Positions 1-42,876 of a stretch of DNA of 42,876 nucleotides are shown piece after piece (the stretch's first letter is position 1; the number at the start of each line of letters is the position of its first letter). A program made the translations under genes and the position numbers. The DNA lies in the NCBI GenBank assembly GCA_029240655.1, contig JARDZW010000005.1, positions 1 through 42,876 of the forward strand, read 5' to 3'. This DNA comes from Chloroflexota bacterium. GTDB taxonomy: Bacteria > Chloroflexota > Limnocylindria > Limnocylindrales > CSP1-4. Below the pieces are notes generated by a model. It saw only the letters and a list, made by a program, of their open reading frames with translations. It searched no databases and was not told the DNA's origin.

Positions 1-1005
1 ATGCTCGTCGTCCACGTCCCCGACGCTGACGGTCGGCGCGACATCATCGCCCACTACCTCGCGGGCAAGCGGCACGACCCGGACATCCCGATGGAGCTGC
101 TGGTCACGGACTCGATGGGCTGGACCCCGGTCATGATCAAGACGATCATCAACGAGGCGCTCATCCACGCCCATCACGATGGGCGCGAGTTCCTGACGTA
201 CAAGGACTGGCTGAACGCAGCCGACGAACGCGCGCTTGGGCTGAAGCAGCCCATCCGATCGTGGAACCTGACGGACCGCCGAGAGACGGCCTACCACGAG
301 GCGGGTCACGCGGTCGCGGCGCGCTACCTGCGACCGGAGCACCGGATCTCCAAGGCCTCGATCATCCGGCGCGGCCACGCGCTGGGCTACGTCCAGCAGC
401 GACCACGCGAGGAGCGGACGTCACTGTACGCGCGATCGATCGAGACGCAGATCATGACGAGCCTCGCCGGGCACGTCGTCGAGAACCGGTTCCTCGACAC
501 ACTGTCGACCGGCCCATCGAGCGACCTGCGCTGGGCGACGTCGGCCGCGGAGGACTACGTCGGCAGCCTGGCGATGGGGCCGACCAAGGTCATCATCCCG
601 ATGAAACCGGGTGAGGTGCCCATGGGCCCGGTCGTCATCGCGGCACACGAGCTGCTCGACCAGCTGTACGAGGAGACCGAACGGCTGCTCCGCGAGAAGG
701 AACCGGCCATCCACCATCTCGCCAAGGCGTTGATCGAGCGCGACGAGCTGATCGGCGACGAGTTGGAGGAGGTCTTCGCCGAGGTGGAGGCCGCCCACCC
801 GAAGCTGCTCGAGAAGTTCGAGCGACGGATCATCCAGTTCCGGGACTTCGCGCCCATGCCGGGAGCCGAAGCGGACTGGAGCCCGCCGTCGCCCACGCCG
901 GGCGAGGGGGAGACCGAAGCGCCGGCGGCCCGCGACGGCGTCGGGCGAAGGCGGGGCGTCGACCCGAACGTCGTGCCTCCCTGGGCGAACCGACCGCGCC
1001 ACTGA
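1..1005 (+). CDS. FtsH-like ATP-dependent zinc metalloprotease, C-terminal part (5' truncated by window edge)
   Basis: This is the carboxyl half of an AAA protease of the FtsH/M41 kind, a family that degrades membrane and short-lived proteins. Residues 1-80 look like the helical lid that follows the AAA core. The M41 zinc site is visible: H99-E100-A-G-H103, with the third ligand probably D175 in a GPSSDLRWAT stretch, a spacing normal for M41. No Walker A or Walker B is present, so the ATPase core must lie upstream. The ATG at base 1 is probably an internal methionine. The lid reads TDSMGWTPVMIKTIINEA, unlike the TPGFSGADL-type text of housekeeping FtsH, which suggests a divergent paralogue. 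The tail after residue 280 is Pro/Gly/Arg-rich and probably disordered. M41 assignment is secure; whether it is the main FtsH is not. Confidence 0.88.
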   Translation: MLVVHVPDADGRRDIIAHYLAGKRHDPDIPMELLVTDSMGWTPVMIKTIINEALIHAHHDGREFLTYKDWLNAADERALGLKQPIRSWNLTDRRETAYHEAGHAVAARYLRPEHRISKASIIRRGHALGYVQQRPREERTSLYARSIETQIMTSLAGHVVENRFLDTLSTGPSSDLRWATSAAEDYVGSLAMGPTKVIIPMKPGEVPMGPVVIAAHELLDQLYEETERLLREKEPAIHHLAKALIERDELIGDELEEVFAEVEAAHPKLLEKFERRIIQFRDFAPMPGAEADWSPPSPTPGEGETEAPAARDGVGRRRGVDPNVVPPWANRPRH

Positions 1006-1072
1006 AACCTTTCGGGGCGTCGCGGACTCAGACGAAGTAGCGAGTCCTGTCGCCCGTCCCGGAGGTCATTCC

Positions 1073-2431
1073 TTGCGTTCATTGATCCCGCTTGCCTCGT
1101 CCCGCCGTGCCGTCCGCCTCGTGCTTGGTCTCGGCGCGCTCGTGGTCGCCCTCGCCGTCGTCGGGACCGCACCAGTCCTCGCGCACGACTCCGCCGAAGG
1201 CACACCCGATGTGACGATCACGATCACGTCCGGCCTCAGCGACCGCGACGTGCGCGTGTCGGTCGGCGATATCGTCCGGTTCGTCAACCGCGACGACGAT
1301 CGGCACCGGATGCGGTCGCGCTCTGGCCAGGAGTTCGATACGGGGAACCTGGAGCCCGGCGACTCGTTCCAGGTGCACCTCTCGGTCGCGGGCACATACA
1401 CCTATCTGGATGAACGGAACGACGATGCGGCCGCGTACCACGGTCGGATCGTGGTCGTGTCGCCTGGCTCGGGTGGTTCGCCGGCGGGCACGACGCCGCC
1501 GGCAGGCGGCACGGCGGCGGGCGGTTCGACGGGCGGAGGCGCCGCTTCCACCGCCACCGTGACGATCGGCGACGACTTCTATGACCCGACATCCGTCCGG
1601 ATCGCGGTCGGTGGCACGGTCGAGTTCCGGAACACCGGCGGCGACGAGCACTCCGCGACGTCCTCCGCGTTCGACACCGGCGTCCTCGCAGGCGGCACGT
1701 CGGTCCGCGAGACGTTCCCATCCGCGGGCACGTTCGCGTTCCTGTGCATCTTCCATTCCGACATGCGCGGCAGGATCGAGGTCGTAGCCGCCACAGGCGG
1801 CGACGGTGGCACCGACCCCGTGGCGCCGCGCCCGACCCCGACCCCGACCCCATCGGCCGTGCCGGCACCGGCCGCCGACCCGACGCCCCAGCTGGTCGCG
1901 GCTCCCTCCGACGCGTCGGTGGACGCCGCCGATTTCGCGTTCCGTCCCTCGACGATCGAGGTCGCGGCCGGCGGCCGAGTCACGTGGACGAATCGGGGCG
2001 TGGCTCCGCATTCCGTCCTGGCGAAGGACGGCACCTTCGACAGCGGGATGCTCGAGGGCGGTGCCACATTCGCCCAGACCTTCGCGACGCCCGGATCGTA
2101 TGCCTACCTCTGCGCGTTCCACCCCGAGATGACCGCGACCGTCCGCGTGGTGGCGGCCACCTCGGGGAGTGGTTCGGGCGCCGCCGCGGGAGCGCCAGCG
2201 GCTAGCGATCCCCCGGATCCCGCTACGGCACCAGCCGGCGGGACGGCGCCGACCGAAGCGCCATCTCAGCCCATCGAGGTACCCGCCCCCCAGGTCACGG
2301 CGGACGGCGAGCCGGCGACCGACGTGTCGAGCCTGGCCGGCATCGTGCTCACGGTCACGCTCGTGTCCGGGGCCGCAGCACTCTTCTCCAGAGCCGTTCG
2401 CGGCACGGTTCGCCCGGATCGAGGCTCCTGA
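1073..2431 (+). CDS. Secreted, membrane-anchored protein with three cupredoxin (plastocyanin/amicyanin-like) domains
   Basis: An exported copper protein, probably an electron carrier or copper store on the outer face of the membrane. A TTG start is chosen because GGAGG at 1061-1065 sits seven bases before it. A signal peptide covers about residues 1-38. Three cupredoxin repeats follow, at about 42-125, 158-240 and 280-362, joined by Gly/Ala/Pro/Thr linkers. Repeats 2 and 3 keep the full type-1 copper set in amicyanin spacing: H193, C225, H228, M231 and H313, C347, H350, M353. Repeat 1 has the upstream histidine region but no Cys-x2-His-x2-Met, so it is unlikely to bind type-1 copper. A hydrophobic segment near residues 425-443 followed by Arg residues would anchor the C-terminus. 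The redox partner is unknown; the cytochrome maturation gene downstream is consistent with a respiratory role. Confidence 0.9.
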   Translation: MRSLIPLASSRRAVRLVLGLGALVVALAVVGTAPVLAHDSAEGTPDVTITITSGLSDRDVRVSVGDIVRFVNRDDDRHRMRSRSGQEFDTGNLEPGDSFQVHLSVAGTYTYLDERNDDAAAYHGRIVVVSPGSGGSPAGTTPPAGGTAAGGSTGGGAASTATVTIGDDFYDPTSVRIAVGGTVEFRNTGGDEHSATSSAFDTGVLAGGTSVRETFPSAGTFAFLCIFHSDMRGRIEVVAATGGDGGTDPVAPRPTPTPTPSAVPAPAADPTPQLVAAPSDASVDAADFAFRPSTIEVAAGGRVTWTNRGVAPHSVLAKDGTFDSGMLEGGATFAQTFATPGSYAYLCAFHPEMTATVRVVAATSGSGSGAAAGAPAASDPPDPATAPAGGTAPTEAPSQPIEVPAPQVTADGEPATDVSSLAGIVLTVTLVSGAAALFSRAVRGTVRPDRGS

Positions 2432-2569
2432 CAGTCGGAAACGGCCGAGTGCCATGGTTTGACGACGCCTGATCGAGGCGATGACGTGTCGTCCTGACGA
2501 CATCGTCGCAACAACGTTGCCGTCCGGACGTCGAACGGTCATCGATCCAGCGCCTGAGGAACCCATCGC

Positions 2570-3994
2570 ATGCGCCCGTCCCGAACTGTCTCGATCGCGA
2601 TCGTCGCCATCGTCCTGGCGGCATGCACCGCCGCGCCGGGATCGCCATCGCCCTCCCCGACACCGTCGAGCTCGCCCAGCAGCCTGCCTTCGCCGTCAGC
2701 CGCCGCTGGCCTGCCGACGCCCACGCCGATGCCGCCCGACACCGATCCGGTCCCCGATCCGCTCGCGGTCGGCCACTCGATCGATTGCGAAGGGGACGGG
2801 ACGACCTGCCAGGTCCATCTCGTCCGGGACGGCGTCCGAGATCCTGCCGGCTGGCCGGTCGAGATCGGCGGCCCGTGCCCGGGACTTCGGACCGCCGAAG
2901 ACGGCCTGGCCTACGTCGCATGCTCCCCGAACGAGGGCGCGACGATCCACGTCATCGGCCTGGACGGACGACCCGCAGACGGGTGGCCTGCATCCGTGGA
3001 CGGCGCCGTCTCGCGCGTGTCCTGGAACGACTTTTCGATCGTCTGCGGGGTCGAGCGATCACCTATCGAGGTGGGTCCGGGCGGCTCCGTGTACGTGGCG
3101 ATCTCGTCGGGATCCGCCGCCAACGTGCACGCCTTCGATGCCCGCGGCACGCCGCTTGCCGGATGGCCGCAGCCGATCCCGGGTGGTCCACCAGGTCCTG
3201 ATGGGAGCGGGGGTGACGGTTGTCGAGGGTTTGCCCTCAACGCCGACGGCGTCGTGGCGTGGGGCTACGAGGATGTCGAGCCCGCCGTCGAGCTCGAGGC
3301 CCGGCGGACCGAGTTCACCTCGTGGTCATTCGACGGCCGGCTCCATCCCGGCTGGCCGCGTGGGTCGGAAGGCGCCGCGTCCGGTCCCGTGCTCGATATC
3401 GATGACGGCGTCACCTACGTCAGCGCGTCCGGACGCGTGTGGAGCCACGATGACCACGGGGAGGTCCGGCCCGGATGGCCGTACCAATTGAACGAACCGC
3501 GACCACCGTACGTCGCCCCGGACGGACGCATCGCCGTCATCGAGAAGGTCTTTGAGGCGAGGGATCGCATGGTGCTGCTCCGACTGGACGGGACTCTGGT
3601 CACCGGCGCGCCGATCGAACTCCCCGCGGACATCGAGACGCGCTGCCTGTTCGGCGACACGCCTTGCGCCGGTGCCACGAGCCCGGCGTTCGCGAACGAC
3701 GGAACGATGTACCTCTCGCTCGCCTGGTCCACCACCGAGCACACGATCCCGGACTCGACCGACATGGGCGGCGCCCTTGTCGCGTTCGATGCGGACGGCG
3801 CGATCGTCGAGGGCTGGCCGATCGACCTCGCGCCCCGAACCCACGTGCTCGATCTCTCCGTGGACCTCGGGGACCGTCTGGTGGCGCGTGGGTACGTCTG
3901 CGACGAGGGATTCTGCGGCGGCGAGGGGACCAAGTCGACGACCTTGACCTACTCCCCGGACGGCGAGCTGGTCGAGCAGACGTTCGAGGACTAG
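2570..3994 (+). CDS. Lipoprotein with PQQ-like beta-propeller repeats, function unknown
   Basis: An exported lipoprotein: the N-terminus is a short signal with the lipobox LAAC, placing the lipidated cysteine at residue 19. A Ser/Pro-rich spacer follows to about residue 60. The body has recurring blade-like units ending in DGxPxxGWP (for example near residues 130, 190, 260, 300 and 410), as in PQQ-type propellers. Such propellers often act as binding scaffolds. I see no catalytic motif, and the enzyme motifs of quinoprotein dehydrogenases are absent. Several cysteines occur in pairs and could form disulfides. The stop codon overlaps that of the convergent ccsB gene in a single CTAG. A 6-bp perfect hairpin (TGTCGT, four-base loop, ACGACA) lies at 2487-2502 upstream and may be regulatory. 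Confidence 0.82.
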   Translation: MRPSRTVSIAIVAIVLAACTAAPGSPSPSPTPSSSPSSLPSPSAAAGLPTPTPMPPDTDPVPDPLAVGHSIDCEGDGTTCQVHLVRDGVRDPAGWPVEIGGPCPGLRTAEDGLAYVACSPNEGATIHVIGLDGRPADGWPASVDGAVSRVSWNDFSIVCGVERSPIEVGPGGSVYVAISSGSAANVHAFDARGTPLAGWPQPIPGGPPGPDGSGGDGCRGFALNADGVVAWGYEDVEPAVELEARRTEFTSWSFDGRLHPGWPRGSEGAASGPVLDIDDGVTYVSASGRVWSHDDHGEVRPGWPYQLNEPRPPYVAPDGRIAVIEKVFEARDRMVLLRLDGTLVTGAPIELPADIETRCLFGDTPCAGATSPAFANDGTMYLSLAWSTTEHTIPDSTDMGGALVAFDADGAIVEGWPIDLAPRTHVLDLSVDLGDRLVARGYVCDEGFCGGEGTKSTTLTYSPDGELVEQTFED

Positions 3995-4935
3995 AGCCCG
4001 CTGTACGAGTGCAGGCCGCTGAACCAGAGCGAGCCGGAATAGGTCACGAGGACCATCCCGAAGCCCACCACGAGCAGGAGTGCAGCCGGCCGGCCGGCCC
4101 ATGAGCGCCGGTTGCGGGCGTGGAGGTAGACCGCATAGGTCAGCCACGTCACGAGCGCGGCGGTCTCCTTGGGATCCCAGCCCCAGTAGCGCGACCACGC
4201 GATCGATGCCCACCAGGAGCCCAGGATGATCATCGTCGCGAAGATCGGGAACCCGATGATCACCGCGCGGTAGGCGACCTCATCGAGCACCTTGTGTGAC
4301 GGCAGCCAGGCGAACCGGTCGTCCTGGCCCTGGATCAGATAGGCGACCCCGGCCGCGAACGCCGTCGCGAAGATCCCGTACGAGAGGACCGCCATCCCGA
4401 CGTGGATCGTGAGCAGCGGTGGGTTCTGGAGGGCCGGCACGAGCCGCGAGATCTCGGATGGCAGGCTCGATGCATAGAGCAGCAGCATCAGTGCCACGCC
4501 GAGCGGGATGAACCCGATGGAGCGGATGGCGTAGCGGCGCGACAGGACCAGGTAACCCGCCACCATCGATGTCGAGAACGCGACCGTGAACTCGAACATG
4601 TTGCCCCACGGTCCTCGGCCCACCACGATGCCGCGCAGGAGCAGCGAGACTCCAAGGAAGGCCACGGCCATGGTGGACAGCACGGCCGCCGCCCGGGACA
4701 GCGGGCTCGGCGAGGCGGCCAGGGAAGGCCCGCCGGTCGCGGCCCGATTCGATTCCGTCACGAACGAGCCGGTCACCATGCCCGCAAAGGCCGGCTGGCG
4801 AGCAGCGTTCAACACCGGGAGAGTCCGGCGGCCGTTGGCCAGCATCACCGCATGACCGACATGCGCCGCGAACCCGAGCGCCACGAAGACGACGCCGATC
4901 GGAAAGAGCGCGTTCGACAGCTCGGCCATGGTCAT
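3991..4935 (-). CDS. ccsB: Cytochrome c biogenesis protein CcsA/CcsB (heme handling, system II)
   Basis: A multi-pass membrane protein of the CcmC/CcsA heme-handling family, which presents heme for covalent attachment to c-type cytochromes on the outer side of the membrane. At least seven hydrophobic segments are visible. The tryptophan-rich heme motif WGWDPKE lies near residue 255, followed by TAALVTWLTYAVYLHAR, typical of the family. Length (314 aa) is normal. Two in-frame ATGs (4935 and 4929) compete for the start and neither has a clear Shine-Dalgarno sequence. It lies 79 bases downstream of, and in the same direction as, the zinc-ribbon and NYN genes, so co-transcription is possible. A ResB/Ccs1 partner is not in this window. 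The first 90 residues include an Ala/Ser-rich insert between membrane segments. Confidence 0.9.
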   Translation of the reverse strand: MTMAELSNALFPIGVVFVALGFAAHVGHAVMLANGRRTLPVLNAARQPAFAGMVTGSFVTESNRAATGGPSLAASPSPLSRAAAVLSTMAVAFLGVSLLLRGIVVGRGPWGNMFEFTVAFSTSMVAGYLVLSRRYAIRSIGFIPLGVALMLLLYASSLPSEISRLVPALQNPPLLTIHVGMAVLSYGIFATAFAAGVAYLIQGQDDRFAWLPSHKVLDEVAYRAVIIGFPIFATMIILGSWWASIAWSRYWGWDPKETAALVTWLTYAVYLHARNRRSWAGRPAALLLVVGFGMVLVTYSGSLWFSGLHSYSGL

Positions 4936-5014
4936 CGTGTCAGGAGACGCCCGGATGCGGTCACGAGTTGCGGAGCGACGGCCGCGGTGTCACGGGTCAT
5001 CGATCGTGCGGGCT

Positions 5015-5503
5015 TCAGGCGACCGCCGCGCCGCCGGGCTTCGGCCCGGATGCCGCACGGTGCACGACGACCGAGCGTGGCTTCACCTTGAGCACCAGGC
5101 CGCAGTTCGTGCAGGTGTCGACCATCGCCATGCGGCCCAGCCCGCACATCGGACAGATGACGGCCAGGGGATCCTGGCAGCGCTCGCATCGGGCGGTTCC
5201 CGACGGGTAGATGAGTCCATCGCGCCGGCAATGGGGGAGCCCCGGCTGGAAGATGGGTTGACCGTCCGCGCCGATGGCCGCGACGGTCGGACCTTCCTCG
5301 AAACGAACGCCCTTCACCCGGGGCTTGCGCAACTGGTAGATGACGATCCCGAGCGGCAGCAACGTCAGCAGTGGGCCCACGATGCCGAGGAAGATCAGGA
5401 GCGGCAGCAGGCCGATGATCGCGTTCCAGTCCGGGATCACGAACTGGGTCATGATCTCGAGGAGCCCGGTCCACATCTCGTTGAGCGTGTCGACGATCGT
5501 CAC
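5015..5503 (-). CDS. Membrane-anchored zinc-ribbon protein, function unknown
   Basis: Unrecognised by name. Residues 28-58 form one long or two short hydrophobic segments rich in Leu/Ile/Gly/Pro. They are followed by a basic stretch (RKPRVKG) that should be cytoplasmic. The C-terminal half carries paired cysteines suited to two zinc ribbons: C-x14-C-x2-C around residues 92-110, and CPMC with CTNC around residues 117-135. Proteins of this layout often act as small membrane-associated adaptors, but no function can be assigned. The start is a GTG that overlaps the TGA stop of the upstream NYN gene in a four-base GTGA, so the two are probably translationally coupled. Confidence 0.78.
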   Translation of the reverse strand: MTIVDTLNEMWTGLLEIMTQFVIPDWNAIIGLLPLLIFLGIVGPLLTLLPLGIVIYQLRKPRVKGVRFEEGPTVAAIGADGQPIFQPGLPHCRRDGLIYPSGTARCERCQDPLAVICPMCGLGRMAMVDTCTNCGLVLKVKPRSVVVHRAASGPKPGGAAVA

Positions 5504-6087
5504 GACGGCATGCTACCCGAGGAGGGTCGACCTCGGCGCGGGTTGCCACGCTTGGTCGTCGCGCCGCGCCCGGGCTTCCAGCGCTGCGGTTCCGTGGCGG
5601 GATCGCGCTCGTCGGTCGGCTGCGTCGCGGCAGGCCGGCGGTTGCCCACCGACGGCGCCGACAGCTTCGGCCGGTCGAGCCTGCCGAGGAGCCACGCCGA
5701 GCCCGCCGTCCGGGCACCCTTGGCCCGCAGCGACGCCCGGAGCGCGTGGTCGTCGCTGACCACGAGCAGCGCGCCGGTCGCTGCCGCTCCCGCAACGGCC
5801 CGCGTCTCATCCACCAGGGAGAGCAGCACCTCGTCGGCGGTGCGCCGACCGGAGTGGCGCACGATCAGTCCAGCAGCGACCCGCTCGCCGCGCATCCCCC
5901 GATCTGGCGCGCCGTCGAACACCAGCTCGATGCCGATGGCTGCCGGGACGATCGCCCGCAGCCGACCGATCAACGCGGCCTGCGGCGCGGCGCCGGGTTT
6001 GCGCGATAGCGCGTGCAGGAGATTGGTGCCGTCGATGAGCAGTCGGTCGGTGCCGGTCAGCGGGTCGCGCGGAAGCGTCGTCACCAC
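5500..6087 (-). CDS. NYN/YacP-like (PIN-fold) ribonuclease domain protein
   Basis: A small nuclease-like protein of the NYN family related to YacP/Rae1, which are RNA endonucleases in Bacillus. The fold signature is clear: LLIDGTNLLHAL near residues 16-27 with the first acidic residue, an ELVFDGAPD strand near 55-63, a TADEVLLSLVDE helix, and LLVVSDDHALRASLRAKGA near 105-125. Together these give the conserved aspartates of the metal site. The tail from about residue 140 is basic and Pro/Arg-rich, possibly RNA-binding. Two GTG codons (6087 and 6084) can start the gene. A TAGGAT hexamer at 6096-6091 is six bases before the second, favouring 6084 in a leaderless transcript. It overlaps the zinc-ribbon gene by four bases. 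Confidence 0.82.
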   Translation of the reverse strand: MVTTLPRDPLTGTDRLLIDGTNLLHALSRKPGAAPQAALIGRLRAIVPAAIGIELVFDGAPDRGMRGERVAAGLIVRHSGRRTADEVLLSLVDETRAVAGAAATGALLVVSDDHALRASLRAKGARTAGSAWLLGRLDRPKLSAPSVGNRRPAATQPTDERDPATEPQRWKPGRGATTKRGNPRRGRPSSGSMPS

Positions 6088-6129
6088 GCCATCCTACGCG
6101 GGCTCCGGCCGGCGGCTACGATCGGCCGC
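6088..6129. promoter_or_regulatory. Compact divergent promoter for NYN and HAD genes
   Basis: Only 42 bases separate two divergent GTG starts. On the forward strand TACGAT at 6117-6122 ends seven bases before GTG 6130. On the reverse strand TAGGAT (6096-6091) ends six bases before GTG 6084. Neither gene has a Shine-Dalgarno sequence, so both are predicted to be leaderless. No convincing -35 box is seen. Confidence 0.5.
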
Positions 6130-6975
6130 GTGAGCCTGCTTCTGCTCGTCGACCTCGACGGTGTCGTCTACCGCGGCGCCGTTCCCATCCCCGGCGTGGC
6201 CGGGGTCCTCGCGGACCGCGCCGCTCGCGGCGACGACGTGGTGTACGTGACCAACAACTCGATGCACTACCGCGCCGACTACGTGACGCGCCTCGCGGCG
6301 ATGGGCGCGCCGATCAGCGTCGATACAGTCGTCTCGTCGGCGCGGGCGACGGCGCTGCACCTGGTGACGCACGAGGCGGGGATCCGGCGGGTCCTCGTCG
6401 TCGGCGGGGGCGGTCTGGAGCGTGAGCTGCGCGACGTCGGGCTCGAGGTGGTGACCTCCGCTCACGCGGCCACCCGCATGCATCAGGAGGGCGTCGATGG
6501 CTGGGCGGCCGCCGGCGCGCCGGACGCCGTGGTCTCCGGCCTCGACCCGAACCTCACCTACCTGCGCCTCGCGGCGGCCGCGGACTGCATCCGAGCCGGC
6601 GCTCGTTTCATCGCCACGAACCGCGACCCGGTCTACCCGACCGAGCGTGGCCTCCGCCCGGGCGCCGGCACCGTTGCCGCGGCCCTCGAGGCGACGACCG
6701 GCGTGACGCCGCTCTCGATCGGCAAGCCCGAGCCGCACCTCCTGGAACTGGCCGCCGAGGCCGTCGGGCGCCACGCCAGCGAGGCGATCATGATCGGCGA
6801 CGGGATCGGGACGGACCTCGCGGCGGCGCGGGCGGTCGGGGCGCGCTGCGTGATCATGCTGACCGGCGTGAGCACCCGCGAGGACGTCGACGCACTCCCG
6901 ACTGACGAGCAACCGATCGCGATCGCAGCGGATGCGGCCGAACTGGCCGCCGCCCTGGAGGCGCTGGCGGGCTAA
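6130..6975 (+). CDS. HAD-superfamily phosphatase, NagD/4-nitrophenylphosphatase-like (subfamily IIA)
   Basis: A cytoplasmic phosphatase of HAD subfamily IIA, which dephosphorylates small sugar or nucleotide phosphates. The order of motifs is complete: motif I VDLDGVVYRG at the N-terminus, motif II as VTNNS near residue 42, a C2-type cap in the middle, the lysine of IGKPEPH near residue 200, and motif IV MIGDGIGTDLAAARAVGA near residue 222. The GTG at 6130 is chosen because the protein then begins right at motif I and a TACGAT box ends seven bases upstream. The longer reading frame from 6013 would run across the divergent promoter. It converges on adenosine deaminase with only ten bases between stops. 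The substrate cannot be told from sequence. Confidence 0.88.
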   Translation: MSLLLLVDLDGVVYRGAVPIPGVAGVLADRAARGDDVVYVTNNSMHYRADYVTRLAAMGAPISVDTVVSSARATALHLVTHEAGIRRVLVVGGGGLERELRDVGLEVVTSAHAATRMHQEGVDGWAAAGAPDAVVSGLDPNLTYLRLAAAADCIRAGARFIATNRDPVYPTERGLRPGAGTVAAALEATTGVTPLSIGKPEPHLLELAAEAVGRHASEAIMIGDGIGTDLAAARAVGARCVIMLTGVSTREDVDALPTDEQPIAIAADAAELAAALEALAG

Positions 6976-6994
6976 CGAGCGCCGGCTAGCCCGC
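6967..6994. terminator. Stem-loop spanning both stop codons of convergent genes
   Basis: A perfect 8-bp inverted repeat, GCGGGCTA (6967-6974) and TAGCCCGC (6987-6994), with a 12-base loop. It covers the stop of the HAD gene and the stop of the convergent adenosine deaminase gene. It could act in both directions. No T-run follows on either strand, so it would be a weak or factor-assisted terminator. Confidence 0.45.
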
Positions 6995-8062
6995 GGTGCC
7001 GCCCAGCTCAGGGATGCCCGCTGCCCAGCGGTCGAAGGACTCCCGCATGGGGGCCAGCGTCCCTTCGTCGGCGAAGGCGACATCGAGCGCCCGCCGGTCG
7101 ATGGCCCACAACTCTGGCAGGCTCAGCCCGATCTGCTCGACGGCGTTCGCGTACTCCTCGGAGAGCTTGATATCCGACACCGTCGTGTCGTCGGTGCTGA
7201 GGGTCACGGGCACGCCGCGGCGATGGAGCAGGGCCAGCGGATGCGCCGCGACGGATGGGACGATGCCCGCCTGCCAGTTCGAAGTCGGGCAGAGGTCGAG
7301 GGAGATCCCGCGGACCCGTAACTCATCGCACAACGCGGGGTCATCGATGGTGCCCGGGCCATGGGCGATGCGTTCGGGTTCCACGACGAGCGCACGGCGG
7401 ACCTGGTCCGCGCCGCCCCACTCCCCGGCATGGATGGTCATGCGCAGGCCGTTCGCACGCGCCGCCTCGAAGGCGCGGGCGTGGTCGAGCGGGTCGGGAT
7501 AGGCGGCCTCGGGTCCGGCAAGGTCCCAGCCGCTCAGCCCCTCATCGATGAACCGCGCCGCGGTTTCGGCCAGCTCCACGTTCCCTTCGGCGTCGTGGGA
7601 ACGCAGCGCGGTGCAGATGAGGCGCACGACCGTGCCGGTTCGGGAGGCTCCGTCGCGCGCGCCCGCGCACACGGCCGCGATCCCGTCCGCCAGGGAGAGG
7701 CCGCGCTCGACGTGGAGTCGGGGGCCCCAGCGGATCTCCACATAGCGCACGCCATCCGCGGCCTTGGCCTCCACGAGCTCCCTCGTGATGCGCTCGAGCG
7801 CGTCGGCGTCCTGCATCAGCGCGATCGGCAGGTCGAACGCTCGCAGCAGCTCCGCCTGGTCGGCGCACGGCATCGGCGCGATCAGGGCCGCGGACATGCC
7901 GATCCAGTCCATGGGCGCATCGATGCCGCGCGTCCGGGCGAGCTCGAGCGCCGTGTCCACCCGCAACGAGCCGTCGAGGTGGAGGTGCAGCTCGGCCTTC
8001 GGCATCGACTCGATGAGGCGGCGGCGGGCCAGGGCCTCGCGGTCATCCGGCAGGGTCGTCAC
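6986..8062 (-). CDS. add: Adenosine deaminase
   Basis: Zinc amidohydrolase that converts adenosine and deoxyadenosine to inosine forms in purine salvage. The metal and catalytic motifs are in the right order: HLHLDG (H26, H28), TIHAGEWGG with the third histidine and the catalytic Glu region, a RIAHGPG segment, LDLCPTSNWQ, and STDDT near residue 295 with the two aspartates. Length (358 aa) is normal. The start is GTG 8062: a TAGCAT hexamer at 8074-8069 ends six bases upstream, which implies leaderless translation. The only other plausible start, ATG at residue 20, would cut closely into the first strand. Specificity for adenine, as in some AAH/ADE relatives, cannot be excluded from the sequence alone. 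Confidence 0.92.
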   Translation of the reverse strand: MTTLPDDREALARRRLIESMPKAELHLHLDGSLRVDTALELARTRGIDAPMDWIGMSAALIAPMPCADQAELLRAFDLPIALMQDADALERITRELVEAKAADGVRYVEIRWGPRLHVERGLSLADGIAAVCAGARDGASRTGTVVRLICTALRSHDAEGNVELAETAARFIDEGLSGWDLAGPEAAYPDPLDHARAFEAARANGLRMTIHAGEWGGADQVRRALVVEPERIAHGPGTIDDPALCDELRVRGISLDLCPTSNWQAGIVPSVAAHPLALLHRRGVPVTLSTDDTTVSDIKLSEEYANAVEQIGLSLPELWAIDRRALDVAFADEGTLAPMRESFDRWAAGIPELGGTAG

Positions 8063-8068
8063 CGCCCG

Positions 8069-8078
8069 ATGCTACGAT
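8069..8078. promoter_or_regulatory. Overlapping back-to-back -10 elements
   Basis: The ten bases ATGCTACGAT hold TAGCAT on the reverse strand (8074-8069), six bases from the adenosine deaminase start, and TACGAT on the forward strand (8073-8078), about 70 bases before the next gene. The two hexamers share two base pairs, so one polymerase should exclude the other. Confidence 0.4.
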
Positions 8079-8147
8079 TCCCGGACTTCCGACGCTCGCA
8101 TCTCCTGCCTGCGCCGATGAGTCGATCACCGGAGCCGACTACCGCTC

Positions 8148-9101
8148 GTGCCCCAGATCCGCCAGTTCCTGCTCGCCCTCGCCTGGCTCGTCGCGGTCAT
8201 CCTCATCGCGCTCGGTGCGGCAGGACTCGTGGCGGGCATGGACGTCCCTGCCACCGCCGGTTCGCGGCCCTGGCTGACGGCGAAGGACGACGTCGTCGTG
8301 ACGGCCCAGCTCGACGCTATCGCGGCGGACCTGGAGGTCGTCGCGGACCGGCTCGATGCCCTTGGCATCCAGGGACGCGGTGCGCTTTCGGCACTGGTCG
8401 CCAGCGACCCCGCGACCGCGGCCGCGGCACTCGACGAAGGGGACCGGCTCGTGTCGGAGATCGGATCGCGCGCGGCGAAGATCGCGACCGCGCTCGAGGA
8501 CGTGCCAGTCGTTGGCACGGAGGAGGCCGGTTACCGGCTCGGGCCGGCAGTTCGCGATCGCCACGCGCGGCTTGCCGCGGCCCTCGCGTCCACACGTGGC
8601 GTCGAGGCGTCGTGGCTGCAGCTTGCCAGCGGGTCGGCCGCTGCGACGCGCTTGTCGAATCTCCTCGCCGACCACGATGAAGCCGTCCTCGCCGCCGCCG
8701 AGCAGGGACGTGACGCCGAGTACGAGGCGGCTCTGACGATCCTTGACGACGCGGACACGGCGATCGCCGATGCACGACGGCTGCGCAACGCCCTGGCGCG
8801 GACCGTGGAGGTCGTGACCCTCGATGAATGGCTGGACCGAAGCGCCCGATACGACGCCGCGCTCCGCGACCTGTACGCGGCCCTGGACGACAGTGGCGGT
8901 CGCATCAACAACGCCGTTCGCCAGGCGATGACCGAGGAACGCAAGGCAAAGGACCGGCTCCCGCCGGACACGCGCGGCCTCGTGCTGATCATGGCCGAGA
9001 TCGGTCGCGGCGGGATGAACGGCGCCGTCATCGCGATCGAGGAGGCTCGCGGTCAGCTGAGCGCGGCGCTCGCCGAACCGGCCCCGAGCGCGGGAACGTA
9101 A
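8148..9101 (+). CDS. Membrane-anchored helical protein, function unknown
   Basis: Unrecognised. One N-terminal membrane segment spans about residues 7-30 (LLALAWLVAVILIALGAAGLV), with an uncleaved-anchor look. The rest, about 280 residues, is almost entirely helical and rich in Ala, Asp, Glu, Arg and Leu, consistent with long amphipathic or coiled-coil helices outside the membrane. There are no cysteines of note and no catalytic motif. The GTG start follows a weak GGAG at 8131-8134. A candidate promoter (TACGAT 8073-8078) lies in the gap to adenosine deaminase. A small GC hairpin, CCGGG-CAGC-CCCGG, at 9120-9133 follows the gene. A role in envelope organisation is possible but not shown. Confidence 0.75.
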   Translation: MPQIRQFLLALAWLVAVILIALGAAGLVAGMDVPATAGSRPWLTAKDDVVVTAQLDAIAADLEVVADRLDALGIQGRGALSALVASDPATAAAALDEGDRLVSEIGSRAAKIATALEDVPVVGTEEAGYRLGPAVRDRHARLAAALASTRGVEASWLQLASGSAAATRLSNLLADHDEAVLAAAEQGRDAEYEAALTILDDADTAIADARRLRNALARTVEVVTLDEWLDRSARYDAALRDLYAALDDSGGRINNAVRQAMTEERKAKDRLPPDTRGLVLIMAEIGRGGMNGAVIAIEEARGQLSAALAEPAPSAGT

Positions 9102-9148
9102 GTCCGGGACGTTCGTGCTCCGGGCAGCCCCGGGCCGCGGCCGGACGC

Positions 9149-9154
9149 TACACT
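9149..9154 (+). promoter_or_regulatory. -10 element for leucyl aminopeptidase
   Basis: TACACT preceded by C, matching the hexamer used throughout the window. The predicted start of transcription near 9161 gives a leader of about 60 bases that contains the GGAGG ribosome site at 9208-9212. Confidence 0.4.
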
Positions 9155-9223
9155 TTCGGCCACTGTCCCTGACTCGCGGTCGCCCGCGCCCATGCGGCCC
9201 GACACCCGGAGGAACCCACCACC

Positions 9224-10735
9224 GTGCAGCTTCGTGTCGTCACCGACCAGCCGTGGGACGTCAAAGCCGACGTCCTCGTCATCCCATATGTAGGTGAGCC
9301 GACCTTCGAAGGGCCCCTCGATGAGATCGACCGGCGAACCGGCGGTGAGCTTCGAGCGCTCGCGAGCTTCAAGGAGCTGACCGGCAAGCGCTACGCCACG
9401 GCGCTGGTCGGAGCCGGCGAGATCCCGGCCGGGCGGCTCGTCCTGATCGGGGCTGGGGACGCGGCAACGATCGATCGCGAAGTCATCGTCCGGGTGGGAG
9501 CCGCCGCGTCGCGCCGCCTCGGCGGTCGCGTCGTCCGCAGCGTGGCCTTCTGGCTGGCCCCGCTGGCGGGCCTCGAGACGGTGGATGGCGACGTCGCGGT
9601 CGTGGCGGAGCTGCTGGCCCGCGGCGTGGTCGAAGGTTCGTACGACCCCAAGTCGATCTACCGCGACGACGCCGAGTCGAGGCCACCCCAGCTGGACGAG
9701 CTGATCCTGGTCATGCCCGACGGTGACGTCGGCGCGGTCAAGGCGGCCGCAGAGCGCGGCGTGATCATGGGCGAGGGCGCGAACTACGCTCGGACGCTGT
9801 CCAATCGTGCGGCCAACGACGTGACGCCCGACGTCCTCGCGCAGGAGGCACGCGCGATCGCCGAGCGCAACGACCTGTGGATCGACGTGATCGAGCCGGA
9901 GCGGGCGACCGAGCTCGGCATGGGCATGTTCATGGCTGTCGGTCGCGGCAGCGACAACCCGCCACGGATGATCGTCATGCGCTCGGGCGACGAGGGTCAG
10001 CGCGACGCACTGGATCGCCATGTGGCGTTCGTCGGCAAGGGCGTCTGCTTCGATTCGGGCGGGATCAGCATCAAACCATCCGACCGGATGGAAGAGATGA
10101 AGATGGACAAGACCGGCGCCTGCACGGTCCTCGCCGTGATGGAGACGGTGGCGCGTCTGGCGCCCGGCACGCCGCTGCTCGGCATCGCGGCGGCCGTCGA
10201 GAACATGCCAGGCCCCCACTCGACCCGGCCCGGCGATATCGTCACCGCGCTGAACGGCAAGAAGGTCGACATCACGAACACCGACGCGGAAGGGCGGCTC
10301 ATCCTCGGTGACGGGCTGACCTACGCCGAGCGGCTGGGTGCCACCCATCTCGTCGATGTCGCGACGCTGACCGGCGCCGTGGCACGGGCGCTCGGGCACC
10401 TCGTCACCGGGGCTTTCGGGCAGCCGCAGGTCTGGTACGACCAGGTGAAAGCCGCGGGCGACCGTGCCGGTGAGCGCTACTGGCAGCTGCCGCTGATCGA
10501 GGAGTACATCCCCGACATGGAAAGCTGGTACGTCGACTTCCAGAACGCGGGCTCGCCCGAGGGCGGCCTCGTGAAGAGCGGCTTGTTCCTGCGCGAGTTC
10601 GTCACCAAGCCGTGGGTCCACCTCGACATCGCCGGGACGGCGTATTACCGCAAGCCCCTGCCGTTCGCGCCGCGCGGGGCGACCGGTGTGTCGCACGCCA
10701 CCCTCGTCGAGCTCGCCCTGGCCGGTAAGGCCTGA
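9224..10735 (+). CDS. pepA: Leucyl aminopeptidase (M17 family)
   Basis: Cytosolic two-metal aminopeptidase that removes N-terminal residues from peptides and works as a hexamer. The N-terminal macro-like domain fills about residues 1-165 and the catalytic domain 175-503. Signature text is intact: VGKGVCFDSGGISIKP, then MKMDKTGA carrying metal and bicarbonate-site residues, and the M17 signature NTDAEGRL near residue 347. Length (503 aa) is typical. GTG is the start because GGAGG at 9208-9212 lies eleven bases upstream and the protein then begins at the usual strand. It is followed after 31 bases by a prepilin peptidase gene on the same strand. Some M17 enzymes also bind DNA, but no evidence bears on that here. 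Confidence 0.95.
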   Translation: MQLRVVTDQPWDVKADVLVIPYVGEPTFEGPLDEIDRRTGGELRALASFKELTGKRYATALVGAGEIPAGRLVLIGAGDAATIDREVIVRVGAAASRRLGGRVVRSVAFWLAPLAGLETVDGDVAVVAELLARGVVEGSYDPKSIYRDDAESRPPQLDELILVMPDGDVGAVKAAAERGVIMGEGANYARTLSNRAANDVTPDVLAQEARAIAERNDLWIDVIEPERATELGMGMFMAVGRGSDNPPRMIVMRSGDEGQRDALDRHVAFVGKGVCFDSGGISIKPSDRMEEMKMDKTGACTVLAVMETVARLAPGTPLLGIAAAVENMPGPHSTRPGDIVTALNGKKVDITNTDAEGRLILGDGLTYAERLGATHLVDVATLTGAVARALGHLVTGAFGQPQVWYDQVKAAGDRAGERYWQLPLIEEYIPDMESWYVDFQNAGSPEGGLVKSGLFLREFVTKPWVHLDIAGTAYYRKPLPFAPRGATGVSHATLVELALAGKA

Positions 10736-10766
10736 GCGCGGCGGCGGCCGTCCGACCGCGAGTGAC

Positions 10767-11411
10767 GTGGAGCCGCTGAGCCTGATCCTCGGCGTGGCCG
10801 GGGCGGCGCTCGGCGTGGCGGCGGATCGTTTCGCGACCCGCTGGCCGCCACACGACGAAGACGAGCACCCACCGGGGCGGCGGGTCGATTGGCGAACGAT
10901 CCTGTGCGGGGTCGTCGGGGCCGTCGCGCTGGGGCTGCTGCCGGCACGGTTCGGCGGGGACCTCTTGGCCCTGGCCGTGTTCGGGGCATGGATCGTGACG
11001 CTGATCGTGGGCCTCGCAACGGATCTGGACCAGCGCCTGCTTCCCGATGAATTGACCTTGCCGGTCATCCCGATCGCCCTGATCTACGCCCTTTCCGGGC
11101 TCAACCCGCTCGTCGGCGCAGACGTGGCGCTGGCCGTGCTGGCCGCGCTGTTGATCCCGGCCGTCCTGTACCTGCCGTCGATCCCGTTCGGGGCGGGGGC
11201 GTTCGGGATCGGTGACGTGAAGCTGCTGGTCGGGACGGGACTGCTGCTGGGCGGCGATCGGGCGTTGGGCGGCACGATCTTCGGGTTGATCCTTGCCGGC
11301 GTGGTCCTGCTCGCGCTGCTGGTCACGCGCCGGATCGGGCGGCGGTCGTACGTGCCGTTCGGGCCCTTCCTGATGATCGGGGCGTTGTGGGCGCTGCTCA
11401 TCCGCGCGTGA
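10767..11411 (+). CDS. Prepilin peptidase (A24 family), short form without methylase domain
   Basis: Integral-membrane aspartic protease that cuts the leader of type IV prepilin-like proteins. The two catalytic aspartates are visible: one in ATDLDQRLLPDELTLP near residue 90, one in the GxGD motif FGIGDVKLL near residue 150. About six hydrophobic segments surround them. The protein (214 aa) lacks the cysteine-rich N-methyltransferase insert of full-length PilD, resembling archaeal and Tad/Flp enzymes or shortened PilD. The GTG at 10767 is chosen because the first membrane helix starts directly after it; the in-frame codons before that overlap the pepA stop. No pilin or secretion genes are nearby, so its substrates are encoded elsewhere. 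Confidence 0.85.
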   Translation: MEPLSLILGVAGAALGVAADRFATRWPPHDEDEHPPGRRVDWRTILCGVVGAVALGLLPARFGGDLLALAVFGAWIVTLIVGLATDLDQRLLPDELTLPVIPIALIYALSGLNPLVGADVALAVLAALLIPAVLYLPSIPFGAGAFGIGDVKLLVGTGLLLGGDRALGGTIFGLILAGVVLLALLVTRRIGRRSYVPFGPFLMIGALWALLIRA

Positions 11412-11425
11412 CGTCGCCGCATCGC

Positions 11426-11514
11426 GACTAAACGCGGACTAAACGCGCCCGAACCGTTGACACCGCTCGGCCCCGAAGCGCATCCTGTCCCGACGTCGCC
11501 CTAAACCGGTTTAG
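11426..11514 (+). promoter_or_regulatory. Regulated promoter with tandem CTAAAC sites and a LacI-like palindromic operator
   Basis: In a GC-rich setting this stretch holds a perfect 11-bp tandem repeat of GACTAAACGCG (11426-11436 and 11437-11447). It also has a perfect consensus -35 box TTGACA at 11457-11462 with CATCCT 18 bases later (11481-11486), and a perfect 14-bp palindrome CTAAACCGGTTTAG at 11501-11514, just after the predicted transcription start. The shared CTAAAC half-site occurs four times. The palindrome with a central CG pair and AAACCGGTTT core is the usual form of LacI-family operators, which often control starch and maltodextrin genes. The next coding text is a pullulanase C-terminal domain. 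The regulator itself is not in this window. Confidence 0.5.
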
Positions 11515-11563
11515 CCCCGACCCAGCACCGCCCTGCGCGGCCGGCCCCGACCAGACCCCGGGA

Positions 11564-11842
11564 TTGATCGTGATGCGCATCTCGGACAAGGTCGGCGCCG
11601 ACCTGGACCGCGACGCCAAGTCGCTGGTGATCATCTTCAACGGAAGTGACACCGGTCAGTCGATCAGCCTGGCCGACACCGTGAAGGGCCAGTTCAAGTT
11701 GCATGGGGTCCAACAGACCTCGGACGACGACGTCGTCCTGCAGTCCAAGTTCACCCAGAAGACCGGCACGTTCTTCGTGCCCGCGCTCACGACAGCCGTG
11801 TTCGTGGAGCAACAGCCCGGGCCGCCCGTTCGAGGGCAGTGA
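11564..11842 (+). pseudogene. Orphan pullulanase-type C-terminal domain (DUF3372-like); probable remnant or free-standing fragment
   Basis: The 92-residue frame matches the final beta-sandwich of pullulanase-type alpha-1,6-glucosidases. It has LDRDAKSLVIIFNGSD, then FKLHGVQQ, a DDDVVLQSKF segment and the closing TGTFFVPALTTAVFVEQ, all in the order seen at the end of that family. The homology continues a few codons upstream (GPDQTPGLIVM), before any start codon. The glycosidase catalytic domain, normally several hundred residues, is absent. Possible starts are TTG 11564, GTG 11570 or ATG 11573, with a GGGA at 11560-11563, so translation as a small protein is conceivable. Most likely an internal deletion left the old promoter joined to the last 90 codons. 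The nearby glgC fits a former glycogen locus. Confidence 0.6.
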
Positions 11843-11860
11843 AACCTTCGTTCCTGTGTG

Positions 11861-11888
11861 GCGGTGGGTCGTGACTGCGGCCCACCGC
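11861..11888 (+). terminator. Stem-loop after pullulanase relic
   Basis: Perfect 8-bp inverted repeat GCGGTGGG (11861-11868) and CCCACCGC (11881-11888) with a 12-base loop, starting 19 bases after the stop codon. No T-run follows. Confidence 0.45.
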
Positions 11889-11958
11889 ACCAGACCCCAC
11901 CTAACTTCCCAGGAGCACCCCTGACCTTCGACCCATCCAGTTCGGCAACCAGGCCGTC

Positions 11959-11964
11959 TAGACT
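11959..11964 (+). promoter_or_regulatory. -10 element and long 5' leader of the M23 gene
   Basis: TAGACT preceded by C predicts transcription from about 11971 and a leader of about 175 bases before the M23 start at 12148. The leader contains CCCC (11985-11988), GGGG (11991-11994) and CCCC (12001-12004), so the central GGGG can pair either way. A five-codon open frame with GGAG upstream (12131-12148) overlaps the M23 start as TGATG. I could not match it to a known riboswitch class. Confidence 0.35.
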
Positions 11965-12147
11965 GGTCATTGGCGGTTTGGTTGCCCCTCGGGGTATCAT
12001 CCCCACGAAGCCGGAACTCAGATCGTCGTCCTGCGGCATGTGCCCGCTAATGGACGTCGGCACCGGCGGGCTAACCGTCGACCGCGCCACGGCCCCAGCC
12101 AGGCGCCGACCAACGGAGTTTGCTCGCACGATGACGCCGCCCAGGTG

Positions 12148-13542
12148 ATGCGCCGCACCATACGCCCTGACACGAGCCGTCCCGGACCCCTCGGCTGGTC
12201 GAACCAGGCCGGGGCCCGTCCCGCGCGCCGCTTGAGCCGTGGCCTGCACGCGCTCGTCCTGATGATCCCGCTGCTCGTGGGCATGCTCGGCGCGTCCGTC
12301 TCGCCCCAGGTCGCACGCGGCGATGAGCTCTCAGACGCCAGGGCGAAGTCGGCGCAGCTCAAGAAGCAGGTCGCGGAGCAGAAGGCTCGCGTGGCCGCGC
12401 TCAACGACCTCCAGGCCGGTCTCGCTGCCGAGATCGCCGACACCAAGCACCAGCTCCGGGCGATCGGCGCCGACCTGACAGCGGTCAAGAAGAAGATCGT
12501 GAAGATGGAAGCGCGGATCGTGCTGGTCAAGGCGGCCTACGCCGACCTCGTCGAGCAGGTCAAGCAGATGGACGCGCAGCTCACGCTCCTGATCGCCCAG
12601 GAGGCGGCCAAGCGGGTCGAGCTCAGCGAACGCCGGGCACTGCTGGCGGACCGCGTCCGCAATGCCTACGACACCGACCGGACGTCACCGCTCGAGACGT
12701 TCCTTTCGGGCGGCACGTTCACCGACATCCTCGCCGAGATGAGCTACTACATCGACGTCGGCGAGCAGGACCAGGCGCTGGCCGACCAGATCACGCGCGA
12801 CAAGGAAACGCTCGCCGCGATGCACCAGACGGTCCTCGACACGCGCATCCGGACGAACCTGCTGCGCCAGGAGACCGCGGCCCAGAAGCGCGCCCTGGAC
12901 AAGAGCCTGCGCGAACTCAAGGAAACGAAGAAGGAGCTCGCCAGGCTCCAGCGCGCCGTCGCGAAGACCCTCGCGGCGCAGAAGGCCCGCTACGCGGCGG
13001 TCAAGCGCAGTCGGGCGAACGCGGCCGCCATCATCCGCCGGGCCGCGGCGGACCAGCGGCGACTGGCCAAGGAGATCAACAACCTCATCGCTCGGCAGGT
13101 CTCGCGCGGCAACATCCCCTCGAAGTTCAACGGGACGATGCGCTGGCCGATGGACGACTTCAACATCAGCGGCAACTACGGCTGCAGCTCGTACCCCTAC
13201 TACGCGCCGGGCAACGGCTGTGCGCACTATCACAACGGCATCGACCTGGTGGCGCCCTACGGCACCAAGGTCAAGGCTGCCGCCGCCGGGACGGTCGTCT
13301 ATGTCGGCTGGAACTGGGCGGACGGCGCCGACCCGGCGTGGGTCGTCGTGATCGCGCACTCGGGCTCGCTCAAGACCTGGTACGCCCACATGCAGCCCAA
13401 GCGCCCCGTGTCGGTCGGCCAGACCGTCAAGAAGGGCACGGTCATCGGCTACGAAGGCAGCACCGGCAACTCGACCGGCGCCCATCTCCACTGGATGGTC
13501 GAGTTCAACGGCACGTTCGTGAATCCGCGCCTGTTCCTCTAG
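12148..13542 (+). CDS. Secreted M23 (LytM/EnvC-like) peptidoglycan endopeptidase with coiled coil
   Basis: An exported murein hydrolase or hydrolase activator. An arginine-rich start and hydrophobic core (LVLMIPLLVGMLGASVS, about residues 32-48) form the signal. Residues 60-330 are a long charged helical region with heptad character, as in EnvC and CwlO-type proteins. The C-terminal M23 domain begins near residue 340: HYHNGIDL gives the first histidine and aspartate, TWYAHM follows, and HLHW carries the last pair. All zinc ligands are present, so it should be active. A Cys pair flanks the first motif (GCSSYPYYAPGNGC). ATG 12148 is chosen; upstream in-frame codons read through an Arg-rich, unlikely N-terminus. 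TGA of a tiny upstream frame overlaps this ATG. Confidence 0.9.
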   Translation: MRRTIRPDTSRPGPLGWSNQAGARPARRLSRGLHALVLMIPLLVGMLGASVSPQVARGDELSDARAKSAQLKKQVAEQKARVAALNDLQAGLAAEIADTKHQLRAIGADLTAVKKKIVKMEARIVLVKAAYADLVEQVKQMDAQLTLLIAQEAAKRVELSERRALLADRVRNAYDTDRTSPLETFLSGGTFTDILAEMSYYIDVGEQDQALADQITRDKETLAAMHQTVLDTRIRTNLLRQETAAQKRALDKSLRELKETKKELARLQRAVAKTLAAQKARYAAVKRSRANAAAIIRRAAADQRRLAKEINNLIARQVSRGNIPSKFNGTMRWPMDDFNISGNYGCSSYPYYAPGNGCAHYHNGIDLVAPYGTKVKAAAAGTVVYVGWNWADGADPAWVVVIAHSGSLKTWYAHMQPKRPVSVGQTVKKGTVIGYEGSTGNSTGAHLHWMVEFNGTFVNPRLFL

Positions 13543-13616
13543 CCGAGCGGCGGGCCCTGGGCCGAACGTCACGCAGCCTTGACCGGGCAGAACACCTTCG
13601 CCAGCAACCCCCGTGC

Positions 13617-13622
13617 TAGCAT
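13617..13622 (+). promoter_or_regulatory. -10 element for glgC
   Basis: TAGCAT preceded by C; transcription would begin near 13629, leaving a leader of about 36 bases that carries GGGAGG at 13647-13652. Confidence 0.4.
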
Positions 13623-13664
13623 CGCGACACGGAACCAATCGACGTCGGGAGGCGGATCCGGACC

Positions 13665-15026
13665 GTGAAGCGGACCATGGCGATCATCCTTGCGGGCGGA
13701 GAAGGCGAGCGCCTCTCGATCCTGTCGCAGGAGCGCGCGAAGCCCGCCGTCCCGTTCGGTGGCAAGTACCGGATCATCGATTTCACGCTGTCCAACTGCG
13801 TCAACTCCGACATCCACGACGTGGTCGTCCTGACCCAGTACAACCCGCGCTCGCTCAACGACCACATCGGTCTCGGCCGTCCCTGGGACCTCGACCGCAA
13901 CCAGGGCGGGGTGAAGCTGCTCCAGCCGTACATCGCCCGGGGCAAGGTCGCCGAGTGGTACCGCGGGACCGCGGACGCCGTGCTGCGCAACATGAACGTG
14001 ATCGAGCACGACCCCTCGGACGTCGTCGTGGTCCTGGCCGGCGACCACATCTACAAGATGGACTACCAGCCGTTCATCGCCGCGCATCGGCGACGGCGCG
14101 CGGACGTGACGATCGCGGTGCGGCGCGTGCCGCTGGCCGAGGCGTCGCGGATGGGCATCCTGGCTCTCGACGACGCCGATCGCGTCGTCGAATGGCAGGA
14201 GAAGCCCAAGCAGCCCAAGAGCGACCTCGCCTCGATGGGCGTGTATGTCTTCTCGAAGAAGGCCCTGCGCCGGTGGCTGTCCGAGGACCGCGTCGACTTC
14301 GGGCGCCACATCATCCCGGCCATGCTCGAGGCCAATGCCCGCGTCTTTGGCTACCGCTACAACGGCTACTGGCAGGATGTCGGCACGATCCAGTCGTTCT
14401 GGGAGGCCAACATGGCGCTCCTGGTCGACGACCCGGAGCTCGACCTGTACGACAAGGACTGGCTGATCCACACGCGGTCCGAGGAACGAGCGCCGGCCAA
14501 GGTCGGGCCTACGGCCCAGGTCCATCGGTCGATGATCAGCCACGGCTGCGTGATCAACGGCACCGTCGTGAACTCGGTGCTGTCGCCCGGCGTTCGTGTG
14601 GATGTCGGCGCCGTCGTCCGCGATTCGATCGTCATGTTCGACTCGGTCATCCGCTCGGGTGCCGTCGTCGACCGCTCGATCCTCGACAAGGAGGTCGTCG
14701 TTGGCCCCGGCGCGATCGTCGGCGACGGGCCATTTCCGGACAAGCCCAACAGGATCGAGCCGAGCCGCCTGAACACCGGCATCACGGTCGTCGGCAAGCG
14801 TTCGGTCATCCCCCGCGGCGCGCGCATCGGGCGGAACGTGAAGGTCGCCGCGGATGTCAGGGCGACCGATTTCGTGAAGCGCGTCATCAAGAGCGGAGAA
14901 TCCGTGGAACCGCAGCCCGTGAAGCGCACGAGGACCGTCCGCGACGTCGTGGCGCCGATCCCCGAGATCGTCGCACCGCGCGAGATCGCGAGCGGCGCAC
15001 GCGGCAAGGGCGGCAGCGCGAGCTGA
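13665..15026 (+). CDS. glgC: Glucose-1-phosphate adenylyltransferase (ADP-glucose pyrophosphorylase)
   Basis: Makes ADP-glucose from glucose-1-phosphate and ATP, the committed step of bacterial glycogen synthesis. The N-terminal nucleotidyltransferase fold shows [12 protein letters not shown] (residues 6-17), [15 protein letters not shown], a substrate-binding [11 protein letters not shown] and WYRGTADAV. The C-terminal part from about residue 290 is a left-handed beta-helix with hexapeptide-like repeats ending in the 350-390 region. Length (453 aa) is slightly above the usual 400-430 because of a charged tail. GTG 13665 is supported by GGGAGG twelve bases upstream; ATG 13677 is an alternative that would remove four residues before the first strand. 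No glgA or glgB is adjacent, though pgm lies 13 kb away and a pullulanase relic sits just upstream. Confidence 0.95.
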
Positions 15027-15091
15027 CCGCGCGCTTTGCCCGGCAGCACAGGCGCCAACATTCGCTTCGGGCGTCATCGCGTCGGGCGGGC

Positions 15092-15097
15092 TAGACT
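15092..15097 (+). promoter_or_regulatory. -10 element for YbjN gene (leaderless)
   Basis: TAGACT preceded by C ends eight bases before ATG 15106; no Shine-Dalgarno sequence lies between, so the mRNA probably starts at or next to the start codon. Confidence 0.45.
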
Positions 15098-15105
15098 CCG
15101 CGGGC

Positions 15106-15726
15106 ATGTCATCCGCCGACCCCGGTGCACCCACCGTGCACCCGGCCGACGTCGAGCGCTGGCTCGCTGACCTTGGCCTGGAGCCGGTCGAGCGAGCCGA
15201 TCGTGACGGGATCACCAGCTGGGACCTCGTGCTCGACGGCCGTCGCCGCTTCGATCTTCGCGTCACGGTCATCCTGGACCCGTCGCTTGCGCTCATCTGC
15301 TGGGCGCATTTCGCCCCGCCCATCAACGACATGTTCCGCAAGTCCTATCGCAAGCTGCTGCGCTGGAACGATGAATTCCCGTTCGCCAAGTTCAGCGTCG
15401 GGGAAGACGAGCGGCCGTTGCTGGCCGTGGAGCTGCCGATCGGGGTCCTGGCTGCGGCGGCCGGGGCTTCGGGCGCGGGCGGTCGTTCCGGCAATGGTGA
15501 CGGCGCGGACGCGCTGGGCCTCGCCCTGACTCGCATCGTGGGCATCGCCGACCGCCTGTTCGACGACGCGAAGTCGTGGCTGTGGATCGGCGGGCACGCT
15601 CCCGACCAGGGCCATCGGACACCACGCAACGCGGATTTGCTCGAGCGGTTCGCCGACCGGCTGCCGGAGATCTTCGAAGACGCGCCCGCTCCTGGCGAGG
15701 CCGACGATACCGAGGCGCCGGTTTGA
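15106..15726 (+). CDS. YbjN-domain protein (type III chaperone-like fold)
   Basis: Contains a YbjN-like domain over about residues 10-150, with a helix, antiparallel strands and the characteristic LLRWNDEFPFAKFSV segment near residue 85. The family has the fold of type III secretion chaperones and is linked to stress responses in enterobacteria, but its biochemical job is unknown. The middle has a Gly/Ala/Ser-rich loop (about residues 120-135) and the end is acidic. The TGA stop is overlapped by the TTG start of the next gene (TTGA), so this protein and the membrane metallopeptidase are probably made together. A chaperone or partner role for that peptidase is a guess from context. Confidence 0.8.
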   Translation: MSSADPGAPTVHPADVERWLADLGLEPVERADRDGITSWDLVLDGRRRFDLRVTVILDPSLALICWAHFAPPINDMFRKSYRKLLRWNDEFPFAKFSVGEDERPLLAVELPIGVLAAAAGASGAGGRSGNGDGADALGLALTRIVGIADRLFDDAKSWLWIGGHAPDQGHRTPRNADLLERFADRLPEIFEDAPAPGEADDTEAPV

Positions 15727-17750
15727 CCGCCCGGCGGCTCCCGATCCTCCTGCTCTCGTTCGTGGCCGCAGTCGGGCTGCTCGGTGCGCCGGTCGGACCG
15801 ACGGCTCCGACCGAGGTCCACGCGGCGGCCGCGCCACTCCGGTTCACGAGCAACGCGCGATACGACGTCCAGCCCAAGCAGCGGCGCGTTCGGGTGATCG
15901 TCGACCTGCGGATGACGAACCCGAGCAAGGACACGCCGACCACGGCCTACTACTACGACCACGCCTTCGTCCAGGTCATGGCCGGGGCGAGCAGCTTCAA
16001 GGTCGACGGTCCGGGCTCCCCTCGCGTGAGCGTGGTCAGCCGGCGAAAGCAGGACGTCCAGCTGCGCATCGACTTCGGGCGGCGGCTCACGAGCGGGAAG
16101 TCGGCCACGTATCGCCTGACGTTCTACCTCAAGGACCCGGGTGGGTCGGCGACCCGGGACCTGCGGGTCGGGGACTCGCTCGTGTCGTTCCCTGTCTGGG
16201 CATTTGCGACGCGGGCGACGCCCGACAGCACCGTGACGGTCGTGTTCCCGAAGGGCTTCGACGTCGAGGTCGAGGCCGGGAAGATCGCCGCCCCGACCAC
16301 CGAGGAGGACGGCCGGACGATCTTCCGCACCGGCAAGCTCGCAAAGCCCCTGGAGTTCTTCGCCTATCTCGTCGCCGATCGTCCCGGGGCCTACCGTGAC
16401 GACACCGTCGCAACGGACGTGCTGGGCGCCCCTGTCCAGGTCATCGTCCGGGCGTGGCAGGACGACCAGCCGTGGGCCGAGCGGATCAGCGGCCTGCTCG
16501 ACGCGGGGTTGCCCGCCCTCGGCACTCGGATCGGGCTCGAATGGCCCGAGTATCCGCAGCCGCTGACGGTCCAGGAAGCCGTGAGCCGCACGACCGGTGG
16601 CTACGCCGGGTTGTTCGACCCGAGTGCCGGCAAGGTCGAGATCGCGTACTACGCCGACGACTTCGTCGTGCTCCACGAGGCGGCCCACGCCTGGTTCAAC
16701 GGCTCGCTCCTGGCCGACCGCTGGGCGAACGAGGCGTTCGCCTCCTACTACGCCACGGTAGCCGCGGCCGACATCGACCGGAAGATCCGCGCCGACGTGC
16801 TCACCGATGAGCTCAAGAAGTCCAGGATCCCGCTGAACGCCTGGGGACCGGTCGGATCGGAGGACATCGCCGAGGAGGACTACGCGTATGCCGCGGCGCT
16901 GGCCCTCGCCCGGGCCATCGCGGAACGGGCGGGCGACGAGGGCCTGCAGGCCGTGTGGCGGGACGCGCAGGGCGGCGTTGGCGCGTATCAGCCGGCCGGC
17001 GGTGGCGCCGCGGAGACGATCGAGACCCCGCCGGATTGGCGCGGCCTGCTCGACCTGCTCGAGGAGCGGACGGACGCCACGTACGACGACCTGTGGCGGA
17101 CGTGGGTCGCGCGCGACACCGACCTATCGCTGCTCGACGCGCGGGCCCAGACGCGCCAGCGCTACGACATGATGCTCGTGGCGGCCGGAGACTGGCACCT
17201 GCCTCGCCCGATCCGCGACGCCCTGCGGTCGTGGCGGTTCAGTGACGCGGCCGCGCTGCTGTCCGGCGCGGAGGCCGCCCTGGCGGGACGCGCGACGGTG
17301 ATGAAGGCTGCGGCCGACGCGGGCCTCATCGCGCCCGCCAGCCTCCGGCTCGCGTTCGAGGACGACGACGGTTTCGATGACTCGACGGCCGAGGCAGCCG
17401 CCGAGATCGACGTCATCGGGCGATACGAGACGGCGAAGGCGCTGCGCCCGGTGGAGATGACCCCGTTCATGACCCTCGGCCTGTGGGGCCTGGCACCGGA
17501 GCAGGAGCTGGCCGAGGCCCGCGACGCCTTCGCGATGGGCGATCTCGCGGTGGCGGCGGCCTCCTCCGACTGGGTCGCGTCGACCTGGGCCAGCGCGGAG
17601 TCGGTGGGCCAGAACCGGGCCATCAGCATCGGCCTGATCGTGCTCGCCCTGGTATTCGCCCTCGCGGTCCTCATCGAAACGGCTCGCCGGCGTCGACGCC
17701 GCCGACGCCGCCGTCTGCTCATGCAGGCCAGGCCGCGCCTCGACGCCTGA
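15723..17750 (+). CDS. Membrane-anchored gluzincin metallopeptidase (M1/MA_2-like)
   Basis: A predicted extracellular zinc peptidase tethered by its C-terminus. A signal peptide (LPILLLSFVAAVGLLGAPVG) is followed by a beta-rich domain to about residue 200. The zinc motif is H318-E319-A-A-H322, with the third ligand probably E337 in RWANEAFASYY. That gives 14 residues between motif and glutamate instead of the 18 of classical M1 enzymes, closer to the MA_2 pattern. A helical domain fills 350-630, and one membrane helix near 645-665 precedes an Arg-rich cytoplasmic tail. The start is TTG 15723, which overlaps the preceding stop and puts the signal peptide at the N-terminus; earlier in-frame codons lie inside the YbjN gene. 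Substrates are unknown. Confidence 0.82.
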   Translation: MTARRLPILLLSFVAAVGLLGAPVGPTAPTEVHAAAAPLRFTSNARYDVQPKQRRVRVIVDLRMTNPSKDTPTTAYYYDHAFVQVMAGASSFKVDGPGSPRVSVVSRRKQDVQLRIDFGRRLTSGKSATYRLTFYLKDPGGSATRDLRVGDSLVSFPVWAFATRATPDSTVTVVFPKGFDVEVEAGKIAAPTTEEDGRTIFRTGKLAKPLEFFAYLVADRPGAYRDDTVATDVLGAPVQVIVRAWQDDQPWAERISGLLDAGLPALGTRIGLEWPEYPQPLTVQEAVSRTTGGYAGLFDPSAGKVEIAYYADDFVVLHEAAHAWFNGSLLADRWANEAFASYYATVAAADIDRKIRADVLTDELKKSRIPLNAWGPVGSEDIAEEDYAYAAALALARAIAERAGDEGLQAVWRDAQGGVGAYQPAGGGAAETIETPPDWRGLLDLLEERTDATYDDLWRTWVARDTDLSLLDARAQTRQRYDMMLVAAGDWHLPRPIRDALRSWRFSDAAALLSGAEAALAGRATVMKAAADAGLIAPASLRLAFEDDDGFDDSTAEAAAEIDVIGRYETAKALRPVEMTPFMTLGLWGLAPEQELAEARDAFAMGDLAVAAASSDWVASTWASAESVGQNRAISIGLIVLALVFALAVLIETARRRRRRRRRRLLMQARPRLDA

Positions 17751-17764
17751 CCCTTCTGGCGTCG
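17741..17764 (+). terminator. Stem-loop around the metallopeptidase stop codon
   Basis: Perfect 7-bp inverted repeat CGACGCC (17741-17747) and GGCGTCG (17758-17764); the stop codon TGA opens the ten-base loop. No T-run follows. Confidence 0.4.
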
Positions 17765-17774
17765 GCGCATCGTC

Positions 17775-17780
17775 TACACT
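17775..17780 (+). promoter_or_regulatory. -10 element for nicotinate phosphoribosyltransferase
   Basis: TACACT preceded by C, predicting a leader of about 75 bases with an AGGAG ribosome site shortly before ATG 17863. Confidence 0.4.
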
Positions 17781-17862
17781 CCCGCCACGTCGGCCAGGGC
17801 GGCGCGTCGTCCCGGGGCGTCGGCGAGGTCCACGTACCTGTACCAGGAGCCGCGTCCGACTG

Positions 17863-18891
17863 ATGGGGATCCAGCGCGCTCGCCCTTCGCACGAGATCCT
17901 GTCCGGCGATTCCGCCGACGTCTATTTCGCGCGAGCGGACAGCATCCTCGCCGCCGAGGGCCTCGACCCGCTCGTCACGATGGAGGTCTTCACCCGCCAC
18001 GAGGCGGTCCTGTGCGGCATCGACGAGGCCAAGAACCTGCTGGGACACGTGCTGGCCGCCGCGGACCCGAGCGAGACCCACCTGGAATCCCTCGACGATG
18101 GCGACCGCATCGAGCCGCGCGAGATCGTCTTGCGCATCCGCGGGCGGTACCGCCAGTTCGGGCTGTACGAGACCGCGTTCCTGGGCATGCTCGCCCATTC
18201 GACCGGCTGGGCGACAGCCGCGCGCGAATGCGTCGACGCCGCGGCCCCACATCCGGTCATCAGCTTCGGGGCGCGCCACATCCATCCGGACATCACCGAC
18301 GTCCTCGACTACGCCGCCATCATCGGTGGCTGCGTGGGCGCGTCGACACCCGCCGGCGCGCGACTGGCCGGGCTCGCGCCGACGGGCACCATGCCGCATT
18401 CGCTCGTGTTGATCTTCGGCGACACCGTCGAGGCCGCGCTGGCGTTCGACCGTCACCTCGGGTCGGACGTGGCGCGGATCGTGCTCGTCGACACGTTCAA
18501 GGACGAGGCGGAGGAGGCGTTGCGCGTCGCCCACGCCCTCGGCGACAAGCTGTATGGCATCCGGCTGGACACGCCATCCGAGCGGGGCCGCGTAACCGCC
18601 GACCTTGTGCACGAGGTGCGGGCTCGACTCGATCAGGAGGGCTATCAGCATGTCCGGATCGTGGTCTCGGGCGGCCTCAATCCGGATCGAATCGAGTACT
18701 TCAAGGAGGCCGCCGCCCCGGTCGATTCGTATGCGGTCGGCTCCTACATCAGCGGCGCCAGCCCGATCGACTTCACGGGCGACATCAAGGAGATCGACGG
18801 GCGCCCGATCGCCAAGCGCGGCCGGATCCCGGGCATCACGGACTCCCCGCGGCTGAAGGCCGTGGACCTGTCGGCCTACCGGGAGCGCTGA
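17863..18891 (+). CDS. pncB: Nicotinate phosphoribosyltransferase
   Basis: Salvages nicotinate to nicotinate mononucleotide using phosphoribosyl pyrophosphate, feeding NAD synthesis. Recognisable elements include the N-terminal YFARA segment, TMEVFTRHEAVLCGIDEA, SFGARHIHPD, the GTMPHSL segment near residue 175, RLDTPSERG near 238, and the phosphate-binding SGGLNPDRI and YAVGSYISGA near 268-292. At 342 residues it belongs to the shorter branch of the family found in archaea and several bacterial phyla, rather than the 400-plus enterobacterial form. Start ATG 17863 has an upstream AGGAG. The next gene follows after 35 bases and may be co-transcribed. Confidence 0.92.
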   Translation: MGIQRARPSHEILSGDSADVYFARADSILAAEGLDPLVTMEVFTRHEAVLCGIDEAKNLLGHVLAAADPSETHLESLDDGDRIEPREIVLRIRGRYRQFGLYETAFLGMLAHSTGWATAARECVDAAAPHPVISFGARHIHPDITDVLDYAAIIGGCVGASTPAGARLAGLAPTGTMPHSLVLIFGDTVEAALAFDRHLGSDVARIVLVDTFKDEAEEALRVAHALGDKLYGIRLDTPSERGRVTADLVHEVRARLDQEGYQHVRIVVSGGLNPDRIEYFKEAAAPVDSYAVGSYISGASPIDFTGDIKEIDGRPIAKRGRIPGITDSPRLKAVDLSAYRER

Positions 18892-18926
18892 CGGCGGCTC
18901 GTCCAGTTCCGTGCCACCATTTCGGC

Positions 18927-19415
18927 ATGGACGACGAACACGGCTCGAGCGGCGAGCCCGGCACCGAGGACCCGGCCCCCGAGAGCGCCTACGAGCTGCT
19001 CCAGCGCGGCCAGACGCTGCTCGACGGACGGCATCACGCCCAGGCGGCGATCGTCCTGGAGCGCGCCGACCGCGCGGAGCCCGGCAAGGCCTCGATCCTC
19101 GAGGCGCTCGGCCGGGCGTACTTCAACTCCGGCCAGCACGAGGCGGCCCGAGCCACGTTCGAACGGCTGCTCGAGCTCGATCCATCCGAGCACTACGCCC
19201 ACTTTGCCCTCGGGCAGAGCCTCAAGCGGCTCGGGCGGCGTGACGAGGCAGGCACCCACCTCCGACTGGCCGTGGCGCTGAGTCCGGACTCGCGGCTGTA
19301 CCGCGACGCCCTCGCGCGACTGCCGTCCGGGCCGAGTCGGCCGCCGGGGATCCCGACGCGCGACCCGGATCGCTCTACGGGCGGGGACGGGCCTGAGCCG
19401 AACTCCCCGGCCTGA
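18927..19415 (+). CDS. Small TPR-repeat protein
   Basis: A 162-residue protein with about three tetratricopeptide repeats between residues 15 and 125: YELLQRGQTLLDGRHHAQAA, ILEALGRAYFNSGQHEAARA and HYAHFALGQSLKRLGRRDEA are successive helix pairs. The ends are acidic and Pro/Gly-rich, so only the centre is folded. It has no signal peptide and is probably a cytosolic protein-protein adaptor. ATG 18927 is chosen because the repeat domain starts soon after and upstream codons lie in the pncB gene. There is no clear Shine-Dalgarno sequence, so it may be read with pncB. It converges on the Nudix gene. Confidence 0.8.
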   Translation: MDDEHGSSGEPGTEDPAPESAYELLQRGQTLLDGRHHAQAAIVLERADRAEPGKASILEALGRAYFNSGQHEAARATFERLLELDPSEHYAHFALGQSLKRLGRRDEAGTHLRLAVALSPDSRLYRDALARLPSGPSRPPGIPTRDPDRSTGGDGPEPNSPA

Positions 19416-19443
19416 CCCCTGCGGGCTGGATCGGCCGCACGCT

Positions 19444-20430
19444 TTAGGTTCTGGCCCCGCTCGGCAGGAGGCCGTGGCGATCGAGGAGACGGTAGACCAC
19501 GGCGAGTTCCGTGTCGGTGAACGCTCGCTTGGGCAGCACCATGCTGACGCCTGCGGCGGTGTCGAACAGGAAGCAGTCGGCGACCTCGTGGACCCTTCGG
19601 AACGTCGACCATGCCGTCCGTCCCTTGGCGAAGTCGCTCCCCGACCCGATCCCATCGTCGTCCATGGTCAGGGTCGTGTCGGCGCCGATCAGGTCCGGCC
19701 GCTTGCGGAACATCCACCACGCGAATGGTGCGGCGAACCAGCCAGTCGCGATCGTGAGACCCAGGGCCAGGAAAACGAGGCTGACGAGATCGCCATTCAT
19801 GACCGGCACGATCGCCAGCGCCACCATCAGCAGCCCGAAGAAGCGGACGATGTTCGAGCGACGTGACAGGCCGACGGTCGCACGGAGCACCTCGCCCATC
19901 GTCATCTGGTACGTCACGGTCACCGACTCCCCAACGGTGCTCGAGGCGCCAGTCGCGGCGGCCGCAGCACCCGCGGACACCGCAGTCCCCGTCGTGTCCT
20001 GGTCGCGTCGCAGCCGCTCGAGCCAGAACAGCCCGACGATCGACTTCGCGTCCCGGATCTCGCCACGGTCCGCCGCCGCGACCGCATCCTGCCACGGGCG
20101 CCATTCCAGGATCAGCCGCTCGTCCTCGTCCGGGCCCTGGCGCCCGTCCTCCTCGGCCGGCTCGAGATCGGCCGCGAGGTAGAGGTGCATCGATTCATCG
20201 GTGAAGCCCGGCGCCGTGTAGAACACGCCGAGCTTCCGCCACGTCCGGGCTCGAAGGCCCGTCTCCTCCTCGAGCTCGCGCCGGGCCGCGACATCGGGAT
20301 CCTCCTTGGTGCCGTCGTCGGCGACATCGAGCCCACCGGCAGGGATCTCCAGGAGCGCCGCATCGGCCGGCAACCGCCATTGGCGAACGAGGGCCACGCG
20401 ATCCTCGGCATCGAGCGCGACGATCGCCAC
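19444..20430 (-). CDS. Nudix hydrolase (ADP-ribose pyrophosphatase-like) fused to a YcxB-like membrane domain; start uncertain
   Basis: The N-terminal half is a Nudix hydrolase of the ADP-ribose pyrophosphatase kind: HPGAVAIVALD, QWRLP, LEIPAGGLD, and the Nudix helix RELEEETGL near residue 56. The box has a longer loop than usual (VADDGTK between the glycines and the first Glu). After an Ala-rich linker near residue 155, the C-terminal half has two hydrophobic segments (about 200-240) and a YcxB-like end (WSTFRRVHEVADCFLF, VLPKRAF). This gives a membrane-tethered hydrolase. GTG 20430 is the first standard start, but clear Nudix homology continues upstream in frame (VVDSRVLHRGAFLEFRIDTV) with no ATG, GTG or TTG. 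A CTG at 20616 overlaps the ABC ATPase stop as CTGA and may be the true start, adding 62 residues. Confidence 0.8.
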   Translation of the reverse strand: MAIVALDAEDRVALVRQWRLPADAALLEIPAGGLDVADDGTKEDPDVAARRELEEETGLRARTWRKLGVFYTAPGFTDESMHLYLAADLEPAEEDGRQGPDEDERLILEWRPWQDAVAAADRGEIRDAKSIVGLFWLERLRRDQDTTGTAVSAGAAAAATGASSTVGESVTVTYQMTMGEVLRATVGLSRRSNIVRFFGLLMVALAIVPVMNGDLVSLVFLALGLTIATGWFAAPFAWWMFRKRPDLIGADTTLTMDDDGIGSGSDFAKGRTAWSTFRRVHEVADCFLFDTAAGVSMVLPKRAFTDTELAVVYRLLDRHGLLPSGART

Positions 20431-20612
20431 TGCGCCGGGGTGCCCCGCGATGTCCCGGACGGCGCGCGACCCGTCCGCCCGCTCGACCGTGTCGATCCGG
20501 AACTCGAGGAACGCCCCGCGATGGAGAACGCGGGAATCGACGACCCGTTCGACAAGATCGGCCCCGGAGGGATGCTCCGGGGCCGTGAGTTCTCGTTCGG
20601 ACGGCTCGCCGG

Positions 20613-21743
<1,131 letters not shown>

Positions 21744-21844
21744 GGCGCGCAGTCCTCCGTCCCGTCAGCTCATCGCGGGCCCTTGCATCCTGCCGCCGAA
21801 GCGAACGTGGACGGGCCCCGTACGTGGCAGCGCGGGGTCGCCGC

Positions 21845-21850
21845 ATCGTA
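21845..21850 (-). promoter_or_regulatory. -10 element for ABC ATPase gene
   Basis: TACGAT on the reverse strand, predicting a leader of about 95 bases ending in GGAGGA before ATG 21743. Confidence 0.35.
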
Positions 21851-21856
21851 CGGTCC

Positions 21857-21871
21857 GCGCCCCCGGGGCGC
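21857..21871 (-). terminator. GC-rich hairpin after the signalling operon
   Basis: GCGCCCC and GGGGCGC arms meet across a short loop, 11 bases beyond the stop of the receiver gene and just before the ABC ATPase promoter. No T-run follows. Confidence 0.35.
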
Positions 21872-21881
21872 AACCCTCAGG

Positions 21882-22289
21882 TCATCCTTTGGCCAGGTGC
21901 CGCGCGATCTCTGCGAGCAACGCATCGACGCGGACCGGCTTGTCGATGAACCCGGCGCAGCCCGCCTCCTCGGCGGCGATCCGGTCGACCGGGAGGACGC
22001 TCGCGCTGACGAGCAAAATGGGGATCGCGGCGGTCGTCTCGGACGCCCGCAGCTCGCGAGCGAGCGAGAGGCCGTCGCCGTCGGGCAGATGGCGGTCGAG
22101 CAGCACCAGGGCCGGCGTCCTGGCGCCGACGGCCGCGCGTGCCTCCGCGAGCGATGCCGCGATCGTCAGGTCGTAGCCGGCGGGGCCAAGGATGGCGCGC
22201 AGCAACGCGGCGTTGCGGGCCTCGTCCTCGACCGCCAGGATCGCCGTCCCGAGGCGACCCGTCGCGCGACCTGTCATGCGATCGGTCAC
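21882..22289 (-). CDS. Single-domain response regulator (CheY-like receiver)
   Basis: A stand-alone receiver domain of 135 residues with no output domain. It has the acidic pair in AVEDEARN, the phospho-acceptor D65 in LLDRHLPDGDG, the Ser/Thr position in LLVSAS, and the lysine in FIDKPV near residue 115. It is the last gene of a three-gene operon: its GTG start overlaps the stop of the hybrid kinase in GTGA. An in-frame ATG five codons later (22277) is an alternative start that leaves the domain intact. It likely receives phosphate from that kinase, either as a shuttle to other targets or as a phosphate sink. Nothing in the sequence shows the downstream target. Confidence 0.9.
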   Translation of the reverse strand: MTDRMTGRATGRLGTAILAVEDEARNAALLRAILGPAGYDLTIAASLAEARAAVGARTPALVLLDRHLPDGDGLSLARELRASETTAAIPILLVSASVLPVDRIAAEEAGCAGFIDKPVRVDALLAEIARHLAKG

Positions 22290-24892
22290 GACGCTCGCGG
22301 GCCCGTCGCGATCCGATCGAGCCAGCCCTTCAGCGCATCGAGCCCGCTGCCGCCACGAACGACCACGCCCTGGACCTTCCCGTTGATCCGGGCACGCTCG
22401 CGGTCATCGAGGTCGCCACGGGTCGTCACCCAGATCGGGATGTCCGACGTGGCGGGGTCGGCCTTGAGCCGGGCGACCAGGTCCGGGCCATCGGTGTCCG
22501 GAAGGATGAGGTCGAGCAGGATGAGATCCGGCCGCTCGTCGCGGGCGCGCTGCATGCCCGCCTCGCCGGAGTCGGCGACCACGACACGGAACCCGTCCGG
22601 CTCCAGCTGCGCCCGATAGCTCGGGCCGGCGGCGGGATCGGCATCGATGACGAGGGCGGTCACGACCCGAGTCTGCACCTTCGTCGTGAACGTCAAGAGG
22701 CCGAGTGACCCAAGCAGCGCTTCGCGCGATACCGGCTTGACGAAGTAGTCCACGGCACCGAGGGCGAATCCGAGCGGCGCGTCGTCCACGACCGACACGA
22801 CGATGACCGGGATGTCGCGGGTCGCCTCGGCGCCCTTGAGTCGCTGGATGACCTCCCAGCCATCGAAGTCGGGTAGCAGGATGTCGAGGATGATGGCCGC
22901 AGGTCGCAGCGAGGTCGCCCATTCGACGCCGGTGCGTCCATCGGGGGCGATCGCGAACGCGAAGCCGGCCTCCTCGAGATAGACGCGCAGGAGCTCGGCC
23001 GCAGATGGGTCGTCCTCGATGGCGAGGACCAGGCGCTGGCCGGCGGCGACGGGCTCCGCCGCCGCGGCGGCGGCCGTGGGCACGGGCTCGCGCGACGCCC
23101 GTCCGAGCGGCAGGACCACGGTGAACCGGCTGCCGCGACCAACCTCGGACTCGAGGGCGATGGTGCCGCCATGCGCCTCGACCAGCTGTCGCGCGAGCGT
23201 GAGGCCCAGGCCCGTGCCCTCGAGTCCGGCCGCCGCCGGCGCCTGCTTGAACGCCTCGAAGATCGACGCCTGATCGTCCGTCGCGATGCCCACCCCGGTG
23301 TCTACCACCTCCAGACGGGCGGAGCGACCCTCGCTCGACAGCAGGACTCGCACCGATCCACCCTCCGGGGTGAACTTGATGGCATTCGACAACAGGTTGA
23401 AGACGACCTGCCGGATGCGGCTCCGGTCCGCCTCCACGTCCTGCCGTCCGTCCGCTTCCACGCCGAGCCGGATGGCCTTGCGGTCGGCGAGCGGTTGCAT
23501 CTGGTCGATGGTCTGGCGGACCAGCTCTTCCAGGTCGAACACGATCGGCCGAAGGTCCAGCTTGCCGGCCTCGACCTTCGCGAGGTCCAGGACCTCGTTG
23601 ATCAGCTCGAGCAGGTGAAGGCCGGAACCGTGGATATGGCCGGCGAACTCCTGGACCGTGGCCGCTTCGTGACCGTCGGGCGAGATGGGCCGCTCCAGGA
23701 GCTCCGAGAAGCCGATGATCGAGTTCAGCGGCGTCCGCAGCTCGTGGCTCATGGCCGCCAGGAAGTCGCTCTTGGCGGCACTGGCCGATCGGAGCTCGAC
23801 GATGAGCCGCTCGCGCTCTGCCAGGACTTCCTCGCGCTCGGCCGCGAGGATCGCTCGGCGCGAGATGAGCTGCAGGACCGCCAGGTCATCGGCGACGAAG
23901 AGCGGGCTTCCCTCGACGTACAGGTCGAGGTCGCCGATGGACCGTCCGTCCAACGCCAGCGGCACCCCGATGAGGCGCCAACGACGCGGCAGATCCTGCG
24001 GCGAGAGCTGGGTCGGGTCGCGCGGTGCGCCCGAGGCATCCTTCGGCCAGGCGCCGACGGTGATCCGCCGGGCTCGACCGTGATCGTCGCGGACCGCGAC
24101 CGCGGCAGCCCGCGCGCCGATCGAGTCGGCCGAGATCTGGGCGAGGAGCCGCCAGATGTCGTCCGCTGCCCCACCGGTCGGGAGCGCGTTCAGCCGACGG
24201 ACGAACTCGTAGGCGGTGGACTGCTGGCCGAGGCGATACAGGAACGCCGGTGGCTGGAAGGCGAGCAGGTACCCGAAGGCCGCCGTCAGGGCCAGCGCGC
24301 TGACCAGGGTGCCCGTCGAGTTCGTCCCCTCCGTTCCCGAGCTCAGCCCGCCCACGATGATCGTCAGCGCGGCGATGCCCAGGAGCGCCGTCGACACCCC
24401 CGCGATCATCAGCCTCGCTCGCGACGCCCCGGCCCGGCGCAAGGACTCGTGGAAGAACCCGCCGGCGGCGACGAGCTCCAGGACCACGAAGAACGACAGG
24501 GACGCCAACAGCACCGCCAGGAACGTCCCCGTGCCCGATTCGGCGGCGCCGCGCCAGGCGACGACGATCGCGCCCAGTCCGAGCAGGGCCGCAAACGCCG
24601 TGCTCGCGCGGATCAGCCAGGCGGGGATGGCCTCGAAGTGGCGCACGAGGTTGAGGGTGAGGACGGGCAGCGCCAGGAATGCCGCGTAGGCGCTGGCCGC
24701 CGTGATCATCCGAAGCCCCGGCAGCAGCCGGCCGAGACCGGTGACCGCGAAGAGCACGAACACCGCGAAGAAGACCGTGACGACGGCGAGGCTGACCGGT
24801 TCGCGGCGCCGGCGGTATTCGTTCACCGCGATGACGAGAACGCTCAGGTATGCGACGCCGAGCGCGAGGGTCAGGACGTCAGCGAGGGTCAT
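22286..24892 (-). CDS. Hybrid sensor histidine kinase with multi-pass N-terminus, GAF-like region and two receivers
   Basis: A membrane sensor kinase of 868 residues. Residues 1-230 hold about seven hydrophobic helices, a 7TM-like sensor region. Residues 235-365 resemble a GAF domain, and a coiled stretch leads to the dimerisation helix with phospho-accepting H383 in SHELRTPLNS. The ATPase domain has N, G1 (VVDTGVGI) and G2 (GLEGTGLGLTLARQL) boxes to about residue 605. Two receivers follow: acceptor D670 in LDILLPDFDGW with VKPVS downstream, and acceptor D794 in LLDLILPDTDG. In the second receiver the usual C-terminal lysine motif is not evident (GKVQGVVVRGG), so it may be altered. It overlaps the HD-GYP gene upstream (ATGA) and the receiver gene downstream (GTGA). 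Confidence 0.92.
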   Translation of the reverse strand: MTLADVLTLALGVAYLSVLVIAVNEYRRRREPVSLAVVTVFFAVFVLFAVTGLGRLLPGLRMITAASAYAAFLALPVLTLNLVRHFEAIPAWLIRASTAFAALLGLGAIVVAWRGAAESGTGTFLAVLLASLSFFVVLELVAAGGFFHESLRRAGASRARLMIAGVSTALLGIAALTIIVGGLSSGTEGTNSTGTLVSALALTAAFGYLLAFQPPAFLYRLGQQSTAYEFVRRLNALPTGGAADDIWRLLAQISADSIGARAAAVAVRDDHGRARRITVGAWPKDASGAPRDPTQLSPQDLPRRWRLIGVPLALDGRSIGDLDLYVEGSPLFVADDLAVLQLISRRAILAAEREEVLAERERLIVELRSASAAKSDFLAAMSHELRTPLNSIIGFSELLERPISPDGHEAATVQEFAGHIHGSGLHLLELINEVLDLAKVEAGKLDLRPIVFDLEELVRQTIDQMQPLADRKAIRLGVEADGRQDVEADRSRIRQVVFNLLSNAIKFTPEGGSVRVLLSSEGRSARLEVVDTGVGIATDDQASIFEAFKQAPAAAGLEGTGLGLTLARQLVEAHGGTIALESEVGRGSRFTVVLPLGRASREPVPTAAAAAAEPVAAGQRLVLAIEDDPSAAELLRVYLEEAGFAFAIAPDGRTGVEWATSLRPAAIILDILLPDFDGWEVIQRLKGAEATRDIPVIVVSVVDDAPLGFALGAVDYFVKPVSREALLGSLGLLTFTTKVQTRVVTALVIDADPAAGPSYRAQLEPDGFRVVVADSGEAGMQRARDERPDLILLDLILPDTDGPDLVARLKADPATSDIPIWVTTRGDLDDRERARINGKVQGVVVRGGSGLDALKGWLDRIATGPRAS

Positions 24893-25941
24893 CGGCGGCT
24901 GGAGGCCCGCAGCGCGGCGAGGGAGCCGATCCGCAGCCGGTCGTCTGTCTCGTCGAGGTCGTTTCCCTCCACCATCGCGGCGAACCGCTCGACGAGCTCG
25001 GGGTCGAAGTGGTGGCCGGACTGGGCGACGATCTCCCCGATCGCGTTCTCCGTGGAGCCAGCCTCGCGGTATGGCCGGTCATGGACGATCGCGTCGAAGG
25101 CATCGACGAGGCCGACGATGCGAGCACCGATCGGGATCTCATCGCCTTTCAGGCGGTCCGGGTATCCGCCGCCGTCCCAGCGCTCATGGTGATGCCGCAC
25201 GATCGGGGCGAATTCGCGGGAGCTCGCGAGGGGACGGCAGATCTGCTCGCCGATGATCGGGTGGCGGCGCATCTCGATCCATTCGTCGTCGGTCAGGGCG
25301 CCGGTCTTCTTGAGGATACCGTCGGAAACGCCGATCTTGCCGATGTCGTGAAGGAGGGCCCCGTACACCACACCCTTGATGCTGACCGGGTCGAGCTCGG
25401 CGGCGGTCGCCAGGAGGTGGGCGAGTCCTGCCAGGCGCTGGCAGTGATGCTCCGTCATCGTGTCCTTGGCTTCGACGGCATTGGCCAGGGCGGCCACGAC
25501 GCCCTGCGCGCTCTCCATCTCGGCCATCACCAGCGCCAGGCGCCGGGCGCTGCGGAGTCGAGCGAGCAGCTCCGCCTCGTGGAAGGGCTTGGCGAGGAAG
25601 TCGTCCGCACCAGCATCGAGCCCAGCAACGACATCGTCGACTGACGTCCGTCCCGTCAGCAGGACCACGGGCATCGTGACCGTGCGGGGGTCCGCCCGCA
25701 GGCGGCGGCAGATCTCCAGGCCATCCATCCCGGGCAGGCCGACGTCGAGCAACACGACGTCCGGCGCCGATTCGAGCGCGGCCTCCAGGCCAGACGGTCC
25801 GTCGGCCGCAGTGGTCGCTCGATAGCCGGCACGCTCGAGCAGGGCGGACAGCAGGGCACGGTTCGCCGGATCATCCTCGATGACGAGGACGGTCGGCGCC
25901 GTGGGTTCGATGAGGGTTGCCGACGTGGCGGCGTGCAACAT
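24889..25941 (-). CDS. HD-GYP response regulator (candidate cyclic di-GMP phosphodiesterase)
   Basis: The N-terminal receiver (VLVIEDDPANRALL, acceptor Asp in LLDVGLPGMDG, FLAKPF) controls a C-terminal HD-GYP domain, a class that hydrolyses cyclic di-GMP. Key residues are present: LLHDIGKIGV (the HD pair), a further His in HPIIGE, HHERWDGGGYPDRLKG (the GYP motif), and DAFDAI. ATG 25941 puts the receiver 15 residues from the N-terminus. ATG 25986 is a second option with a weak ribosome site. Its last codon overlaps the hybrid kinase start as ATGA, making it the first gene of the operon and the obvious effector of that kinase. No GGDEF cyclase lies in this window. Confidence 0.92.
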   Translation of the reverse strand: MLHAATSATLIEPTAPTVLVIEDDPANRALLSALLERAGYRATTAADGPSGLEAALESAPDVVLLDVGLPGMDGLEICRRLRADPRTVTMPVVLLTGRTSVDDVVAGLDAGADDFLAKPFHEAELLARLRSARRLALVMAEMESAQGVVAALANAVEAKDTMTEHHCQRLAGLAHLLATAAELDPVSIKGVVYGALLHDIGKIGVSDGILKKTGALTDDEWIEMRRHPIIGEQICRPLASSREFAPIVRHHHERWDGGGYPDRLKGDEIPIGARIVGLVDAFDAIVHDRPYREAGSTENAIGEIVAQSGHHFDPELVERFAAMVEGNDLDETDDRLRIGSLAALRASSRR

Positions 25942-26015
25942 CGCGTGGAGTGTGACCCTTCCATGGTCCTCAGGGCAATGCACCATGGGTCCCGATTCGG
26001 CTTGCGAGTCCCGCA

Positions 26016-26049
26016 CGAAACGGCGCTCGCGTATCTCACCGACGTTTCG
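26016..26049 (-). promoter_or_regulatory. Inverted repeat upstream of the HD-GYP operon
   Basis: Perfect 7-bp arms CGAAACG (26016-26022) and CGTTTCG (26043-26049) separated by 20 bases, in the gap before the HD-GYP gene; a second short palindrome (ACGTT, six bases, AACGT) overlaps the right arm at 26042-26057. It could be an operator, or a terminator for the SDR gene whose stop codon it reaches. Confidence 0.3.
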
Positions 26050-26056
26050 GCGAACG

Positions 26057-26959
26057 TCAGCTGATGAAGTCGCCGCCGGTGACCGGAAGCACCGCTCCGG
26101 TGACATAGCTCGCTGCGGGGGAAGCCAGGAACACGAACGCGCCTGCCAGCTCCGCGGGTTGCGCCGGGCGCCCGAGCCCGCTCCCCGCACCGAACTGGGT
26201 CAGCTCCTCGGGGTCGGTGGTCGTGGCCACGAGCGGCGTCCAGACCGGCCCGGGCGCGACGACGTTCACCCGGATCCCGCGCTCGGCGAGCATCCTCGAC
26301 AGCCCCTTCGAGAAGGTGATCAGGGCCCCCTTCGTCGTGGCGTACGCAAGGAGTGACGGCGACGGTTGGGCGGCCTGGATGGAACTGACGTTGATGATCG
26401 AGGCACCCGGTTCCATCACGGTCACGGCCTCGCGGCACAGCCAGAACGTCGCCGTCAGGTTGGTGCGCAGGATGCGCTCCCATTCCTCGGTCGTGATCTC
26501 CTCGATCTGGAGCCGTTTGCGTTGGGTCGCCGCGTTGTTGACGAGGATGTCGATCCCGCCGAGCTCGTCACGCGCCCGCTCGACGAGCCGCCGGCAGTGG
26601 GATTCCTCGCCCAGGTCGCCCCCGACCGCGATCGCGCGGCGTCCCGCGGCTTCGACCAGCCGCACGGTCTCGGCGGCATCGTCCTCCTCGCTCCGGTAGG
26701 TGACGAGCACATCCGCACCCTCGCGGGCGAAGGCGATCGCCACGGCGCGGCCGATCCCGCTGTCCGACCCGGTGATCAGTGCGCGGAGCCCGGCAAGCCG
26801 GTTCGCTCCGACGTAGGTATCCTCGCCGTGGTCCGGGCGCGGGTCGATATCCTCGACATCGCCGGACTGCGGTTCGCGCTGCCGTGGGAACGGCGGCCGC
26901 GCGTAGGCGGTCCGAGGGTCGTCGAGCTGCCGAGTCGTCGTCGTGTCGGGCTTGGGCAT
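26057..26959 (-). CDS. SDR-family oxidoreductase (YghA / general stress protein 39-like)
   Basis: NAD(P)-dependent short-chain dehydrogenase with the N-terminal extension typical of the YghA/GSP39 group (the IDPRPDHGEDTYVGANRLAG run). The Rossmann fold follows with the cofactor motif TGSDSGIG near residue 65, VNNAA near 140, catalytic Ser in NVSSIQAA, and YATTKGA with the Tyr-x3-Lys pair near 205. The end (YVTGAVLPVTGGDF) is standard. Members are linked to general stress or aldehyde/ketone metabolism, but the substrate is unknown. ATG 26959 is preceded by TACACC seven bases upstream and no Shine-Dalgarno sequence, suggesting a leaderless mRNA. The much longer frame extending to 27667 crosses the opposing gene and is not credible. 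Confidence 0.9.
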   Translation of the reverse strand: MPKPDTTTTRQLDDPRTAYARPPFPRQREPQSGDVEDIDPRPDHGEDTYVGANRLAGLRALITGSDSGIGRAVAIAFAREGADVLVTYRSEEDDAAETVRLVEAAGRRAIAVGGDLGEESHCRRLVERARDELGGIDILVNNAATQRKRLQIEEITTEEWERILRTNLTATFWLCREAVTVMEPGASIINVSSIQAAQPSPSLLAYATTKGALITFSKGLSRMLAERGIRVNVVAPGPVWTPLVATTTDPEELTQFGAGSGLGRPAQPAELAGAFVFLASPAASYVTGAVLPVTGGDFIS

Positions 26960-26966
26960 CAGTGCA

Positions 26967-26972
26967 GGTGTA
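26967..26972 (-). promoter_or_regulatory. Candidate -10 element for SDR gene (leaderless)
   Basis: TACACC on the reverse strand ends seven bases before ATG 26959. The final base departs from the TA(C/G)NNT form seen elsewhere, so it is a weaker case. The 252-base gap to the divergent PH-like gene at 27212 shows no other recognisable feature. Confidence 0.3.
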
Positions 26973-27211
26973 CCAAGATCGATGTCGCAGGCGTGTCTGC
27001 GTGGACCCGGCAGGGCTTGCGGGGACGCAACGTGCGGTTCGCGCACGCACGTTGGAGACTCGCGTGGAGCGTCGAGTCGCCGATGCGGGCGCCGTCTCTG
27101 CGAGATGGCTGCAACGCATCGGAGATCAGCGTCACACGGGCGTGCCGCGACCTGCTCTACGGTCACGATGCGACCCATGATCGGGTCGTCAGGTCGAGGA
27201 GCGCGAGAACC

Positions 27212-27553
27212 GTGGACCAGCAACTGAACGCCGACGCCGTCGTCCATCCAGCTTTCAGCCGCCTGGAGCCCGAGGAGGCCGTGCAGGCGGTGGCCAACGC
27301 GGAATCGGCCAGCGTCCTGGTCACCGATCGGCGGATCGCGGTGGCAGACGGGGATCGACTGGCGCTCGACATCCCGTTCGACGCGCTGCGCCGCATCCAG
27401 TTCGACATCGAACGGGATCGCCCGGCGACCCTCGTGATCGTGCCCGAGCACCCGGCGAACGAACCGCAGGTGATCGCCGTCCCGCCCGAGCGGTTCGAGG
27501 AGGTCACGCGGGCGCTCGCGCTCATCGGCTCGCGGCTGTATCGGCTCGACTGA
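27212..27553 (+). CDS. Small PH-like domain protein, function unknown
   Basis: A 113-residue protein with no signal or membrane segment. The pattern SVLVTDRRIAVADGDRLALDIPFDALRRIQFDIE followed by strands and a terminal helix (PERFEEVTRALALIGSRLY) resembles bacterial pleckstrin-homology domains, in which a 'TDRRI' strand is common. No catalytic residues are evident. GTG 27212 is supported by GAGGAG at 27196-27201, ten bases upstream; the larger frame from 26366 runs antisense to the SDR gene and is rejected. It is followed after 30 bases by the DUF1232 gene, which seems to have its own -10 element. The PH call is by pattern and moderate. Confidence 0.7.
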   Translation: MDQQLNADAVVHPAFSRLEPEEAVQAVANAESASVLVTDRRIAVADGDRLALDIPFDALRRIQFDIERDRPATLVIVPEHPANEPQVIAVPPERFEEVTRALALIGSRLYRLD

Positions 27554-27571
27554 GGCCGCTCGGGCCGGCCC

Positions 27572-27577
27572 TACGAT
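27572..27577 (+). promoter_or_regulatory. -10 element for DUF1232 gene (leaderless)
   Basis: TACGAT preceded by C ends six bases before GTG 27584; no Shine-Dalgarno sequence intervenes. Confidence 0.45.
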
Positions 27578-27583
27578 ACGGGC

Positions 27584-27991
27584 GTGGATGTCCTCGCCCC
27601 GCTCCTGATCACGATCGGGGCCGTTGCCGCCGTGTGGCTGACACTCGTGGGCCTCATCTGGCTCCATCGACCGTCACGGGAGCTCGCCTTGCCCGCGCTA
27701 CGGGCGCTGCCCGACATCGTTCGGCTCGCCCGACGGTTGCTGGCGGACCCACGCACACCGACCCGCCATCGGCTCGGCCTCGTCGTCCTGATCGTCTGGC
27801 TCATCAGTCCGATCGACCTGCTGCCCGAGTTCCTGCCCGGGATCGGCCCGCTCGACGACATCGTGGCGGCGGCAGTGATCCTGGGTTGGATCTGTCGAGG
27901 GACCGGTATCACCCGATTGCGGCAGCACTGGCCCGGCGACGCCGCAGGCTTCATGGTCGTCGCACGATTGCTGCGACTCCCGGCGGAGTAG
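27584..27991 (+). CDS. DUF1232 (YkvA-like) membrane protein
   Basis: A 135-residue membrane protein. An N-terminal hydrophobic helix (LLITIGAVAAVWLTLVGLIW) is followed by a basic stretch and then the DUF1232 core: HRLGLVVLIVWLISPIDLLPEFLPGIGPLDDIVAAAVIL. It shows the family's conserved SPIDLLPE-type turn and acidic pair between two helices. The family is widespread and uncharacterised. The start is GTG 27584, with a -10-like TACGAT six bases upstream. Its stop is followed by a perfect 17-bp tandem repeat and then tRNA-His on the other strand. Confidence 0.88.
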   Translation: MDVLAPLLITIGAVAAVWLTLVGLIWLHRPSRELALPALRALPDIVRLARRLLADPRTPTRHRLGLVVLIVWLISPIDLLPEFLPGIGPLDDIVAAAVILGWICRGTGITRLRQHWPGDAAGFMVVARLLRLPAE

Positions 27992-28006
27992 TCGGCGGTG
28001 GGGTGG

Positions 28007-28040
28007 CCGTGCGTGCGTCTACGCCGTGCGTGCGTCTACG
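28007..28040 (+). repeat. Perfect 17-bp tandem duplication
   Basis: CCGTGCGTGCGTCTACG occurs twice in a row (28007-28023, 28024-28040), 16 bases after the DUF1232 stop. The second copy joins AT to make TACGAT (28037-28042), a -10-like hexamer pointing into tRNA-His antisense. Confidence 0.7.
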
Positions 28041-28070
28041 ATGGACGCCTGACCCCTCGCTGGAAGGTGT

Positions 28071-28147
28071 TGGGGTGGCCTACGGGGCTCGAACCCGTAA
28101 CCTCTGGAGCCACAATCCAGTGCTCTGCCCATTGAGCTAAGGCCACC
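28071..28147 (-). tRNA. tRNA-His (anticodon GTG)
   Basis: On the reverse strand the sequence folds as a full cloverleaf. The acceptor stem is GTGGCCT with AGGCCAC, the D arm reads AGCTCAATGGGCAGAGC, the anticodon arm CTGGATTGTGGCTCCAG has GTG in the loop, and the T arm contains GGGTTCGAACCC. The extra 5' G (position -1, base 28147) opposite C73 is the identity mark of tRNA-His. The 3' CCA is encoded (28073-28071). A TATACT hexamer on the same strand (28207-28202) is a likely promoter element about 55 bases upstream. Confidence 0.95.
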
Positions 28148-28201
28148 GCGGGCGTTCGTCCGTGGCGGTGCGCGGCGTGCGCGGGTGGACGAAGCCTGCG
28201 G

Positions 28202-28209
28202 AGTATATC
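28202..28209. promoter_or_regulatory. Divergent promoter core between tRNA-His and pgm
   Basis: AGTATATC contains TATACT on the reverse strand (toward tRNA-His) and TATATC on the forward strand (toward pgm). It is the most AT-rich short stretch in the 96-base gap. The forward start would leave a leader of about 28 bases with AAAGGGG just before ATG 28244. Confidence 0.45.
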
Positions 28210-28243
28210 GAAGGCGCTTGGAGCCGACGTCGAAAGGGGTCAG

Positions 28244-29905
28244 ATGGCCATCAGCCAGGCGGCCGGCAAGCCGGTCGATCCGTCGTCACTGGTCGATGTC
28301 GACGCGCTCGTCAGCGCGTACTACGACACGATGCCCGATCTCGACGACCCGGCGCAGCGGGTCGCGTTCGGGACGTCCGGCCACCGCGGCTCGGCGTTCC
28401 GCGGCGCGTTCAACGAGGCCCACATCCTCGCCATCAGTGAGGCGATCTGCCGGTACCGGGCCACGCGCGGATACACCGGTCCGCTGTTCCTCGGACGCGA
28501 CACCCACGCGCTCTCGGAGCCGGCGACCCGCACGGCGCTGGGGGTGCTCGTTGCGAACGGCGTCGACGTGCGGGTCGACGCGTTCGACGGCTTCACCCCG
28601 ACCCCGGCGCTCTCCCACGCGATCATCCTCGCGAATCGGCCGGCGGACAGCTGGCGCCGGCTGGCGGATGGGATCGTGGTAACGCCCTCGCACAACCCGC
28701 CCGACGACGGGGGCTTCAAGTACAACCCGCCCAACGGCGGTCCGGCGGACACGGAGGTCACGAGCTGGATCCAGGACGAGGCCAATCGCATCCTTGCGGC
28801 CTCCGGGACCGACGGGGTGGCAGGCATCAAGCGGGTCTCCGACGTCGATGCGCGTGTCCGTGCGACGCCGTATGACTTCATGGGCATCTATGTCGCCGAC
28901 CTCGACGCCGTCATCGACATGAACGTCATCGCCAAGTCGGGGCTGCGGATCGGGGTGGACCCGATGGGCGGCGCGTCCGTGCGCTACTGGGGCGCGATCG
29001 CCGAGCGGTACGACCTGGACCTGACGGTCACGAACGACAAGGTCGACCCGCAGTTCGGGTTCATGACCGCCGACTGGGACGGCAAGATCCGGATGGACCC
29101 CTCGTCGCCACATGCGATGGCCCGCCTGGTCGCACTCCGCGATGCGTTCGATATCGCGCTCGGCAACGATGCCGATGCCGATCGACATGGCGTGGTCACA
29201 CCGACCGCGGGATTGCTCAACCCGAACCACTTCCTGTCCGCGGCGATCGCCTACTTGTTCGGCGGAGCGCGCGACTGGGGCAGCGACGTGGCGGTCGGCA
29301 AGACGCTCGTATCCTCGTCGATGATCGATCTCGTCGCGGCCGACGCGGACCGGCGCCTCATCGAGGTGCCCGTGGGGTTCAAATGGTTCGTTGACGGGCT
29401 CGTCGACGGGTCGCTCGGTTTCGGGGGCGAGGAGAGTGCCGGCGCCTCGTTCCTGCGGCGCGACGGCACGGTCTGGACGACGGACAAGGATGGGATCATC
29501 GCCGACCTCCTCGCGTGCGAGCTCACGGCACAGACCGGGCGCGATCCCGGCGAGGCGTATCGCGAGCTCACCGAGCGGTTCGGGGTCGCGCCGGCGTATC
29601 GGCGGATCGACGCGAAGGCCACCTCCGCCGAGAAGGCCGCGCTCGGCCGACTGACGCCCGGCGCGGTCACGGCGGCGACGCTCGCCGGAGATCCGGTCAC
29701 GGCCGTCCTGACCGAAGCGCCCGGCAATAGCGCGCCGATCGGTGGCCTCAAGGTCACGACCGAGCACGGGTGGTTCGCCGCGCGCCCGTCCGGAACCGAG
29801 GACGTCTACAAGGTCTACGCGGAGAGCTTTCGCGGCGAGGAGCACCTCGCGACGCTGATCGAGGAGGCGCAGGCCCTCGTCTCGGCGACCGTGGCGGGCG
29901 CGTGA
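28244..29905 (+). CDS. pgm: Phosphoglucomutase (alpha-D-glucose specific)
   Basis: Interconverts glucose-1-phosphate and glucose-6-phosphate, linking glycolysis to glycogen and wall-sugar synthesis. All four domains are recognisable: GTSGHRGS near residue 42, the active-site serine loop [13 protein letters not shown] near 145, the metal loop DADADRHG near 310, the sugar-binding GGEESAGAS near 395, and the phosphate-binding [15 protein letters not shown] near 520. Length (553 aa) matches the Pgm subfamily of about 546 residues. ATG 28244 follows AAAGGGG. It supplies the substrate of the glgC product encoded earlier in the window. Confidence 0.95.
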
Positions 29906-30047
29906 GGAGCCATCTGCCGACCGCACCTGGATCGCGGACCGCATGTCGTGTCACGCGCCTGTCACGGACCCTGGCGGCGACGTAGGCCCGGCTCCGTGAA
30001 TCGCGTGGGACGCTTCATGCGTCGGAACCTGCAACGGAGTCGTCGAC

Positions 30048-30413
30048 ATGAGCGATGACCTGCGCGAGCGCGAACCCCTGCGCGACCAAGGCGACTTCCC
30101 GCCCGAGAAGGGCATCCGTAGCGATCAGGCTGGCACCGGGGCCGGCGTCCTCGGACCTGCCCCGGCCGGCGGCGATCCTGCCGCGATGGCGCAGGGGCCA
30201 GCCGGCGATTCCGAGAAGGCAGCGGATGGCCCGGCCGCCGATCCCGGGGCGCCCACGGGCGCAGGGAAGACCGCGGGTGGCGGCTACGGTTCGGGGAGCG
30301 ACCGCCAGTCGTCCGGCGGCACCGGCGAAGGACAGGCGCCGGCCGGCGACGACGCCCAGACCGACTGGCTGCGAAGCACCGGCGACGATCCGCCCGGATC
30401 CGAGCGCCGCTGA
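30048..30413 (+). CDS. Small acidic, Gly/Pro-rich disordered protein, function unknown
   Basis: A 121-residue hydrophilic protein with about equal Gly, Ala, Asp and Pro and almost no bulky hydrophobic residues. There is no signal peptide, no cysteine and one Trp near the end. The composition predicts a wholly disordered chain, reminiscent in a general way of hydrophilins or stress-related proteins, but no family is recognised. A good ribosome site (GGAG at 30036-30039, eight bases before ATG) and codon use like its neighbours support real coding. A repeat cluster begins six bases after its stop. Function unassigned. Confidence 0.6.
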   Translation: MSDDLREREPLRDQGDFPPEKGIRSDQAGTGAGVLGPAPAGGDPAAMAQGPAGDSEKAADGPAADPGAPTGAGKTAGGGYGSGSDRQSSGGTGEGQAPAGDDAQTDWLRSTGDDPPGSERR

Positions 30414-30418
30414 GGCGA

Positions 30419-30588
30419 GTCAGCCCCAGACACCATTCCGCGACGGCCGTGCGGCCCGACGTCGCGGGTGTCAGCCGCAGACACCATTCCGCTACAGCCG
30501 TGCAGGGCCGATCGCTCTGATCGCGTTCAGGGCCCTCCGAAGCGACCCGTCACGCTCGTCTGTCTGGTTTGTGTGTCTCAGGCTGACA
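30419..30588. repeat. Cluster of direct and inverted GTCAGCC/GACACC motifs (REP- or MITE-like)
   Basis: Two imperfect direct copies of about 41 bases lie at 30419-30459 and 30470-30511, sharing the core CAGACACCATTCCGC. The second contains a perfect hairpin, GGTGTC-AGCCGCA-GACACC, at 30468-30486. An inverted third motif, TGTCTCAGGCTGACA (30574-30588), matches the left end with three mismatches in 15, so the unit is bounded by GTCAGCC and GGCTGAC. It fills most of the 198-base gap between convergent genes. No transposase is encoded. Confidence 0.5.
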
Positions 30589-30611
30589 AAGCCGGCCGGG
30601 TCGGGAATGGC

Positions 30612-31319
30612 TCATCCCCGGTTGTAAAGGGGGATCCGCGCCCCGTTCACCGCCGCGGACTCGTCCGAGGCGAGGAATCGGAACGTGGCCGCGATCTCAC
30701 TCGGCGCCGTCCACGACGCCTTCTTCGGGTCGGTGGCGCGAACGCCCCCCTCGTCGATCGCCTTGACGATGACGAGGTTGGCCGTGACGCCGGTGCCGCC
30801 GACTTCCCGTGCCAGCGTCCGCAGCAGCACTTCCTGCGCGGCCTTGCCGATCGCGTACGGCGCCATCTTCGCCGGCGGCTCGGACGCGACCGGCGGCGAG
30901 ACGGCGAGCACGCGCCCCCAGCCGCGTTCGACCATGCCTGGGATCACGGCCTGCGCCAGGTGCAGCGTCGTCCACAGGTGCTGGTCGAGCATCCCGGCGA
31001 TATCGGCAGGATCCAGCTCCGCGATCGGCGTGCCCGCGGTATAGCCACCGACAAGGTGGATCAGCACGTCCACATGCTCGAAGGCGGCCGTGACGCTCTC
31101 GACGGCGGATCGGGCGCCGTCGCGCTGTCGAACGTCGCCGACCGCGGCCACCCATCGGTCGTCGGACAGGCCTAGGTGGCGAGCCACGCCATGTAGTCGA
31201 TCGCCGTCGGTGCCGGCCAGGCCCAGGCGCGCGCCGTCCTCGGCGAAGACGCGTGCCGTCTCGCGGCCCAGGACACCGGTCGCGCCGGTGATCAGGACGA
31301 CGCGGTCGGTGTTCCGCAT
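30612..31319 (-). CDS. SDR-family NAD(P)-dependent oxidoreductase
   Basis: A 235-residue short-chain dehydrogenase. The cofactor loop reads TGATGVLG near residue 10, an acidic D in GDV near 65, and a VGGYT segment replaces the usual NNAG near 90. Catalytic Ser is in AVSPPVAS near 140, and YAIGKAA near 154 gives the Tyr-x3-Lys pair. The end ([11 protein letters not shown]) is the common C-terminal strand. The substrate is unknown. ATG 31319 starts directly at the first strand; a GTG twelve codons earlier (31355) is possible but would add a tail without homology. It is transcribed toward the repeat cluster, away from the CAP-domain gene, with 237 bases between the two starts. Confidence 0.88.
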
Positions 31320-31483
31320 TTCGTCGCCAGTGTGCCACGGTGGTGCGCCGAGCACCCCGGCGCCGTCGCATCGGGACCCTGCCGGACCGCACCGGACCTA
31401 CCCGAACGCCCTACGACCGACCGGTACCGGGGGTGTTGCCCGTTTGGGACCTTCGCGCCGGGGACCCGACCGCACTCCCTGCA

Positions 31484-31489
31484 TACCGT
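31484..31489 (+). promoter_or_regulatory. Weak candidate -10 element for CAP-domain gene
   Basis: TACCGT in the 237-base divergent region between the SDR and CAP genes; it fits TANNNT but lacks a -35 partner. The remainder of this gap shows only GC-rich sequence with no clear structure. Confidence 0.2.
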
Positions 31490-31556
31490 GAGGACCACAC
31501 CAGAACGCCCGCCGCCGCTCCCGCGGACCGGCCGCATCCCCACCCGAAACGAGCGC

Positions 31557-32528
31557 ATGACCCCTCCAACGCGCAGCACGAACCACGCATTCAGGGCATC
31601 CGCGCGCGTCTCGCCGCGGATCGCAGGGCTCGTAGCGCTCGTGTTTGCCCTGACCTCGGTCGTCAGCCTCGCCCAGCCACGATCGGCGCTCGCGTGGGAC
31701 ACGGGCAGCTACAGCGTTGCGTCCGAGAAGGACCTCATCGCGCTCACCAACCGAAGCCGCGCGAACGCGGGCCTCAAGGCCCTCAAGATCGACAGCACCC
31801 TGACCACCACCGCGCGCTGGCGCAGCAAGGACATGATCGGGCGGGATTACTTCAGCCACGACATCCCGGGCTACGGCTCGGTGTTCAAGAAGCTCGACGC
31901 CAAGGGCTACTGCTACAAGCTCGCCGGCGAGAACATCGGCTGGAACACGTACCCGGACGACACGGCCACCGCGGCGATCCACAAGATGTTCATGGACTCC
32001 TCGGGCCACCGGAAGAACATCCTGAACCGGGCCTGGGATGTCATCGGTGTCGGGGCGTACCAGGGTCCCGGCGGCAAGAAGATGTGGACGGTCCTGTTCG
32101 CCGACAAGTGCGGTGGAACGGCGCCCAAGCCGACGGCCAAGCCCACGCCCAAGCCGACGGCCAAGCCCAAGCCGACCGCCAAGCCGGTGGTCCGGGCGAC
32201 GCCGAAGCCGACCCCGAAGCCGACCCCGAAGCCCACACCCAAGCCCACGCCGACACCATCGCCCACGCCGTCACCGACCCCGCACCCCCAATTCGAGGAA
32301 GGCCCCGTACCCGAGACCACCGGTGGAGGCAGAGGCCTTGGCCCGGGCGGTCAGGACAACGGCAACGGCCAGGGCGTCGACAAGGGCAACGGCGGATCCT
32401 CCGGTAACGGCACGCCGCCCGGTCAGGCGGCAGGGGAGACCGGTCTCCGGATCGTCGCCTCGAGCCATTCCGCCGGGCTGCTCGAAACGATCGTCGGCGG
32501 TGTCGCCGGGGTCTTCTTCGGCGCCTGA
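31557..32528 (+). CDS. Secreted CAP/SCP-domain protein with Pro-Lys-Thr-rich linker
   Basis: An exported protein of the CAP superfamily (YkwD/SCP-like), whose bacterial members are extracellular and poorly understood. A signal peptide spans about residues 15-48. The CAP domain (about 55-190) shows the helix [14 protein letters not shown], a histidine in [16 protein letters not shown], and the [15 protein letters not shown] segment [12 protein letters not shown], with VGVGAY near the end. The putative active histidines and glutamate are present. After CGG a linker of repeated [11 protein letters not shown] units runs to about residue 245, probably crossing the cell wall, then a Gly/Asn-rich part and a hydrophobic end ([16 protein letters not shown]) that may insert in a membrane. 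ATG 31557 has a weak upstream GAG. Confidence 0.88.
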
Positions 32529-32634
32529 CCGGCATCGAGTGCGGTACTAGCCGGCACATGACCATCGGGCGACCGACCACGGCCGGACGCGCGGTTAGTG
32601 TCACCCCACCAGACCGCTCCGCACCGAGGCAGAC

Positions 32635-33459
32635 ATGACCGCGCAGCTCGACACCAGCCGGGCCGACGGCGCCCCCCAGATCGTGCCCCGCCCCGCGGCC
32701 GTCGCGACCGGCCCGATCCTCGAAGGCCGCACCCTGACCAAGTCGTACCCGCTTGGCGAGACGACCGTCGACGCGCTGCGCGGCGTCTCCCTGTCCGTGG
32801 CCGCCGGCGAATTCGTCGCGCTCATGGGCCCGTCGGGGAGCGGGAAGAGCACCCTCCTGCAGCTGCTCGGTGGCCTCGACCAGCCTACGAGCGGCGAGGT
32901 GATCCTCGAGGGCGAGGTCATCAGCCAGCTCTCCGACGACCGAGCAACGCGTCTGCGCCGTGACCGCACCGGGTTCGTGTTCCAGTCCTTCAACCTCATC
33001 CCGCTGCTCGACGTCAGCGAGAACGTGGCGCTGCCGTTCACGATCGCGGGGCAGGACACCTCGCGCGGTGAGATCGCCGAGCGCATCCGCGACGTGATCG
33101 AGCTCGTCGACCTGACCGGTAAGGAGCACCACAAGCCGGACCAGCTGTCGGCCGGTGAGCAGCAGCGCGTCGCGGTGGCGCGCGCGCTCGTGACCCGGCC
33201 CGCGTTGCTCTTCGCCGACGAGCCCACCGGCAACCTCGACTACACGACCGGCACCGAGATCCTCGATGCCTTGTGGCGCTCGTGTGAGGAGCGGCACCAG
33301 ACGATCGTCCTCGTCACCCACGACTCGAAAGCCGCTGCCTACGCGGACCGCGTGCTGGTCGTCCGGGACGGAACCATCCTCGACACGATCGAGCTCGGTC
33401 GCCGCAGGGATCACGATGCCGCCACGCTGATCGGTCGTCTCGCCCAGCTCGGGCTCTAG
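32635..33459 (+). CDS. ABC transporter ATP-binding protein (LolD/MacB family)
   Basis: ATPase of a type VII (mechanotransmission) ABC system. After a loose 25-residue N-terminus the domain has Walker [10 protein letters not shown] near residue 65, Q-loop [10 protein letters not shown], signature [15 protein letters not shown] (with Ala-Gly-Glu in place of the usual Gly-Gly-Gln), Walker [13 protein letters not shown] and the switch His in LVTHDSKAA. The DEPTGNLD text is typical of LolD, MacB and FtsE. The stop codon is immediately followed by the ATG of the permease, so the two form one operon. TAGTGT at 32596-32601 is a possible -10 element, and GAGG precedes the start. Confidence 0.92.
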
Positions 33460-35967
33460 ATGGGTGGCCTCAACGCGCTCGCCTGGCGTGGCCTCCGGGC
33501 CCGCCCGATGCGGACCGGCCTGACCGTCGCGGGCGTGACCCTGGGAGTCGCCGTCCTCTTCGCGGGCCTCGCCACGAACGCCGGCATCGAAACGGCCGTT
33601 GACAGCGCCGTCGCAACGATGGTCGGGCGGGCAGAACTGCGTGTTGCGGCCTTCGGCGAGGACGGCCTGTCCCAGGACACGCTGGCCACCATCGCCGGGA
33701 CCCCGGGTGTGGCCGTGGTCGCACCCGCCTTCGAGCGCCGAACCTACCTGGGCGCCGAAGCCTTTGGCCCGGGCGATCCGCTGCCCCCGCCGGTGACGAT
33801 CGCCGGGATCGACCCCGCAGCCGAGGCGACGTTGCACGACCTCACCTTGCGCGCCGGAGCGGCGCTGAGCGGGGACGGTCCCAACGACGCACTGGTGAAC
33901 GCGACGCTGGCTCGCGAGGACGCACTCGCGGTCGGCGACATCATCGATCTCGAGACCATCGACGCGCCCGTCCACCTCCGGATCGTCGGGATCCTCGCGG
34001 GCGACGGACCATGGGCGGGAGGGGGCGGCCGAGCCCTCGTCGTGCCGCTCGAGACCGCCCAGGCGGCCTTCGCGGCGGACGGGCTCACCCGGGTCGACAT
34101 CGGGACGGCGTCGCCGGCGGCGGTGACGGATGCCCTCGAATCCACGCTCCTTGACGAGCCGTACGTCCTGTCCTCGCCGCAGGACATCGGCGCGTCGATG
34201 CGGGCCTCGACCGGTGACTTCGCCTCGACGACCGCGTTGATCGGCGCCATCGCCCTGTTCGCGGGCGCCTTCCTGATCTTCAACACGCTGTCGATGACGG
34301 TCGTCGAGCGCGTCCGGGAGCTCGGGCTGCTGCGGGCTGCCGGCGCATCACGGGGACAACTGACCTCCTACATCCTCGTCCAGGCCACGGCCATCGGCAT
34401 CGTCGGGTCGCTCCTGGGCGTCGTCCTCGGCGCGGCGCTTGCGGCGGGCATCGCCGCCTGGGTGCGAACGGTCGGAGCCGTGGCGCTCGGCGCTCCGGTC
34501 GTGACCGTCAACGACGCCCTGGCGGCGCTGGCGATCGGCATCGTGGTGACGCTCGCGGCCGCGATCGAACCGGCGCGACGAGCCGGTCGCATCTCGCCGG
34601 TCGAGGCGCTCAAGGCTCGCCTGGACCTGCCGACCGCGCGCCGAGCGCGGCTGCGCTGGCTCATTGCCGTGTTCGCGCTCGTTGGGGTCGCGGGCATGCT
34701 CATCTTGCCGCGCGGAGCCGATGAGACCGCCGTCGTGCGGGCCTTCCTCGTCTATGCGGTCCTGCTGGTCGCTGCCCTCGTCGTGCCGTTCATCCTGCCC
34801 GCCACGGCCCGGATCGCCGGACTGCCGTTCAGCCTCCTGGTCCGGTTCGAGGAACGCCTCGCGCGGGCGTCGCTGCTGCGCGACCGCAGCCGGGCCGCGC
34901 TGACGGTCGGTGCTCTCACGATCGGGCTGGCGATGATCGTGGCGCTCGGGGGCGTGGGACAGCATGCCCGGAATGCGGCGAGCGCCTGGATCGCCGACGT
35001 CGTGCCAGGCGAGCTCGTGCTCACCTCCATCTTCCCGCGTGGCCTCGACGAGCTCGAAGACGTGCTCGTCACGCCGGGCGTCGCCTCGGTCAGTCCGATC
35101 GGCTCCTTCGCCCTCGCCATCGATGGCGTGCGGACGGACGCCGTCGCGATGGTCGGCGGGGACATCAGGAACGACGGCCGGCTCCGGTTCGTCCTGGGCG
35201 GCCGTGAGCTGGCCCTTGCGGCGATCGATGCCGGCGGAGCCATGATCGTCCCGTCGGGCGTCGCGGCACGCGACGGCCTGGAGCTCGGCAAGACGGTCGA
35301 AGCGACGGCCGCGGACGGTTCCGTCCTGAAGCTGCGGGTCGCCGGCATCACCGAGCGCACCCTGCCCGGTCCGGCCGGTGAGGCCGTGATCGTGGGCTGG
35401 TCCGACGCGGAAAAGCTGGGCGTGGCCGGCGCTGATGCCTTCGCCGTGCGCTTCGTGCCGTCGGCGACCGCCGCCGACCGCGCGGAGCTCGCGTCCGTCG
35501 CGCGTTCGGTCGCGCTCGAACCGACCGCCCTCGGGCGCATCGAAGGCGCCATCGGCCAGGCCCTCGATCGCGTATTCGGACTGTTCGATGTCCTCGCGCT
35601 GGTCGCCGTCGTCGTCGCGGCCCTGGGCATCGTCAACACCCTCACGATGAACGTCTTCGAGCGAGTGCGCGAGATCGGCGTGCTGCGGGCGGCCGGCATG
35701 ACCCGTCGGCAGGTCTGGCGTTCGGTCGTGGTCGAAGCCGGGATCACGGGCCTCGTCGGCGCCATCTGCGGGGTCGTGGCCGGCCTTGCCGTTGGCGCCC
35801 TGATGGTCGTCCTGGCTGGCGGCCGCCTCGAGATCGCGACGGCCGTGCCGTGGCCGGCGGTGGTGGCCGCCCTGGTGCTGGGCGTGGTCCTCGCGATGCT
35901 CGCCGCCGCCTACCCCGCGCGCCTCGCCAGCGGCGTCTCCATCGTGCGTGCCGTCGGCTACGAATAG
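33460..35967 (+). CDS. ABC transporter permease, FtsX/MacB type (two-module)
   Basis: Partner membrane subunit for the preceding ATPase. An 835-residue protein with two FtsX-like modules. A first membrane helix near residue 17 precedes an extracellular region (about 45-250), three helices at about 260-375, a middle pair near 400-445, a second extracellular region (about 500-690), and three C-terminal helices at about 700-830. The motifs TMTVVERVRELGLLRAAGASR and MNVFERVREIGVLRAAGMTR, after the first helix of each bundle, are the conserved cytoplasmic coupling segments. Such pairs move lipoproteins, lipids or peptides or act as sensors of antibiotics; the cargo is not identifiable. No gap separates it from the ATPase gene. 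Confidence 0.9.
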   Translation: MGGLNALAWRGLRARPMRTGLTVAGVTLGVAVLFAGLATNAGIETAVDSAVATMVGRAELRVAAFGEDGLSQDTLATIAGTPGVAVVAPAFERRTYLGAEAFGPGDPLPPPVTIAGIDPAAEATLHDLTLRAGAALSGDGPNDALVNATLAREDALAVGDIIDLETIDAPVHLRIVGILAGDGPWAGGGGRALVVPLETAQAAFAADGLTRVDIGTASPAAVTDALESTLLDEPYVLSSPQDIGASMRASTGDFASTTALIGAIALFAGAFLIFNTLSMTVVERVRELGLLRAAGASRGQLTSYILVQATAIGIVGSLLGVVLGAALAAGIAAWVRTVGAVALGAPVVTVNDALAALAIGIVVTLAAAIEPARRAGRISPVEALKARLDLPTARRARLRWLIAVFALVGVAGMLILPRGADETAVVRAFLVYAVLLVAALVVPFILPATARIAGLPFSLLVRFEERLARASLLRDRSRAALTVGALTIGLAMIVALGGVGQHARNAASAWIADVVPGELVLTSIFPRGLDELEDVLVTPGVASVSPIGSFALAIDGVRTDAVAMVGGDIRNDGRLRFVLGGRELALAAIDAGGAMIVPSGVAARDGLELGKTVEATAADGSVLKLRVAGITERTLPGPAGEAVIVGWSDAEKLGVAGADAFAVRFVPSATAADRAELASVARSVALEPTALGRIEGAIGQALDRVFGLFDVLALVAVVVAALGIVNTLTMNVFERVREIGVLRAAGMTRRQVWRSVVVEAGITGLVGAICGVVAGLAVGALMVVLAGGRLEIATAVPWPAVVAALVLGVVLAMLAAAYPARLASGVSIVRAVGYE

Positions 35968-35969
35968 TC

Positions 35970-35992
35970 GACCCATCCGGTCTGGCCGGGTC
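35970..35992 (+). terminator. Hairpin after ABC exporter operon
   Basis: GACCC and GGGTC arms with an inner CCGG-type pairing, two mismatches in the middle and a three-base loop, three bases after the permease stop; no T-run. Confidence 0.3.
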
Positions 35993-36014
35993 TCGGCGGT
36001 CACGACGCCGGTGC

Positions 36015-36020
36015 TAGACT
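36015..36020 (+). promoter_or_regulatory. -10 element for bioY
   Basis: TAGACT preceded by C; the predicted leader of about 40 bases includes CGGAG shortly before ATG 36067. No BirA-type palindrome is visible. Confidence 0.4.
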
Positions 36021-36066
36021 CCGGGCATCCAGTGCGCGCCCCAGCGCGACGACCTACGGAGCCTCG

Positions 36067-36705
36067 ATGACGATCGCCATTCCGCGGCTGGACCGCAGTA
36101 CTGCCGCCGAGCGCGGCATCACCCTCGCCGACTTCCTGGTCCCGATCAGCGTCGGCGAACGCCTGGGAACTCGCCTCCGGCACGTGGTGCTCATCGCCGC
36201 CGGCACGTTGTTCGTCATCCTATGCGCCCGGATCGTCATCCCGACGACGCCCGTGCCGTTCACCGCCCAGACCTTCGGTGTGTTGGTCGTGGGCGGAGCC
36301 CTGGGCTTCCGGCGCGGTGCGGCTGCGCTCCTGCTCTACGTCGCGATCGGAGCGATCGGCGTGCCCGTGTACGCGCAGGACAAGGCAGGGTTCGCGATCA
36401 TCCAGGGCGCGACCGGTGGCTACCTGATCGGTTTCGTCGTCGCCGCGGCGGTGGTCGGGCGGCTGGCGGAGCTCGGCTGGGATCGGCGTATCGGCGGGTC
36501 GCTCGCCGCGATGACGATCGGGACCGCGATCATCTACGCGATCGGCGTGCCCTGGCTCAAGGCGGCGACGGGCCTGCCATGGGAGACGGCGGTTGCCGAA
36601 GGGATGACCAAGTTCCTCGTCTGGGACGCGGCCAAGCTGGCCGTGGCGGCCGGCATCTTTCCCGCGGCGTGGTGGCTCATCGGCCGCCGGCCGGACGATC
36701 GCTGA
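36067..36705 (+). CDS. bioY: Biotin transporter substrate-binding subunit BioY (ECF S component)
   Basis: Membrane S component of an energy-coupling-factor transporter that captures biotin. A cytoplasmic N-terminus of about 35 residues leads into six hydrophobic segments. Family features include TPVPFTAQTFGVLVVGGALGF near residues 59-79, LLYVAIGAIGVPVYA, the GATGGYLIGFVVAA loop near 115, and a late WDAAKLAVAAG helix. Length (212 aa) is close to normal. No EcfA/EcfT genes are adjacent, so it either shares the general ECF module or acts alone, as some BioY do. The last 29 bases overlap the 3' end of the opposing gene. Confidence 0.92.
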   Translation: MTIAIPRLDRSTAAERGITLADFLVPISVGERLGTRLRHVVLIAAGTLFVILCARIVIPTTPVPFTAQTFGVLVVGGALGFRRGAAALLLYVAIGAIGVPVYAQDKAGFAIIQGATGGYLIGFVVAAAVVGRLAELGWDRRIGGSLAAMTIGTAIIYAIGVPWLKAATGLPWETAVAEGMTKFLVWDAAKLAVAAGIFPAAWWLIGRRPDDR

Positions 36706-37309
36706 GGCTCGCCCCCGCGGTCACTGGCACGCCCGCACCATCCAGATCTGCGCGCAGGCGTTGGTACGAGACGTCGAGCAGGTGCGCGACCTCCGGCCAG
36801 TAGGAGGAACCCTCGCCGCGCGCGCCATCCGGATCGTCGGCGGCGCCGCGATCGCGGACCTCGGCCGCCAGCCCACGTAGCCGGGCCGCCTCAGCGATGC
36901 GCTCCCGCGGGACCTCGTAGATCGCGGCATACAGGTCCGCGATCGCCGCGCCAGCCGCCTCGCCCGCGGTGACGCCGATCTCCCGGCGGACCACCCACCA
37001 GCGCAGCTCGCGCCGGCCGACCTCGTCCGCATCCACGGACGCCGGCAGCCCTAGCAGTCGATAGGCCCGGCCGATGTCCGGTGCGAACCGCTCGTAGTCG
37101 CCGCCGGCCCTGGCGAAACCGGCCGCAGCCCTCGTCAGGTGCAGGCTGGCCCGCAGCGCGCGCAGCCACGACACCCGGGCCTGTTCGCGAAGCGCCAGCA
37201 CCAACAGGCCGAACAAGCGGACTGGCTGGCGTCGGTAGTAGGCCTTCCACATCCGCGTCTCGAGCGAAGCGACGCGGGCCGGCTCGAAATCGGCGCCCCA
37301 ACGTCCCAT
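36677..37309 (-). CDS. Hypothetical helical protein
   Basis: Unrecognised 210-residue protein, rich in Ala, Arg, Leu and Glu and predicted mostly helical, with several Trp and Tyr residues (WKAYYRRQPVRLFGLLVLALREQ near residues 21-43, RRELRWWVVRREIGVTAGEAA near 100-120). There is no signal peptide; one moderately hydrophobic helix is too short to be sure of membrane insertion. ATG 37309 is chosen because the frame beyond it runs into the divergent MpaB-like gene 36 bases away. Codon use matches neighbours. Its 3' end overlaps bioY antisense by 29 bases. A functional tie to the divergent DUF2236 gene is possible from placement only. Confidence 0.7.
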   Translation of the reverse strand: MGRWGADFEPARVASLETRMWKAYYRRQPVRLFGLLVLALREQARVSWLRALRASLHLTRAAAGFARAGGDYERFAPDIGRAYRLLGLPASVDADEVGRRELRWWVVRREIGVTAGEAAGAAIADLYAAIYEVPRERIAEAARLRGLAAEVRDRGAADDPDGARGEGSSYWPEVAHLLDVSYQRLRADLDGAGVPVTAGASLSDRPAGGR

Positions 37310-37333
37310 CAGCGTCCTCCGTGGTTCCCGGGA

Positions 37334-37339
37334 TATCGT
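37334..37339 (+). promoter_or_regulatory. -10 element for MpaB-like gene (leaderless)
   Basis: TATCGT ends six bases before ATG 37346, within a 36-base divergent gap; no Shine-Dalgarno sequence. Confidence 0.4.
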
Positions 37340-37345
37340 GCCCGC

Positions 37346-38164
37346 ATGGATACGCAGGCCGAGGCCATCGGGATGTTCGGGCCGGGATCGGAGGCGTGGC
37401 AGCTCGACCGCGAGGCCATGCTGATCCTTGGCGTGGGCCCGCGCGCCCTGCTGCTCCAGCTCGCCGACCCGGCCGTGGCCGCTGGCGTCGATGAGCACTC
37501 GGATTTCCGGGAGGATCCGTGGCGCCGTCTGGACGGCACGCTCCGCAGCTACGAGCGCATCATCTACGGCTCGCTGTCCGCGGCGCGCGGCGAGATCCGG
37601 CGGCTGAACGCGCTGCACCGCGGGATCCGAGGTGCCGGCTACTCCGCGCGCGATCCCGTCCTCTCGCTATGGGTCCACGCCACGCTCATCGACTCGACGA
37701 TCGTCGGCAACGATGCGTGGCTGGGACCGTTGTCGCGGGAGAGGGCTGCGCGGTTCTACGAGGAGACGCTGCCGATCGCGAGGGCCTTTGGAGTGACCGA
37801 CCGGCTCTTGCCGCCCACCCTCGACGCGTTCGATGCGTACATGGCGGAACGGCTGGCCCCGGGAGGCGGAGTCCACGTCACGGACACGGCTCGCGAGCTC
37901 GCGGCCACGATCCTCAACCCGCCACTCCCCGGGCTGCTGGCACGCCTGCCGCTCGATCCACGCGCGTACGGCTGGACGCTCTGGCCGGCCATCGGCCTCC
38001 TGCCACCGACCGTCCGCGAGGGCTACCGTCTGCGCTGGGGGTGGCGCGAACGGCTCGTGGCCGGCTGGCTCGTGGCGGGCTGGCGGGCATGGACCCCGCT
38101 GCTGCCGGCCGCGTTCCGGCAGATGCCGCAGGCGATCGCCGCGGACCGCCGCGTCGGTCAATAG
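37346..38164 (+). CDS. MpaB-like oxygenase (DUF2236, Lcp-related)
   Basis: Member of the DUF2236 family, related to latex-clearing protein and mycophenolate-pathway MpaB, several of which are heme b oxygenases. Diagnostic text is LLQLADPAVAAGVDEHS, RSYERIIYGS, the block LNALHRGIRGAGYSARDPVLSLWVHATLIDS near residues 92-122 with the conserved histidines that could ligate heme, and a late TILNPPLP. Length (272 aa) is typical. ATG 37346 has a -10-like TATCGT six bases upstream, so it may be leaderless. The gene overlaps the M1 peptidase gene by seven bases at their 3' ends. The substrate is unknown. Confidence 0.88.
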   Translation: MDTQAEAIGMFGPGSEAWQLDREAMLILGVGPRALLLQLADPAVAAGVDEHSDFREDPWRRLDGTLRSYERIIYGSLSAARGEIRRLNALHRGIRGAGYSARDPVLSLWVHATLIDSTIVGNDAWLGPLSRERAARFYEETLPIARAFGVTDRLLPPTLDAFDAYMAERLAPGGGVHVTDTARELAATILNPPLPGLLARLPLDPRAYGWTLWPAIGLLPPTVREGYRLRWGWRERLVAGWLVAGWRAWTPLLPAAFRQMPQAIAADRRVGQ

Positions 38165-39567
38165 TACTTGGGGAACCGCGGTCGGAACAGCTTCGAGAGA
38201 TCGACCGACGTCGAGTTGTCGAGCGTTCGGAGCAGCGTGCTCGTGCCCGTCAGGCCGAAGCGATGCGCCGCGACGTACTTGCGCAGCGCCGCCCAGAACG
38301 CCGTCGAACCCATCCGCCGGCGCGCCTCGTTGAGCAGGTTGCCGCCCTGGATGTAGACGATCTCGTAGTAGCAGGCACTCGAGTAGCTGTAGATCGACCG
38401 GTCGAGGAGTCCGGTCGAGCAGCGCGAGCCACGTCGCGTCCGCGTGATCTCACGAGCGAGGAAGTCCGCCGTGGCCTCGTCCGCGAACGGCTGGCGGGCC
38501 TGGTCGTTGCCGACGAGGCTGTAGAACCACTGGTGGGCCGCCTCGTGCGATACGAGGTAGCGCAGGTTCGCGCTGCCATGGCCATACGGGATCCAGATCA
38601 TGCCCGGTGACTCCATCCCGTACCCGCCGGCCGATTGGGCGACCTTGAACGTCGTGTACGGGTAGGGACCCACGCGTGCCTGGTAGGCGCGGATGGCGTC
38701 CGCGGCGGCGTCGAGGATCGTCGCAGCGTTCGATCCGGACCGGTAGAAATAGCGGACCTGGATCTTGCCCACGTAGGTCGTCCGGGTGCGGAAGTCGGGC
38801 GCGGCCGTGATCGTCACGTCGCGGACGTTACGGGCCTCGAAGGTCTGCGTGAGGCCGTTCGCCGAGACGGACATCCGGTTCGCGTTGATGGCGAAGCGCA
38901 GCGTGCGGTCCGTCACGATCCTGAGCTGGACCAACGGGCTGACGGGCGTGACGAACGGGTCACCGTGGTTCGGTCGGCTGAAGGGCGTCTCGCGGCTGAC
39001 CCACGGGATCCAGCGATAGGCATCGACGATGCCATTGACCTTCGTGAACAGCCAGTTCGAGCCGGCGAGGCTCGACCGGAGGGTGGCGTGGTACTTGACA
39101 CGGACCTTGACCGTCGCCCCGGCGGCCAGGATGCCACCCAGGGGCACGATGATCGTCTGGTCCTTGACGCGGCGAGCGACGTTGACCCCGTCCACCTGGA
39201 CGTAGCGCAGCGTCATGCCGCCGAGACGGGCGGCGATCGTGTTGAGCTCGATCCGGTCGATCGAAGCACCGGAGGTGTTCGTGATGGTCGCGGTCGAATC
39301 GACCGAGAACGCCCGCGACCCGTAGCGCAGCGCGAGCGTGACGGCGTACGAGGCGTTCAGGTTGACGCTCGTTCGGTTGACGCTCCCGGGGGTGACGGCG
39401 CTTGGGCCGACGACGGTCGCGGGCGACGCGAGTGACGGCGGCGCGGCTTCCGGGTGAGCCGCAACGGCGGGGCGCGTGGAGCCCGGCGCCAGCGTGAACA
39501 GGCTCGCGACGATGACGGCCGCGAGCGTGATGGGCAGGCTTCGTGGACCCTGGGGACGCTCGGTCAT
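38158..39567 (-). CDS. Secreted M1-family (gluzincin) aminopeptidase
   Basis: An exported zinc peptidase of 469 residues. A signal peptide covers about residues 1-37. A beta-sandwich N-domain (about 55-260) is followed by the catalytic domain with GYGMESPGMIW (the GxMEN-like exopeptidase segment) and SHEAAHQWF, then ADEATADF, giving HEXXH with 18 residues to the third zinc ligand, the classical M1 spacing. The domain ends soon after, so the long C-terminal helical domain of PepN is missing; the form is closer to short bacterial M1 proteins. ATG 39567 is chosen because a TACGAT box ends eight bases upstream and the signal peptide follows directly. Longer upstream codons would overlap the divergent gene. 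Confidence 0.9.
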   Translation of the reverse strand: MTERPQGPRSLPITLAAVIVASLFTLAPGSTRPAVAAHPEAAPPSLASPATVVGPSAVTPGSVNRTSVNLNASYAVTLALRYGSRAFSVDSTATITNTSGASIDRIELNTIAARLGGMTLRYVQVDGVNVARRVKDQTIIVPLGGILAAGATVKVRVKYHATLRSSLAGSNWLFTKVNGIVDAYRWIPWVSRETPFSRPNHGDPFVTPVSPLVQLRIVTDRTLRFAINANRMSVSANGLTQTFEARNVRDVTITAAPDFRTRTTYVGKIQVRYFYRSGSNAATILDAAADAIRAYQARVGPYPYTTFKVAQSAGGYGMESPGMIWIPYGHGSANLRYLVSHEAAHQWFYSLVGNDQARQPFADEATADFLAREITRTRRGSRCSTGLLDRSIYSYSSACYYEIVYIQGGNLLNEARRRMGSTAFWAALRKYVAAHRFGLTGTSTLLRTLDNSTSVDLSKLFRPRFPKYY

Positions 39568-39575
39568 CTGGGGAC

Positions 39576-39581
39576 ATCGTA
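39576..39581 (-). promoter_or_regulatory. -10 element for M1 peptidase gene (leaderless)
   Basis: TACGAT on the reverse strand ends eight bases before ATG 39567. It shares a 67-base divergent gap with the GlcD promoter. Confidence 0.45.
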
Positions 39582-39621
39582 CGCGCGCTGGTCCAATCGG
39601 CCCACGGGCCGATGGTCCGCC

Positions 39622-39627
39622 TACACT
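39622..39627 (+). promoter_or_regulatory. -10 element for GlcD-like gene (leaderless)
   Basis: TACACT preceded by C ends seven bases before ATG 39635; no Shine-Dalgarno sequence. Confidence 0.45.
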
Positions 39628-39634
39628 CACCGCC

Positions 39635-41026
39635 ATGGCCACGGGCACCGTCACCGAACCGTTCCTCGACACCGTCCGAGCCCGCATCCCCGGCCTGCGC
39701 GTGCTGACCGATGCGACCGATCGCGAGGCGTACCGACGCGACGAGACCGAATACCTGCCGACCGGTCTGCCCGGCGCCGTCGCGTTGCCGACGACGACCG
39801 CCGAAGTCGCCGAGCTCGTGAAGGTCTGTGCCGAGCACGACATCCCGATCGTGCCGCGTGGCGCGGGCTCCGGGCTGAGCGGGGGCGCCACCGGGCTCGA
39901 GGGCGCGCTGACGATCGCGTTCACCGCGATGGACCGGATCCTCGAGATCGACGTGGAGAACCTGTGCGTCGTCACCCAGCCCGGGGTCATCAACGCGACG
40001 CTCAAGGCCGCGGTCGCGGAGCACGGGCTGTTCTATGCGCCAGATCCCGCGAGCTTCGAGATGTGCTCGATCGGCGGCAATCTGGGGACGAACGCCGGTG
40101 GCCTGTGCTGCGTCAAGTACGGCCAGACCCGCGACGCTGTGCTCTCGCTCGAGGTCGTGATGGCTGACGGCGCCGTCATCCGGACCGGCGGCAAGAACAT
40201 CAAGGACGTGGCCGGCTACTCGCTGACGCACCTGATCGTCGGGTCACAGGGCACGCTCGCGTTGATCACGGAGGCCACCCTCCGGCTCCGACCCGCGCCC
40301 GCACCGCGCGCCACGCTGCTCGCATTCTTCCCGACGCTCGAGTCGGCCGGCGAGGGCGTGGCGGCGATCGCGGCGGCAGGGCTGTCCCCGGTCACCCTGG
40401 AGCTCATGGATCGGTTCACGATCCGGGCCGTCGACGACATGCACAGCCTGGGCCTCGACCGCGATGCGGCGGCAATGCTGATGATCGAGTCCGACATGCC
40501 TGGCGCGGCCGCCGACGACGAGCTTGCCCGAGGAGAGGCGGCGTGCACGGCCGCCGGCGCCACGACCACCGTCCGCTCGCGCGACGTCGCCGAGGCTGAC
40601 CTGCTCCGCCAGGCGCGCCGGGCCGCGCACTGGGCGCTCGAGAAGCTCGGCGACGTGAAGATGGAGGACGTCGGGGTCCCGCGATCGCGGGTCCCGGACA
40701 TGCTGCGCGAGATCGAGCGGATCGCGGCCAAGCACGACGTCCGGATCGGGACGTTCGGGCACGCCGGCGATGGGAACCTCCACCCCGATCTCGTCCTGGA
40801 GCGCGGCGATCCCAGAGGCGCCGCGATCACCAAGGCCGTCCAGGCGGACCTGTACCAAGCCGCCATCGATCTCGGTGGCACGGTGACCGGGGAGCACGGC
40901 ATCGGCTCGGCCCGGGTCGCGTGGCTGGAGGCGCAGCGCGGCCCGGACGCGGTTCGGGTGATGCGGGCGATCAAGGCTGCGCTGGACCCTCAGGGTCTGC
41001 TGAACCCGGGTCGCGTGCTCGGCTGA
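39635..41026 (+). CDS. glcD: FAD-binding oxidoreductase, glycolate oxidase subunit GlcD-like
   Basis: Flavin enzyme that oxidises a 2-hydroxy acid such as glycolate or D-lactate. The FAD domain (about residues 35-215) has IVPRGAGSGLSGGA, the SIGGNLGTNAGG loop and YSLTHLIVGSQGTLALITEATLRL. The C-terminal cap carries FGHAGDGNLHPDLV with the metal or substrate histidines near residue 375, and GTVTGEHGIGSAR near 415. Length (463 aa) fits GlcD. No glcE or glcF genes follow, so it may be a single-chain D-lactate/2-hydroxyglutarate-type dehydrogenase instead. An NIKDVAGY segment is typical of this subgroup. ATG 39635 lies seven bases after TACACT. Confidence 0.92.
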   Translation: MATGTVTEPFLDTVRARIPGLRVLTDATDREAYRRDETEYLPTGLPGAVALPTTTAEVAELVKVCAEHDIPIVPRGAGSGLSGGATGLEGALTIAFTAMDRILEIDVENLCVVTQPGVINATLKAAVAEHGLFYAPDPASFEMCSIGGNLGTNAGGLCCVKYGQTRDAVLSLEVVMADGAVIRTGGKNIKDVAGYSLTHLIVGSQGTLALITEATLRLRPAPAPRATLLAFFPTLESAGEGVAAIAAAGLSPVTLELMDRFTIRAVDDMHSLGLDRDAAAMLMIESDMPGAAADDELARGEAACTAAGATTTVRSRDVAEADLLRQARRAAHWALEKLGDVKMEDVGVPRSRVPDMLREIERIAAKHDVRIGTFGHAGDGNLHPDLVLERGDPRGAAITKAVQADLYQAAIDLGGTVTGEHGIGSARVAWLEAQRGPDAVRVMRAIKAALDPQGLLNPGRVLG

Positions 41027-41034
41027 GGGTCGTC

Positions 41035-41056
41035 CGGATGACCGTCGAGTCATCCG
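41035..41056 (+). terminator. Stem-loop between GlcD-like gene and TPR lipoprotein gene
   Basis: Perfect 8-bp arms CGGATGAC (41035-41042) and GTCATCCG (41049-41056) with a six-base loop, beginning eight bases after the stop codon. A short TTT lies about 12 bases further on. Confidence 0.5.
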
Positions 41057-41078
41057 ACAGCATCGGTTTCCCGTACCC

Positions 41079-42464
41079 GTGACCATGATGCTGTGGACGC
41101 CGCGTGGTATCGCGCCCTGGTCGAGCCGCCTTGCCGCCCTGCTCTCGGGCGTGTTGTTGATCGCGGCGTGTGGTGGTTCGGCACCATCCATCGCCGGCGG
41201 AGCCGCCGGGACCGGGAGCTCGCCGCGGCCGGCGACGCCCATGCCGACGCCCGCGTCCACGCCTGTGGCTCCGCCCACAGCACCGCCAACCGTGCCGCCG
41301 ACCCAGGGCCTCATCGAGTTCTTCGCCGCGCGCGTAGCCGAGGACCCCGATGACGGGGAGGCGCAGCTCCAGCTGGGCCTCGCGCTGGTGCAACGGATCC
41401 GCGAGACGGCAGACCCGTCGCTCTATCCGGCTGCGGGATCCGCGCTGCAGGCGGCCCGTCGGCTCCGCCCCGACGACGCGTTGCCGCTGGTCGGGCTCGG
41501 CGGGATCGCGCTCGGCAAGCACGAGTTCGCGGAGGCGCTCGAGATCGGCGAGTCGGCGACCGCGATCGACCCGTCGTCATCGGGCGCGCGCGCCGTCGTC
41601 GTCGACGCCCTCATCGAGCTCGGACGGTACGAGGACGCATCCGATGCGGTCGATCGCCTGGTCGAGCAGTCGGCGGATCTCACGAGCCTCGCCCGACTGT
41701 CGTACGTCCGCGAGCTGCACGGTGACCTGCCGGGTGCGCTCGAGGCGATGCAACGAGCAGCCGCGTCACCAGGTCTCGCGCCGGAGAACACGGCATTCGC
41801 GCTGGCCCTGGTCGGCCAGCTCCAGCAGCAGCGCGGCGACCAGGCCGCCGCTCGTGACGCCTACGAGGAAGCCCTGCGGCTGGTCCCGCAGCACGCGCCC
41901 TCCCTCGCCGGCCTGGGTCGGCTCGCCGTCGCTGCCGGCGACCTCATCGCGGCACAAGCCCTGTTCGAGCGCGCCGTCGAGATCCTGCCGCTGCCGGAAT
42001 ACGTCATCGCGCTCGGCGAGACCCTGGAAGCGGCGGGGAACCCAGCGGATGCCCGGAAGCAGTACGGCCTGGCCCGGGCACAGATCGCGTTGCTGGGGGC
42101 CGGCGGCGTCGTCGTCGACCTTGACCTCGCCGTGTTCGAGGCCGACCACGGCGACGCGACCACAGCCCTGATGCTGGCCGACGCGGCGTATGCGGCCGCC
42201 CCGACCGTCCGTGCCGCGGATGCCCTCGGATGGGCACTGCATCGCGACGGCCAGGACGACGAGGCGTGGGAGCGGGTCCAGGAGGCCTTGCGCCTTGGCT
42301 CGCGGGATCCGCGGTTCGCCTATCACGCCGGGGCCATCGCGCTGGCCCGCGGCGACGAGGTCGCGGCTCGCCGCCACCTCGAGGGGGCGCTTCAGACGGA
42401 CCCTGGCTTCTCCGCGACCGATGTCATCGAGGCGCGCCGGCTTCTCGACCAGATCGAGCCCTGA
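41079..42464 (+). CDS. TPR-repeat lipoprotein
   Basis: A lipid-anchored extracellular tetratricopeptide protein of 461 residues. The signal ends in the lipobox IAAC, placing the lipidated cysteine near residue 31, followed by a Pro/Thr/Ala linker to about residue 80. From there to the end about ten helix-turn-helix repeats can be made out (for example ALVQRIRETADPSLYPAAGS, ALEIGESATAIDP, AYEEALRLVPQHAPSLAGLG, ALGWALHRDGQDDEAWERV). Such proteins serve as assembly scaffolds. The GTG at 41079 and ATGs at 41085 and 41088 are all possible starts and differ by at most three residues. It precedes the DUF4331 gene by 157 bases on the same strand; related TPR proteins could handle the DUF4331 product, but this is conjecture. 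Confidence 0.85.
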   Translation: MTMMLWTPRGIAPWSSRLAALLSGVLLIAACGGSAPSIAGGAAGTGSSPRPATPMPTPASTPVAPPTAPPTVPPTQGLIEFFAARVAEDPDDGEAQLQLGLALVQRIRETADPSLYPAAGSALQAARRLRPDDALPLVGLGGIALGKHEFAEALEIGESATAIDPSSSGARAVVVDALIELGRYEDASDAVDRLVEQSADLTSLARLSYVRELHGDLPGALEAMQRAAASPGLAPENTAFALALVGQLQQQRGDQAAARDAYEEALRLVPQHAPSLAGLGRLAVAAGDLIAAQALFERAVEILPLPEYVIALGETLEAAGNPADARKQYGLARAQIALLGAGGVVVDLDLAVFEADHGDATTALMLADAAYAAAPTVRAADALGWALHRDGQDDEAWERVQEALRLGSRDPRFAYHAGAIALARGDEVAARRHLEGALQTDPGFSATDVIEARRLLDQIEP

Positions 42465-42621
42465 GCGTCAGCGGGCACCCGATTCATCCGACCGGGCGCC
42501 ACCCGCGAACCACCGCTGGACGGTAAACGGTGAAGTCGCGACCGCCGAGTCCCGTCAGTCCCCAAGCCGCGATCCGATGGGGAGGATCGCATCACCCCAG
42601 TCACATCGGGAGAGATTTGTC

Positions 42622-42876
42622 GTGTCCAGACGTTCCAAGGTCGTCGCCCTCGGCGGCGCCCTGCTCATCGCGGCATCGTCCGTCTCGGGCGTGTTCGCGT
42701 CCAGCCATCGGGAGGCCCCGTTGATCAGCGGCGATCCGTCCGCCGACAACACCGACCTCTACGCGTTCGTCAGCCCTAACGATCCGACCAAGCTGACGAT
42801 CGTGGCCAACTACATCCCCCTCCAGCAGCCGGGTGGCGGCCCGAACTTCCACCCATTCGACCAGAGCGTCCGCTAC
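42622..42876 (+). CDS. DUF4331 family secreted protein, N-terminal part (truncated by window end)
   Basis: Open to the end of the window with no stop, 85 codons seen. A basic start (SRRSKVV) and hydrophobic core (ALGGALLIAASSVSGVFA) form a signal peptide. The mature start ASSHREAPLISGDPSADNTDLYAFVSP is the hallmark of DUF4331, with the conserved His-Arg-Glu-Ala-Pro and the Asp-rich turn, followed by IVANYIPLQQPGGGPNFHPF. The family is exported and of unknown function. GTG 42622 is chosen because GGGAGAG at about 42608-42614 lies eight bases upstream and the signal peptide begins there. The 157 bases before it (42465-42621) show no gene and no convincing -10 element. Confidence 0.9.
   Translation, partial: MSRRSKVVALGGALLIAASSVSGVFASSHREAPLISGDPSADNTDLYAFVSPNDPTKLTIVANYIPLQQPGGGPNFHPFDQSVRY

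Follow-up and report, generated by a model that had tools for sequence, protein, structure and literature searches.

The probable promoter of a lost alpha-glucan enzyme gene, with its putative LacI-family operator, in a Chloroflexota genome

The segment 11426 to 11514 of the window (the whole stretch of 42,876 nucleotides analysed here, contig C159 of the Chloroflexota genome G000) is most likely the regulated promoter of an alpha-glucan enzyme that has been lost from this place: the LacI-family switch appears intact, and the gene behind it appears to have been deleted down to a stump. The features concerned are the following:

11426 to 11447, plus strand: exact 11-bp tandem repeat with a CTAAAC-N5-CTAAAC core at 11428-11444
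11457 to 11462, plus strand: -35 element TTGACA (position of TTGAC kept in 8/8 pullulanase promoters)
11481 to 11486, plus strand: -10 element CATCCT, spacer 18 (kept in 7/8 pullulanase promoters)
11501 to 11514, no strand assigned: putative LacI-family operator CTAAACCGGTTTAG, at about +9 to +22, with copies in the same genome and in relatives
11515 to 11539, no strand assigned: interval from promoter to remnant (operator end 11514, PF11852 start 11540) with the putative deletion junction
11540 to 11842, plus strand: pullulanase remnant, the last ~90 residues of Pullul_strch_C without a catalytic part (PF11852, TIGR02103)
11854 to 11893, plus strand: strong hairpin after the stop codon, without a T-run (-29.3 kcal/mol, z -3.6)

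The promoter and its operator

The individual elements described in an earlier note on this DNA are mostly as claimed there. Two adjoining copies of GACTAAACGCG fill 11426-11447, the sole exact 11-bp tandem within the window, for which 0.18 are expected; the 14-bp palindrome CTAAACCGGTTTAG lies at 11501-11514; and CTAAAC is present four times, twice on the plus strand in the tandem (11428 and 11439) and once on either strand in the palindrome interval (11501, plus; 11509, minus), every copy being inside 11426-11514. The -35 element had been singled out as the only perfect TTGACA of the window, which is wrong, as further perfect hexamers are found at 33599 and 39095, both on the plus strand. 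Perfect palindromes of 14 bp are not unusual as such in the window (10 observed versus 10.0 expected); one with at least eight A/T is expected 0.2 times per window, or about 0.0004 times per 90 bp (palindrome and tandem expectations are from first-order Markov resamples). From the promoter elements a transcription start is predicted near 11493; a generic scan for sigma-70 promoters did not call the -10/-35 pair at 11457-11486.

Judged from its sequence context, CTAAACCGGTTTAG very probably serves a LacI-family regulon as its operator. It is an even palindrome with a central CG, as expected of LacI-family operators, and a search of the whole assembly found copies with one to two mismatches in two other places only. 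At C128:8183-8209 two palindromes, 13 bp apart, are situated directly upstream of a gene for a LacI-family protein (Pfam domains PF00356 and PF13377; no NCBIfam equivalog cut-off is reached), on a contig that also bears ABC-transporter permeases and GH13 matches; at C38:2706-2719 a copy lies between the divergent glgA (TIGR02095) and glgP (TIGR02094), the products of which are glycogen synthase and alpha-glucan phosphorylase. The LacI-type reading offered in the earlier note is backed by these copies and by the sites in relatives; of the checks it had proposed, the search for the palindrome before other genes led to glgA/glgP and, in relatives, to giant pullulanases, and that for a LacI-family regulator led to the C128 gene with its own palindrome copies. 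Chance or a dispersed repeat was rejected as the origin of the palindrome, since its near-copies in the genome number just four, every one at a regulatory place. The shorter WAAACCGGTTTW, searched with two mismatches on other contigs of G000, is in no excess (10 versus 18 control matches per strand); its matches sit on C2, C83, C122, C156, C203 and C217.

Membership in a regulon is also established, at the level of sequence, by comparative genomics. AAACCGGTTYA is present in 75 of the 107 family genomes, with 93 matches on each strand, versus 12 and 9 matches per strand in 14 of the 107 for the reversed control pattern. Nearly all sites examined adjoin a LacI gene, glgA/glgP, a GH57 gene or a giant pullulanase; glgA/glgP, the pullulanase and GH57 are functionally linked genes with a shared site that is kept in relatives. 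Three matches inside unrelated coding frames were regarded as chance. Beside the LacI gene and the genes around it the sites are often 13-bp tandems; for overlapping sites of LacI-family regulators a spacing of about 13 bp is a known peak, and the arrangement is hard to reconcile with known structures (PMC4052901). An extreme form of the arrangement discussed there is found at G063:C111:10293-10329 and G065:C64:40225-40261, where three operator copies follow each other at a spacing of exactly 13 bp.

The enzyme gene in relatives and its remnant in the window

TAAACCGGTTTA precedes intact pullulanases in seven relatives. TTGAC precedes the operator core by 45-48 bp in all eight pullulanase promoters, and CATCCT is in place in seven of them. 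Three relatives (G024, G062 and G069) have the genes for an M17 aminopeptidase and the A24 prepilin peptidase first, followed by promoter, operator and an X25/GH13 pullulanase-like enzyme of 1,411-1,516 aa; the M23 peptidase then follows the enzyme in G024 and G069, and glgC in G062 and G069. The short contig of G068 has A24, promoter, operator and enzyme. The two enzymes scanned, those of G024 and G023, carry X25 domains, a GH13 catalytic domain and CBM20, and their N-termini suggest that they are secreted. An intact pullulanase in close relatives, which the earlier note had proposed to look for, is therefore found behind the matching promoter, in some cases with matching neighbour genes. A DNA search of the relatives with 11390-11860 as the query returned the promoter of G003, two short weak matches in G005 and G025, and nothing else.

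The window keeps the neighbours of the relatives' enzyme locus, and the gene body is absent at this locus in the assembly. No X25 domain was found in the G000 assembly, which, compared with the G024 enzyme, offers as its best hit a GH13 stretch of C128 with 41% identity, there being no other close copy. What follows the operator is a pullulanase C-terminal domain, as had been noted before: the ORF 11564-11842 (92 aa) matches PF11852 (Pullul_strch_C) with an E value of 2e-21. The homology begins at 11540, upstream of the start codon of the ORF and 25 bp past the operator, and extends over positions 76-164 of the 165 of PF11852 and 809-900 of the 900 of TIGR02103 (pullulanase-type alpha-1,6-glucosidase), that is, over the last ~90 residues. 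In contrast to a TIGR02103 pullulanase, the window has no catalytic domains, signal peptide or binding domains, and the remnant fails the curated cut-off of this family (72.8 versus 697.6 bits). It comprises about half of a beta-domain, without internal stops and with a GC content of 0.62/0.42/0.89 by codon position. The strong hairpin at 11854-11893 is possibly the terminator of the lost gene; a terminator scan did not call it.

Among the family genomes G000 is the sole carrier of PF11852 (1 of 107), and the domain is absent from both intact family enzymes scanned (G024 and G023); because of this the lost gene would have been either a longer fusion or a replacement, a point that counts against the present reading. 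A longer fusion is plausible, since a protein of Oscillochloris, outside the family (L081, 2,294 aa), has X25-GH13 joined to PUD-GH13-Pullul_strch_C; alternatively, a foreign pullulanase may have replaced the family enzyme.

The small ORF is most plausibly a relic. The earlier note had left the choice between a tiny gene, a relic and an untranslated RNA; the relic is favoured, and the RNA was rejected, as there is no Rfam match at E<=1 and the genus mates have neither operator nor remnant between the neighbour genes. In these genus mates (G002, G003 and G004) the A24 prepilin peptidase adjoins M23 with no operator between them, and the same holds for G008 and G034, which belong to another genus; since all five have no gene between the neighbours, loss of the enzyme appears to be common at this locus. 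G003 has the enzyme with a matching promoter on another contig and in other surroundings, the enzyme being split over contig ends. By its synteny and sequence the window looks like the locus after gene loss, with the promoter still intact.

We infer binding, repression and the effector, as well as a deletion that was a real and recent event, along the following lines. The promoter would have belonged to a large secreted enzyme degrading alpha-glucans, and a LacI-family repressor would control its own gene, glgA/glgP and the enzyme promoter. When inducer is lacking, a repressor dimer on CTAAACCGGTTTAG, downstream of the start, would block early transcription; the inducer, probably a maltodextrin-type sugar, would free the repressor from this site. 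The CTAAAC-N5-CTAAAC element upstream of the -35 element would be a second conserved input. The deletion would have begun within ~25 bp of the operator and left just the last ~90 codons of the enzyme gene, so that the intact promoter and operator would now lead into a non-functional stump.

Alternative readings

The tandem at 11426-11447 may, from its sequence and conservation, be a second conserved regulatory element, consisting either of LacI half-sites or of an OmpR/KdpE-type direct-repeat box. The earlier note had spoken of tandem half-sites; the repeats are real, but their identity as LacI half-sites is not clear. The CTAAAC copies lie 18 and 29 bp upstream of the -35 element in G000, G003 and G077, and the nearer copy is kept in G024. 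A second regulator is possible because kdp genes of relatives have a near-identical box ahead of them: CTAAAC-N5-CTAAAC is found in 17 of the 107 genomes, with one copy each, most of them in genus g3 and upstream of kdp genes; at L205 of this genus Pfam identifies KdpA, an OmpR-type regulator and a histidine kinase as neighbours. On the minus strand 11428-11444 reads TTTAGN-N5-TTTAGN, two 6-bp repeats with a TTTA core and a 5-bp spacer, which is the layout of the site of E. coli KdpE, of the OmpR/PhoB family (TTTATA-N5-TTTACA; PMC3264566). However, at the pullulanase promoters, where its distance to the -35 element is fixed, the box has an orientation relative to transcription opposite to that of the kdp case, and its CTAAAC exactly equals the half-site of the CTAAACCGGTTTAG operator. 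As the orientation is reversed and the half-site shared, the box may be read either way; that it is an OmpR/KdpE-type activator box and not a LacI element, in which case the promoter would join two-component and sugar signals, is a serious possibility, against which we nevertheless lean.

At L202-L212 of genus g3 a conserved CTAAAC[AG]CGG[CT]CTAAAC-like box, at ~1501 in most, lies upstream of an 89-aa gene without a Pfam family, a receiver-only protein and kdpA. It is a candidate KdpE site, of a kdp operon with an unusual leading gene pair.

The assembly of G000 is a draft of 2.75 Mb, 71.5% complete and in 231 pieces, for which reason the enzyme gene might be elsewhere or the junction misassembled. 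The organism would then have an intact pullulanase, and the contig would wrongly fuse the promoter to a pullulanase 3′ end, which we consider unlikely. The fragmentation of the draft speaks for such an artefact, as does the G003 enzyme with its two parts at contig ends, and another draft, G077, has a matching layout and could share the assembly fault. In this genome, of another genus, G077:C180:2807-3488 (L243) contains the matching promoter, the tandem repeat, the operator TTAACCGGTTTAG at 2879-2891 and then the C-terminus of the enzyme alone, that is, the last ~189 residues (CBM20 end) from ~2920-2937, without internal stops. Yet no long repeat is evident where promoter and remnant meet in G000, the locus is without the gene also in G002, G003 and G004, which indicates that loss is usual, and the junctions of G000 and G077 differ: they cut the C-terminal region at separate places, and what comes after the operator is dissimilar in sequence.

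The promoter could also still be at work, either driving the downstream M23 peptidase and glgC or serving the 92-aa ORF as the gene of a functional small protein. This is quite improbable. M23 and glgC are on the same strand, glgC functions in glycogen synthesis, no stop codon interrupts the fragment, and its GC content at codon position 3 is coding-like; on the other hand, A24-M23 is kept in G002, G003, G004, G008 and G034 where no operator intervenes, which argues that none is needed there. The fragment, moreover, ends before a strong hairpin and, being about half of a beta-domain, has neither a catalytic nor a signal part by homology to the pullulanase C-terminus. Retention of the operator for glgC was rejected on the same ground, the five relatives keeping the neighbours without it.

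Ahead of the M23 gene a stretch of ~150 nt (window positions 11990-12140) shows strong conservation in an alignment of six sequences from several genera, and it may represent a structured leader RNA. The window gave no Rfam match (E<=1), RNAalifold revealed no compensatory pairs for this region, and its single-sequence fold is not better than that of shuffles.

In both G000 and G077 coding homology restarts at most ~36 bp past the operator, and the two layouts may have a biological cause, be a coincidence or share an assembly fault. If both fusions are real, it is conceivable, as a very long shot, that the repressor-bound operator sets deletion endpoints or that selection keeps promoter and operator without their gene as a repressor decoy; regulated genes would then be lost repeatedly in a way that spares their switch.

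Known systems and significance

A literature search for AAACCGGTTT gave the operator of PtxS, a LacI-family regulator of Pseudomonas, as the nearest experimentally known one; it reads 5′-TGAAACCGGTTTCA-3′ and is located at ~+5 to +23 at kgu and gad (PMC5902321). Like CTAAACCGGTTTAG, it is an even palindrome with a AAACCGGTTT core, just downstream of the start and also present before the regulator gene; its outer bases are TG...CA, whereas those here are CT...AG, and the targets of PtxS are 2-ketogluconate genes and not alpha-glucan and glycogen genes, the likeness being one of operator sequence and placement. MalR-type maltose/maltodextrin regulons (PMC4052901) are alike in the proximity of the LacI gene to sugar ABC-transporter and GH13 genes, in autoregulation, and in an even palindrome with central CG and sites 13 bp apart, but motif and lineage match no regulon described there; neither did a literature search find a regulon matching the motif.

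The regulation is of a known kind; what is new is the lineage, and the locus is in an unusual state of decay. The case provides, by comparative genomics, an operator, a candidate regulator and targets in the alpha-glucan use of one bacterial family, with a locus apparently caught after loss of the enzyme gene and with its switch still intact. It also illustrates that a conspicuous promoter in front of a very small ORF need not signal a new small-gene or RNA system, and can be what is left of a very large gene.
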